Below, piece after piece: positions 1 through 64,000 of a DNA stretch of 64,000 nucleotides. A program made the position numbers and the translations under genes. Numbering within the stretch: the stretch's first letter is position 1; the number at the start of each line of letters is the position of its first letter. Origin of the DNA: Clitopilus passeckerianus (Eukaryota > Basidiomycota > Agaricomycetes > Agaricales > Entolomataceae); contig CALYLX010000061.1 in the NCBI GenBank assembly GCA_944990035.1, positions 1-64,000 of the forward strand. Reading direction: 5' to 3'. Below the pieces are notes generated by a model. The model did no database searches. It was given only the letters and a program-made list of their open reading frames with translations, and was not told the DNA's origin.

Positions 1-57
1 GATTCACCGCGTCGTCGCCATCGAGATGGTTTATTACGTCGAGCCCAGCTTGCCAAG

Positions 58-1574
58 TTGGCACAACCTTCCAATGCACTCCCCATCATCTGCTCCCTCT
101 GTCCTTGGCCGGCGGCCAAGAACGTCATTTTTGAGGTTGGAGAACAACTGGGCGCTAAGCTCGTGGTCTACGACCGCACCTTCCCATCCGTTCATTCCGT
201 ATTTGTGACATTAGAGTGCACCCAATCTGTCAACTTCGCCTACTTGGGGCGGTCCCACTCTCCACCTGTGGGGTACAGCACTAGATCCTTCTGTGGATGT
301 GGGGCTCGCGGAAATATCCCTATACTCGTGCATCACCTCACCGTATCTGCAAACGCCCCCAAACCCCGCTGCCCAGCACTTCCCCCCAATGTCATACGTG
401 CAATAGCCGAGATGTTCATCGACAGAATCTCCAAAACCTGGCGCTCAGACTTACTGAAGCTAAGTCTCGTCGCTAAGTGGTGGTACCCGGCCCTTAACGT
501 CTTCTACAAAGTTCACAGTCTCGTTCCCAACAACGACAGGGTCAGGCTGGAAGCACTTCTGCAATCGATCCAGCGTCGACCCGACAGGGCACGTCTCGTG
601 GATTCCTTCTCGATATGGCATTACGCAGACATTGTCACTGAACACAACGTTTGTGCAATCGCGAATATGATGATCAAGCTCCTTAGATGTGCCGATCACA
701 TGAAAGACGTCGACATTTACCCCATGGACCGGTCCCTTTATGGAGATTACCTCGCGGCCTTGTCGAGGCTAGGAAGCTGAAGGTTTGCAAGGTTTCAACG
801 CAGTTCATCATGAAGTACAAATACGATGGCAAACATGTATCGATCGGTGATCTACAGCAGTTGATGCTCAACTGGCCAGCGTTGAATTTCCTTGATTATG
901 AAGGGAATCAATTCGACGAAAGCACAGAGTGTGTATCTTGACCATTGTCATTTTATTACCAAGCTCCTGATCAGGTTTTTGACCTCAGGCCGACGACCGT
1001 TGACAATGCCTACACAGACGGGGTGGAATACAATAATCTAGGCGCTTTGAGACTCAAAGACGTCATCCTGAAGCCATCCCAATTACCCCGTTTTGCCTCT
1101 TCGTCGCACTCCTCTCTGCGGTACTTGGCCCTCAACAACGTTTCCAGCTCGAACAGCGACTTCAGGCAACTCCTTAGACGGGTGGCTCGGTCGCTGACCG
1201 ATCTCACAGCTGTAAACTGCGAATTTTCCCGAGAAGCTTGGGAGGAGAGGGCTCTGGATCAGGTTATACCGGAATTGTTGAAGGTCAAGCATATTCACGT
1301 CGTTGGAGATTCAGCCAGTTGGCGCGTGATTGCCAGGAAACGACAGAAGAGTCTGGACGACGTGAAGGATTTCATTAGCCTCATGGGTCCACTGGACATT
1401 CCTCCCGACGGGGTCGTTGACGCGCTGGAATCAACGGCCTGGAGCTCGATTTGGATGTCAAGTCATCATGCTGTGGACGCAGACGTCATGGAGAGGGTAC
1501 GCAGCGTGGCCAGACGAAGAAGGATCACATTTGAATGGAGAGACAATCTTCAAATGAGTCCGGATTACTTCTAG
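58..1574 (+). pseudogene. F-box-like protein, degenerate copy 1
   Basis: The first of three related + strand copies in 0-4.7 kb. The N-terminal part has a CxC pair (CGCG, about residue 80) followed by an F-box-like stretch starting LPPNVIRAIAEMF, and then a leucine-rich C-terminal half, the usual layout of Agaricomycete F-box proteins that present substrates to SCF ubiquitin ligases. Two breaks are visible. Near 773-777 the frame must move by one missing base, because ALSRL must join KLKVCKV as in the copy at 2251. A TGA lies in frame at 939-941, after which the same frame stays open to the stop at 1572-1574. No intron with proper splice sites repairs both. The true start is unclear, since 58 is a TTG and the gene may extend left of the window. 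The F-box call rests on pattern and paralogue comparison only. Confidence 0.55.
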
Positions 1575-2250
1575 TATGGATGTAGCACGTTCATCGCCCT
1601 GTATAACTTTACTGGAACATAATTATGTGCGGTATTGAAGCAGTTACGGGATTCGGCTACCTATCAGAGAATTATTTGGATTTGGTGTTCGAGATGATAA
1701 TGAGGCCGCCAGAAGCTCAACTTAACCGCCAACTACCTAGTCGAACTTCTTTGGAAGATACTCATCTACGTCTGATAGTAGGTTTTACGAACATATTTGC
1801 TTATCTGGATGCCAGATGACACTAAAAAAAGCTAGACTTGGTTCAACAGCCTTCTCAGACTGTCATGGCGGACTCTACGAAAGTTGAAAGAAACCAAGAA
1901 TCCTGGTCTAGCCTGTCGCTGTTTCGCAACCTTAGGATCGATCCCACCCTTAGCTTCGCAGTATCTGCTACTTTGGACCGGAATTTAAGCAGGGATTATT
2001 CCGGGATCCGCCTTCTCATTGTGACGAAGAACCGTGCATCCAGCTCTCGTGAAATCGTGAGTCGTACACCCCTTCTGCTCTGGTCTGGCGCCGAACTCAG
2101 CAATAAAGATTATCCGTAGCTCCATACAAGGAAAGCGTCGCCTCAGTCGCAGGAAGGCCTCCAACGGCAAAAGACGGATCCACCTAGTGAAGGCGGCCAG
2201 CGGAAGAACACGACGAGTCATCTCTTTACTGTCGTACTTGAGCTCATTCC
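1575..2250. other. Intergenic, no gene recognised
   Basis: Spacer between F-box-like copies 1 and 2. Only short unconvincing open frames are present, and I see no splice-connected coding signal or repeat. Confidence 0.5.
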
Positions 2251-3430
2251 TTGTCAACCCAGGAGTACTGGATACTAGAGCCCCATCCTTCGCAGGAGAC
2301 TTCCCTCAATCCCGACCCATCTAAGATCATACTCTTCGATGCATCTCAGCAGAACTCCGACTCAATCTTCATGACTTTAGAATGTACAGCTCCAGTTACG
2401 TTCCTCCATATACCCGATCCTCCCTGCTGTCCGCGTTCGATTGTCAAGCGTCGCCTTTGTCCATGCGGGAAGGCCGAAAAATTCCCTTCATCGGTTTATG
2501 GTCTAACTTTCCGCTCCACAAACTCAACGGTTCGGCTTCCTACCATTTCACCCGACATCCTGAAAAGAATCGCTATCTACATCATCACTGGGCCTAGGAA
2601 TAACAGCCGAACTTGGCGAGCTGCGTTACTCGATATTGGTCTTGTCGCCAGATCGTGGGCGGTTGTCTTGGATATCTTCTACAGCGCCCACACGACTGAC
2701 ATCAAACATGACGCAGCAACCCTCTCGTCGGTTGCCTCTTCTCCCAACTGTCGACCTGAGAGGGCAATATGGATGAAAGGGTTCTCACTCCAGAATTACT
2801 CCCCGAATAACCAACCTATACCCGCGTTCCAGAGAGATATTTTCAAGATCGTACACCATGCTAATTGCTTGGAGAATATAGAGGCTATCCGACCGATCCT
2901 CCTTTACCACGAGTACATAGCTGCACTCACGAAGCTTGAAAAGCTCGAAACATGTATAGTTTCAACTTCCACACACATAAACTCTGACCTGCCAGGTCCA
3001 TACCCTTCTCTTGACGAGATTCTAAGATTGATGCAGCGCTGGACAAAACTGACGGGTCTTAACATACACAGGGCATAGGTCCGAACGGTCGATTATCAAA
3101 ATATCTCTTCTTTGTGCCCAATTAACAAGTCGATCTGCAGTGACTCCTCATACTCTGTCTCGGAGCCCCCGGCTAATCTATGCCGCCTTCAAGCACTGTC
3201 CCTCATCAATGTTTCCGTTGTGGAAGGGATTCCGGACATACGGAGGGAACGTGCCGATGAAGACGCTGTACCGGTTACTCAAGATTTCGCCACTATCGTT
3301 CCGCCTTTCTCGACTTTCGCATCAAACTCGCATTTCTCCTGAAGATCGCATATTCCATCAAGTTCGTCGTCTGCGCATCTGGACGGCCAAGATTCCCGTT
3401 CCATCGTATAAGCCGCAATTTATTGTCTGA
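2251..3430 (+). pseudogene. F-box-like protein, degenerate copy 2
   Basis: Paralogue of the copy at 58-1574. Shared landmarks are TLECTxxV near the N-terminus, a CxC pair (CPCG), an F-box-like segment beginning ISPDILKRIAIYI, and YIAALTKLEKLE, the segment that exposes the frameshift in copy 1. The frame from 2251 meets TAG at 3076-3078. It stays open after that (QALSLINVSVV matches GALRLKDVIL of copy 1) until about 3240, where similarity seems to move to another frame ending at 3428-3430. The copy therefore has one nonsense codon and at least one probable frameshift. It stops where the dispersed repeat (3431-4216) begins. The first codon in frame is TTG, so the real start is uncertain. Confidence 0.5.
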
Positions 3431-4216
3431 AGGACATGGCTAGGGTTTCTCGAGACGAACGCTATGTATATTTCCTTTCTCTTCTTACGCTAATATACTT
3501 GTACTATACAGGCTGACACTGGGTCGGGGAGTATCAACGGGGACGCTATTCTGGGATGGTAGGGTGCTGATGGAGTCCAAGAACGCGTAAAAGGTGTTGC
3601 TGGGGTCACAGCACGCCTTCGCGACTCCAATCACCTCGAGCAATTCCCCAGAATCAGCCAGCCGGAGGTATTTCCTTATTTGGTCGAAGTCTTTTCTGTT
3701 CTCGTATTTTGTCTTTCTCTTCAAACTCTCTTCGTATTACCGTACTTTATGACATCATTATTGGTCCAAGGGCACAAGAGTACGTGCGCCTTCGGTTCTT
3801 GTACATTATAAATACCTGATACCTACAAAATCGAAGGTGCTTCCCACTTTTCCCCTCTCCCTACAATTTATATCTTCTTCCCAACCTCCCAGCCTGTGTA
3901 AGCTCGTTCGTCAGTCGGACAACTCAATAGTACTTCAGCACTGGGCTCAAAGAAAGCTCCAGCATTGTCCACAAAGAGTGGGCACTAGTTTGTTGAGTGT
4001 TTTCGCGTTCAGTTTCCCAGCCTCTCCCTTTCCCTCCCTCAGACGCGTCGTGCGTCTCGGCTAAAGGCCACCATCAACTCTTGATCTCTTACTTTCACGC
4101 TCACACCTCGACCTTCGAGGTATTGTTCTGCATTTAGATTCACTCGTACTCTATCAACCTCAACGGGACCCGACTATTGTGCACTCCCTGCGGCTAAGGA
4201 AATTATTTCCACGCCG
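3431..4216 (+). repeat. Dispersed repeat, copy A (about 790 bp)
   Basis: This stretch aligns along almost its whole length with the reverse complement of 46374-47160. Matching blocks in order are a GAGACGAACG block near the left end, ACGCGTAAAAGGTG near 3585, a nearly identical block of about 50 bases at 3747-3797, a GGGCACTAGTTTGTTGAG block near 3980, CTCCCTTTCCCTCCCTCAGACG near 4023, and GGCTAAGGAAA near 4191. Similarity ends abruptly near 3431 and 4216, exactly where F-box-like coding similarity stops and resumes. I see no clear terminal inverted repeats, target-site duplication or transposase. It could be a solo LTR, a non-autonomous element or a duplicated promoter/5'-UTR, because it contains TATA-like and CT-rich stretches. 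Confidence 0.75.
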
Positions 4217-4701
4217 TCAGCCGCCTACAGTTCCTCCGATTGGCAAACTCGGAAGCAACAATGTTGAAACAACTTTCGCTCTCATACGTGAAGTGTACAA
4301 AGCTCGACTTCCTTGCCATGCTCCGCGTAATTGCCCAGACCCTTACGGTGCTCGTTATTATGGATTGTCAGATCGATAGAATTACAGGTGAAGAACGTGC
4401 CCTGGACATGATGGCGTCGGACCTGACAGCACTGGTTTCCTTGTCGGCCGAGGGGGATGCAATCAGCTGGGGGGCACTGGCAAGACCTGGGCGCACAGGC
4501 TCGAGTCGGGCAAAGGGCCGTATCAATATGCTCCAGTGCCCCGACCTTCCACCTGAGAAGGTTGTCAAGGCTCTAAAGAAGACGAGGTGGAGATCGATCC
4601 CTGTGGCTGCAGGGGCCGCAATCGATGTAGAGGTGCATTCAGAAATGTGTGAAGTGGCACGAAGGACGAGATTGGATTTTTATTGGCAAAGTCTTTCTTA
4701 A
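4217..4701 (+). pseudogene. F-box-like protein, 3' fragment (copy 3)
   Basis: The open frame from the repeat boundary to the stop at 4699-4701 matches only the C-terminal half of copy 1. It shares the leucine-rich segment, an EERALD motif, AISWGALAR against ASWRVIARK, PPEKVVKALKKTRWRSI against PPDGVVDALESTAWSSI, and a closing CEVARRTRLDFYW against RSVARRRRITFEW. No F-box or start region is present. It seems to overlap the tail of copy 2 by some tens of residues, so copies 2 and 3 are probably not one gene split by the repeat. Copy 3 looks like a separate paralogue truncated at its 5' end exactly where the repeat sits. Confidence 0.55.
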
Positions 4702-4764
4702 CTCTAGAATTGGTTGGTATCTCAAAAATGAGGAATTTATCCAATCAATTAGGTGTCCCTTAGT

Positions 4765-7477
4765 TTACAGTTTTGCCTTAACATTACGTGTCCTCATTAG
4801 TTTAACTTGCTCTCTCAACACCCGTCGCAGCAGTTTCCCACTGGGAGATGTCGGAATAGCTGAGATGAACTCCACACCACCAGCAAGCTGCTTATAAGCC
4901 ACTTTGTTATCCGCAATGTGCTGTAAGAATGTCAGCGCACGGGAGTACTGCAAGGCGAAATAGCCCTACCTTCATGATAGATGCTTTTATTTTGTTGGCC
5001 TGGACAGGACTTTCTGCTGCTCTACGTTGAGCGTTGGGTGTAAGAACGACGAAGGCAAGTGGTATCTCTCCACCTAAGGTTGGCGATCAGTGCAAGACTT
5101 GGAGAAGCAGTGAGGAAACGAACTGTAATCATCCGGAATACCAACAACGCAGGCGGCATCAACCTCAGCACATTCCAATAGGCAACCTTCAAGCTCAGCA
5201 GGTGCAACTTGGAAACCTTTCACCTTCATGATTTCCTAAAGTTCCATAGCGCTATCAGCGTACAACGGGGATTATGAGGCAGACTGCACAAACTTTCAGT
5301 CGGTCAAGAATCCAGACCTCACTGTTCTTATCAACCCTAGCTTCGTCTCCAGTCCTGACCCAGCCGTCGATGAAGGTTTCCCTAGTTCTAAATAGCTAAT
5401 TAGCATTTTAAGCCGATTTGAGCAAAGGGAGGACTTACGCCTCTGCATTGTTCTCATATCTCAGCGCCCCGGAAGGTGACTTTACATACAGCTCCCCGGG
5501 CTCGTTGAACCCAGCCAATGAACCGTCAGGCCTGACTATCTTCATCGTACAGCCGGGCATAATCTGTCCAGCACCTGCGTGATAAATAACCATAAGACTT
5601 TGAAGCACGTTGCCTAACATTGACTCACTCCCAGAAGTCCCTCTTTTCTTGTTTATCGGCCACAGAGTGACAGCTGTCGATAATTCGGTCATGCCTGCAA
5701 CCATCAGATACTGGTCAGCAAATGCATCCAAGACGATTATTCTTCAGACATACCGTATGCTTGGCCAATATGTGCGTCCGGGAGGAGCTCAAAGAGCTTC
5801 TGGTTAATTTCATGAGATAGAGGCGCGGCGCCACACATGATCATTCGGATGTGACGGCAGATATAGAAGTCTTTCACAGCTGGGTGCTATAGTGAAACAC
5901 TGTGTCAGCATGAACACGTAGGGAAGACATAACCGCGGAAGAACCTTGCACAAGAGGACGGCCATTGGGGAACGAGCCTGATATTGAGGTTAGCACGACA
6001 TGGTGCCATATGACTCGATGTGAGGCTCACATAAGGTGGGATATCTTGTGACGGACGATGGACTCAAGCATCTGGACGAAGTTGAACTTCGGAACAATGA
6101 CAAGGCTCATCTATTAGAGCCATGAAATCAGCTACGGCACTGAAGATTGAAGATCTGTTAGCAGCTCACCCCGGCGAACAGGATAAAATGAAGCTGGTAT
6201 AATGACGAGATTAGAATTATATTATCGACCAAGGAAAGAAAGCCCACGTTGATGACTAGCCCGTAAATGTCTTGAACTTCGTTAGAAGGCAAGGGCCGGG
6301 AGGACGGTGTTGAGAGCTTACGGTAGAGAGGTAGGACTTCAGAAGAGCTTAGACCATACGGCGAGGTTTATAACGCAGAACACACCTCCGATAGCGACAT
6401 CTCCAGGACGGTAGCGCTGATCTTTGGGGTCGCAGTATTGCTTGTTGACGTTGTTGTGAGCAGCAATTTGTATGACATTAGCTATCACAGCGTAGTGGGC
6501 AATAGCAACGGCCTGAAGAAGGTCTGTTAGCAAGTTGTCACATATTCTAGAAAGAATCAACCGCCGACCTTGGGTTTGCCAGTGGTTCCAGATGAAAAGC
6601 TCAAGAACGCCAGCTTAGTCTTTGCTTCCCGGATAATAGCTTCTTGTCCGTGAAGCAGGTTGGTTTGGACTGTCCCTCACGCACAAGGTCCTCAACTGTT
6701 GGATGTCCTTGGAAGTCGGCGCCGGTCACATTGAAGCAAACGACCCGATCGACAGGAATGTTGGCAGCTTTTGCAGCAGCGGTAAGGGACACCTTCAAAG
6801 CATCTGGATGAACGACGAGGACGACCGGCTTTGTTTGTTCAATTTGGTACAGGAGTTCGTTCGGTGAGAAGTCGGGATTTGCACCACTGTAATCACGCAA
6901 TCCACGGAATCAATAACGAGAGCCGCGTGGATCAACATTGTACACTCGTACGAGATAATGCCTCCCAGCCGATGTGTAGCCCAGATGACAGTAGGATAAT
7001 CTGAGGGAAGGTAAATCAGAGTTCTTTTTCAGCCGAAATACAATGAATACCAAGATGATTCCGGCTGAAGAGTAGGACTTCATGAAGGTGGCTTATCAAC
7101 ACTGGGGCGGATCAGAAGAGGCCGAAAGAACGAACCAACGTCGTTTTCTCCTGCAACGAAGAGAAGATAATCAGAACCAGTCTTGGGAAATTAACTGGAA
7201 TACTTACCGATTTGGAACTTGGATTTGAGGCCATTGGCCAAAGCATGAGTGCGAGTTCGTATCTATTGTTGTACAGGTTTGCGTTGGCTCATTTCTTCAA
7301 GCAAGGTGAACAAACCTCGTGTTCTGATATTGCTCTTCCGGTTCCATCTTCTATCAGCCAAGGAACTCCCGGTGCTCTCCTGGGCCGCAGTTCATGGTTA
7401 GAGTCAAGAATGAATTGTGGCACCGTAAGATCATCTGGTAAGTTCAAAGTAATGTTCGAAGGGTTCTCAAAGAGCAT
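4765..7477 (-). CDS. 4-coumarate:CoA ligase-like acyl-CoA ligase 1 (PTS1 AKL)
   Basis: ANL-superfamily enzyme that activates an aromatic or fatty acid to its acyl-AMP and then CoA thioester. It starts at ATG 7475-7477; exon 1 (54 codons) runs to about 7316 with the donor at 7315. Splicing gives, in order, GENDVVLLFSRN, YPTVIWATHRLGG, the P-loop SFSSGTTGKPK (near 6580), VLPLY-HIYGL, YGMTE (near 5690), WVRTGDE, VKGFQVAPAELEG and the C-terminal PTSPSGKLLRR with the catalytic Lys. It ends in AKL, a PTS1 tripeptide that predicts peroxisomal import. One base appears to be missing at the CCC of 6628-6630 (GGG on the coding strand), just before the P-loop; without it the frame breaks. It is the most downstream of three head-to-tail paralogues. 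The substrate cannot be told from the sequence. Confidence 0.8.
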
Positions 7478-7833
7478 ATTCAGTGAAGCACGAGGTTCGT
7501 ACGATGAGAATGAGGTTCAAGCCACGTTGGGCACTCAGGGCATCGACAACGGCGATAATTCAATGCAACCGTCCTGGGAGTCCCAGTACAAGTGGGGTAT
7601 GGTAACTCCTTCCGGCTAACCACGTGATCACGTCGGGACACCCAACTTTCCTGGGCGTTTAGTGGGCGCCGAAACCCAAGAAGAGACGGTATTCAACAGC
7701 TCGAACACGACCAGTAATCCAGAACTCCAATACGTAACAGAGATTGGGCCTGCTTGTCAATACTAGGAATTGAATACACTTTGTGAGGAACTAGAACCCC
7801 TGCGATGGATATTGCAAGGTAATCGCACTGGGC

Positions 7834-8211
7834 TCAACTCTCAATGCTTTGCAGTTTTGCAGCGGCGTCATCAGCAATACTCCAATCAAGACCTTCCAGC
7901 GCAATAGAGAAGCCCTCACCACCATCCGTCATGTACCAATCCACGGAGTAAGGCGAAGCCAGGTACCTCTTGGGATTCGGACTAGTCAACAGATATTCGA
8001 TGATTTGAACACCGACTTCTTGCCCAATGGCATCGAAGAATGCCATGAATGAGAGGTCTTTGTATTTCTCTTCATCACGGATTTCCTGAATTACATCGGA
8101 GTCCAGAGGTATAGCCCGAATTGGCACACACAAATCTCGAGATTCTTTCCACTGCGATGTTATTCTCAGAAGGAAGCAAGAGTTGAGACTATGAACTCGC
8201 TTACTATGCAC
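7834..8211 (-). CDS. Small hypothetical protein between ligases 1 and 2
   Basis: A single open frame of 125 codons on the same strand as the ligases, starting at ATG 8209-8211. The composition looks protein-like, for example DSDVIQEIRDEEKYKDLSF and EVGVQIIEYLL, with a balanced helix-like pattern and no membrane segment. I do not recognise a family. The first 10-15 residues may come from a wrong start, or there may be an upstream exon. It sits alone between the start of ligase 1 and the end of ligase 2. A chance frame remains possible. Confidence 0.35.
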   Translation of the reverse strand: MHSKRVHSLNSCFLLRITSQWKESRDLCVPIRAIPLDSDVIQEIRDEEKYKDLSFMAFFDAIGQEVGVQIIEYLLTSPNPKRYLASPYSVDWYMTDGGEGFSIALEGLDWSIADDAAAKLQSIES

Positions 8212-8427
8212 CCAAAAATATGCAGGCGATATTAGCCTTCATACTCATACATAATTTACTCATCAAAGTTAGCTGAGGATGTTGTGGCCTGTCGCTCAAG
8301 AGGCCAGCTTGGCTGCCCCATGGACTCTTTCCGCAATTTCGCTTACCTAACTATTTCATCCAAAGGTCAGTATGTTACAAATTCCTATACAGTAGGGGTG
8401 CGGAAAACGAGATAGATAATGGAATAA

Positions 8428-11174
8428 TCACAACTTCGACCTAATCGTCGCATTCTCCTTCATTTTCTGCTTCGCTTGCTCCCTCAGCACTCTCCTCAAT
8501 ATCTTGCCACTGGCCGAAGTGGGTATCTGAGAAACGATTTCCACCCTCCCGCAAGGTGCTTGATGGTGGCCTTGTTTTCGGCGACGTGCTACCAGATTCT
8601 GTGAGCCAATGTCAGTGATGGCATATATTTGACTCCTACCTTGATTATCCGTTGTTTGATCTTATCCTCCTGTTCAGGAGCCTTTTCAATCTGCCGCTGG
8701 GCATCACTCGATAGGACTACGAATGCCAGCGGGATTTCTCCACCTGTGAAAGGTTTGAATACCACAGAATGCGCTCAATGGATGCCACGTACTGTAGTCG
8801 TCAGGGATCCCAACCACGCAAGCGGAAGAGACGTCTGGAACTTCCAAGATGCACCCTTCAAGCTCAGCAGGGGCCACCTGGAAGCCTTTAACCTTGATAA
8901 ATTCCTGTGACCAAAATTGATATTAGTGGCTCTATCGTTTGCTCTCGGAATGAGAGCTATGAACCTTGATACGGTCAAGTATCCAAAGCTGACCATTTCG
9001 GTCAAACATTCCCTCATCACCAGACCTCACCCAACTGTGAGGACGCCCCTCGATGAGCATAAAGTAATCGGCGTGCGTACATCACATACCCATCTACAAA
9101 CGTCTCCCTCGTCCTGCGTTTTCGATCAATATATTTATGCGGCAAGATTTAGGCTGACGTACGCTTCCGGATTTCCGACATATCCCAAGGCCATTGCAGG
9201 CGTTTTGATGTATAGCTCGCCTGATTCGTCAAACCCGGCAAGTGTGCCATCGAGTTTCACTATCTTCACTTTACACCCAGGAATTAGAGTCCCAACACCT
9301 AGACACGGAAGTAAAGCCCATCAGTACCCGTTATCCCACTCATACAAACGGATGGACTGACAACCGGCTGCGCCTTGCTTCTCATCGATCGGCCACATTG
9401 TGACTACGTTGGTACACTCCGTCATGCCGTATCCTGACCGATGTGAGCATCCGGATAGAGGGCGAGCAATTGAGAGTGCATCTCTCGCGAGAGCGGAGCA
9501 GCGCCGAAGCAAATCATTCGGACATGGTTCTGGATGTCGTATTTCCTGGCGGCTGAGTGCTGGACGTGCGAAGGTCAGACGTATCGAGCAATAAATATTT
9601 TGTTCGCTAACCTTGCACAAAAGCACAATTTGGGGAGGTACCAAGCTAACATAATTGTCAAAGCAAACGGGATCATATCGGTGAAATGGACCTACAATAG
9701 GTGAGAATTTTGTGGCGTACGATGCTCTGAAGCATCTTTCGAAATTGAACCTGGGGACGATCACGCTGCTCATCTGCGGAGCGGGTGTGGGATACTGCCG
9801 CAACAATGTAATTGAATAAAATCTTACCGCACTATACAAAACGAAGTGAACCTGAAGACAAGGTTAAGTATCATAAACCTGGTGACGAGGACTTTTGTGA
9901 TAAACCGTAGAGATAAGTCCATAGATATCTGAAGCCACATTTAGGCAGTTTCACATGATCACGATCTATTGATATACTCACGGAAGAGAGGCAAGACTAA
10001 ACCAAAGTTGATAAGTCAACAATTGTCGTCGTGAATTTAAATAGGAACTTGCCTGCGATCGCAGTATCTCCTGGCCGGTATCTCTGTTCCTCGAAATCGC
10101 AGTAATGTTCCCGAACCCGGTTGTGAGAAGCAATGAGCAGTGTATCGGCTATGAACGCGTAATGTGATATCGCGACCGCCTTGAAATGGCAAAGAGTTAG
10201 GGCATTTAACAGTGAACTCTAGGCCTAAGGGCCTAAGTCAAAGGACTCGAGATTACCTTGGGTCTTCCCGTAGTTCCAGACGAGAACATGTACAGCGCAG
10301 CCTTAGTTTTGCCTTCCCCAGGCTTCAGTCGCCTCTCTGGGAAGTCACCAGTACCCAGTGCGCCTACATCGATGAGATCTTGAAGGCTAAGTATGTCCGT
10401 TGTGGAATCGTCAGAGGTCAGAGAGACCACCCTTGTGGTCGGGATCTTGGCGAATGATGCAGCCGAAAGGCCGACCTCAAGTACGTCCGCACCAACGATG
10501 AGCACAGAAGCTTTGGATGCTTCTATCTGATATAGAAGCTCGTTCGCCGAAAAGTCAGGGTTCGCGCATCTGATTTAGAGACCCATATGATACCCGTAAG
10601 GTTGGGTGAGCGGAAACGAAAGAGTAGGAGGACGAACGAAACGATAGCTCCGAGGTAATTTGCGGCCCAGATCACAATTGGGTAGTCTGTTGAGATGGTT
10701 CGACTCGTTTCCCATGCTTGGAGGGACACCCTACGCACCAATATGGTTCCGACTGAACAGCAGCACTGTGAGAGGTGAATGATTGAGCTCCACGGAGAAA
10801 CAAGCTAGACAAGGGCCACAGACCAACATCATCGTCACCTAGATGAGGGAACATTCATCAGAGGTTTCAAGAGGAACGATCCAGCACAAAGGGATGTTTA
10901 CCTATCCGGAACTGAGCCCTTAGTCCAGCAGCAAGACTAGTAGTTCTTGAACGGAGCTAAGAAAGCTACTGAGTTCTGCCGACGAGAAGCTTGTTGCCAC
11001 ATCCATACTACACACCTCTCCTTCTCCAATCTTTCTCCCCGTTTCGTCTTCTATGAGCCAAGGAGTCGACGGGTCTCTCTGAGGGCGTGATGCCTCATTG
11101 TAATCGAAGATGAATTGAGGGATAGTAAGATCATCCGGTATGTTGGGTGGATTAATCGGGGAGCTGACAATCAT
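8428..11174 (-). CDS. 4-coumarate:CoA ligase-like acyl-CoA ligase 2 (PTS1 SKL)
   Basis: Paralogue of ligase 1 with the same intron pattern. Exon 1 starts at ATG 11172-11174 (NIPDDLTIPQFIFDYN). Later exons give GDDDV, VLLFSRNHI, YPIVIWAANYLG, ANPDFSANELLYQIE, the P-loop [11 protein letters not shown] (near 10270), YRPGDTAIAG, VPPQIVLLCK, GMTECTNVVTMWP, GWVRTGDEG, VKGFQVAPAELEG and SASGKILRRVLRE with the catalytic Lys. It ends in SKL, the canonical PTS1, so a peroxisomal matrix location is predicted. A GC-AG intron appears to start at 10052. One base is missing in the short C run near 8544-8550, where HLAGG must join VEIVSQIP. Upstream is a TATATATATA stretch. The acid substrate is unknown. Confidence 0.8.
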
Positions 11175-11247
11175 AATGGTCCGAGTCAGCGGTTATCGGG
11201 AAGAGCCCAGGCAGTGAGTAAACGCTATGAAACACGGTTCGCATTGA

Positions 11248-11257
11248 TATATATATA
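11248..11257 (-). promoter_or_regulatory. TATA-like box upstream of acyl-CoA ligase 2
   Basis: An alternating TATATATATA stretch about 75 bases upstream of the ATG at 11174, a plausible core-promoter position. The call rests on composition and distance only. Confidence 0.4.
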
Positions 11258-11556
11258 CACTTGAAAGGCGTGACCGGGAATCTATACTTTCCGCCGTCGT
11301 ACCCCGCTCCACACAATGGGGATGCAACTAGGCGCTCGCATGACATAGCATACATAACACCTCTCCCAGCCATGATCCAGAGCGGAAGCCGTCTATACAT
11401 GAATGGGCCGACCTTCAACCTTCTTCGGGCATCAGGTTGTCTGCCCAAACGTTGACATTGCCTGACCTCGTGGGGCTAAGCATAAATAGCGTCGTGACAC
11501 CATCCCACGAACGAGAGGGGTCGGGCGACGCTCGTGGAGTTATGACCGAGGATTGG

Positions 11557-14359
11557 TCATAGTCTCGGTCGCTGTTTTGCTATTTCCTTTGCTTGTTCAC
11601 GTAGCACCCGCCGAAGTAGCTTCCACTACCGTTTTTCTAGGAAAAATGAACTACTGTCAGCATTTTAGTTGGAACCGTCGAGAATAAAACACGGACGGGG
11701 ATCTCATCGACGAAGAATACGCCGCCTTTTAGATGCTTGTACGAGGCCTTTTGGTCAGCGACGTGCTATAATAATCCGCATTCAGCACGAATTTAATTCC
11801 TAAGCTCAGATTATAAACTGACCTTCATAATACTGCTCTTGATATCGTAAGCCGCCTCAGTACGTTGCACTCTTCGGCGTGCGTCTGATGTCAAGACGAC
11901 GTAGGCCAAGGGAAGTTCTCCAGAGTAGATGTCTGGCATCCCAACCACGCAGCAGTCGGCAACTTCTGGGTGATCGAGTAGGCAGCCCTCGAGCTCTGCA
12001 GGGGGAACCTGAAAGCCCTTGACCTTGATCAGCTCCTGAACGATAATGATAGGAGTCAGATCTATGGCAAGGCATGGGAGAATCAGAGACAAGCCTTCAA
12101 ACGGTCGATAACGTAGATTTCTTTATCGTCCCCCAAAATGACTTGATCTCCTGTGTGTACCCAGCTGACGACTTGATCAGAAACGTTTATGACGACAAAA
12201 TTATCCCCATCTCACCCATTTACGAATGTTTCTCGTGTACTAGAAAAGACTTGATCAGATCCAGTGTAACGAATATGGTGTTGAGATTGCTTACGCCTTC
12301 TCGTCGTTCAAATAGCCGAGAGCAGCGGCTGGGCCCCTGACCACAAGTTCACCCGGTTCGCCAGGACCAGCGAAAGATCCATCTGGTCGTACCACCCGAG
12401 CCTCCACCCCTGGGAGAAGTTGACCGCCACCTGTGAACGAGTCAGTATCGAGGTGGATAAGACCGCAGATAGAACGCACTGCCAATCGGTCCTCGTGGTT
12501 GTCGCGCCGCAATCATCGACAAGACTGTCGTCATTTCCGTAAGTCCTATGAAAAACGATTCAGATGATTTCGAAAGACGTCACAAATTACAAACCGTATG
12601 CTTGACCGATCTGGGCATGAGGGAAAAGGTCGCATAGCTGACTCTGGACTTCTCGAGGGACGGGGGCAGCTCCTATGGAGCCCTCCATAGTAAGAATCTA
12701 TCAGGTCGCGTAGAATAGACGCACTAACCGATCATGATATATTTGATACCTGTGAGATCGTGACCAGCTACAGCCGGATGCTACAAGAGTAGAGATCATT
12801 CGACCGAAGAGATGTGAGAGGGCGACACTTCACTTGCCTTACAGAGGTCGATCGCTTGGGGTGGAACAAGTCTAAACCCTTCATCAGCTTGATTGGCTCA
12901 TGAAAGGGCGGTTAAACGTACACGAGATGGGTTATCCGGTGGCAAGCAACAGCCTCGAGCATGTCCATGAGTTTGTACCTTTCAAATACGACGATCGACA
13001 TCTTTTCGACGGTCAGGAACTGACGATTTCCTCGGATAAGGAGCAGCTCACCCCGGAGAAGAGGACGAAATGAAGCTGCGGGTGGGGATTAGACTTGTGG
13101 CTCCCGACCAGGGCTGTCCACTCACATTGATAACCAGTCCCGCCACATCTGAAGGCTAACGTGAGTTCCAAAATGAGACAGAATAAAGGACGAACGTACG
13201 GAACCAGGGTAGTACTGGGAGGGATGTTAGATCATTTAGCCATCTCGTTCAACAACCATAGGGGAAGACTCACCTCCTGTAGCCACATCCCCTGACCGAT
13301 ACCCACGGGCAATGCGAGAGGGAGAAGTGGCCTCCACCTGGTTATGGACCACCATTTGAAGGACATTCGCTATGAAACCGTAGTGGGAAATGCAGACGGC
13401 CTTCCGACGTAATGTCGATCAGGGAAGCGGAGACAAAAGAAGATTCAGAAGCGTACTTTGGGTCGACCAGTAGTTCCTGACGACCATGACAGGAACGCAG
13501 TAGTGACTTTGCCTTCACCCTTGGAGAATTTTCGGGGGTTGAATGGAGCCCTCTCCCTGAGACCAGCTTGAACTAAATCAGAAATGCCAGGGAAGTTCAT
13601 CCCAGCCGAAGAGCAAGCCTTATCCATCATAAACACCCGATCAGGGGAGATACCTGCCGAACGGGCAGCGGAAATAGCAGTTGCAATGTTAATAGAGTGT
13701 GCGATCAGGCAGGTAGACTTAGAAGCCTTTAGCTGATATCCTAACTCGCTTGGCGAGAAAGTAGGGTTCGAACAGCTAAGGGTTATATTTCAGGCTTATT
13801 CCTTTTTGGCTGGTCGAGGGAGAATTCCGCACCTAACGATTCCACCTATGCTCAGAACTGCCCATGCAGCGATCGGAAAGTCTATAAAAAGTGGTGAGCA
13901 CGCGAGAGCAAGATTCCTGGAGGTTCTGCCTCACCGATATGGTTTGGGCTGTAGATCATGACTACAAAATAGCAATTGAGGGTCGCTGCCCCGACGAGTT
14001 ATTGTTGTCCACTTACCAACATCGCCATTTCCTAGGAAAGATGGAAGAAACTCCGTCATCGTGAGCTCCATTGCCACAAAGAAAAGTTTCATACCTATCG
14101 CAAGTCTATTCTGAAATATACTCGCAACCGCGCTCGTGTTCTGTCGAAGCTGTTGGGTTACGTGAGTCGAGGCGCTACTGCTGAGAACAATCAGACAAAC
14201 TTCTTCTAGGCTGACTTGGCGTTTGGTTCGGGCATCGATGAGGCATGGAGTTCGACCTCGAGAGGCTCGAAGAGGATGTCGATGGGTGAGCATGAACTCG
14301 GCGAGAGTTATATCATCTGGAATGTGAGGCAGAGCGATTGGGGTGGTGGTGAGTCGCAT
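11557..14359 (-). CDS. 4-coumarate:CoA ligase-like acyl-CoA ligase 3
   Basis: Third and most diverged member of the array, starting at ATG 14357-14359 ([15 protein letters not shown]). Readable elements are [36 protein letters not shown], the P-loop [11 protein letters not shown] (near 13455), [49 protein letters not shown] and [13 protein letters not shown]. The C-terminus reads [13 protein letters not shown], but one base is missing at 11623-11624, just before the catalytic Lys. It ends PRL, only a weak PTS1-like tripeptide compared with AKL and SKL in its neighbours. One splice donor near 12097 looks non-consensus (GC). A TATA-like GATATAAA lies about 60 bases upstream at 14419-14426. Function by family only. 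Confidence 0.75.
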
Positions 14360-14922
14360 CGTGTGCTAGATCCTGAAAGGGGTGCCTTTGGCCTTGCGGA
14401 ATTCGACATCTCACTGGCTTTATATCGTGTGGGCGCTCGTGGGAGGTATCGTAAGCCTCCAAACTGGACATACGGTATCTGCGGACTTGGAGGCAAAATT
14501 GATTGACAGTTCCTTTTTTCCAAAATGTGTGAATACTGAGGTCTCCATCAGCCTCGCGGTTCAGATTCCGATTGGGCCGCGTAAATGACCGTCTGGGCTC
14601 TAATTGTATCATTGCCAGTATTGAAAGCAACGTATGTGGCGCGTGCCCACACCCGCTCTTCGACCGGTTTCAGGACCCTATGACGGATGAAGACCGGCCT
14701 CAAATGTTTTTATCGAGTCTATCTATGGCGGAGGTCAATTAGGAGACCGATCCGGTGACTTTCTGCCAAACACCAAATCCGATCGCTTATGATCAACGTG
14801 TCCGGTAACCTCGCTAAAAAGGTATTCATTGAGTCGAGTTTATTGAGTCACACAAAAAACACTGTCAAAGACTGTCAGGCTTCCGGCATCTACCTCCATA
14901 GATATGTGCAGAATGATATCGG
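14360..14922. other. Intergenic, promoter side of ligase 3
   Basis: Contains the TATA-like element for ligase 3 at 14419-14426 and no gene I can support. The rest is the 3' flank of the Pex8-like gene. Confidence 0.45.
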
Positions 14923-17843
14923 TTACAGACGACTCAATACATGCGGATCAGGTTGAAGGGTAGGCTCTTCCTTCTGCATCCCCTTCTCCACAGACATTTC
15001 TCTGGCCAAGCCGAAATTCTCCCGATTAACATACCACCAGCGCAGAGCAACCGGTTTTTGGATATCCCCAACGCCTTCCTGGATAGCGCGGAACAGAGCT
15101 GCCACGAGCTCCTTGTGGTTTACCGGGTCGCTTGTAGGTTGGATGGCACCGGTGGGCTCATTTACCACCAGGATCTGGCGAACCTGCTCCAATGCTGGGA
15201 CGAGGTAGAGCAAGGGCAATGAGGGGACAGTGGAAACCAGGGTCAAACATAGTCGATGCCGGCGTGCCTCATGTTCATGACCGACACTCAGGCCCTGGGT
15301 GGAAAGCGAATTGATAGAGTCGACGAGAAGGCTGACGCAGTACCAGCCAAGCGATCCATCGACCTTTGGAGATGTGTTTGCGCTGGAACAAGCCCCTTTG
15401 ACAAGGGCGGCGTATGCCAGCCGCAGCTGCGCTGTACTAAGCATACCCTCTTTCGAATTCTAGAAATCAGAGAAGACATATCAGTTAACAATGTATGAGA
15501 TGATTATCACGGCATCTGAAGCTGAAAGGGAACGTGTTGGGCTAAATCACAGCATGACCTGAAGGTCTCCCAAATCGGTGTAAATGGAAATAGACTCACA
15601 TCTATCAAGCATTGCGCATAAAAGGGTACCATTCGACGTATCAAATCAGTCATGCCCGATGGACGCCGGTGTTGATCTTCGAGCTGGCAGGTGTTCAGAT
15701 TTGGTGTTTCCAACGCCCGGCATTTATTGCCCAGTCGGTCGCCGTCACCACCCGGCAACTCAATGGTTTCTAAATGACCGGACTCATTGCGTTGCGCCTG
15801 GGATGCGAAGACCGTCAGGACTACTGAGTGGGCTGACTCGTAGATCTCACGATGAGTCGAATCTGAGAGATATCTGCGTGAAGATCGAGTCGGCGTCAAT
15901 TCTCGGAGCAATGGGAGAATGCAAGGCAAATGAGGGATGACCGAAGCTCAGAGAGAGGGCCCAGTGTGACTAAGATCCGGCGATCGGGGAATTAAATCGA
16001 CGACCTCCAAGATGCCGGTCTCTTGACCACTTTGTTGTGGCCGTTCTGTATGGCAATTTCTGGGGTAAATGATTCACCGACCGGCATCTTGCAGATGGGG
16101 CCTCATATGATGAATGAGCCGCTCTAACACGAAGGTATGTCATCATGAAAAATGGAGATCGCACTTAAGAGGTGCAGGGGTCTGCCCTCCCATCACCTCG
16201 TGTTGGACCTGACCATGCAAACAAAGAAAGAAGCAAGATTAAACTCACGGAACGCATGTTGGCAAAACCTGCTCCTCTAAACATCGGATCCCTAGTCGGG
16301 GTACGCATTGCTCGATACAAGCAAAAACAAACGCTGTCTTCTCAGGGCGAACCCGATCTGTACATCTCATCAGAAGATGTCAAAAGAACGATGTCGGTGA
16401 CTTACGAGGTGCGTTCCTCAGGTCAGCGAGCACATCTTGAACGAACCCTTCGCACATCTCTTGGGATTGAGCAGAGTTGAGCACGTCGAGTGCCAGGTAA
16501 AAGACCTTGTGAAGCTCGACGAATGATGGCCCATCCTCAGAGTACGAAGCGGTAACCCCTCCAAATTGAGAAACTACAAATGAGAGGTGGGAAAGCATTT
16601 GCAAAGATAATTGAGAAAGGGTGTGTGGCGTTGTTAGTGGCTGACGAATGAGTAGGTCGTGGGGGTGCCGATACACCACATTGACAAGGACTCCATCGAG
16701 TATCATTACGGTTGCAAATAGATATGTTTTCAATAGATTCCAAGTCATTCGCGCGGATTCTTCGGCCTCTGCTGGTATTAATCCATTGAGATTCCGTCAC
16801 AAGGGTGGAAGGGTTGTGCATACCGAGTTCCTCCCGTTTCGGTGCCGATGATAGAGGGCTATTCAACCAACCGCGCTCGATCGTCGTTGCTACGCTGTCC
16901 AACTTGGACAAGACGTCTTTGGCAACCTCTAGTCCGTCTTTAGCTGACGTGATCAGGTGCCCGAGGACGAGGGCCAATAGCTTCGACAAGCTCGACATGT
17001 TTGCCATGGTGGGAGACGCTGAGATACTGGTCAAGTGTTCCTGGGTGATCGACTTCTATGACATCTATGAGTGATCATCGACTCTTGAGGATATTTACTA
17101 ACCTTTTTTGAATTCATATCCAGGAACGTGCCCTGGCCGAACCCAGTACATATGGATGACGCAAGCAAAGGTGCCAATAAGGACAGCGGTAAAGCATCCA
17201 GCTTGGTCGTGGGAAGAAGCGGCAGGGATTGGGAGGCCATAATCAAAGTCAAGGACAAGGACGTTTCTACAGGATCATCAGTTCGCTGCAACAACTCCTT
17301 GCGTGGCCACATACCGTCAACGTGAGAGCCAAACTCTCTTTCCCAGTCGCCCGTCTCGACAGTATAATCATCCAATACTTCTGCCAAAGCTATGGCTGTA
17401 TCGTCTTCAACTTTCACTTTGCTTCTTCCTTGAAGCCCTCCAACCTGCTTCACCCCAAGTAGAAGACCAGTACAGGCGGCAAGCCTGAATAGCGGCCTTC
17501 CACCACGTAGGCCCTGGTGAGCCCGCTTGACCCACTCTTGCAAGTCGTTGGAAACACTTGGAGAGAACAGCGTACGAGTGAACGTTGAGGAGCCTTCACG
17601 TGTTTTTATCAAGGCTTCGTGCTTGAGAATAACAGCATGCTGGAATGAAGTTACCAGGCCTTGAATTCTTTCATGCAACGGCGGGTACTTCAGGAAGTAA
17701 GGTGCAGAAATAGCAGAAGCGGCCAGCGAAACTGGTGTGGGGCGATCATGGGCCAAATGGTGTGCAAGTGCTGCAAATAATGTCGTTGGTGCGACTGTGG
17801 GGTCTGCAGTATGTAAGTGGTTCAGCAGTAAAGCTGTAGACAT
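14923..17843 (-). CDS. Possible peroxin Pex8-like protein, ending SRL
   Basis: Multi-exon gene starting at ATG 17841-17843. Exon 1 codes for about 240 residues of helical, alanine/leucine-rich protein with no signal peptide. Further exons are readable near 17034-16830, 16748-16380 and 15930-15600, and the last coding exon (about 15460 to 14923) begins NSKEGMLSTAQLRLAYAALV. Landmarks in the C-terminal half are HREIYESAHSVVLTVFASQ, RRMVPFYAQCLID and LCLTLVSTVPSLPLLYL. The last residues are SRL, a PTS1 variant. From memory, this pattern and a C-terminal PTS1 fit fungal Pex8, a peripheral peroxisomal protein in matrix-protein import. I could not test that, so treat the name as tentative. Exons between 15930 and 16380 are poorly resolved. 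The gene sits directly upstream of the three ligases on the same strand. Confidence 0.55.
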
Positions 17844-18626
17844 CCTGAAAGCTCTTATATATGGCGTTTTCCTGCCAAAAAGCCTGGTAGTAGTCGATGG
17901 ATGGCAGTTTGAGAAGTGGAAAGCTGGCTAGGCCACGACCGGGTCTGGATGCAGGAAAGCCGGTTTGAGACCACGTGATTCGGATGAGTGTGTGCGAAAT
18001 CTATGTACACCGCCACAATAACTTGCCTTGTGCTCAACTTTTTTCAAGGCAACGAGGATGGCTCCCTCCCCTCGTTCTCACTGGCACAACAGCATCTCGG
18101 CCAAGACTGTGCGATTTAGCTGAACCATACTTAGCCCTCATTATCAGTTTCCGGGGTCTGATTGTCATAAAGGACGCCCACAAAGCCCCACGTGTTGTTC
18201 TTGATCAACACATTGCAGATGGTATTCAGTAAGGCACAGCGCTAATCAGGAACTTCGACCCCAATTTGCGTGGCTGGTACAGCAGCCTACCTGGCATAAC
18301 ACGAATGTGTTGGCGGACATTGCCGGATAATTCGCAAAGTCATCTTCGTCAGGTCGAATCACCTACGAAACGAGGGATTTTTAGAATCCTTCTGACGGCC
18401 CTGTTTGAGGCATGCTGCTGAGTCCCCGAAGCGCTCCAACGTCATTGCCTCAATCCCCAGCGCCATCTCCTTTGTCACCATCTCCCGTGTAAATGAAATT
18501 TCTGTTATTGATCGGCGCTTCATACTCAACATCTTTCGTGCAGGTCGGTCCTCGGCCAAGCGTCTGGAGTCGAAATATTGGGCGGCACGATAACGAGTGC
18601 TGGCGCAAATCTGATCACTATTCATA
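17844..18626. other. Intergenic region between divergent genes
   Basis: Divergent promoter region between the Pex8-like gene (- strand) and the ankyrin fusion gene (+ strand). A TATA-like TATATA lies at about 17855, unusually close to the Pex8-like ATG. No coding signal recognised. Confidence 0.4.
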
Positions 18627-21600
18627 ATGGATCTGCCAGTCCACCTCCCGGTAAGCCAATTACCGGGTTAATTCTGTCTGGGATTCACTAACTTTCACTT
18701 CGCCAGTTGGCCCGTCTTCCGTGAGTATGACCTGCTGCCCACTTGCATGTCTCATGCGTCATGCGTCCTAGTCCCAGCAATCTGTGGAGCCCCCAAGAAG
18801 TAACCCTTTAGGCCCAAACGTGAGTCTTCGTCAACATATGCCTCAGCATGCCTTTTCTCATAGACACCTAGAATACTCTAATACGAACCTCCACTGTACA
18901 ATCACCTCTTCACGAGAGCCAAGTATACGCGAAGTATCTCCTCCCAAAGAAGCATGGATATCCTCTTTGGATACCCCAACCTCCGAATGATTTGCCTCCC
19001 CAATACACTCAGATTGGTATCAGTATTGGCGATGTCGGTATCATCACCCTGACGGCGCTTTCGACTTCCTTTTCAACGTACTCCTACCATCCGACGACCC
19101 TATCAACGGCGGATACGTTCCAGACGACTTTGTGCCACTTCGCTTCGGAGCAAGAGACATACGGGTGAACGAGCCTGCTTGGGATGAGAATACTTGTGTT
19201 TCGAGCCACTATATCCAAAACCAGAAAGTCTTCTCGTAAGTCCTTCAATATCGAAGAATCTTAACTATCTCATGACTTTTCCAGCGACGACACCTGCGCA
19301 GCCTACATTTTTACCTGTACTGCCAGCAACGGTGCCATTCTGACACTGCCCAAAGGCGCCGTTCGCCAGGATCTCAGAAACATGAACGCACTCGCTGCAT
19401 ACGCCATGAAGAATTCTCTCAGCTGGTACCAATACATGAACAAAATCCGTGGTTGGGAGGCACCCAACGGGTCACTCTATATCATAACTGGTTGCGACAA
19501 GACCTCCCTCTGGGGAAACGCTTCATTCTCCAACGCTGCGATGGCTCGTAGCTTCGATTTACGTTTCAAGATTGCCAACACCCGACCACCTGTTTCCCCG
19601 ACAGAAGCATCTCGTTCATACTTCTGGGAACAAACCATCTTTGCCTCCACCAAGACCACCCCGAGACATGCGCCAACCGGCCCTACCAACCAATGCGTCT
19701 TCTTGCGTGGATTCCAGATTCGGGTTCGAGAGAATGCCCTAGCTGCGTTGATCAGCAAAGTCACTGTAACGGATGTATCCACGGTCAAGCCTGCCTCAGT
19801 TCTTGCCAGAAGCAAATTTATACCGTTTGGGAACTTTGGGAGGTCCTCAATGCTCAGCTTGGGCCGCCTATCTCCGACCGGGAAAGGAAGCACGAGACAT
19901 GAACGGGCTGCATCTGATGCCACTTCACGGAGTGGATGGAGCCTTGGAAAGCCCGCAAGCGAGGGGTATGAGGGTATTGATGCTACCCTTATTCGAAACT
20001 TCTCCACCTATGGGGAGGTATGATCACGATATTGACCGCCTCTAATCCTTTTCTGACCTATCCTCTATAGCGATTCCATCCCTCGGATATCATCAATGCA
20101 TACCTTCTTGACAACGTAAGTTCCACCTAATAAAGTACTACATAAAACCTAAAGACGATGTTCAATGAATAGAACACGGATGCGAAGGTGGCCATCACTC
20201 ATGATAATGTCTGGATGACGTTGGTTAATGAGGTAGATATGTGCGACTCCTTTATCGGAATTATCAGAACTGATTTGGATATTATAGGGTGAACGCTTGG
20301 TTCCAGCCGCGGACGAGCTTATTAGACGTTTACATACTTATTATGAGGTGGTGTGCAAGGATGGTGAATAGCTTCCTGATCTGTCGAGCGTTATGTCGGT
20401 GCTAACGACATTGAAGACTCGGTTTCCGTTACCCGACGTTCAAAGCCACTTGTCACAGACGCCACACCATTGGCAATACAGACTCAAGGTACCGGTCTCG
20501 ACTGCCGTGCCACGCCAAGTACTAACCATTCATCGATAGCATTACCGCCCATGTCAGAACTGGCCTCCACGAAATTAGGCGAACTTCAGCAAGGGCCATA
20601 TAAGGAGGTGAGCAGGCGTTCTTTCGGCCCTAGTCTTTATACCCCATCGAATTCGTGAATCTGACACTTCTGACGTAGGTATTTCAAGATTGGGCAGCCT
20701 GGCAGCCTGATCCAGTGGGCAATTCATGGAACAATCCTTCGACCGTCAAAGAGCAACCTGCACCGGAATTACCTCCAACTTCTATTCCCCAATTTGGGCT
20801 GCCAATGCGAACTTGGCAGACAGGCTGGCAACCAGATCCATCCGAAGCCCCATCTTTGCCCCTCCGCATGCTCCTGACATATCTGGAAAGCTTTCCAACA
20901 CCTCGTCTCCCAAAGGAAGCGAAACTTATGGAAAACCTCTAAGTGATGTAAACTTTGAGAGGTCACGATCCACAGTCGAGCGTAAAACGCTTCACCAACT
21001 TGTCGGCATCTTGGAGAAGGAAGAAGGGTCGATGAATGGTGACTGGAAGACCCCGAATGGCAGGACGTTGCTCTCTATTTTGGCAGAGCGGGGGCGTCGC
21101 GCTGCTGTTCAACGCCTACTATCTTCGGGCAATGTCCAGCCCGACGAGACGGACGGCGCTGGCCGAAGTCCACTCTCCTACGCAGCTGAAATGGGCCATC
21201 CGAGCGTCGTCAGCTTGCTCCTTGAGAAAGGAGCTGATGTGAATCTCAAGGATCCCAATGGACGCACACCCCTTTCGTTTGCGGCTTCTAGAGGTCAGGC
21301 TGAGGCCATGAAGATCCTTCTCCAGCAGCCGAAGGCTGACCTCGACATGCGAGATTCAAAGCAAAGAACTCCGCTGTCACATGCAGCTGAACATGGACAC
21401 GTTGAAGCCCTTAACTGTTTGTTACGGTGCGGTGCCGATATGAACGCCGAGGACGCTGAACAAAGGACGCCTTTCTCATATGCCGCCCAAGAGGGACAAG
21501 ACCAGATCATCTGGAGTTTGATGTCGCGACCGGGTCTCAAATTCGAGGCCGCTGATTGCGACAATAGGACACCAATGTTCCATGCTGCCATCAATGGTCA

Positions 21601-23551
21601 TCTTGCAACATTTGAGACCATATTGAGGAAGGCACCTCTCAGTTCCCCTCCCATAGCAGGTTTAAATCAGGCACTCACGACTGTCACGACCTCCCCCAGA
21701 CTCAGTTCAACCCCGTTGGTCGTCAAGGATCGCCTTGGAAGGGATATGATATCGTATGTGGCGGAACGTGGACACGGAGATGTCTTGCATTACCTTGTTC
21801 AGCGAGGCGTGAACGTTAATTCGTCGGCGGCGGAAGGGCGTACCCCACTCTCTTTGCAGCAGGAGGTGGAGACATCGAAGTTGTAACTTCTTGCTTGCGC
21901 AACCTCGAATTGTGGTTGACCTCGGAGACAGAAATCGCATGACGCCGCTTGCGCACGCTGCCGCGCAGGGTCATCCCGATATCATCTCCCTCCTCCTCAA
22001 GAAAGGCGCACAGATCAACTCCAGAGATACCAACGAACGTACTCCCCTATCTGTCGCTGCAGAGAACGGGCACCTAGGAGTTGTCAATCGCCTGCTTGCC
22101 TCTCGAACGATCCTGGCCGACCTCATGGACAACCGACTCAGAACACCACTGTCCTACGCGGCAGAGAAGGGACACGTCGAGGTTCTGAAAGTGCTCCTTG
22201 AGAAGCGTGTCGATCTCAACTTCTGTAGTCTTAAAGGCAGGACAGCCTTGTCCTTTGCAGCGGGGAATGGTCAATTGGGGACAGTTCAACTGCTTTTGAA
22301 ACATCCTTTCATCCTTGCGGATGCGGTGGACCATGAGTTGAAGACTTCACTATTCCATGCTGCACAAAATGGACACATTTCCGTCGTTAAGGAGCTGGTA
22401 GGCATGGACATACGTGCCAATGCAGATTCGCCAGATAATCACATCCTAGCCCTCGTTACCCGATCGAGGAAGGTCGACAGCACGCTTAGCGGATCCCAAC
22501 ACTCACGAACATATAATAATTTGTTTTCCGCGTGGATGGATATCTATGGTCGAACCCCACTCTCCTATGCCGTTGAATACGGACATCGCGACATTTTCGA
22601 CTTCTTCCTGGAACGCAATTTCGACCCTGCCCTCCCCGATAAACGAGGTCGCACACCTCTGTCATATGCCGCAGAGAAAGGTCGGATCGAGCTTGTCGAG
22701 CGCCTTGTGAGATTCAACACTCAGGTCATCAATCTCCGGGACGAACATGGTCGGACACCCTCTCGTACGCCGCAGAAAATGGGCGTGATGAAATCGTTGC
22801 AATTCTCCTACAAAATCGAGCAGCTCCTAACACCAGAGACCTCACTGGTCGGACACCATTATCCTTCGCTGCTGAACGAGGTTGCCTGTCGATTGTATGG
22901 TCACTCCTAGGTCGACGGGATGTTCAGGTTGACGCAGCAGATGATCAAATCCGAACACCACTTTCCTACGCTTGCGAGCACGGTCAAATAGAGGTCGTTT
23001 CTCGCCTCCTTGAAATGGGCAAAGCGGATGTCAACACAGAGGATAAGAACGGACGCACACCCTTATCATATGCAGCTGAGAACGGACACGCAGCAGCTGT
23101 ATACAAGCTCCTTGAACGTGACGACATCACAAATTCTCCCGATAAATCTGGCAAAAGTCCACTCTCTTACGCGAAAGAGAACGGGCACATCGCTGTGCTG
23201 AAGGCGTTTCTGGAGAAGGTCGTTGCGTCCCAGGAACCTGCCAAGATCATGCGGCCGATGGAGAGCGTGAAGAGAATAAGGCCTCCGCCTTCTTCAAACA
23301 AAAAGCGGAAGGATGTAACGATGCTGCAACGGCAGGTGGGGGAGATTCGGAAGGAGATGCTTGCGCTTGGAAGTCGTACAGATACTTCGCTGTCTGAAGA
23401 GGATGCCGCAGATCGCCAACGTGTTGCAGATATGCTTTCTTTTATCGACCCCCGTCCTAAAAGTTTCCTCAAGCGGATTCCTCACGAGTTTGGACGTTAT
23501 AAAAACAAAATCAGGGGGCTGGGCAGGCGGCAATGGGGTTTAGCTCAGTGA
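18627..23551 (+). CDS. Unknown basidiomycete domain fused to long ankyrin-repeat array
   Basis: The N-terminal part matches the copy at 25.0-26.9 kb. Landmarks are VYAKYLLPKKHGYPLWIPQP, ISIGDVGIIT, PAWDENTCVSSHYIQNQK, APNGSLYIITGCDK, NQCVFLRGF, FHPSDIINAYLL and KVAITHDNVWM. I know this as a widespread but functionally undefined mushroom family. The TAG at 20369-20371 can be removed as part of an intron (about 20362-20410), using the same splice point as in the paralogue. The message then runs through a linker with two WQPDP motifs into ankyrin repeats (RTPLSYAAENGH type) from about 21000 to 23210 and a basic, possibly coiled C-terminus. To read as one protein, single bases must be restored near 19048, 20860, 21854, 21890 and 22759. 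The start at ATG 18627 with small exons is tentative. Ankyrin arrays usually mediate protein binding. Confidence 0.65.
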
Positions 23552-24660
23552 GTCGAGCCCTATGATAATGATACATATATGCGGACTATGCTTTCGTATC
23601 TATTGACGTACCGTAATGATTAGTGTTTAGTCTACTCTATGGTGGATGTTCTGGCAGCAAAGCAACGAGAACCGTACCTGGCCAACCACTCCAATGTGCT
23701 TAAACTGCATATTTAGGGGAAATAACCTTGCGAAAGGTATTTGTCGGCCTGGAGCGTCCGAACTGAGAGACATTCTCAATTGGACTGCTGAAGCTTCTAC
23801 TCTTTCGAATTAGGCCAAGTAACGTCATCTTACCCTAGCGACCAAAGAGCAGATAAGCGCCCGTTGATCAGCGACTCAACTCCGACTCAACTTGAATTTA
23901 TTCCTTCTTCGGCTTTAAAAGACCACTGCTCCCAAAATACTCACCCCAATGGCTACACCGACAGAGACTATACGCAGGATACAATTGGCATCCCGAACAC
24001 TGCAAACTTCACCGTCAAAGCAAAGTTCAAGCTCAATCGAAGCCCTTCAAATCAGTGACAGACCCTCACCAAGGTCTGACAGGTTACATGTGCGCCAAAA
24101 TCACCGCGGCAACGCAAGGTCTAGCCCGAGAATGACTTGAGCCTCTTGAGGGCTTCCCTGTCAACATTCTCCGGGCGTCAATCTGCTGTATCAATTCGAA
24201 GGTGTTCACATAGACCTCACATGTACACAGGCACTGCCGAGTCCTGGGTGCCAATCATCGCAGTGACATATATATGTTCTCTACAAACACTGGTGAATCG
24301 CCGACTGGCGTCGGCTAAAACCTTGCTTGGCCATTGCGCATCCGCTGATAGCAGAAACAAATATTTTGAATTATGTGGAAATATTTGAGTGAACGAAACG
24401 GGAAGGGTGTCACAGATATTACATAAGTAGTGACGAGTTCCAGTAACGTCACTCAGGTCGCTTCATATTATGGGTGCGAGAGACCTTGGGCAAGCAAGGT
24501 AACTAGGAATCTCAGGAGCAGACGCTTCGCTCATTTATCTCAACCCATTCGAACTCGGATATACAGACGAATCCTTGGGAGGATGCTTACATACAAGCCA
24601 GGCCTGCTCTACCAGCCTCGACGACGTAGGGATCACCCCACCTATTCTTCAGCATTCCAT
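23552..24660. other. Intergenic, contains promoter-like block shared with 27.0 kb
   Basis: No convincing gene. At 23846-23905 there is an ATAAGCGCCC-TTGATCA block followed by ACTCC-ACTCAACT, closely matching 27012-27064 upstream of the four-helix protein at 27176. It may be a relic of a duplicated promoter. Confidence 0.45.
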
Positions 24661-24681
24661 TAATTAGCCCCATTCCTTAGA

Positions 24682-24779
24682 TCTATCCTTTCACAAGCAA
24701 ATGGTGTAGAAATCTTGGGCAGCTCTGTGACAACCGCTGGCGGGAATATTGTCACAATTAACCATGGTTTGTTGGTTCC
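24682..24779 (+). pseudogene. Orphan exon-like fragment
   Basis: Between an acceptor-like CCTTAG and a possible donor near 24780, one frame reads ILSQANGVEILGSSVTTAGG and continues with NIVTINHG. This resembles a glycine/asparagine-rich N-terminal motif (a GGxFxxVGGN type) common at the start of Agaricomycete STAND and ankyrin proteins. No start codon or downstream partner exon is evident, so it looks like a leftover of another gene. It could also be the first exon of the gene at 25.0 kb. Confidence 0.3.
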
Positions 24780-25001
24780 ACAGGGTGGGTTCCTAACCTA
24801 TTCAGAAGTGGAGGTTCTTAACTGTATCTACTAGTAGATAGACCACCTTTGGTTCGTCTCTATCAGCATTTCCAGGCCCGGTTTTAACAGGTTGTTTGTG
24901 ATAGTCACCGCAAACTTCGTCTTCCAGAGCCTCCAGTAATTCATTATCCGTGAGTTGAACGCATATCGCGTATTGTATTGTACTCATCCTTCTTCCCAGA
25001 C

Positions 25002-26906
25002 TACCCTGTTACGTCCATCTGCTTCGCAGCTGCCTATCCATGATAGTGAGGTGTACGCTAAGAATTTGCTACCTAGAAAGCACGGCTACCCTCTCTGGAT
25101 TCCTCAACCCCCCGGCGATCTCCCTCCAGAATATACACAGAATGGCCTCAGCATCGGAGACGTAGGCATAATCACGCCAGATGGCCAATTTGACTTTCTG
25201 TTCAACGTCTTCCTACCTGCGGATGACCCCATCAATGGTGGTCTTGTGCCGGAAGATTTCGTTCCTCTATCTCTCGGCACAAGAGACGTCCGCTTCAATG
25301 AACCGGCTTGGGATGAGAATACTTGCGTGGCTAGTCACTTGATAGAGAACCAGAAAATCTACACGTGCGTTAACATTTCCGAGGTAACCCCCCGAGTTGC
25401 TGACGTTCCATCAGTCAATCGACATGCTCATCATACGTCTTCACCTGTACCTCAACGACAGGTGCAATCTTAGCCCTACCTAAAGGCGCATTTCGATGGG
25501 ACTTGCGCAATGTGAACGCCGTATCTTCGTACGCACTGGACCACGCTTTGACCTGGTATGAATTTATGAATCAAGTACGAGGATGGAACGCCCCAAACGG
25601 ATCCTTGTATATTATTACGGGATGCGATAAGACGACATTGTGGGGAAATGCCTCGTTCTCCCGTGATGCAAAGACGCATAATAGCTTCGACTTACGCTAC
25701 ACTCGGGAAATGCTCGACCAATTCCCCTCCAACGACGAGAATCAAGCCTATTTCTGGGAACAAACTATCTTCGCATCTACGAAATCGAATCCCCGACATC
25801 CCATAGCACGAAGTCCCAATCAATGTGTCTTTCTAAGGGGGTTTAAGATTCGAGTTAGAGAGAGCCTCTGGGATGCCCTGACCAGTCCTGGGACGGTGAA
25901 GGATGTATCCACCTGCAAACCAAACACGATTCTTTCGAAGAGTAAATATATACCCTTTGGAGGCGCTGAGAAACCGTCCAAAGCCTTCGGTGAAAGGTCA
26001 AGCAGAGGTAAACACAGATGATCAGCCCCTGGAGCCTGACGCCACGACTGTCGATGAGTCTTCCTCCTCTAATGAGGTTAGTTTGGTTCCATTATGTCGA
26101 GCTTAAAGTTGATCTGATTATTCTCTACGCAGGTCCCTCATCCTTCGGACTTGATTAACAAGTATCTACTGAGCGCCGTAAGTCTTATTTTGACTTTATG
26201 ACCTTATGATTGATGCCAGCTAAATAGGTCCTATTCTAGCACGAAAATGTAAAGGTTGCGATTACACATGACGACGTGTGGATGTCTTTACTTGAAGAGG
26301 TAAGCCACCTTATCACGTCTCTTTGTGTAGTATCAAGTTTAGTGTTCCAACATCAGGGCGAGAATCTTGTTCCAGAAGAGGGAGATCTCATCAGGCGTAT
26401 GACCGAACGCTGGAAAGTAGTGTGCAGTGGTGGTACGTTGGCAGGTTATCGCTTGGGGGCTCACTTGATACCCATTACTGCTTTTAGACGGTATCTATCC
26501 TGCCATGAACGACATGGATATCCAAGGTCCTGCAGAGACGCCCAACGAAGAAACAGAGGACCAGGCCGCTGATATGATCTCACCCGAGGCACAACCTCCT
26601 GCAGAAAATTCCGGAGAAACGGCACCACCTCCAACGTACGATTCAGACGTTGCAAGCACACCTAACCCAGCACGGCCCCAGTCCTCAGCGGCTTCACGAG
26701 CGGAGTCTCCGATTCGCGAAATCGAAATTGTTAGGGCTCCGAAACGACCTCCGAGCATATACAAGTACACACCATTGGTTACATCTCCTACACCTGTCAG
26801 CGAGGAGTTCCCGGAAGTCCGACCACCGAGAAGGGTTCTTGTAAAGAGTGCCGCACGCAGAATATTGTGGAGGGTGTTTCATCCTCGAAGTCGACGTTTG
26901 AATTAG
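25002..26906 (+). CDS. Unknown basidiomycete domain protein with Pro/Ser-rich tail
   Basis: Paralogue of the N-terminal part of the 18.6 kb gene. Exon around 25002-25364 carries VYAKNLLPRKHGYPLWIPQP, SIGDVGIITPDGQFDFLFNV and PAWDENTCVASHLIENQK. The next exon (about 25427 onward) has APNGSLYIITGCDKTTLWG and NQCVFLRGFKIRVRE. Small exons follow: VPHPSDLINKYLLSA, HENVKVAITHDDVWMSLLEE, GENLVPEEGDLIRRM. The last exon, after the acceptor near 26488, gives a tail of about 140 residues rich in Pro, Ser, Glu and Thr that ends in a basic stretch, stop 26904-26906. Unlike its paralogue it has no ankyrin repeats. One frame change around 25950-26000 is unexplained. I could not find the initiator; the true start is probably a short upstream exon. 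Function unknown. Confidence 0.6.
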
Positions 26907-27175
26907 CTTGAGGGGAATCAGAGTTTACTCCCTTCCGGCGTATTTATTTCTCTGTTATTATCTACGTGTAGTCTATAACCGTATACCCCTACATAATTGA
27001 AGTCCTGCTGAAGAGGAAATAAGCGCCCATTGATCATTTCGATCAACGAGACTCCAACTCAACTCAATCCTTCTTGACACCACAAATGACTACTCCTCCC
27101 CGATGACGACACCTCCGGGGTACGAATATAACTTCAGATAAATCTACTTCAGAACCACGATAACATACCTCACAC

Positions 27176-27922
27176 ATGGATCCCTCCAACAACGACTCCC
27201 CAGACTCAAGCACCTTCGCCCTCCCCTTCAACGCCTTCTTCTCCCTCATCTCCTTCATCGCCTCCGTAAACATCGCCCTCTGCATCGGCGCCTCCCTCAC
27301 CTTCGCCACAGCCGAAAACCTCCTCGGATCTTCAGCTGATGAAGATATAGCCAGAGCCTCGAAGGGAGCGGTATTTTTTGCATGGGCGGGGGCAGCGAAT
27401 GGTGCTGCGCTGATATTGACGCTGCTATCGCAGTTGTTGTATACGAGTCCGACGTTTGTGGGGTTGTTTGTGAAGGAGGATGGGAATATTCGGACTGGCA
27501 CGGGAGGGACAAGTCCTCATGGTAGGAGGAGAGGAAGTGGGTATGGTGGACAGTCAAGGGTTAATACGGTTGGGAGTTTGAATTTGAGTGGGATGACGAG
27601 TGAAAGGAAGGAGAGGAGGCGTTTATCTCATGATGAGAATACCCATCGTGACTCGGACCCAGAACCTCAACTCGGGCAACAACCACAACGTGGTGGGTTT
27701 CGAGACAAGTGGATGCGTTGGCTCATGGGTACCATTGCATGGGGGAGTTTGGCCCTAGTCGCTGCTGGGTTAGGCCTGATTGGGGAAGGGATGAAGGTGG
27801 TTGATGAGACGGTTGGGGCGATTATGGAATGGATGTTGTTGCTGTTTGGATTGCCTACGTTTTTGTTCTGGATTGCGTTGCAGGTGATGGTGAGGGTGCC
27901 GTATATTGAGAGGTCGAGATGA
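27176..27922 (+). CDS. Four-helix membrane protein, paralogue 1
   Basis: Single-exon frame of 248 codons from ATG 27176. It has four hydrophobic segments: about residues 18-45 (FSLISFIASVNIALCIGASL), 66-90, 184-206 and 216-240. Between helices 2 and 3 is a polar insert of about 75 residues rich in Gly, Arg and Ser that is absent from the two paralogues (175 residues each, at 41674 and 43315). Family signatures are FFxLISFxASV near the N-terminus, QLLYTSPTF after helix 2, and GLIGEGMKVxD between helices 3 and 4. I do not recognise a named family, and no catalytic motif is visible. Upstream at 27012-27064 is a block shared with 23.85 kb. Membrane location is a direct prediction; function is unknown. 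Confidence 0.7.
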   Translation: MDPSNNDSPDSSTFALPFNAFFSLISFIASVNIALCIGASLTFATAENLLGSSADEDIARASKGAVFFAWAGAANGAALILTLLSQLLYTSPTFVGLFVKEDGNIRTGTGGTSPHGRRRGSGYGGQSRVNTVGSLNLSGMTSERKERRRLSHDENTHRDSDPEPQLGQQPQRGGFRDKWMRWLMGTIAWGSLALVAAGLGLIGEGMKVVDETVGAIMEWMLLLFGLPTFLFWIALQVMVRVPYIERSR

Positions 27923-28770
27923 GTTGGCGGGTCTGAGAAACACATCCTGTGCTATACACTGTACCATTATACCAACTTTCCTGTAATACCACTCTCAATC
28001 ACGTTCTCCTGGAGGACATATCCCGCTGTCGTTAGCGTTTGACAAATCGTCCAACGGGCCTGCCGCGAACGCAATCTGTACCTGCAGTAATGCGCCGCAC
28101 CGCACGGAACTCTGCAAGAAATCTGACCCTGGACCTGCCAGTGCATTCCCTGTCATCAAATCCCTCGTGGGGTGAAGTATCTGGGAAAGTCTCATCAATT
28201 CATCATGCTAACCCACATCCATCGACTTCCATTGGACTATGCACCATCTTTCTGCCTCTCATCTCCTCCTCGCAGCACCCCAGCAGCCAAAACCAAAATT
28301 GCCAAACGCTTCGGCACCACCGGAACGCGATTAGGCGCCAAAATTTGATTGGCGTGGGAATGAAGGACTACCATAACAGGCTTGCGCAGCGTTGGTTCCT
28401 GTGTCACCAAGGCCCTGGCCCAAACTGTCCGCAGAACACAGCAACAACGTTTGGCGGTACAGCCACACCACACTCAGCACTGTCCGTCAATCAATTGCTC
28501 CCTTCCAGACAGTCACCGCCGCGTTGTCAGTGGCCTGCTCGCAGCTTTATACACTCGGCGGCTATCGGGTGTCTCCACTCTTTTCTTCTTGCTACTATCG
28601 CCTTCATCTGGGTCAATCCCGTTCTTTATTGGCTTCTTTGATTGAACTGTATATTTCGAGCAACGACATCATCGAGGGCATCAGGCCACTTCAATCCCAC
28701 TGTTCGTTGATACTGTTTTCGTGGCAGAAGAAGAACATAACGACGCGCAAGGCAGCGTTCTAAAGTCACC
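27923..28770. other. Intergenic, upstream of chitin synthase
   Basis: Long 5' flank of the chitin synthase gene. Open frames here are in all directions and show no family features, so I see no supported gene. Confidence 0.45.
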
Positions 28771-31700
28771 ATGAACCGTTTCCCCCCTCCAGAAGCAGAC
28801 GAAGGCCAGAGAAGGCATTACAACGACTCGTACAACCCCTACGAGCAAGCACAACCCAACTACCCTCCCGCCCCTCCTCAGGCTCCCTATCCACCTCCGT
28901 CTCATACACCTCAACCATATGGGCACCAGGACCCGTTCTCCTCACCACCAAGGGAGTCGTTCTCCATTCTGGCGCCTCCGCCGCCTCCACCTCAGCTCGA
29001 GAACAACCCTTTTGCAAGTGGATATAACCAGAGCCCGTATTCGAATCCAATGTCTCCACCTCCCGGTGGACCCAGACCTATGAGTGGGTACGGTGGCCCA
29101 GGCGGATTCACGCCTCCCCCTCCTCCACCCAATGCAGGCTCTCCACCCCGACCGAACGTTCACCCCCTACATAACCAATCCAGCTTCCCCAGCACTACCG
29201 CGTACAACACCTCATACCAGGACGAGGAGCAGCACGAACAGGAGCATGACGGGAGCGGTGCTATACCTCTCCTCCGACGCGACCCTTCACAGAGCGATAG
29301 CTTCGTGAACGTGGACATGCCCATTCCTGGCGCTTATGGATACCCACCAGGACCAGGTGACGACGAGGCGAACAATATTCGCTATGGAAGAATCCCCGCT
29401 CGCGTTCCTCGCCGATACAAGACGATCAAGAAAGTCGAGCTGTTCCATGGGAACTACGTCAACGACCAACCAGTGCCCTCTAAACTCCTCGACCTGTGTG
29501 GCAACCGCACGGATAGGGAGTTCACGCATATGCGCTACAGCGCTGTGACGTGTGACCCTAATGGGTTCAGTGATTCTGGGTTCACGCTGAGGCAGATTCA
29601 CTATGACCCGCCGAGGAGGACGGAGCTGTTTATTGTGATGACGATGTACAATGAGGATGAAGAGTTGTTTTGCAGGACGATGCATGGTGTGATGAAGAAT
29701 ATTGCGCATTTGTGTAAGAGGGAGAGGAGTAAGACCTGGGGGAAGGAGGGATGGAAGAAGGTGGTGGTGTGTATTGTTAGTGACGGACGAGCGAAAATCC
29801 ACGCGAGGACGTTGAGTGTTATTGCTGCAATGGGGGCTTATCAGGAGGATGTTGCCAAGGTGGGAAGGTGGTTTGCTATTTTCAGAAACGAATATTGACC
29901 TTTTATACCCATTTATAGCAAGCAATCAATGGCACACCAGTCACAGCGCACGTCTTTGAGTACACAACTCAAGTCAGTGTGACACCCAATCTCAAAATCG
30001 AAGGTCCGGAAAAGGGAATGGTTCCTGTCCAAATTATATTCTGCCTCAAAGAACTCAACGCCAAGAAGATCAATTCCCATCGGTGGTTCTTCAATGCCTT
30101 CGGCCCGGTCCTCCAGCCTAACGTCTGTGTCCTGCTTGATGTTGGAACTGAACCCGGTCCAACGAGTATCTATCATTTGTGGAAGGCCTTCGACATCAAC
30201 TCGAATGTTGGCGGTGCTTGTGGAGAGATTGTCGCGCTGAAGGGCAAGTACTGGAGGAATCTGTTGAACCCGCTGGTCGCTGCGCAGAACTTTGAGTACA
30301 AGATGAGTAACATCCTCGACAAGCCTTTGTGAGTCTTCTCTGCCCTCAGCAAACTGCACCATCCTGACAAGGCGACGACAGGGAATCGATTTTCGGCTAC
30401 ATCACGGTGCTTCCGGGAGCGTTCTCTGCATATCGGTACATTGCTCTGCAAAATGACGTGACGGGCGAAGGGCCGCTGCAGAAGTATTTCCTGGGTGAAA
30501 AGATGCACGGTGCTGGTGCAGATATCTTCACTGCCAACATGTACCTCGCTGAGGATCGTGTAAGTTGCATTTTCTTCCCCGCCTTACCCAATCTCACCTT
30601 TCCACCCGTATAGATCCTTTGTTGGGAACTCGTCTCCAAACGCGGTGGCTCCTGGACTCTTCACTACGTCAAGTCCGCCTACGCCATCACCGATGTGCCA
30701 GACCAAGTCCCCGAATTGATTTCCCAACGTCGACGATGGTTGAACGGCTCTTTCTTCGCTGCTGTTCACTCGACTGTGCATTTCTACTATATCTATCGCA
30801 GCTCGCATTCATTTGTGAGAAAGGCGTGGATCCATGTGGAGATGTTCTATCAGCTATTCAACTTGATTTTCAGTTGGTTCGCTTTGGTGAGTTTGCTTGC
30901 GTTCTAATGCTGCTTGAGGAGAGGATGCTGATGGTTTATGCATGATAGGCCAATTTCTACATTGCATTCTCGGTTCTTACTACGGCTATGGAAACCCTCT
31001 ACCGCCAGACGCGTTGGGTCAATATCATCCTGAACTACTTTTACGTTGGACTGTTGATCATGTGCTTCATCCTGTCACTTGGAAATCGACCGCAAGGTAG
31101 CAAGTGGGGTTATACCCTCGCGATGCTTGGGTTTGCTGTTGTCACGGTATACATGACTGTATGCGCTCTCTTCCACCGCTCCCAAGTTCAGGAAGCTAAT
31201 AAGACTTATAGACTGCAGCCTTCCTACTTGCGATCAAGGGTATCCAGCAAGTGGCCGACGAGATCAAGCAAAACACTGGACAAGCCATCGGTGTTGGAGA
31301 TGTCTTCACCAACCCGATTTTCAGAAACATTGTTTTGTCGATTTTGGCTACCACTGGTCTTTATCTCATCGCTAGTTTGATTTTCGTGAGTCGCCTCGTC
31401 CATGCCTTTCCGCCTAGCGTATACTGACAAAATCCACCCTCATCACACAGTTCGAGCCTTGGCACATGATCACCTCCTTTATCCAATACCTCCTCATGGC
31501 CCCCTCCTACATTGCCGTTCTGAACGTCTACGCATTTGCAAACGTGCACGACGTTTCTTGGGGTACCAAGGGTGACAATGCACCCGGTCAGAAGCTTGAC
31601 AAGATCGAAACCGGCAAAGGCGAGAACAAGAACACGGTCGAGGTCGCTGGGCCAACGAGTGAAAAGGATCTGAACATGTTATACGAAGACGCTATCCACG

Positions 31701-32109
31701 TGTTGCAGACGAAGCCACCTAAGGAGGAGCCCAAAGTTAATGCTGCTCAGCAGGAGGAGGATTATTACAGGAGTTTCAGGACGAAGTGAGTTTTTCGGTG
31801 TTGTAGTGAATTTAGGGCGGGGGAACTGACCGGGCTCCGTTGTCTAGTGTGCTTCTTGCGTGGACGCTCTCGAATGCATTGCTTGCGGCGTTGATTCTGA
31901 AGACGAATGATAGCAGCAGCGCAAGTAAGGCTGTTAATGGATATTTGGCGTTCTTGCTGTTCTCCGTCGCTGGTCTTGCCTGTGCGTACCTTTTTCCCGA
32001 GTCCTGACTGTGTTGGGATTGTAACTGATGGAATTTTCCGCTTTCTTCAGTTGTGAGGTTTATTGGATCAACGGCGTATATGATTGTTCGGTTGTTCGCT
32101 GGCGAGTAG
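28771..32109 (+). CDS. chs: Chitin synthase (GT2 family)
   Basis: Membrane enzyme that polymerises UDP-GlcNAc into cell-wall chitin. Exon 1 (28771-29859) codes for a Pro/Tyr/Gln-rich N-terminal region of about 200 residues and then the chitin synthase N-terminal domain ([20 protein letters not shown]). Exons at about 29919-30328 and 30382-30559 contain [19 protein letters not shown] and AEDR. The next exon has the QRRRW product-binding motif ([13 protein letters not shown]), followed by a cluster of membrane helices and the last exon ending RLFAGE before TAG 32107-32109. All exons join in frame through GT-AG introns, so the gene looks intact. The layout fits class I-III enzymes; I cannot assign the exact class without a tree. 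The start is the first ATG before the Pro-rich region. Confidence 0.93.
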
Positions 32110-32455
32110 ACGAACACTATCATGGACCCATGCCGCAGATACACATTCCCTTTGTGTGTACAAAATACAAATAGGACAAAAGGCCCGGGCTTTCCCAGTC
32201 GAACTCTTCGTTCTTTGCTCCCTCGTTACAGATGAAAGATGGACCTATCTATACAGCGCTTTTCCTTCCCAGTATTTATTCTTATACGTTCTCACGACTT
32301 TACCATGTCTCGTTTCCGTACATTTGAACGAATATTAATCTTCAATTAAATGCTTTACGATATGTACAACTTTCGGAGTATAGAAGAATGCACCCTTCCA
32401 TGCGACGTGAAATGACGTAGTCCATTCCCAGCAACCGCTATTGAACGTTTGAACC

Positions 32456-34669
32456 CTAGTAGTAAGTTTGCGAGCTGGTGGCATTGACCAGCGCCTCTGC
32501 TCCTTTAGAGCGGATCTTGAACACACATCGATAAGGTTCAGGTGTGCTATTGTGTCCGTCAGCATCAGGACGTAGCGTGGCTATACATAGAATCACAAAT
32601 AGTACTTACTTGACCATGCCAGTACGATACTTGTGCGTCAGAGGAATCTCCTTCCCGTTCTCGTCGACGGTCTTGGAAATGTCGTAAGCGGCGATCAAGG
32701 ATGCTAGGGCAATCCAGACCGCGTCGACAGCGAAGTAACGTCCAGAGCAGATTCTACAATTTCGTCGGATCTGTTGAGAACCCGTCGGTTGAAAACACTT
32801 GAGGTAAATTACTTACCGTATGCCAAACCCGAAAGCAGCGTGGGCTGGGTCTTTTACGGTGGGATCAATTTCTCCGCCTTTACTGAGGAATCGCTCAGGC
32901 TAGAAGTCCCATGGGTCCGGGTAATGCTTTGGATCGTGCAACATGGCCCTATCAAAGCGAATGTATAAGTTGCCATGCCTGGAACAGGTACGGATAAAAG
33001 AAATATATACCAGGCATTGGGGATGAGAATCGCTCCCTTGGGAATTCGATAGCCATTGAATTCGTCTTCTTCGTCCGCTATGTGAGGAATTGCTGAAGAC
33101 GGCTTTCATCAGAAGGTTGCTGGGGTAGACTCTGTTGAATACATACCGATTGGCGTAGTCGTCCTCCACCTCAGTCCTTCCTTGACGATTGCGGTTAGGT
33201 ACGGGAGATGATTATAATCCTCGAACGTTGGGAGGCGGTCTGTTCCTACGACTTCATCAATCTGCTTGCGAGCCTTGGCTACAACGTCAGGATGTTCCAG
33301 GAGGCGCAGGAGAGTCGTAGAAATGGCTGAGACTGTCTGCGGAGAACGATATTAGAGAGGGTGCCACTTAAGATCTCCAAGCAACTCAACGTATCCATTC
33401 CAGCGGCATACATAGTTCCTGTAGCACATTGAACGTCGTTTTCATGCTCTTTCAGTTCACCGTGAAGATATTTCTGTCGAAGTGCATGGGACATGAAGGA
33501 GTAAGGCTCATCGCCGGCCTAAGGGTTTCAAAACATTTGCTTCAGAGTTAGAACATCGACGCCAATCAATAAAATGACCATACCTGCGCCTTGGCCTTCG
33601 CAGATTCAAAAGGCAACTTGACCATGTATTCAGCAGTCTTCCTCCATTCCTTCGCTTTCCTTTGGAAACCAGCGCCCGGGACCCACGGCGGAACATATTT
33701 GAGTGCGGGGATGGCATCCACCAAGAACGCTCCAGGTACAGCGGCATACGATATTGTTTCCATCGCCTTTTCCGCTGCTTGAATAAACGGATCGTTCATT
33801 TCGCGAACATCAAGCCCATATGTGACTTTCATGATGGTTTCACCAGACATCCTGATCAAAGATATTAGTACCAGACGAATCCCGTGTCGGTGATTGTATC
33901 AAATACTCACTGCCTCAGTTCCTTGAGAACATCTGTAGGTTCTAAATTATCCAAGATTCTGCGAAGGAGGCCATGAGTAGCCTTGAGTTCGTAGGCGTGG
34001 AATTTAGTTGCGGCTTCTGGGTGGAAAGACTGGTGCATCAACCGTCTGCGCCGGCGCCTACATCCGAAGGATGACGTCAGACTCTTTTTTTTCTTGGGAT
34101 AGGCCATAAGAGGTATGTTTATCAGACATTGCCTATCGGGAAGTTCAGTATACAGTAAAGGTTCCGTCGACGCCACGAGGCAAGCTCACCATAGGTTAGG
34201 AAGCCGAGGAGAAAATTCCAACCCATGAGGTCGACCACCATTGTCAGGTGCATGCTATCGGAGCCATGTCAGGAATGAATTGAATGGTGGTATATAATTA
34301 CCGAAATTCACCGGTCTGAATAGTTCGAAGATCTCGTCTCTAGTAGTTCGTTTGCGACATCTGCAGTGTCAAAAATAATCAACGACGTCCCTGCGGCGTC
34401 GAAGTGAAGGATATCCGTTCCTGGTATAGTAGCTTGAGCAACCTTGCGAGTCGGAAATTAGCACGAATACTCACCAAGTTTCTGGCACCATTCGTGGTAA
34501 GTATCTAGTCTTCACTCTTGGGCATTTGCAGCAAGTTCCCTATAAGTGGGAGCCTGTCAGGGCCAGGCGGCAGCGGCAATTGTGAGCGGCGTTTCATGAG
34601 CCATTGAGTGACAATTGCAGCGACGCGGACGCCTGCAACACTGACGTCGAGGAGGAGTCTATTACTCAT
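32456..34669 (-). pseudogene. Cytochrome P450, disrupted
   Basis: Spliced exons read as a full-length microsomal P450: an N-terminal hydrophobic helix, the hinge LPLPPGPDRLPLIGNLLQM, DLMGWNFLLGFLTYG, LMHQSFHPEAATKF, an I-helix region ending AAGMDTL, the ExxR motif KEGLRWR, and the heme loop FGFGIRICSGRYFA with its Cys. It is broken in two places. Near 34505-34507 a TAG replaces the Trp codon expected after SED, with one base missing just after it. At 32900-32902 a second TAG falls between PDPWDF and PERFL, before the heme cysteine. Both are substitutions, which points to a real pseudogene. The ATG is at 34667-34669 and the normal stop at 32456-32458. The style resembles CYP families expanded in wood-decay basidiomycetes; the substrate is unknown. 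Confidence 0.8.
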
Positions 34670-36091
34670 GATGAGCGGTGGCAAGGCCTTTGACGACGAG
34701 GGAACGGAAAGCCCGCCACTTTATGGTGACTTGCATTCTTATATCAACACTTACGGGAGCCAATTTGATCACCCATAAGACCACATTCTCACCACAGCCA
34801 AGTGTAATAGTACTGGACCTACGGCGAACTTCTTCGATAGGGGATTGCACAGCGAGCCTCGCCGAGAACACATCGAACCTAGACTTCAAGGAGGTATTCT
34901 GTCAGATTAATTGTTCGATATTGTGGTTCTTCAGGACCAAGGTCAGGACCGTCCATGATGTACCTTTCGACGGCTCGATAACCCAGCTAGTTTAATCGGA
35001 GCCGGCGGCCTAGGAGCCTCGTGGGAATGAAATACCTCCGGTCTGTCAAGGCGGTCTCCAGTTGAATTTACCAGTTGTTCAAGCACCGTGAAACGACTCC
35101 TAAGACGCTAGAAACGATGGGAAAACACGAAGGCTTTTTACCCCACTTCAGCATGGATGTATAGTCGCGTAGCGGTGTAACGTATGTTGCAACGACTTCC
35201 AAGAAGTGATTAGCTGATGAATTGATCATGTTTGGCACAGATGGCGTAGCCAAATACTGATGCAGACTGCTCGGCAGCTTCCTCCGATTATACCACACTC
35301 TTACCACACCATATACATTCACTTAGAGACGTGGGGCAAGTATCAAGGTACGGCTATTTAGAAGATCACTATGTATATTCTAAGTAAGTTTCTATGCGGT
35401 GTCACCTCAAATATACAGTCGACCCTACACCTTGATGGAGGGTGGCATGCGATGAGAAAACGGTTGCAAGAGGTCAAGCCTGAACAACTTGGCGTTGCGC
35501 GATTCCCGAGGCAACTTCTGAAGGAAACGAGTGAAGAAGCTGAAGCTGTTCAATCGCACGATACAGACCTAAAACTGCTGGGACGCTCAGAGTACTTTTC
35601 AACCCAGGGGAACCAGTATGTTGGCTTGAGGTGCCCATGATTATCAACCGATCGCTCAACTCTTCCACCCTACACAAGGATATCGTTGCGTATCGCGGGT
35701 ATGATAACGGGACTCAGCACACGAGGCTGATATTACTGCCCACAGAAGGACCCTTATACAAAACGGGAAATCAAAATTTTGACAGAAACTTCCACGTTAA
35801 CCGCATTCTCAAGTTGGCTTCCCTTGATGCCCGCTTGTTGTGGGGAACACATTGAATATAGAGACCATGATAATTCCCTGGAGATCTGATATCGAGACGA
35901 AAGGGGACCAAGGTTAGTAAAGATGATGATCGGGCATGGTTAGCTTGAACTCGTCTGTCAGAATTCTGTCAACCGATGGATTTTTATTTCCCCCTTTGGT
36001 GCGAGCATGCATGCCCTATATAGCTTCCTGTATTTGCTAACCTCCGTACCCTCGTACCGTCCACTGTCTTTCTATCACCAGGAGGAGAGCC
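34670..36091. other. Intergenic, no gene recognised
   Basis: About 1.4 kb with only short, unconvincing frames on both strands. A TATATA element at 36017-36022 belongs to the gene starting at 36092. Confidence 0.45.
36017..36022 (+). promoter_or_regulatory. TATA box of the 36.1 kb membrane protein
   Basis: TATATA about 70 bases upstream of the ATG at 36092, a typical spacing for fungal core promoters. Confidence 0.4.
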
Positions 36092-37460
36092 ATGTCCACG
36101 ACTCCAGATCCAGCTCCAGTCCTCCCTCCCTTTGGGAGGATGAACATGAATGCGATTCTCTTTGAAGCTATGCTCTACGGTGAGCTGCCATCTTTATCAT
36201 CTTATTCAGTCATTTCCTGACGACTACCGGCTTTAGGAATCAAGTACGACTCTGAATGCTAGCGATTTTACTTCATGGCTAACAGTTCCATTGTCCAGCG
36301 TGGTGGTCTTTTCCGCAACCATGTATGTTCTCAGGCGAAAAATGAAAAGCGCTTCGATGTAAGTGCCCCCCTATTCCTTAGGAAGTCGACAGCAGCCAAC
36401 TCCATCGAATAGGCTCTTGACTTGCATGTCATTATACCTCATGTCTCTTTCTACCGCCCACTTCACCATTTCGTGGATTCAACTTGTGCAAGCGTACACG
36501 GACGCACCGAACAATCAGTCCCCCCTCGGTCCCGACATCTACTTCGCAGCTCTCGGCGCTAAGCTCGCAACCGTGAACTCTATCATTTACGTTCTTAATG
36601 TCAGTTCTGCTTTCTAGCACCTTGATAATTTCATGACCTCTCGTTCGACAGATTATGGGTAACAACCTCCTTCTGATTCTGCGGCTTTACATGGTCCTCG
36701 GCCGGAGCTGGAAAATTATCGTTGGTCCTGTAAGTTTTCCTATGGGCTTCTCGGTTGGTGCATGGTCTGACGTCTTGTTTCAGCTGATTTTCGAGGCGGT
36801 TCACATCTGTAAGTATTGTACCCCGTGTTTCCAATGTGCTTGGACTGAATGGTGCTTCGTTAGCATGTGCCTTCACTTCCATTGGTCTTCTCGCTGCTCC
36901 GGGAGCACATTTGTTCTCCCCCGTTATCCAGGCTTGGGGCAAGGCTGCCTGGTCTCTTGACCTTGCACTCAACACCACGTTGACCATCGTTATCGGTGTC
37001 TCCTTGTGGCGCGCAGGACAGAACACGGCATCTATGAGCCGCAGCGGAAAGAACAAGTACACCGAGACTGTCCTGACAATCGTCGAGTCCGGCGCTGTCT
37101 ACGCTATTGCGACACTCATTATCTTCGTCTTGGATATTGTCGGCCTTCCTGCCGGTTTCGTCGGTATCACTGGTATCATTCAGCTTGCTGTAAGTCCATC
37201 GTTTGATTCTCCGTATTATCGCATCCCTGATTGATGGCCCACAGACAACCACCCCACTTCTCATCATCGTCAGAGTTGGCTTGGGTCTCACTCGGGACAA
37301 CCACACTACCCTCGCAAATACCGCTCCTGTCGCTTTCGGCAGTTCACGCAGTGGCGTTCATGTTAACATCTCAAGGGTTGTTGACTCTCAATCTGACGTC
37401 TACGCGATGAAGGGTGTGGGTCAAAACGACGTAGAATCGAATAACGGCAAGGCCTATTAG
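36092..37460 (+). CDS. Six- or seven-helix integral membrane protein, basidiomycete family
   Basis: Starts at ATG 36092-36094 (APVLPPFGRMNMNAILFEAM). A 7-nt microexon, GAATCAA at 36237-36243, restores LYG-IN-VVVFSATMYVL. The next exons give SLYLMSLSTAHFTISWIQLV, FAALGAKLATVNSIIYVLN, IMGNNLLLILRLYMVLGRSW, LIFEAVHI, SIGLLAAPGAHLFSP, ALNTTLTIVIGVSLWRAG, a helix around YAIATLIIFVLDIVGLP, and a last helix TTPLLIIVRVGLGLTR, then a polar tail to the stop near 37460. Six or seven membrane helices are visible and the frame is intact. I know this as a common Agaricomycete family of unknown function. It lacks the signature of STE3 pheromone receptors and I do not call it a GPCR. Confidence 0.8.
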
Positions 37461-38652
37461 AGTCCTATCATATTTACTAGCTGGTAGCATTCAGCACATC
37501 AAAATATCTCACATTCGTTTAATGGACGGTCGTACACTTCGACCCATGTATACAACTAGCTAGTCTAGAGGGAATTTGGATCAATGGGAAATCAGATGCC
37601 ATTCCGGAATCTTTTAAAGCGTCCGGCATCAACGCTGAGCGCTGAATACAGCCGGATTCGCAGCATTCAGGTGATTCATGATTCGTGAAGATCCTCTGTT
37701 GCCATTCGTCGCGATGGAGCTCCTCCTCGTCGTGAACACTTCACATTTCTCTGCGATTCCTCGGAATCTTCGCCTGTTCCTGGAGGTACTTTCTCCACAA
37801 ACACTGCCCTCCGGCTAGTTGCACATGATGATGAACCATACACACCCATACTTTAACACCCACGAATCCTTCGCAACGGGGATTACGGGCGGTGACGGCA
37901 GGTTCAAAATCTTGGAGCTTCAGTATCGTCGCTAAATTCAAAGGGCCTACGTTCACACAATGATATCGGTCTTAGATTTTCTTTCACCCCCTAACCCTAC
38001 TCGCCAGCGTGATGTTGGGATTCGATTGGGATGTCAAGCACTTCCGTAATACCCAAGAAGTACCCACGCCTCCACTCAGATCACTATCGCTTCCTGACTG
38101 AGAGTTGATGCACAGATCCGGTGTTGGAGGGTGGGCTTCCCACTATGAGCTCCCCTTTTTCAGAATTACCGATATATCGGCGTACATACGATATCATTAA
38201 ATTCAGCGTGATGATCATCTGAGTGTATTTTCTGACGTAGGGCTCGAAATCCCTTGTTTACAAGTGGGTTTTGAAGCTGTGATCCGCCTAGCTGAGTGGA
38301 GGTGCCTATGCATGTCTGCGTGTGAGATGCTGGCTGTTATGAACGATACCTGGATTTTTTGGTTCGTTTAACCCTCAATTTTGATCAAGTCCCATGACGG
38401 CGGGTGTGGAGTCTGAATGAATTCAATAAATCATAGAGTCGAAATTCTCATAATGCATATCCCCCTAATGCATTATTCTCATAACGCATCGCTTTTGGTG
38501 AGATTTGGGTCCGACTTTTCCAGCCAAAATCACATGCAACAATGCATAATGCATTGGCTGGGACAGGATTTTGGCCTATGCATTACGATAATTTTGACTG
38601 TACTGCCTTGATTCCCGGTACTTAGTTAGATACACTGATACCAGATTTAAAT
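37461..38652. other. Intergenic with ATGCAT cluster
   Basis: No gene recognised between the membrane protein and the carboxypeptidase. It contains the ATGCAT-rich segment listed separately. Confidence 0.45.
38448..38590. repeat. Cluster of ATGCAT palindromes
   Basis: Five copies of the palindrome ATGCAT and one near copy (ACGCAT) fall within about 140 bases, several flanked as TAATGCATTA or AATGCATAATGCATT. Nearby CCAGCCAAAAT and ATTTTGGCC can pair. This may be a regulatory cluster or a decayed palindromic element; it lies about 65-200 bases beyond the 3' end of the carboxypeptidase gene. Confidence 0.5.
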
Positions 38653-40945
38653 TTAATACATTTCACCGTGGACGAGTAATGAGATGGCGACGAGAGCCAG
38701 CGATGCAGATCCATAAATGAAGCTTGTGGCGGGCCGTGCCAGTGATGTGCCCGACGATGGGGTGACCTTTGGGTTAACGGCGCCAACGGGTTGGCCAGAC
38801 ATGGCCTGAGTGAACATCTGTGCAGCCGCCTGACCAACCGCAAGGTTCCCCGACTGAACACGAGGCAGCTCCGGTTTAGCATGCGATTCACCGGAGATGA
38901 GGCCAGAACTGACCTTGTACGCAGGAACCTCATGTCCAGCACCGTAGAATCTCACGTATGAGAATAGGGCAGAATTTACTGTTTTGTATCGTCCCGCTAT
39001 CTCGCCTTCCACTTCGAACGATGACCAGCCTATGTTTTGTTGCAGTTGCAAGTCTTGCTTAAAGCTGACGTTCAGGTTATCGATCTAGGATAGGGAAAAG
39101 TCGATCAGCGGCATTTCTCGATGAAAAGAGGGGATAACTTACCATCGCTTCCCAGCCGAGGTAGTTACAAATGTAGTCCTAGGATCTGTTAGACTATGCT
39201 GGGGTGAATGAGGAATGATTCAAGAAACTCACTGCATCGCCGTTGTACAGGATCGTGCGTACACCAGCATTGATGACCTTCTCAAGGTCTGGCCGTGAAT
39301 TCCTCATCCAGTCACCTATTAACGAGGGTAAGCGTCGGATCCCCAGGCTCAGACAGACGTTACCCACCGGTGTTGGCAAACTGGAAATACACCTTGGCAT
39401 TCGAAGTTGACCAAAGTGTCGCAGCACCAACAGTTGGAGCAATGGATCGCAGGTATGCTGTGATGTCCGGGGGATATGGGTCGGGGTCAAACGAAGGAAC
39501 GTAATAGACCTGAGGATGCGCCATTAGTACCCACTTTGGAGACGTTTCCGAAAACACGGAAAGACGTTGCTCACATCATATTTGCCTGCCAGAGGATTGA
39601 GGATGTACTGGTTGCAGAAGGCCTGAGCATTGAAGCATGTTGAGTTTGACCCTCCATTATAGCATTGTTGGATCTAGGAAGACTCAGTTTCAGAGTTATT
39701 CCCTTCGGTAAAGCGAAGATAATCACCAAGTCGGAGCACATATCCTGGGCTCCACCTGGCGCAGTTATCGCATTTATGATGGAGTCGTTTACGAGTGGGT
39801 GGTACGCGTTGTTCCTTGAGTAATTTGAATATTGGGGATATTGCACCAAAGGGTCCTGGTTTCGTTGGTATGTGAGCTGCCTTCGGTACTATAGAAGTTC
39901 CGGTACTTACAGTGATCCCGTTTCCAACCCCAAGGACCTTGAGGTTGAGCGTCAGGCCTTGGAGGGTGCCTGCTGCGATGGCTTGGTTCTGGTCGAGGAT
40001 ATGACTTCCGAGGCCAAAATGATCAGTCAGGTACGGGGCGAAGCGGATCTTGAGCATTACCTTGCAAACGTCGGCCCATAATGCCCACCGTGCCTGAGGA
40101 AGTTGTAAGCTTGAAGACCAAGCATTAACGTCAAGAAAGTACTTACGACTCTGTCCAGATAGCCAAGTTATTCTTCTGATATTTGGAGAACCTGGAGTCC
40201 TTCAAGAAGATTTGCAAGAATCGCCAAACATCCTCCGCTGCTGACTGTGACGTCCCGACATGCGAGGTGTTGCCATAGGAGAATCCAGTGCCAACAGGTT
40301 GGTCGATGAAGAGCATGTTTACCTCATTATTCCATGAGTATGGGTTGAGGCTGACGGAGGCACTATCATTGTTGATACGGCATGGCCCCAATTCTTGGAA
40401 AAGACCAATCATGCTAGACGATCCGGGCTAAAAAGCCGATATAACCTGTCAGTTCGCTAATCGTGAATTTGAGAGGAGGGCCATACGCACTCCTCCATTG
40501 AACCAAAGCGCTAACGGAGCAGTGTCTGGATTTTTTCGTGAAGCGAAGAACCAAAACCTGAGAACAAAAACCAGTCAGTGCAGCAGACGTAATTCGACGT
40601 GAATGTTACCATATGCTCTGATCCTTGGCCAAGTCGCCGTATCCTGATGCTTGGTAGACTCCGGGAGTAGTTTCTGTAGGTTACGAACCGTTCAGTAACG
40701 TGAAAGAATAATGAGAAGTCACACGACAGACCACATATTCCAGAGTTCTCCACGACTCGTAGTTGTCCTGGTGTTGTCTCATTGCTCAAAGCAGAGGACA
40801 CGGACGCTGCCAAGACGTTGGCTGAGGGCAACCCATTCGGATTGGTACCTCCAAGGATGCCATTGACCACCGGTATTTGACCGGCGAAGGCTACCTTCGC
40901 ATAGAACACGAGGAGGGTGAAGGTGGTAAGGAGGGAAAAGAACAT
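38653..40945 (-). CDS. Serine carboxypeptidase (peptidase S10), secreted, copy A
   Basis: Removes C-terminal residues from peptides. It starts at ATG 40943-40945 with a signal peptide ([12 protein letters not shown]) and a propeptide-like segment. Exons give [64 protein letters not shown], and the nucleophile region [14 protein letters not shown] spliced across an intron near 40148-40110. The catalytic Asp ([14 protein letters not shown]) and His ([10 protein letters not shown]) follow. The residue after the catalytic Ser is His, where copy B at 57.2 kb has the usual Tyr. The C-terminus has an extra tail ending in a hydrophobic segment ([15 protein letters not shown]), which suggests a GPI anchor or membrane tether; copy B lacks it. 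The frame looks intact. Confidence 0.88.
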
Positions 40946-41673
40946 GACGGACAGCCTCCATAATCACGTTGATACAAATAGCAGGTCCCATCGTCTGTTG
41001 CGATGAGCACGGCGTAGCCTACCAACGGTAAATGTCAAGTAAATGTGATCGATGTATCATTATCACTGTGACCTCAAACATCCACGTCCCAACTCTTATT
41101 CTGAACAAGAACGAGACAGTTTTTGAGCCTTCGTTTGCATTGTTCAGCCAGAGGTTTTTCGCAAGGCGTTGACGGCAAATGTGTGATTCAAAGGTTGTTC
41201 CTGGCTCGAGCAGGTTTAAGCTTAAGTCCGGTCAGTCGGGTAAAAAACCCGGAAAGCTGTGCACACCGATCGAGTCTACGAAAAGGTTTGGATGCTGAGC
41301 TTGTAGGCTGGTTGTGGTGGGCGTCGATATCCATAGGTTCCAGGTTGGGTGAGGATGAAGAACTTGAGGTTCGATTGTATGTCCATGTGTGTGCAAGACC
41401 GTGGCGGGCCGCGTTTCACACGTCGTAACGCCACAGGTTCATGCCTCTCGTAACCTTGCTCAGAACTTGGCAGAGGTTTTTTTACGTGAGACCAACAGAA
41501 TCTGCAGCTGGTTGTACTTTATATTCATTGTGGTTGTTCCAAAACTTATACAAGGCGTTCGATACGATCCACCCGCTAGGCAAACCTCCAAATTACAATC
41601 TGGCGTCCTCTTTGCCGTGACCTAAAATCTCTACCCAATAACCCACCAGTCCATGTTAGCTCGCGTTGACGCT
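40946..41673. other. Intergenic, no gene recognised
   Basis: Spacer between the carboxypeptidase promoter and the 3' end of membrane paralogue 2. Only unconvincing short frames. Confidence 0.45.
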
Positions 41674-42201
41674 TCAGGGACCCTTTTCCGTCCCGTCGAG
41701 GTTAGGGTGTGGTGGCCGAATAACAAGCCAGAACGCCCAGATCGGCAGCCCAAACGCCAGGAGAATCCACTCCAGCATCGTCCCTACACGCACATCCAAC
41801 ACCTTCATCCCTTCGCCAATCAATCCAGTCGCACCCACGACCAGCCCTAGTGAGATCCAAGCCCCAGCACCGACCGCCTGCTTTATCTTGTTTCGGTCTT
41901 GTCCACCCATGAGCAATGTAGTGAAGGTTGGGCTCGTATAAAGTAGCTGGAATAGCAGGGAGAGGATCAGAGCTGATCCATTGATGGCTGCAGCCCAGCC
42001 AAAGATGTTTGCGCTGCGGTAGACTTGGGCGAGAAATTCGTCGTCGGTGCGCCCTAAGAATGCCTTGCAAGATGCCAGGCCTAATGATGCCGAAATTGAT
42101 ATGGAGGTTGTTAAGGATGAGATGAATGATATCAAGGCAAAGAAATCCTTGAAGGGGACATAAGGTTCTGAGGAGGTAAAGAACATTGTTGTAGGCATCA
42201 A
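41674..42201 (-). CDS. Four-helix membrane protein, paralogue 2
   Basis: Single exon of 175 codons from ATG 42199-42201. It has four hydrophobic segments and the same landmarks as the proteins at 27176 and 43315: PFKDFFALISFISSL, FLGRTDDEF, QLLYTSPTFTTLL, GATGLIGEGMKVLD and LEWILLAFGLPIWAFW. The connecting loop between helices 2 and 3 is short. A TATA-like TTATAAA lies about 45 bases upstream (42243-42250). Function unknown; it is probably in the plasma or an internal membrane. Confidence 0.7.
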   Translation of the reverse strand: MMPTTMFFTSSEPYVPFKDFFALISFISSLTTSISISASLGLASCKAFLGRTDDEFLAQVYRSANIFGWAAAINGSALILSLLFQLLYTSPTFTTLLMGGQDRNKIKQAVGAGAWISLGLVVGATGLIGEGMKVLDVRVGTMLEWILLAFGLPIWAFWLVIRPPHPNLDGTEKGP

Positions 42202-43314
42202 GAACGACGATACAACTGTTCAGGGACTGCAGAAAGGCGACGTTTATAACGTTTGCAATGCAGTGAGGCTGACGTCTTCAAATCCAGGCAACGACGTCGC
42301 TTCAGCATAGCAACTGTCCTGCGGGCGATGCATTCAACGAATCCCGGTAAGGGAGCAGGCTAGGATTCACATGGTTAGCAAGGGTATTACACTTCAACGC
42401 AGTCCTTCCTACAAACGACAAAGGTGTGGCCTCTAATCGACTCAAACCAATGAAGCCCATTCAACCAGAAGCAGATGTGTTCTCTTGTTCACTCAGGGTA
42501 GCCCGCCCGCTTCTGATCTTGCCACAAATCCAGCCCAGCAGGAGACCGAGGCTCTTGCAAGCACAGAGACCAAGGAAGTCAGATTATTGAATAGAAGGCT
42601 CCAACGTGCATCAAGGATATGAGCTAAACCCAGTTTATCGAGCTCAGTGTTAGAGAGGTTCAGATCCGGAAGTCGCGGCTTGCAAGCCGGGTCGATAGAG
42701 ACGAGGGTATCCGAGAATCCGTATTAGGTGTCGAGGAATGTTGGAAGCTACGACCTTTGTATGAAATCTATCCTTTCCGGACTCCAACTTTGTACTTGAC
42801 GCTCAGGCTTTCATTCTGCCATTGTGGTTTTGTTGGTGGAGGTGTCGCTGTCAGATGCCCGGCAGTAATGGCCGTAATCTCCGACTCGGCATCTCCCGTG
42901 CAAATTCCAACACGCACTCAGTTCATCGGGCGCCTATTGGGCGTTAATTTGAATGAAGGCTCCTCAGTGCTTTAACTGCGGGAAGGCGAGCCTTTTCCAA
43001 AAAGCCGTAAAATTTTCACTAATCTACTTAAAACAGCCTAATGGCACTCAAATGGCCAGAACATTTTAGCAGGATCAGGATTTCTGGTAGGCATTGAGTG
43101 GTGCATGCGCGGCCACACTGGCAAGCTCGTCTTTGTTCTTCAACTTGTAGCCTATACGGGGGTTCTGACTTGCGTCCTACGGGATCTTCTACAAATACAA
43201 AGGGCTTGTCTTTGGTCTCTAAACCTGGCTCTTTGAAGAAGCTGACTTTTCTCGAGGTGGTTGCTCCTTGTGTTTTTGCTTGATGCAGAGGAAAGGCACA
43301 AGTCAGCCTGAGCG
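42202..43314. other. Intergenic, no gene recognised
   Basis: About 1.1 kb between membrane paralogues 2 and 3 with no supported coding region. A + strand frame ending in Cys-Val-Phe-Ala at about 43283 was examined and rejected as a pheromone. Confidence 0.4.
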
Positions 43315-43842
43315 TCAACGGTGAGCATCAGTAGAACATACCCGCATTCGAAGCGCTATCCAGAACACGAGTACAGGTAGACCGAAAGCAAGCAGAGTCC
43401 ACTGCAGCAAGGCCCCTACGCGTCTGTCAATGACCTTCATCCCTTCCCCTATCAGGGCCGTTCCTCCTGCCACTAGCGCCAGATTGATCCACGCGACACT
43501 TCCAACCAGCCACCTCATCAGCCTCTTGTGCGGCTTCGCTAACAGAAGCTTCCCAAATCTAGGGCTCGTGAACAGCAGCTGCGAGAGCAGGGAGAGGAAG
43601 AGTGCAGCGCCATGGACTGCTGATGACCATGCGAAGACCTGTGCTCCATGGCGAACGATTGCTATGGACTCGTCGTCGGTACGCCCGAAGAAGGATTGGC
43701 TGCAGGCCAAGGTGAGCGACGCTGATATGCAGACCGCGACATCAACAGAGGCGATGAAGGAGATGAGGGCAAAGAAGTTCTTGAAGGGAATGTATGACTC
43801 GGTTGTGTCTTCTTGGGCGGTTTCTGAAGGTAGGAGGGACAT
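43315..43842 (-). CDS. Four-helix membrane protein, paralogue 3
   Basis: Single exon of 175 codons from ATG 43840-43842, closest in length and layout to paralogue 2. Landmarks are PFKNFFALISFIASVDVAVC, FFGRTDDESIA, GAALFLSLLSQLLFTSPRF, GGTALIGEGMKVID and LLQWTLLAFGLPVLVFWIAL. Four hydrophobic segments are clear and the loop between helices 2 and 3 is short. A TATA-like AATATAA (- strand) lies at 43921-43927, about 80 bases upstream. It is in tandem with paralogue 2 on the same strand. Function unknown. Confidence 0.7.
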   Translation of the reverse strand: MSLLPSETAQEDTTESYIPFKNFFALISFIASVDVAVCISASLTLACSQSFFGRTDDESIAIVRHGAQVFAWSSAVHGAALFLSLLSQLLFTSPRFGKLLLAKPHKRLMRWLVGSVAWINLALVAGGTALIGEGMKVIDRRVGALLQWTLLAFGLPVLVFWIALRMRVCSTDAHR

Positions 43843-44078
43843 GTTTATCTCGTGTAGGGGTTCGTTATGGCTGCGATGCTGGACGTCGACGGAAGTGGCA
43901 AAAGGAAAAGCCTCCGTCCCTTATATTCCTGGGAGTGACACAACGAGGATGAAGCATTGTACCCCAAGGAGTTCCTGCTACTACGCGAGGATGATAGACG
44001 CTCAGGACGCCCACAAATGAACAATGTGCACCAAGATTCCTTCTCACTTCCCGGACACAACCTCTTCGTTATCCAAAT

Positions 44079-44110
44079 ACCCTCCAAATACCCTCCAAGT
44101 ACAGGCATCC
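44079..44110. repeat. Short tandem repeat, 11-bp unit
   Basis: CCAAATACCCT occurs twice in a row and is followed by a third, altered unit (CCAAGTAC). It is small, possibly polymerase slippage, in the 5' flank of membrane paralogue 3. Confidence 0.5.
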
Positions 44111-44774
44111 GAAGCCCACAGAGCGAGCTGGACGTAGTCACCGTGGCTCACAAGCTGTGTTAGTAACATTAAAAAGGTGTGTGCTGACGAAATGGAACCT
44201 CCAAACCTTGGTGATGTCGGTGACTGACCTGATCGTCATGATCTGATACGGCAAAGAACCGGAGTTCAACACCCTTGTTTTTGGATTGCAACCGCTCCTG
44301 GGCTGCATAGCACTTTCGTAAATTCCAGGTTCGTGGCTCAGAAGGATGGTCGTGTGAAATAGTCAAACAATTGGTGGCCAGTAAAGAGGACCAATATACT
44401 GTTACAAGTTACACGTAATGTACTACGGATTTCCGCGCACTAATAAAGATAAGGTATTGTGTAGTATCTACAAATGTGACCATTGGTATGAGATGATGCG
44501 CATTGCTGGCTATGCGGTGATGCAGATGTGGTAACCCTTGATGAAATAATAGGGAATAACAATAGTTTAGAGTCCGAAGAACGAAGGGAGGGTGATAAAG
44601 GTGCCTAGATGAAGGCGAAACGAAGAACGAAGTGGTTTTGTGAGGTCTCGCAAAAATTACAGGCGAGTCTGTGGTATCGGGGTGAGTATGTGACCTGGAT
44701 AAAGAATGGTGTTAGTACTAAGCTTTGCTAGAAACACGAAAGAACGCACGTACCCGACAAGAGCGCTAACTCAG

Positions 44775-44972
44775 CTAAGCAATGACGCAGTACGGCCCTC
44801 CCTGGTTGGTGCCGGTCCCATCTTCATTGTCAACGGGAATGTCCTCCCATTCCGTGGAGGTGCTGGTCTTCGTGGAGGCTGCGTGGCCTTCCGTGACAGT
44901 GTTGGCCTGGCCAGATGTTGGAGCAGATTGCTCGTTGGAGAGGTAGGCAAGGATGGAAGAGAAGCGATCCAT
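44775..44972 (-). CDS. Candidate mating pheromone precursor (CaaX, CVIA)
   Basis: A 65-codon frame from ATG 44970-44972, beginning MDRFSSILAYL and ending GGPYCVIA before TAG 44775-44777. Basidiomycete lipopeptide pheromone precursors are typically 50-80 residues, often begin MDxF, are Ser/Thr-rich in the middle and end in a CaaX box that is farnesylated on Cys, trimmed and methylated. All these features are present. An acidic pair (Glu50-Asp51) lies 11-12 residues before Cys62, at the usual place for N-terminal processing. A 12-residue mature peptide starting DGTG is therefore plausible. A TATA-like CTATAAA is about 80 bases upstream. No STE3 receptor was found in the window, so a full mating-type B locus is not shown. 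Confidence 0.75.
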   Translation of the reverse strand: MDRFSSILAYLSNEQSAPTSGQANTVTEGHAASTKTSTSTEWEDIPVDNEDGTGTNQGGPYCVIA

Positions 44973-45049
44973 TGGTCTGTAGTGCAAGACTGGGGTAATG
45001 GTGGTACGGGAGGCCGCTTAACGAAAGAGAAGAATCGATGTCGTTGGGC

Positions 45050-45056
45050 TTTATAG
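45050..45056 (-). promoter_or_regulatory. TATA box of the pheromone precursor gene
   Basis: CTATAAA on the - strand, about 80 bases upstream of the pheromone ATG at 44972, a good core-promoter position. Confidence 0.45.
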
Positions 45057-46373
45057 GAATTGGGACAATGCAAGTCGCATGCAGGAAACTCTAGTCCCTT
45101 CCGTTCCGAAGTAAGGGTCAAAGCACCGAGATGTACTAGATCCCCCCTAAAGAGGCGAACTTTGTGGGGTGGCGCCGTTTTAGGTGCCCACGATGCTCAG
45201 CGCACAAAAAGATTCGCAATGTGCAGGGCTGACTCGAGGCGCCTCACCGACATGGATCTACACCGAAACAATAAAACATTTTCGGGGGACAGGAAAAAGA
45301 TATATTTTTGACAAATAGAAGCCTTGGCATGAAGGAATGTGCCTCATATGAACTCATGTGGCCGTGAGGTGAAAGACAATAAACATTGATCTGAGGTTAC
45401 GTTTGCGGAAGCTGGATCTGATTAGATGAAATGAGGGTGGTCAAGAACAAAAAGACGGAGACGTCATCAGGACAACCAAAGGCACTAACCCCTAATTAGA
45501 CTTTTGACGGCAGAGGCTCGAGCCCGTACTTGAGAAAACCGCCGATGACAAACCAAGGAATGCGGTAGCTGAGGGTAGCTGTCGACGATTGAAGCAGGCG
45601 TAAGCCCCAGGATGGGTCGCAGTATCATTCACCCAGCAGCTTTGTATCGTTCGGCAAGTTTGTCTACCCGAATCCGACGAGAACCGCAAGAATGGAGATG
45701 TCCGCTAGAAAGAGATGCAATCCCTTATTTCTCAGGAGAAAGGCGCGTCATGTTGTGAGTCTGTGTCGGTCGCTTCCAAGTATCGCTCATTGACCAGACT
45801 CAAGTTCATGCCAGTGTTGATGCCAGATGGGATTGAAAGTCTGAAGAGGTTCATCGGGGTGGGATGCAGGTTGGCTAGCCTACGGTACACAAGCAGCGTT
45901 TCAGAGCGCCTTTAAAAGGTTTGTTCAATTGGAGAACCGGCACCATGCAGTAATGAGGCTTTGGCATGGGGTGCGCCTCGTGTTTGATCCCGCAGTGGTG
46001 GAAGCCCGAGCATGTTCCGTCAGAGGCTGACGCTGAGCTCGTTATCATTTCAAGTCGGCGGGTACACGGAGCATACTGTTCAACATAAACCGCCGGGGAC
46101 TAATGAATCTTCATTTTTTTCGGCCAGGTATGCATGGCTTTCTGTTTTTTTTTAGGATGATTGTCATCATGGAGCTAACGAGTGACTGATCATGATTACG
46201 TATCGGTGCCCTGGAGGCTGCAGCTCTGTGGTACTTGTAAATGAATGTTACTGAAATCACTTTTTGGAGATGCGTTTCTTTCAGATTGTATAAAAGCAAT
46301 AAATACGGAATAAGTAAGAGCGAAGTCCAAGTTGGTGGGCCTTGAGATTCTTGATGCAGTGGCGTGCATATTT
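45057..46373. other. Intergenic, no further pheromone gene seen
   Basis: Scanned by eye on both strands for stop codons preceded by CaaX-type codons. None gave a Cys four codons before a stop with a plausible start. No other gene supported. Confidence 0.4.
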
Positions 46374-47160
46374 GGCCGGTGTGGAAGTTATTTTCCTTAG
46401 CCACAGGGACTGCGATAAAACCGGGTCTCGTTGAGTTTGGTAGAATACGAGAGAAGCTAAATGCAAAATCAAAGGTCGAGGAGTGAGCGCGAAAGAGGGA
46501 AGTAGAGAATTGATGGAGGCCTTCAGCCGAGACGCGCGACGGCGGCGACGCGTCGTCTGAGGGAGGGAAAGGGAGTGACTGAGAAACTGAAGGTGAAAAA
46601 ACTCAACAAACTAGTGTCCAACCTTTGTGCTGAATTATTCTTGAGGGTTTCCCCAGACGAACGAGCTTACACGGACTGGGAAGTTGTGGAGAAGGTATAT
46701 ATTGCAAGGGGAGGGGAAAACTACGGAAGGCGTTGGGGATTCCTGTGGACGAAAATATAGGCACTTGCATCTGTAATGTCTAGGAACCGAAGGCGCACGT
46801 ACTCTTGTGCCCTTGGACTAATAATGATGTCATAATGTACGGAAATACGGGGAGAAAGCTCGAAATCGAGAGAGAAAGAACATACGAAAAAGGAAAAATC
46901 TTGACCGGATTCGGAAATACCTCCGGATGACGAGTTTCTCGGAAATTGCTCAAGCCGATGGAAGGCGCGTAGGCGTGCCGTGACCCTAGCAGCACCTTTT
47001 ACGCGTCCTAAGACTCCCTTCAGTACTCTCCCATGCCAGGATCGTTTCCCCTTTGATACCTCTAAACCGATGTCAACTGTAGAGTACAAAGTAGTGAGCC
47101 ATGGTTGAATAGAAGAGAAATATACGTCTCGTTCGTCTCCAGAGCTCTTAACAATATCCT
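46374..47160 (-). repeat. Dispersed repeat, copy B (inverted relative to copy A)
   Basis: The reverse complement matches 3431-4216 almost end to end with moderate divergence. The most conserved part is the block at about 46795-46845 (ATGACATCATTATT then GTCCAAGGGCACAAGAG), nearly identical in both copies. Each copy allows a different short open frame through that block, so it is probably conserved for a non-coding reason or is simply young. The ends agree with copy A within a few bases. No transposase, terminal inverted repeats or target duplication was seen. Confidence 0.75.
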
Positions 47161-49011
47161 GCAGAGAAGGTGAAGGCTTACACAATGGAACGAGCATCTT
47201 GGCCGTCCAGAAGCGCAGAATATAAACACGATATGAATAGCGATCTTGAGGAGAAACGCAAGATTTGCTGTGAATGCCGAGAAAGCTTGATGGTGCCAGG
47301 GAAATTTAATTACCGATTTGTCAGAGAATGATCTTCTTCTGCACCATCCCTCTGTACGTCCGGAATCCCTTCCGCACCGGCCAGAATAGTTTCTTATTCG
47401 AGTCCTGACCTTTCGTTTTGAGATATGGGCAAGTTTTCTCAAGAATAAGAGGCAATCCTGGAGGAAACTCCGGTAGGTTCGTTTTCAACGACGGCGAGTG
47501 CGCTGCTCCAGCCCGAAGACGCCGCTTTCATTCCGAATGTCATGCATGTCAAGGTTGAACGTTGAAAGTTGAACCCAAATATCGTTACGCGCCAGTGATC
47601 TGGAAATGCGTTTCTCACATGAATACGACCTTTAGACGCGCAGTAGGATACTCCAAAATGACCAAGCTTCCGAGACATTCCTCCTCGCTTTCAATGAAGC
47701 GGTTGGCAACCCTATACTTTCTGATCACTTGTCATGCCTCAAAAAAAATTCCCTGATGACTTGCTAGGCCGGACTGTAAGTGGCACGCCCTAATTGTGCA
47801 TTGGGACTCAGTGGAGCAATGCAGCATGGACGTGGACAGCATTGGGTGCCATGTCTTCTCCCGAGTGCGCAGAACCGAGTAGTAGATATGAACTCTACTA
47901 CACCTTGACTTCCGGAAGGTAATATGACTCGTGAACTATAGCTTAATTGGGGACATAGCATCTGAAAGTTTTCAGGTTAACGGTCTATGTTCAGTTCCGA
48001 TTCTCCGCCGCCAACTTTGGTCCTTAGGCGATCAACGAGGTAGTTTATGGCGTGATAAGACTAATTCATGCGTTCAAGCTGCCTGTCGGACGTCCAAGAT
48101 ATTAAAAGCACGTTGGTAGAAGGGCTAACCATCACAGTAACTGATGCCGTCAGGATGCGCACCGATTATGAGATCAACAGATGACGTGATTAGTTCTACA
48201 ACAACAGTAGGAGCACTGGCCGAGGGAGAAGATTGCAGACAAACTTCATGAGATAAAATCAAGATAATACGACCGAACTGGTGGTGTCCAATGTCCGTAA
48301 TGGGCTATGAAGTTTGGGCTTTTATTGATCTTATAAAGCTTATTCAATTGAAGGACAGCGGCTTCAGTGCGAAGGTGAGAATGAAATCAAAGATGACGAC
48401 GGAGATTTGCTCCGCTGTCAAATTCTAAGACTTTTCACAAAACCTTCACCATATATGAGCGTTGTTTTCTAACGATCGAATATTCTATTCGCGATCAAAT
48501 TTCAGCTGTCAGGGACTCACCCTTTATCAAAAAATAGCTTTGGCGTCCTGAATGCATGTTCATGCCTGTGGCTTCATTGTCCAATGGCAAGTCCACTGGT
48601 TCTGGTCCGCAAACGTCATTGTGGCGCAAGACAGCATGAATGTTACGGTGGTTCCCAGGCGCCGCTATGCCTCGCCCTTGCCAACTCTTTAGAATACAGG
48701 AGTACAGAGGCAGGAGGGAGTGGATTAGTCCTGGTAGGACTTCGGACGTATCTGGTTCGCTAAGACCAGATTATAGCGATGTTCCAACCACGTAGAGCCT
48801 GCGGCGGGGTCCGCGAGCAATCCTACGGCTGATCTATAGATGGTCTATAGATTATTCCGCTCGGTTCGCTTCAAAGATCTAGCTTCTAGCCTTCATTTTT
48901 GAGTAATGCTCAAAAGGTTCGGCCTTACTCCTTGCGTCAAGAAGAGGTGCTTGACCCAATATAAGGCCTAAGAACGGAGTATCATGAAGGCTCAGACTAC
49001 CCACTGGTCAG
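47161..49011. other. Intergenic, no gene recognised
   Basis: Longest gene-poor stretch in the right half. It holds no coherent spliced coding signal. A TATA-like TATAAG at 48960-48965 lies about 50 bases upstream of the P450 gene. Confidence 0.45.
48960..48965 (+). promoter_or_regulatory. TATA-like box of the P450 gene at 49.0 kb
   Basis: TATAAG about 50 bases upstream of ATG 49012, consistent with a core promoter. If translation starts at 49057 the distance is about 95. Confidence 0.35.
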
Positions 49012-51159
49012 ATGGCGTCTACCATTTTTCGGATATTCACCACGAACAGCACACAAATGCCTCTGTTTGGTTACCCCTCAGGACCTCTGGATTCGAAAGA
49101 GCTTCCCCAACAAATCATATTTTCAACCTTGGTTGGGCATTTGAATGCTCGAACGTGCGTAACCATCGATGTAAAGCCGCGCCACCTTACTGACACGCAT
49201 CTGACAGAGCCCTCCCATTTGCTCTGCTATTCTTGTTCTTCAAGTTATGGACCGCCTACTACGACCCGTTTGGAGATATTCCTGGCCCGTTTCTTGCTAG
49301 GTATACACCCTTCTGGCTTGCGTGGCACGCACGTCAAGGCAATCGATATCTAGCGGTCGATGATCTCCATAAGGTTCGTTCATGCAATATTCTTCGACAA
49401 TATCTCACCTTCCTTCAGAAATACGGCCCATTTGTTCGGATCGCACCGAACCATATCTCAGTAGCGCACAAAAATGCTCTTTCTGTGGTTTACGGTCAAG
49501 GATCCAAGGCTTTCAATAAATCTCGCTACTACCACGCCTTCATTGGTGACAAAACCTCTGTGTTTTCAACGACGGATCGAGAGGATCACGCACAAAAGCG
49601 TCGTCTGGTTTCGCATGCATTTTCGGCGAACTCTTTGACTTCATTCTCTCCGTTCATTCATGGTACTCTCGTTAAATTTGTTGATCAAATGGACCGCATT
49701 TGCGAGTCGGAGAAATGCGTCGACGCCCTTATGTGGCTGAACTATCTGGCATTCGACATTTTATCGGAGCTTGCCTTTGGTGAGGCAATTGGGATGGTAA
49801 CGAAGGTTCGGTTTTGATATCACGCGTATTCACTATATTGCCTAAAACCTTGCTTTCAGGGATCTGACCTTGTCCTTGTCGAGAAGGCCGACGGGACATT
49901 CGGAGAGGAGCACGCCATTGCATTAGTTGACGAGGTGTGACTAGGCCAATGATTTTTCTAAACTCGTAAACTAACTCTGACTAGCGAGAACATCTCGCAG
50001 CGGTTGTAGGGATCCATCCTTGGATCGAAACGCTTTCAAAATTCATTCCGGACCCTTTCTTCGTTCGTGGCCGGAAGTCCTCCACAGGGTTGGTGGATCT
50101 TGCTCGACGAAGCGTGAAGAAAAGGCTTGACTCAGGAGCCAACCGCGACGATCTCCTGGGATTCTTGATTGCAGCAAGAAAGAAAGAGGCCTGTGAAGAT
50201 AGGTTGAGTGAGTCTCAATTTGAGGAGCTCGTAGCTGAAACGGTGACCCTTCTGTAAGCTCTCCACCAAAAATCTCCACAACCAAGCTAATTCCACATAC
50301 AGGATCGCGGGTTCCGATACCACATCCAATTCATGCGTAGGAATCATCCACCTTGTTATGACTCACCCCGCCGTTTACAAGAAGCTCATGATCGAGCTTG
50401 ACGGTCGACTTGGCAAAAATGGTATACCGGAATGGGACCAAGTAAAAGATCTAGAATACCTAGACGCCGTTATCAAAGAAGGGTACGTTGGTCAGTATAT
50501 TCGTGCCCACTAAAATCACAATTCGTCTACGCTGCAGGCTGCGTGTTTACGCCACAATCACTCTTGGGCTTCACCGTGAGGTTCCAGCCGGGGGTGCTTA
50601 TTGTCTCGATCGATTCTTCCCGGAGGGAGTGAGTAGATTCGCATTCATAGAGCCGCATCAAGGAAAGCTGACCAGGAACAGACCGAGATGTCCGTGCCGG
50701 CATACACCCTTCAACGTGATCCGGTGTGTTTGCTTGCCTGAATAAAATTATTCTCTGCCTGACGCCGTCAATCTTTCTCGCAATCCAGACGATTTGGGGA
50801 GAAGATCCAGAGGCCTTCAGGCCAGAAAGGTGGCTCGGTCGTGACGAGCTTCGCCAGTTTCTGATGACCTTTGGCAAAGGACCACGAGCATGTGTACGTC
50901 TTTAATCGTTTCGTGGTCATGAAATTAGACTAAAGTCAACTTTCTAGCTGGGACGCAAGTAAATCTGAAGCCCATAAATTAAAAGAGTCCAGTCACTGAC
51001 AATGTTTTTTTCAGCCTCGCAAATATAGAGCTACGCATGATCCTGGCGACGGTGTTTGTGCGTTATAACATCACATTGGAGTCAGATGTATTGGAGACAG
51101 TAGAGGGCTTCGTACATAAACCCCTCGGCTTGATGGCCAACTTCAGCCGTCGTACTTGA
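49012..51159 (+). CDS. Cytochrome P450, benzoate 4-monooxygenase-like
   Basis: Membrane-anchored heme monooxygenase of the endoplasmic reticulum. It starts at ATG 49012; an in-frame alternative is 49057. Exons give an N-terminal hydrophobic helix (FALLFLFFKLW), DIPGPFLARYTPFWLAWHA, KYGPFVRIAPNHISVAHK, the I-helix oxygen motif AGSDTTSNS, the ExxR motif KEGLRVYAT, PVWGEDPEAFRPERW-type sequence and the heme loop FGKGPRAC-LGRNLA. An 11-nt microexon (50948-50958) codes for LGRN just after the heme Cys. The stop is TGA 51157-51159. All exons join in frame, so unlike the P450 at 32.5 kb this gene looks functional. The KYGPFVRIAPNH style and overall layout suggest CYP53-type benzoate para-hydroxylases; this is inference from memory. 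Confidence 0.85.
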
Positions 51160-51886
51160 ATTCATCGCTGATTGTAGGCCGGAACTACTTGTATTTGAGC
51201 TTGCACGCTGGCTAGATTACACGTCGGGATTAAACACAGAATGTATGGGTCATCTGTGAGGAATAGAAATCATATTCAGCACTTTGACTCCAGTCTAGAG
51301 ACGCGCTGGCCTATCGAATGCATAAGGGACATTCGCTCAGAACGTGTTCTCCAAAGGAACCTACGCGTGCTATGAACCCGGGATTGTTTACGTACGAAAT
51401 TGCCCAGGCGGGTGTATCTTTCCTCCCTGTCAACCCGAGAAAACAACGGGTGATTGTACGTCCGAGCGTCCTCGGCAAAATTAGGGTTTGAGCACAAGGG
51501 CATCATGAAACGTCTGCCAAACACTGACACGGAAACAAGGCTAACACTGTGACAGTGCATTGCGGCTCATTCGGTCCGAGTCCAAACACTATTCGGCTCG
51601 GGGCCCGTCGGCCGAGCTTTGACAGACTTTGACAGCCTTAACCGTAAGAAGCAGAGCTCAGCCTGCTGCTGCTCAGGCATTATCAGAACCCGAGCTGCTA
51701 CCGAAAATCCGACGGACCGTCTTCATTCCCACTGTTGGCCAGGTGGTCCATTGGCCTTTTGCCAGGCCCTCTCACATAGGAGCTCATACAATAACAACTA
51801 TACATCTACGAGAGTATTCGCAACCCACAGTATGTACATATTACGGATCTAACTAGCCATTTTCTAGGTATACGAAGCTCCCAAAA
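51160..51886. other. Intergenic with palindromes
   Basis: No gene. At 51545-51557 CACTGT and ACAGTG form a 13-base palindrome around one G. At about 51592-51616 a GC-rich stretch can pair (GCTCGG with CCGAGC), and TTTGACAG is directly repeated just after it. Confidence 0.5.
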
Positions 51887-53703
51887 CTACAATGCCGCAG
51901 CGAGCCGCATGGCGAAACCAGAGAAGAGAACCAAAATCAAGAATACAAGGTTTCCACCCAAGAGCTGCTTCTCAAGCGACAAGGAGAATATGGAAGATGC
52001 AATAGATGGTGCGAGGCCTCTCATGGCCGACGCTGTAGCTTGACCAAGGCCGTTCGATGTTCCCAAGGCATTGGGCCCTGGAGCGGTTTCTATGATTATA
52101 ATTTGAATCGCAGCTATACGCAACGTTAGACCATTGGTGAGCCTCGGATTTAAATCATATACTCACTGTTTCCGATCCATCTTCCCGGGGCCAAAGCAAA
52201 TTGGGCAACGAGGATAATCCAAGTCTTCCAATCGGCTCCGCCTGCACTGTGGGCGAAGGAACGTAGTAGTGGGAAGGCCGCGAAGCCTAACAGATAGGTG
52301 ATAAAGCACCCGATGACCGTGTTTTTAGGCCCAAATCTCCGAATAATGCGGCCTGCGAACAGGGCTTGTGCGGCACCATTTACGAGGCCCCATACGCCCA
52401 GTATGATACCGATCATGTAAGGATCGAAACCAAGGCCGCCATATGTTGGGGAGGTAAAATATACCAAGGGCTGCAGAGCCTGGAGCGCCATCTCGTTGAA
52501 TGCGAGGAACCCATAACTCATCATTGCGAGTTTCATTCTTGGGGTCAAAATCTCGCGGATTGAAGGAGGGGCTTCGTTGTCGTTAGGCCTAGAAGTTCTT
52601 TCGTTATTGGTTTCCGGATCGATACGGGTCGTCGACCCATAGTTGGGTTCTTCTGAGTCTTTCAGGAGGTGTTGCTGGGACTCATCATATCGTTTCCCGA
52701 GCTTCAGCCACTTCTTCCAGCTCGCAGATGGTAAAGTCTGAACTTGACGCTTAGACATTTGTTCCGAACGGAACTACGAACTCACCTCTTTCTGAGCTAT
52801 CAAACCAATCAGGAAAGACAGCAAGGCAACCGACGCCGCGGCTGCACATGGTAAGAAGTAAGGATATTGGTGAAAGAATGCGGTACCAAACAGAGCAGGC
52901 CATCGATCCGCTGGATTGGCCAGAATACCCCCTATGAGTGGGCTACGAAGTTCAATAGTCAGTGACGGTGCACATATCCAGGCGAAGAGAGGTTACCCTA
53001 GGGTATATCCGGTTCCCAGCATTACGGGAATCAGCGAATAGGCTTCGACCACGTTTGTTGAGTCAGTAATCTACCATCTTGTTAGCCTTCACTGGATACC
53101 TCCGATTTGAATCACTCACCTCAGCCATCACGGTTTTGGATACACCTAGAGAGAAAATCTCAGCTCCGACGAACGTATTACATGATAGGATGAACATACC
53201 AATATTCCCATTAAACATGCCTTGGAGCAGCCTCCAGGCAAAGAGCATCCAGTAGGTCCGTGAAAGACCGAAGAACAAAGTGGCGAACGTCAATCCCAGT
53301 GGACCCAGAAGTAGCACCGGTTTTCGACCGAGATAGTCTGACGCTCTTCCCCACGAAAGAACAGTGGCAGCCTCGCCGAGAAAAAAGACAGACTCCTGGA
53401 GAGCAAACCCCCAAACAGGTCACATTTCAATTTTTGGCACAGGGAGTAATGTAAGCTCACCATGAGACCTGCGTAGTGCCCAGTCTTGCGCTCATCCCCG
53501 CCCGTTATGCCTGTTTCTGACACAAACTGGTTGATGAAGGGATAGATCACGGTGCCAATCAGGGGTTCGGCAAATTGGACCAGGAGGACGATGAAGAGCT
53601 GGAGTTTTGGTAGCGGCGTTCGTCGAGGCTGAGCTCTCCGGGACTCAGAATCTTCATTGCCCTCGGCGACCGTAGCCAGTTCCGCATCGTGGGTCGTGCT
53701 CAT
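51887..53703 (-). CDS. MFS transporter, fungal ZIFL/drug-efflux-like
   Basis: Twelve-helix major facilitator protein. The chosen start is ATG 53701-53703 (MSTTHDAELATVAEG); an in-frame upstream ATG at 53775 would add 24 residues. Exons give LPKLQLFIVLLVQFAEPL, IYPFINQFVSETGITGGDE, the motif A region ESVFFLGEAATVLSWGRASD with GRKPVLLLGPLGL, WRLLQGMFNGNIGM, GYTLGPLIGGILANP and a long central loop with Ser/Asn/Glu-rich sequence. The second half follows (MMSYGFLAFNEMALQALQPL) and the last exon ends GFAMRLAAAL before the stop at 51887-51889. The EPLxGTVIYPF and ITGGDERKTG features match a fungal clade resembling plant ZIFL and bacterial TetA-like exporters. The substrate is unknown. The frame is intact. 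Confidence 0.85.
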
Positions 53704-54813
53704 GTAGATGGTAGGTAAGTAGCAGGAGTAATGGATGGGAGAAAGGATTCTGGTCGGTCTCACTCTGACAGCCATCCTCCTTTATGGCTATACGATTACG
53801 TATGACATCGAAGACACTTCAATTTTCTGCTGATGGGGCCAACCAAATTGGGGGTGGCCATCGGTGTGTCTACTCGGCCGAATCGTGCTGCAATTATGCC
53901 TACTATAACTTGTACCCCATTCGGCTGAATAGTAGACACTCCACGTAGCCTTCGGTGAAGCAACACGACTAATCCACTTGCTGCCAATGGGTGCGAATTC
54001 CTTGGCGAACCGGAAGAGCGTCCTGCGGTTCTCAGTCTTGCCTGGAAACAGTGTACATCTACAGCATATCTTCGAGATGCTGGAAGGTTGGCGATGGCTG
54101 AACTGTAGTGATGCAAAGGCTCTTGAGTCATCAGTCCTGAGAGAATTCCACCTGTCGAGTCATGATTATGACAGCAGCGTAGGTGAAAATCTACTCGGCC
54201 ATCTGATTTATTAACATCGCAGAAACAGATTAGCACCCTGGGATACCTGGGACTTGACCTAGGATTTTCTGAAATTGATTCTGGATATTTTCGAAGAGGT
54301 CGTTCAAGTACGGAAGTTGGCTCGACAAACATCAATAGATTCCAAATCGTTGCTTGATAACTCAGTAAGGCCGGCAGGCGGCAGGGCCCGCTACCTCTTT
54401 TCAACAGCTTTAAGGAGGGATTTGACGTACTGATAGCATTCAATGAAGAGGCGATACTTTTCGGTCTTCTATTGCCAACCTCCGGGTTCCCACTGCTATT
54501 CCGGATGAGGAAGGAATCGGAAGGCGGCTACTACAGGGGTGAATCCTAGAAATACTGAGGGAGGACGAGAGACATAGGATTGACCAATGTAAAATCACGA
54601 GATGAGTAGGCTCTCTGTCCGTTGAGAGAACCCGCAGGTGCTTGAGGGACGTGACACATGGTGAATCACGGAAATCGGCGATTGGCATTTGCCGTTAATC
54701 GATTCCATCAGCGGTTGAGAGCTTTCCTCTATAAGCCTACTACCTTGAAAGGTAGTGGGAAACCAAACTTCGTCGGAGCCCCCGAATTTTGTAGCTTTCA
54801 AGTCCGAATCTTC
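53704..54813. other. Gene remnants and inverted repeat upstream of the MFS gene
   Basis: At 53866-53883 and 53919-53939 two arms (GTGTCTACT...GCCGAAT type) form an imperfect inverted repeat with a 35-base spacer. Further right, the - strand at about 54440-54688 reads SLKHLRVLSTDREPTHLVIL, reminiscent of F-box/LRR tails, but with stops and no clean gene. I regard it as possible F-box debris. Confidence 0.35.
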
Positions 54814-55470
54814 ATGGCCACATTAACTTCCTTTGATTCCCCGCTTGGTGGAAACGAGAGCGAGACCATTCGACGTGATTGATCCTGGCTGCAACAGTCG
54901 GTGGTGTCACTGGACAAAGAACGTAACAGTCTAATGGCCCAACTCGACGAGCTAACGGTGCAACGCGGCGAGACCGTAGCAGAGCTCAACGTGTACGAGA
55001 AACGCCTATCGCCACTACCACGGGTTCCTCCCGAGGTACTACGCCTCATCTTTCTATAAAGCCTTCCTCCAGGAAGGAAACTGCGCCATGAGTACCCAGG
55101 AACCACCCCTTCTCCTTGGTCGAGTTTGTTGGATATGGCGGACTGGTGGTCCACGCTCGAAATTTGGGCATCACTTCACGTCGTTGTCCCTGCCTTGGAT
55201 TGTGACCCATTTAGATACGAACCTTTGAAATGGAACGGTTATCCTACGGCGGTCGAAGGTTGGCTGAACCGCTCCAGCACAAGGCCGCCGTCCCTTTCCC
55301 TTATCGATAAGGATCCACTCGATTGCAGCCCACCACTCAACAGAATACAGGTCGCCAAACATTACGATACTCAAGATTCTCCAGGCCAATTGATTACTCC
55401 CGATCTTACCTTGAGAAAGGCTATCCAACGGCAAAGATACACTACGCTTGAAGCGAGGATCAACCTCTAA
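54814..55470 (+). pseudogene. F-box protein, decayed
   Basis: From ATG 54814 one frame carries the typical Agaricomycete N-terminal coiled region (KERNSLMAQLDELTVQRGE) and then the F-box core LSPLPRVPPEVLRLIFL. It is interrupted by TGA after ETIRRD (54880-54882) and TAA after LIFL (55057-55059). An extra A just downstream shifts the frame, so GRNCAMSTQEPPLLLGRVCW reads in another frame, and a further shift leads to LEIWASLHVVVPALD. With two stops and two frameshifts this is clearly non-functional. It is not closely related to the F-box-like copies at 0-4.7 kb. Confidence 0.75.
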
Positions 55471-55852
55471 CGATAGATCACAAGGCGTATCTCATAGCGA
55501 AAAGTCGATTTTCAACTGAGTGAGCGGCTGCGGGCGAAGGATCTAGAAAGGCTTGGACCCTTAATCGCGAACGGACTAACCGTTTGCTTCGAGGACGACT
55601 ACTTTGACATCCCCCCTCCCTCAAAGTACTCGCTTTCCGCAGGACGGTTATTGGATGCCTCCGACAATGACTATTAGAGCTTCGAACATCCAGGCGCCAC
55701 CATGCCGGGGCACGGTGCAACCAACCATTTTGGTACGACCATATTCTTTAATTTAAATCCCTGAGTCTTAAGATATGCTATTAGATACAAATAACGATAT
55801 GTGCATGCATATGATACAAATGTAAATCAGATTCCTTATATCATTCTTGCCT

Positions 55853-56944
55853 TTAGGCGAGTGTTTCGTGAGACCCATACTGAGAATTAGATCAGACAAT
55901 GACCCAATTCGACAAGAGACGCGGAAACATACCTGGTCATTCCAAGTCACCATAGCGCTGCGAGATTCAGTGAATAGGTTGAATCCCATCCCATTATAAC
56001 CTCCGAAGCCCGTTTGCTCGTTGAGAAGACACAGACCCCGTCCGAGACTCTCCTCCTTGCGTGCAATACTCGAAGCCATCAGCTTTTTGTCGCATTCAGC
56101 CTTATACCGCCCAACGGCGGCTGCTAGCAGGGTATCAAAGCGCTTGAGGATTGCTTCAGCTGACTTGACGGCTTCTGCCTCCCGGCCGTCGGAGGGGTCT
56201 TCATAGCATTCATCAACGATGCTCATGACCAGTGGGTCAGGTTCTATGGGGCCCACAGGGTATCGGAAGGACCATTTGTCTTGGTAGGCATTGACTTCGT
56301 CAATGAATTTATCGATCAAGCTGTACAGGATCGAGAATGTTAGCCGACCGAGGCCGCTGACACGTCGACGAGTTCCTGGAACTTGGGCGTCGAGCAACGT
56401 CTAAGAAATCAGTCAATAAAAAACAAAGCCAGGAGCAACGTAGCATACCTCCATGGCCTCAAAGACGTAATCAAAGCTTTCCAACCACCGTTCATAGAGT
56501 TCAACCTCAAGTACCCGACGTCCCTCCCGACGGACTTCATTTTTCACAGAAACCTTCACCTCGTCTATGATGTCAAGCGTAGCCGATGCCAGAGAGTGTT
56601 CTCCTACGAGGGTGTAAGAGGGAGGATGGAATAAGGCGGTCAGTGTGACGCACTGTTATTCGACATTTTGCTCTTGAAGTCCGTGATGGCGCTTTCGTCC
56701 AAAGCATCACAGAGGCGGTTCCGTAGAAAGTCGGGAAGACTGCCCATTCTTTTGACTATAGGCCTCCGTCAGTCTACTAGAAAGTAACAAAAACATGCGA
56801 CCTACCAGGCCGTTCCCTTCTAGACTCCCGGCGTGTTCTTTTCTTGGGTGGCGAGCACTCAGTATCACTTGAATTCGGAAATGACGCTCTGCTTCTTGAT
56901 CTTTTGAGGGTGTAGCGCGGTGAGGAAGGTGTTGAGTCTGACAT
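55853..56944 (-). CDS. Unknown basic N-terminus protein with possible nuclear signal
   Basis: Starts at ATG 56942-56944 (MSDSTPSSPRYTLKRSRSR). A basic cluster PPKKRTRRESRRERP around residues 32-46 looks like a nuclear localisation signal. Exon 2 adds MGSLPDFLRNRLCDALDESA, exon 3 a charged helical region (DEVKVSVKNEVRREGRRVLE), and exon 4 continues through FSILYSLIDKFIDEVNAYQD, PLVMSIVDECYEDPSDGREA and a helical segment around residues 240-260. A last short exon gives YGSHETLA and TAA 55853-55855. All junctions are GT-AG and in frame. I recognise no family or catalytic motif. It is probably soluble and nuclear by inference. Confidence 0.65.
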
Positions 56945-57191
56945 TGTCGACTGGGGTGGGTAGAAGGTGCGGCCCGTAAGCGAATGGCATGTCGCTTATA
57001 TTCCGTTTGTTGTTGATGTGGAATCATCAAAAGACGCGTCGAGGCGCGTCAACAGCGCGTTGATCATGACTTTAGGGTAAGCTAATTGGCGCATTGGCGT
57101 TTACGTAACCGACCAAACAAACCACATCGTTGGTAACTGCAAGTGCAAGACCTCGATTTGATTACTGCGATAACACAATGTAAGAATTCGA

Positions 57192-59129
57192 CTATGTAGA
57201 ACTCAAAGCCTGGTTGGACATGATCTGGTCGAAGATCTGCAGAGCAGCCTGCCCCGTGGCCAAAGTGCCATACTAGAAGCTTTTGAGTACGATGAAGCTG
57301 AGGAAACCAGAAACATTTCTTACCTTATACGCAGGAACCTCATGGCCAGCACCGTAGACGCGGATATAAGAGAATGTTCCAGCTTGCTTGTATTGGCCAG
57401 TTGATTGGCCAGCGACCTTGTAGGTGGTCCACGCTTGTTGTGCATACTGAGATGAGAATTGGGTCTGCAGGGCGTCGACCATAGCTTCGACGCCATTGAA
57501 GTTGAGAATATAATCCTGAGCAACGGGGCACCATAAGCAAGCAGCCAGCACACAGAATAGCCAACTTACAGCATCTCCGTCGAAAACGAGGGTCCTCACG
57601 CCAGCATTGATAACGGTTTCGAGATTCGGCCTTGAGTTCCTCATCCAGTCGCCTGATGGCATATCCAGTGAGCATAGACGATTCGTGAGCAGACCTCAAT
57701 ACTAACCAGTTGAGGCGAAATTGCTGTACACATTGTTGTTCGTCTCTTTCCAACTGACTTCGGCACCAATCTTGGTGCGTACAGACGACAACCAGCTGGA
57801 GAAGTCGGGTGGGTATGGGTCAGGGTTTTTGGCGCGAACATCGTAAACCTGAAGAGCCATGGTAAGACAGAGTAGAGAAAACCACAGAAGTCCACATACG
57901 TCGTAGTTTCCGGCCAGAGGAGACAAGATATTGCTGTTGCAGTAGCTTTGAGCAGATGAGCAAACCGAGTTGGATCCGCCATTGTAGCAGTTTGTGATCT
58001 GTGCCTTGCAACCACCAGAACGTGTCCAGGAGTTGTTGGCGCTGGAGATTGTGGAGGCAGAAACCAAGGCGTGGTAGGGGTTGCTGCCAGCATAGGCAAT
58101 GTAACCAGGATATTGGACAAGTGGGTCCTTTTGAAGTACGATCAGAAGCAGGTTCATTAGATGAGGAAAGAAAGCTTACAGTGAGACCGTTGCCAATAGC
58201 GAGAACCTTGAGATTGAGAGGAAGCCCAGAGACGGTGCCGGCAGCAATGGCAGCGTTTTGGGAGAGGAAGTAGCTTTGAAGCAAATTAGACAATCATGCC
58301 AGTATGAAAAGAGGGAAACCTACGCAGCGAAAGTTGGTCCATAGTGGCCACCGTATCTGTTTCATCACGCTGATCAGAAGCAGATCTAATATGAACTTTG
58401 GAGAGATAACGCACGATTCAGTCCAGATGGCAAGATTCCTGCCCTGGAATTTGGTGAACCTCGAGTCCTTTAGCCAGATTTGCAAGAACTTCCAGACATC
58501 AGAAGCAGCTTGTTGGGAGGTGCCGACGCTGAGGGTTCCGTGCGAGAACCCAACGCCGACTGGCTGGTCGATGTAGAGGACGTTTGCGTTGGTGTTCCAG
58601 GAGTAAGGGTTGAGAGCGACTGTTGAGCTGTCGTTCTTGATTCTGCAGGGGCCGTTCTCTTGAATGAGTCCGATCATGGAGGAGCTACCAGGCTGTCATG
58701 TTGCATGAATTCAGAGTGCGTTAAGACAAACACTTTGAAATGTACTTACACCTCCATTAAACCAGAGAGAAAGAGGGGCAGTGTCTGGGTTATTTCTAGC
58801 GGCGAAGAACCAGAAGAAGATGCTTTGGCTCGAAGTTAGGTCGCCGTATCCTGAGGCTTGGTACACGCCAGGAGTTGTTTCTGAAGGATATCTTATCAGT
58901 CTCGATTACAAAAAGGAGAGCATAGACACTGACCACAGACACCTGAGTTCTCTGTGACGCGGAGAGCTCCTGGAGTAGTGGCGGCACTCTTGAGGACTTG
59001 AGGCTGGATCTTAGCCTGACCGATGTCTCTGGGTACCCCACCAATGACCCCGTCAACCACAGGGAACTGACGAGCCAGCACGGCCAGCGGAAGGCTGACG
59101 AGAGCGAGCAGCCTCGTAGAAGAGAACAT
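57192..59129 (-). CDS. Serine carboxypeptidase (peptidase S10), secreted, copy B
   Basis: Paralogue of the gene at 38653-40945 with the same intron layout. ATG 59127-59129 begins a signal peptide ([13 protein letters not shown]). Exons carry [63 protein letters not shown], the nucleophile region [14 protein letters not shown] (intron splits the Ser codon), the disulfide-rich [17 protein letters not shown], the catalytic Asp in [12 protein letters not shown] and the His in [10 protein letters not shown]. The last exon ends SNQALSST before TAG 57192-57194. It has no hydrophobic C-terminal tail, so it should be fully secreted, unlike copy A. The full Ser-Asp-His triad is present and the frame is intact. 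Confidence 0.9.
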
Positions 59130-60003
59130 GATGGATCTCGTTGTAGACCGTCAGCCTCGTTCGCTCCAATTTATCATTGTTGAGAAGCCGTGACGGAAGG
59201 TGCTTATCTCCCTGGAAGCAGTCCGGGTACAACACATCCATCTCTTCCGCTGGCAGAAGTCAACTTCCATGCGGTTGTCGATACTCGCTGAATGCAGAAA
59301 GTGAGTTGATGGCTGATAGAAGATATTTTTAAATTGCATACCTTGTGGTAACATCCATTACGACGATCTCCACTGCTTCCGCATGATGCAATGAACATAT
59401 GGATTACCTACGCGGTACTCGACACGACTGCTGCAGTACTGCTGTGGCCGCCTCCTCGTCTTGACTTCTCGCCGACGGAACATAAGTGATCTGGTTCGAT
59501 AGCTGTCAAGCCCGCGTCAAGGCCGCCAATCCATGCTTGAGGATCAGTCAGCTGATGATTCCGAAGTCACCGACAAGGCTCGAAGCTCGAAGAACGCAAT
59601 AGTGGCGAGAGATAACGGCTGCGTATGACATATCTTATCCATCTCCGTTCCAATCGAGTTCAAGGGTGTGCTTATGGTCACCAAATGTGTCGCAGCAGGC
59701 ATGAGGTATTGGTGAGGTGGTATGAATCAAAGGGCCAAATTGACTACGCCGCTGTTATTGGGCTCATATGGTCGAGAAGTCAACTAGCGGCAAATTGTTT
59801 CCCTCAGGAAGGCCTTCAGTAAACTGGGCAAGATTCAAGAACGCGACAGGCAGTAAGGACATGAATGCGGTTGTCACGGACAACTCGGACCGCAGTTAAA
59901 TTTGAGCGTGTATTTGGTCCTCCCCGTGTTGCCAAATACACCGTATAGCCACATGCGTCAATTGCTTGACGGAAAGTTTTCTATTTCGAGATCGGTCGCC
60001 AGT
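59130..60003. other. Intergenic, divergent promoter region
   Basis: Lies between carboxypeptidase B (- strand) and the CCDC137-like gene (+ strand). No gene supported. Confidence 0.45.
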
Positions 60004-60867
60004 ATGCCTCATAAACGAGCAAAGAAGTCTGTAAGAGACACCACGAAGAAACAGCAGTGAGCAAGGTCTTTTCTATACTACTCTCACGACTTAAATATTC
60101 GCGTTCAAGAGGCAATGATCTGGCTCCTGTGAAGCAACACTCGCTCAGCGATGAACCTATACCAAAATCTGCTGCTCGCATCCTGAATGCCGCAAAGATC
60201 AGGCAGGACTACAACGAGAGGAAAAGGAAGGGCGAAGATGCCAAGCAACCGGAAGGAAAACGAAGAAAACTCGAGGATGGAACGAGGAAGGTTAACCAGG
60301 GTTTGACCATCAAACCTGGAGAATCGATCCAGCATTTCTACAGGTGTGCTCGTCCTCCTTTTTACTTATCCCTGCCACTCACCTTGAGAATGTAGGCGTG
60401 TAGAGGACGATATGCGACCAATGGTCAAGGCAGCCGTGCAAACCGGAAATGCGACTGTCCGGAGTGCAAAGAAGCAACAGATTCTGGCTCAAGGGGCGAA
60501 AAAATGGAGTAAAGACAAAGCTTCAGAAGAGGAGGAGGAGGGTGCATCTTCGCGTAAATATCGCGCACCGAGGAATGAGGAGGAGAAATCTTCGACCTCT
60601 CAGAAAGAGGTCAAGGACTTTGCGAAACACTCTTCATCAGCTCCCCGACGACTCAACGACGTTGTTCAAGCACCACCCGAGCTAAAGAAACTCCCTCGAG
60701 GCGCTGCTAAACTCACAGCATCCACCAAGTCAAAGAAATCTGATGTCTTGTCCATGGCGCAGAAACAGATGATGGAGGTGGAGAGGGAGCGGGCTATCGC
60801 TCGATACCGAGAGCTGAAGGAAAGCAAGCGGAAAGAGATGCCTCAAGGGTCCTCCGCTGCAAGCTGA
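60004..60867 (+). CDS. CCDC137-like ribosome-biogenesis protein
   Basis: Three exons: 60004-60056 (MPHKRAKKSVRDTTKKQ), about 60111-60341, and about 60396-60867. The protein is strongly basic and charged throughout. Landmarks are KPGESIQHFYRRVEDDMRP across the second intron, LNDVVQAPPELKKLPRGA and the C-terminal VLSMAQKQMMEVERERAIAR with YRELK. These fit the fungal relatives of CCDC137, a nucleolar protein linked in animals to ribosome biogenesis. The acidic EEEEEG patch in the middle and the coiled C-terminus also fit. Splice sites are GT-AG and frames join without breaks. Identification is by motif memory, so moderately sure. Confidence 0.75.
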
Positions 60868-62261
60868 AGGCCCAATTCGTTTTTGGAACCTCATAGCCTC
60901 CATTCTTATCGCTCTAGGATTGTAACGAGTATTGTGTACTGTGTGTACTCTTCATAATGATTTCGCGTTGTATTCTTAGTTTTTCTTGTTTTAGGTTCTC
61001 TCCGTTCTTAATGCATCAAATATCAAGCATTGCTTGCTTGTTCGTGGGGGATGTCTCCATATTTTATATGTGGCGCACCACACACGAAAAGGTGTGTGAA
61101 CGGTGCAGTTGAGATCCAACCACCCGACCGACCGAAACGGAGCATGAACGGATCCTAGCCTTCAGCCAAGTCATGCGTACATCCGATAACCTCGAGAAAC
61201 GGCTGGAAAGCACAGTAAAGCATCTACCGAAGGTTTGAATATTCCTGAGAGTCCATATTCATCGGGAATTGACCCTGTCGATAGATTGGTCGTGGTGGCG
61301 TACTTAGTCATCACTATGACTTGGATCTACGTGTTCCTAGCTCTTTGGCTGGTTCGGGGCCGCCTTTTACTGCACTCCCTTCCCGCCCACTTGTCGTCCT
61401 GTGTAGCTTGTCAAGAACATGCTGTGTAACCTGCGCAGGGCGGGTTCTATCCATTTGGTAGGGGTACAATGATCTCATCAAATAATTACACAAACTCACC
61501 GCTTTGGGAAGGCGTTGCTCTTTGCTACCTGCGCCCATCTGGCAGCGACATATTGTGACATCCTCAATCAAACATATGTCCAGAAGAGAATCCCCAAGCT
61601 TGACGTCCACCCGGATGTCTACTTCTTTGTGCCACTTCCTCGAGGACTTTATCATACTACTATCATTTCTGTCTAGACGAACGCTCTCAAAATCAGCGAC
61701 CAGTCCACCGTCTCCAGCGTCAAATGTATCGTCTGATTTGTGGTGGCGTACAATCATCTGCATCCACTATTGGCCCCATACCCTTCGGGGGGAAACACCA
61801 AATTAAACTCCTTGGAGGCAAAGGGTCACCCTGCCCTGCCAATCCCCTCCGCCAAGTTAGGCAGTATATGCGACTCCGTAGGCACTGGCGCGCAATCCAC
61901 CACCAAATATGGCAGGTTACCAGGCTAAGCCCTGCTCGCACACAGGCGGCAGTGCTTTGTACATGACTGTGAACTTGTGAAATGCCAATGGTCTGCGGAT
62001 CAACGATATCATTTCCCCTTTCATTCAACTTGGCAGATCGCTTGCCTGTCAAGAGCCTGCCTTCCGCTATTGACGGCAGTGCATGCATCCATCATTAGGC
62101 CTTGTTAGATAGATGTCCACCGTCTACGAGTCATGTCAACGGCACATATAAATCCATGCCTGCCTTGGACAGATGCATAGCTCCCTCGCTACCCACCCTC
62201 ACATATATCTGGCTTCTCTCCAAACGGGGGCTAAGCATATTACTCGACATCCCCCATCATC
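60868..62261. other. Intergenic, no clear gene
   Basis: A - strand frame near 61500-61700 reads RKWHKEVDIRVDVKLGDSLL and continues with DICLIEDVTICRCQ, which looks somewhat protein-like, but I find no start, partner exons or family. TATA-like ATATAAA lies at about 62146, some 115 bases before the next gene. Confidence 0.35.
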
Positions 62262-64000
62262 ATGTCAACCTCCACCGAAGAGAAGCTCAACCCTCCCGCT
62301 CAAATAACAAACCAGCTCAGCGTCTCAAGTAGCGTTGGAGCCACTCTCGGTGTCCCAGCCCATCCCATATCTTCAAGAACCCTTACCCAGTCCTCCATAA
62401 CCCTTCCAGCTCCTTCAACAGAACAAGATTCCGATATCACCGAGAAGGGAAAGGTCCCTGTAGAACACGAGTTGAAGGAGTGGAGTTTCAAGGGAAATTT
62501 AACAGTTATTGGAGCTTCCCTGGCCTTGTTCTTCTCATTTGGTCATATGAACGCGTTCGGCACGTATCAGGCATGGTACGCTGAGAATCAGCTTAGCCAC
62601 TTGCCACCCTCCACGATCTCTTGGATTGGTGGACTTCAGATCTGGACCTTCTTTTTCTCTGTAGGTTCACCCTGCACTTCTTTCTTGCTTATCACTGACA
62701 GTGATATCGTGATATAGGGCGGTTTCATTGGTCGCTTGTATGACAAGTTTGGCCCTAGGTGGCTCATGCTTGCGGGAACCATCGTACATGTCTTCGCGAT
62801 CATGATGACCAGTATCTGCAAGTCATACTGGGAATACGTATTGGCGCAAGGACTCCTGTTCGGCCTGGGTGTTGGGCTTCTGTAAGTTCATTAATCTACG
62901 TGACGGAGGAACAGAAGTTCTAATCGGCTTTGGTTAGCTTTTACCCTTCGTTATCAAGCATAGCTACGTACTTCGGAAAGTATCGTGCTACAGCCACAGG
63001 TGTCGCGATGGCAGGATCTAGTGCTGGTAAGAACATGTCACATTATCTTCCACTTTTCTGTTAACTCACATTATTGCAGGTGGCGTAGTGTTCCCCATCC
63101 TCCTTCAGCGGCTCTTTGTGCGAGTGGGGTTTGGCTGGAGTGTTCGCATTGCGGGGTTTATGGCGCTCGCCGGATGCTTGACATCAGTCCTGCTCGTGTC
63201 ACAACGTCCAACACCGAAGAAGGCAGCAGCTCCCAACCTATCACTCGGCACCTTCACCGACATGCGATACATCCTCTTGACGGTCGGCAGCGGACTGGTA
63301 GCTTTCGGTACGTCTTAGTTCAACACGTTACCTTGTAACAAGATCTGATTTTCTCGGTCTAGGTTTCTTCATCCCGTTCTTCTACATTGAATCCTACTCC
63401 CTCACTCTCTCTATCCCCTCCTCACAAACATTCTACGTCCTAGCCGTCCTCAACGCAGGCAGCATCCTCGGACGCATCGCCCCAGCCTACATCTCCGACC
63501 TCCTAGGCAGGTTCAACACCATCATCCCCTCCGCCTTCCTCGCAGGTGTCTCCTGCCTCCTTTTCTGGATGTTCACCAAAACGTTCGTGGCAGTGATGTT
63601 GTTCGCTGTGGTGTATGGGTTCCTCTCCGGGGCGTTCATCAGTGTGATCACGCCTTGTGTGATGCAGATCTCGGAAGTGGAGAGTATTGGGATTAGGATT
63701 GGGGTGTTGTACAGTTTCATTTCGTTCCCGTGAGTGTTCTCCTTACTTCCAAAACGTTGCGAAATGCCTGGCAGCTGCAGTTGATGGTCATTCATCAAGC
63801 CCGATGACAAGGTCGTACGACGGTGATAACCCCCTACCTGTCGTTCGACTTCCCCTGTCAATCACCATCCATTCAGATCTCAGTGGTACCTGTGCTAACC
63901 ACTCTTCCTCCACAGGGCACTCCTCGGCGGTCCAATTGCAGGCTTCCTTCTCTCCCGAGCAAACGGCAACTTCGTTGGGTTGATATGCTTCGCAGGAGCC
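62262..64000 (+). CDS. MFS monocarboxylate transporter-like protein (3' truncated by window)
   Basis: Starts at ATG 62262. A polar N-terminal region of about 70 residues (Ser/Thr/Pro-rich) precedes the first helix (LTVIGASLALFFSFGHMNAF). Then come TYQAWYAENQLSHLPPSTISW, IGGLQIWTFFFS, GGFIGRLYDKFGPRWLMLAG, QGLLFGLGVGLL, FYPSLSSIATYFGKYRATAT, GVAMAGSSAG-GVVFPILLQR, a central loop, YVLAVLNAGSILGRIAPAYI and ISVITPCVMQISEVESIGIR. The intact frame continues into ALLGGPIAGFLLS at the window edge. The layout fits fungal MCT-like MFS proteins (MCH family), which carry monocarboxylates or riboflavin; the substrate is unknown. The C-terminus lies outside the window. Confidence 0.88.

Follow-up and report, generated by a model that had tools for sequence, protein, structure and literature searches.

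A probable non-mating pheromone-like precursor gene of Clitopilus passeckerianus, distant from STE3 receptors and present in two nuclear copies

Pheromone precursors with a C-terminal CaaX motif are processed in the manner of a-factor, which comprises farnesylation of the Cys, removal of the last three residues, carboxymethylation and cleavage at a charged pair (PMC8305134). In Agaricus bisporus, four such genes are known, none of which, as far as the excerpted text of PMC8305134 goes, was found linked to ste3.2, the orthologue of mating receptors. At least three of these non-mating precursors are expressed with a 3′UTR intron, and their mature peptides, which are G-rich and 11–13 aa long, are alike between strains (same excerpts). 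In the available portion of PMC4101180, Pycnoporus cinnabarinus is credited with seven precursors of 39–65 aa with MDA/DF starts, four of the seven resembling non-mating ones, and in that of PMC5755439 two pheromone-like peptides of Pleurotus tuoliensis lie on scaffolds other than those of the two linked to the B locus. Further pheromones are expected away from receptors, where a mating-type-specific role is unlikely (PMC3140503, in excerpt). Among mating precursors, those of the Pleurotus ostreatus matB locus measure 51–72 aa (PMC13108863, in excerpt). In Trichaptum, Asp and Glu are both highly conserved at the maturation site, and Asp follows the first Met in most precursors, according to the excerpted PMC8970355. 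It took a CaaX script to recover about half of the precursors discussed in the available part of PMC5473757, in support of the statement of the original prediction that genes of this kind are routinely missed by automatic annotation.

The window analyzed here is the whole 64,000-nucleotide stretch of C. passeckerianus DNA, on contig C61. Its pheromone-like frame runs on the minus strand from 44972 to 44775 (65 codons followed by a TAG stop) and encodes the 65-residue precursor MDRFSSILAYLSNEQSAPTSGQANTVTEGHAASTKTSTSTEWEDIPVDNEDGTGTNQGGPYCVIA. The coordinates 44775..44972 given in the original prediction are correct, and the strand, which it had left unstated, is minus. The features described there can all be seen in the sequence: an N-terminal MDRF, a composition rich in Ser and Thr, a C-terminal CVIA, and an acidic pair, E50-D51, that stands 12 and 11 residues ahead of C62. 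The TATA box that had been placed about 80 bases upstream is a TATAAA at 45055–45050, and 83 bases separate it from the ATG. The acidic pair falls within the 10–15 residues before the CaaX end that are expected of fungal pheromone precursors, and reads ED where ER is usual. The observation of a pheromone-type frame is thus confirmed, and its parts and surroundings are as follows.

44775..44972, minus strand: pheromone-like precursor frame, 65 codons plus TAG (ORF reading, Pfam, copy comparison)
44787..44819, minus strand: coding part for GTGTNQGGPYC, the predicted mature peptide, residues 52–62 (putative cleavage after E50-D51; rules of PMC8305134)
44778..44789, minus strand: CaaX codons, CVIA (frame translation)
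45050..45055, minus strand: TATA box, TATAAA, 83 bases ahead of the start codon (also present in the copy on contig C140)
44695..44753, minus strand: likely 3′UTR intron of 59 bases, 21 bases past the stop (signals conserved in the C140 copy)
45056..45209, minus strand: 154-base segment directly upstream of the TATA box (in the C61 copy, absent from C140)
43318..43842, minus strand: next downstream frame, 175 aa, hydrophobic (context; ORF reading)

Scanned alone, the window copy gives a full-length match to the Pfam pheromone profile PF08015 at 21.5 bits (E 0.00053), 0.5 bit short of the curated cut-off of 22 bits; the C140 copy, at 22.6 bits, is above the cut-off, and the peptides of a second precursor pair, on contigs C149 and C74, reach 22.7 and 22.8 bits. 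For comparison, the E values given in the available text of PMC3140503 for Flammulina velutipes precursors found on receptor contigs are 0.0013, 0.45 and 0.035, to be set against E 0.00053 for the window copy with the proviso that Pfam release and search differ. A six-frame PF08015 search of the entire 64.8 Mb genome returned five matches at E ≤ 10, every one below the cut-off, among which the window copy is weak (E 0.105, 19.8 bits). Four of the five are two allelic pairs of small CaaX genes, this pair included, and the window frame and its C140 copy rank among the genome’s four best PF08015 matches. A PF08015 match of 15.5 bits lies on C54, and a search of the surrounding 4.5 kb for CaaX frames built like a pheromone precursor found none. 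When six whole frames were scanned with Pfam over 43–48 kb at E ≤ 0.01, no family was detected, the precursor’s frame included, and the minus-strand PF08015 match surfaced only when the frame was scanned alone; in the six-frame scans of 38–48 kb at the same threshold, a serine carboxypeptidase on the minus strand was the sole family. Coding on the opposite strand, by a plus-strand frame at 44703–45056, was considered and rejected, as that frame has no Pfam match at E ≤ 0.01, a negative that weighs little because the minus-strand frame also gave none in the same scan. A search of a protein collection with the precursor found no homologue, nor was one found for the neighboring gene (E ≤ 0.01, 678 candidates); since the neighboring gene is equally matchless, this negative is uninformative, and the collection may hold few fungi.

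Past the stop, splice signals mark out 59 bases (44753–44695, minus strand): the donor is GTACGT, the branch site TACTAAC and the acceptor CAG. The frame, the TATA spacing and the splice and branch signals all recur in the C140 copy. This exact intron pattern, written post hoc, has a single occurrence in the window where 0.11 would be expected, and 9 of 100 shuffles contain at least one. The second precursor pair has likely introns of 61 and 60 bases, placed 59 bases past the stop. By its signals, an intron in the 3′UTR, after the precursor stop, is likely in both the C61 and the C140 copy. Several features support the resemblance to a pheromone precursor noted in the original prediction: MDxF at the start and CaaX at the end, the charged pair between them, the match to PF08015 and a likely intron in the 3′UTR.

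We consider this gene to be, probably, a non-mating-type pheromone-like precursor, whose product is perhaps a shared signal for non-mating STE3 receptors. By analogy with a-factor-type processing, Cys62 would be farnesylated, the residues VIA would be lost and the Cys would be carboxymethylated; the precursor would also be cleaved near E50-D51. The predicted export product would be GTGTNQGGPYC(farnesyl)-OMe, or alternatively a form one residue longer, DGTGTNQGGPYC. In the weakest step of the scheme, this peptide would be read by a non-mating STE3 receptor encoded elsewhere, as a signal common to both nuclei rather than a label of mating type. Two properties count against the non-mating assignment: the pair ED is missing from the list of ER, DR, EH, NH, EE and DE in PMC8305134, and 65 aa lies equally within the size range of mating precursors. 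GTGTNQGGPYC agrees with the Coprinopsis cinerea consensus GGGSGNGAYC at 4 of 10 positions and with that of Laccaria bicolor at 3 of 10. Without its Cys, the mature peptide matches the C. cinerea consensus no better than in shuffled order (7068 of 20000 shuffles are as good), and its likeness to the non-mating consensus comes down to G-richness and the YC end.

A CaaX end does not by itself imply export, and the gene could encode a small prenylated protein that stays inside the cell, or a short CaaX protein of some other kind, with no release as a pheromone; the charged pair ED, instead of the usual ER, fits such a product. The MDxF start and the full-length match to the pheromone profile speak against it, as does the layout of TATA box, short frame and likely 3′UTR intron, which is shared with the second precursor pair, and we regard an intracellular product as unlikely.

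Comparison of the two copies bears both on the reality of the gene and on its class. The 64.8 Mb genome is assembled in 160 contigs, with most tested sites present in two versions. The assembly looks like that of a heterokaryon with two nuclei, because two versions exist at most tested sites, the homeodomain locus included. Homeodomain genes with MIP lie at C19:44.6–55.2 kb and C111:153–165 kb, with homeodomain matches that differ between versions; their position beside MIP, together with the STE3 genes, points to a basidiomycete of the Agaricomycetes type. One homeodomain match and a further M3-peptidase gene are on C139. At all three places tested, C61 and C140 are collinear in opposite orientation, with identities of 95% at 28.7–29.5 kb, 95% at 44.8 kb and 93% at 60.4–60.9 kb. 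The start of a chitin synthase at 28741–29500 (plus strand) has a third copy on C60 that is 99% identical, the C140 copy being 95% identical; there may thus be some redundancy between contigs C60 and C61. The precursor gene is single-copy in each nucleus (C61 and C140), and a paralogue search across the genome gave two matches at E ≤ 10, both of them these copies. Between the two frames, 9 bases differ in 8 codons, with seven residue changes and one silent change at V63. All seven residue changes fall in residues 8–36, and the last 29 residues (37–65) are identical. A confinement of all seven to the first 36 of 65 residues has P 0.012 under random placement, for a boundary chosen post hoc. Codon positions 1, 2 and 3 carry 4, 2 and 3 of the changes, without synonymous bias, and conservation in the near flanks is about equal to that in the frame. 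The original prediction had held that conservation across the region with no coding bias would argue against a gene. On this point the frame does not come through cleanly, being unbiased as a whole and set in flanks of equal conservation; constraint is visible only in its quiet C-terminal half, the one expected to hold the mature peptide.

Directly upstream of the TATA box, the segment 45056–45209 is absent from C140, a promoter difference between the nuclei. A repeat or mobile element was rejected as its source, a second copy not being found in the assembly. Both nuclei encode the same predicted lipopeptide, and it is a highly speculative idea that one of them may mainly emit it, to be sensed by non-mating STE3 receptors of the dikaryon; one nucleus might control peptide output because only the C61 copy has the 154-base upstream segment.

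Could the frame be a chance occurrence or an unexpressed, decayed relic? Residues 8–36 vary freely between the copies and conservation equals that of the near flanks, which counts in favor of such a reading. Against this, the frame, the TATA box and the splice signals are intact in both copies. Strict CaaX frames of 35–110 codons number two in the window, one of them starting with MDxF; simulated DNA (150 first-order Markov sequences of 64 kb, 9.6 Mb in total) held a mean of 0.29 strict CaaX frames per sequence and none with the MDxF start. A looser scan of the window (25–130 codons) found 19 frames with Cys in fourth-last position, 5 of the 19 being loosely CaaX. The simulation, together with the place of this frame in the genome-wide top four for PF08015, led us to reject a chance CaaX frame, and chance or relic, taken together, is very unlikely.

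The position of the gene bears on the choice between the mating and non-mating readings. Matches to STE3 (PF02076) at E ≤ 0.001 number at least 33, on C66, C69, C106, C154 and C155, and represent at least six STE3 sites in the genome when allelic pairs are counted once. None is listed, at this threshold, on C61 (259,572 bp) or C140 (946,190 bp). The gene lies 45 kb from one end of C61 and about 215 kb from the other, and on C140 it has about 452 kb of contig on one side and about 494 kb on the other. It is therefore outside any receptor cluster, with none within several hundred kilobases on C140. The original prediction had seen no STE3 receptor in the window, a negative that, at E ≤ 0.001, holds for the whole of contig C61; the search of flanking sequence for STE3 that it proposed, run on C61 and C140, likewise gave no match at E ≤ 0.001. 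Three readings had been left side by side. An outlying B-locus gene is unsupported, C61 and C140 being without an STE3 match at E ≤ 0.001, and so, within that range, is the edge of a locus beyond the window, since C140 extends about 452 and 494 kb to either side without one. The best fit is the third reading, a non-mating pheromone-like gene, given a C-terminal half that is the same in both nuclei. A B-locus mature peptide is expected to differ between compatible nuclei, and the one predicted here does not differ between the two nuclei compared. The same mature end in both nuclei cannot distinguish them, so a mating-type role is unlikely. A link to the homeodomain (A) locus was rejected as well, the homeodomain genes and MIP being on C19 and C111. 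Within C61 and C140, the precursor is thus linked neither to mating receptors nor to the homeodomain locus. A rival reading makes it a B-locus pheromone gene with mating-type specificity, either displaced from its receptor or situated on the outer margin of an extended B locus. This agrees with the complete pheromone build of the precursor and with the existence of large B loci (177 kb between Flammulina subloci in the available text of PMC3140503), but is highly improbable given C140 flanks of about 452 kb and 494 kb with no STE3 match at E ≤ 0.001 and identical C-terminal halves where a specificity pheromone should differ, unless the nuclei share that sublocus. The pheromone build holds, and the B-locus readings, within C61 and C140, do not.

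Other sites in the genome carry related genes. The second pheromone-type gene lies at L039:2474–2620 and L040:2265–2411 (C149 and C74, both minus strand). Its ends differ between copies, NNQYLWCVIA versus NNQYAFCVVA, and divergence reaches 17–27% over the frame end and the 3′UTR intron, versus about 1–10% in the remaining full bins of 100 columns. Neither C149 nor C74 has an STE3 match listed at E ≤ 0.001. This gene looks nucleus-specific yet receptor-distant, because its ends differ and neither contig has an STE3 match. On C66, a frame ending in SERGVVIASVHGFCVIS (L044:4036–4170, plus strand) stands beside an STE3 match and has a weak PF08015 score of 16 bits; on C69, a frame ending in SERAVDIASVHGFCVIP (L019:14–106, minus strand) adjoins an STE3 match. 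The STE3 matches beside these two CaaX frames hold internal stops, from decay or from introns read through. C66 and C69 are 78% alike there over an aligned stretch of 1130 bases, versus 91–92% at two neighboring receptors, and the site is possibly a decaying, or diverged, receptor–pheromone cassette. A further region, L045 (C154:233000–242900), has two STE3 sites, the second extending beyond it, and comparison of the STE3 matches gave an allelic partner for neither. An exception to the two-version pattern, its 1.9 kb receptor flank had no second copy found in the assembly. A scan of the 9.9 kb for CaaX frames of pheromone type found none, and the region is read as a collapsed, or strongly diverged, locus.

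Within the window, three hydrophobic frames that are similar by eye, at 27164–27922 (plus strand), 41674–42219 (minus strand) and 43318–43842 (minus strand), form a local gene family; a protein collection search with the last of them found no relative (E ≤ 0.01, 678 candidates). Another two frames similar by eye, at 19265–20023 and 25404–26021 (both plus strand), flank ankyrin-repeat frames at 20711–23551, and a Pfam scan of the former gave no match.

Taken alone, the gene adds an unremarkable member to a class already described. One conserved candidate ligand away from receptors, one with nucleus-specific ends and at least six STE3 sites make up a small, testable ligand–receptor set. The differing mature ends of the second precursor pair, and the 154-base segment that sets the two promoters apart, leave more to be explained.

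Among known systems, the B mating-type precursors (PF08015; Flammulina, Trichaptum and Pleurotus, from excerpted sources) have in common with the present gene the build, the length range and the profile match. Those precursors adjoin STE3 and differ between mating types, in the same excerpts, whereas the present gene does neither, in the two copies compared. With the precursors of Pycnoporus cinnabarinus, compared by description only in the available part of PMC4101180, it shares the length range, an MDA/DF-type start and the CaaX end. The non-mating precursors of Agaricus and Pycnoporus, in the excerpts at hand, come as several similar ones, unlike here, where no paralogue was found. The precursor is also longer than those of A. 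bisporus, at 65 aa versus 44–54 aa (PMC8305134, in excerpt), and has an ED pair, and its mature sequence is not significantly like those of the Agaricus, Coprinopsis and Laccaria class. It is nonetheless this class of non-mating precursors, from A. bisporus, C. cinerea and L. bicolor, that it resembles in the MD-x-F start, the CaaX end and a charged pair at the expected distance, in a G-rich mature end in YC and a 3′UTR intron (likely here), and in being unlinked to a mating receptor with the same mature end across nuclei or strains (available text of PMC8305134).
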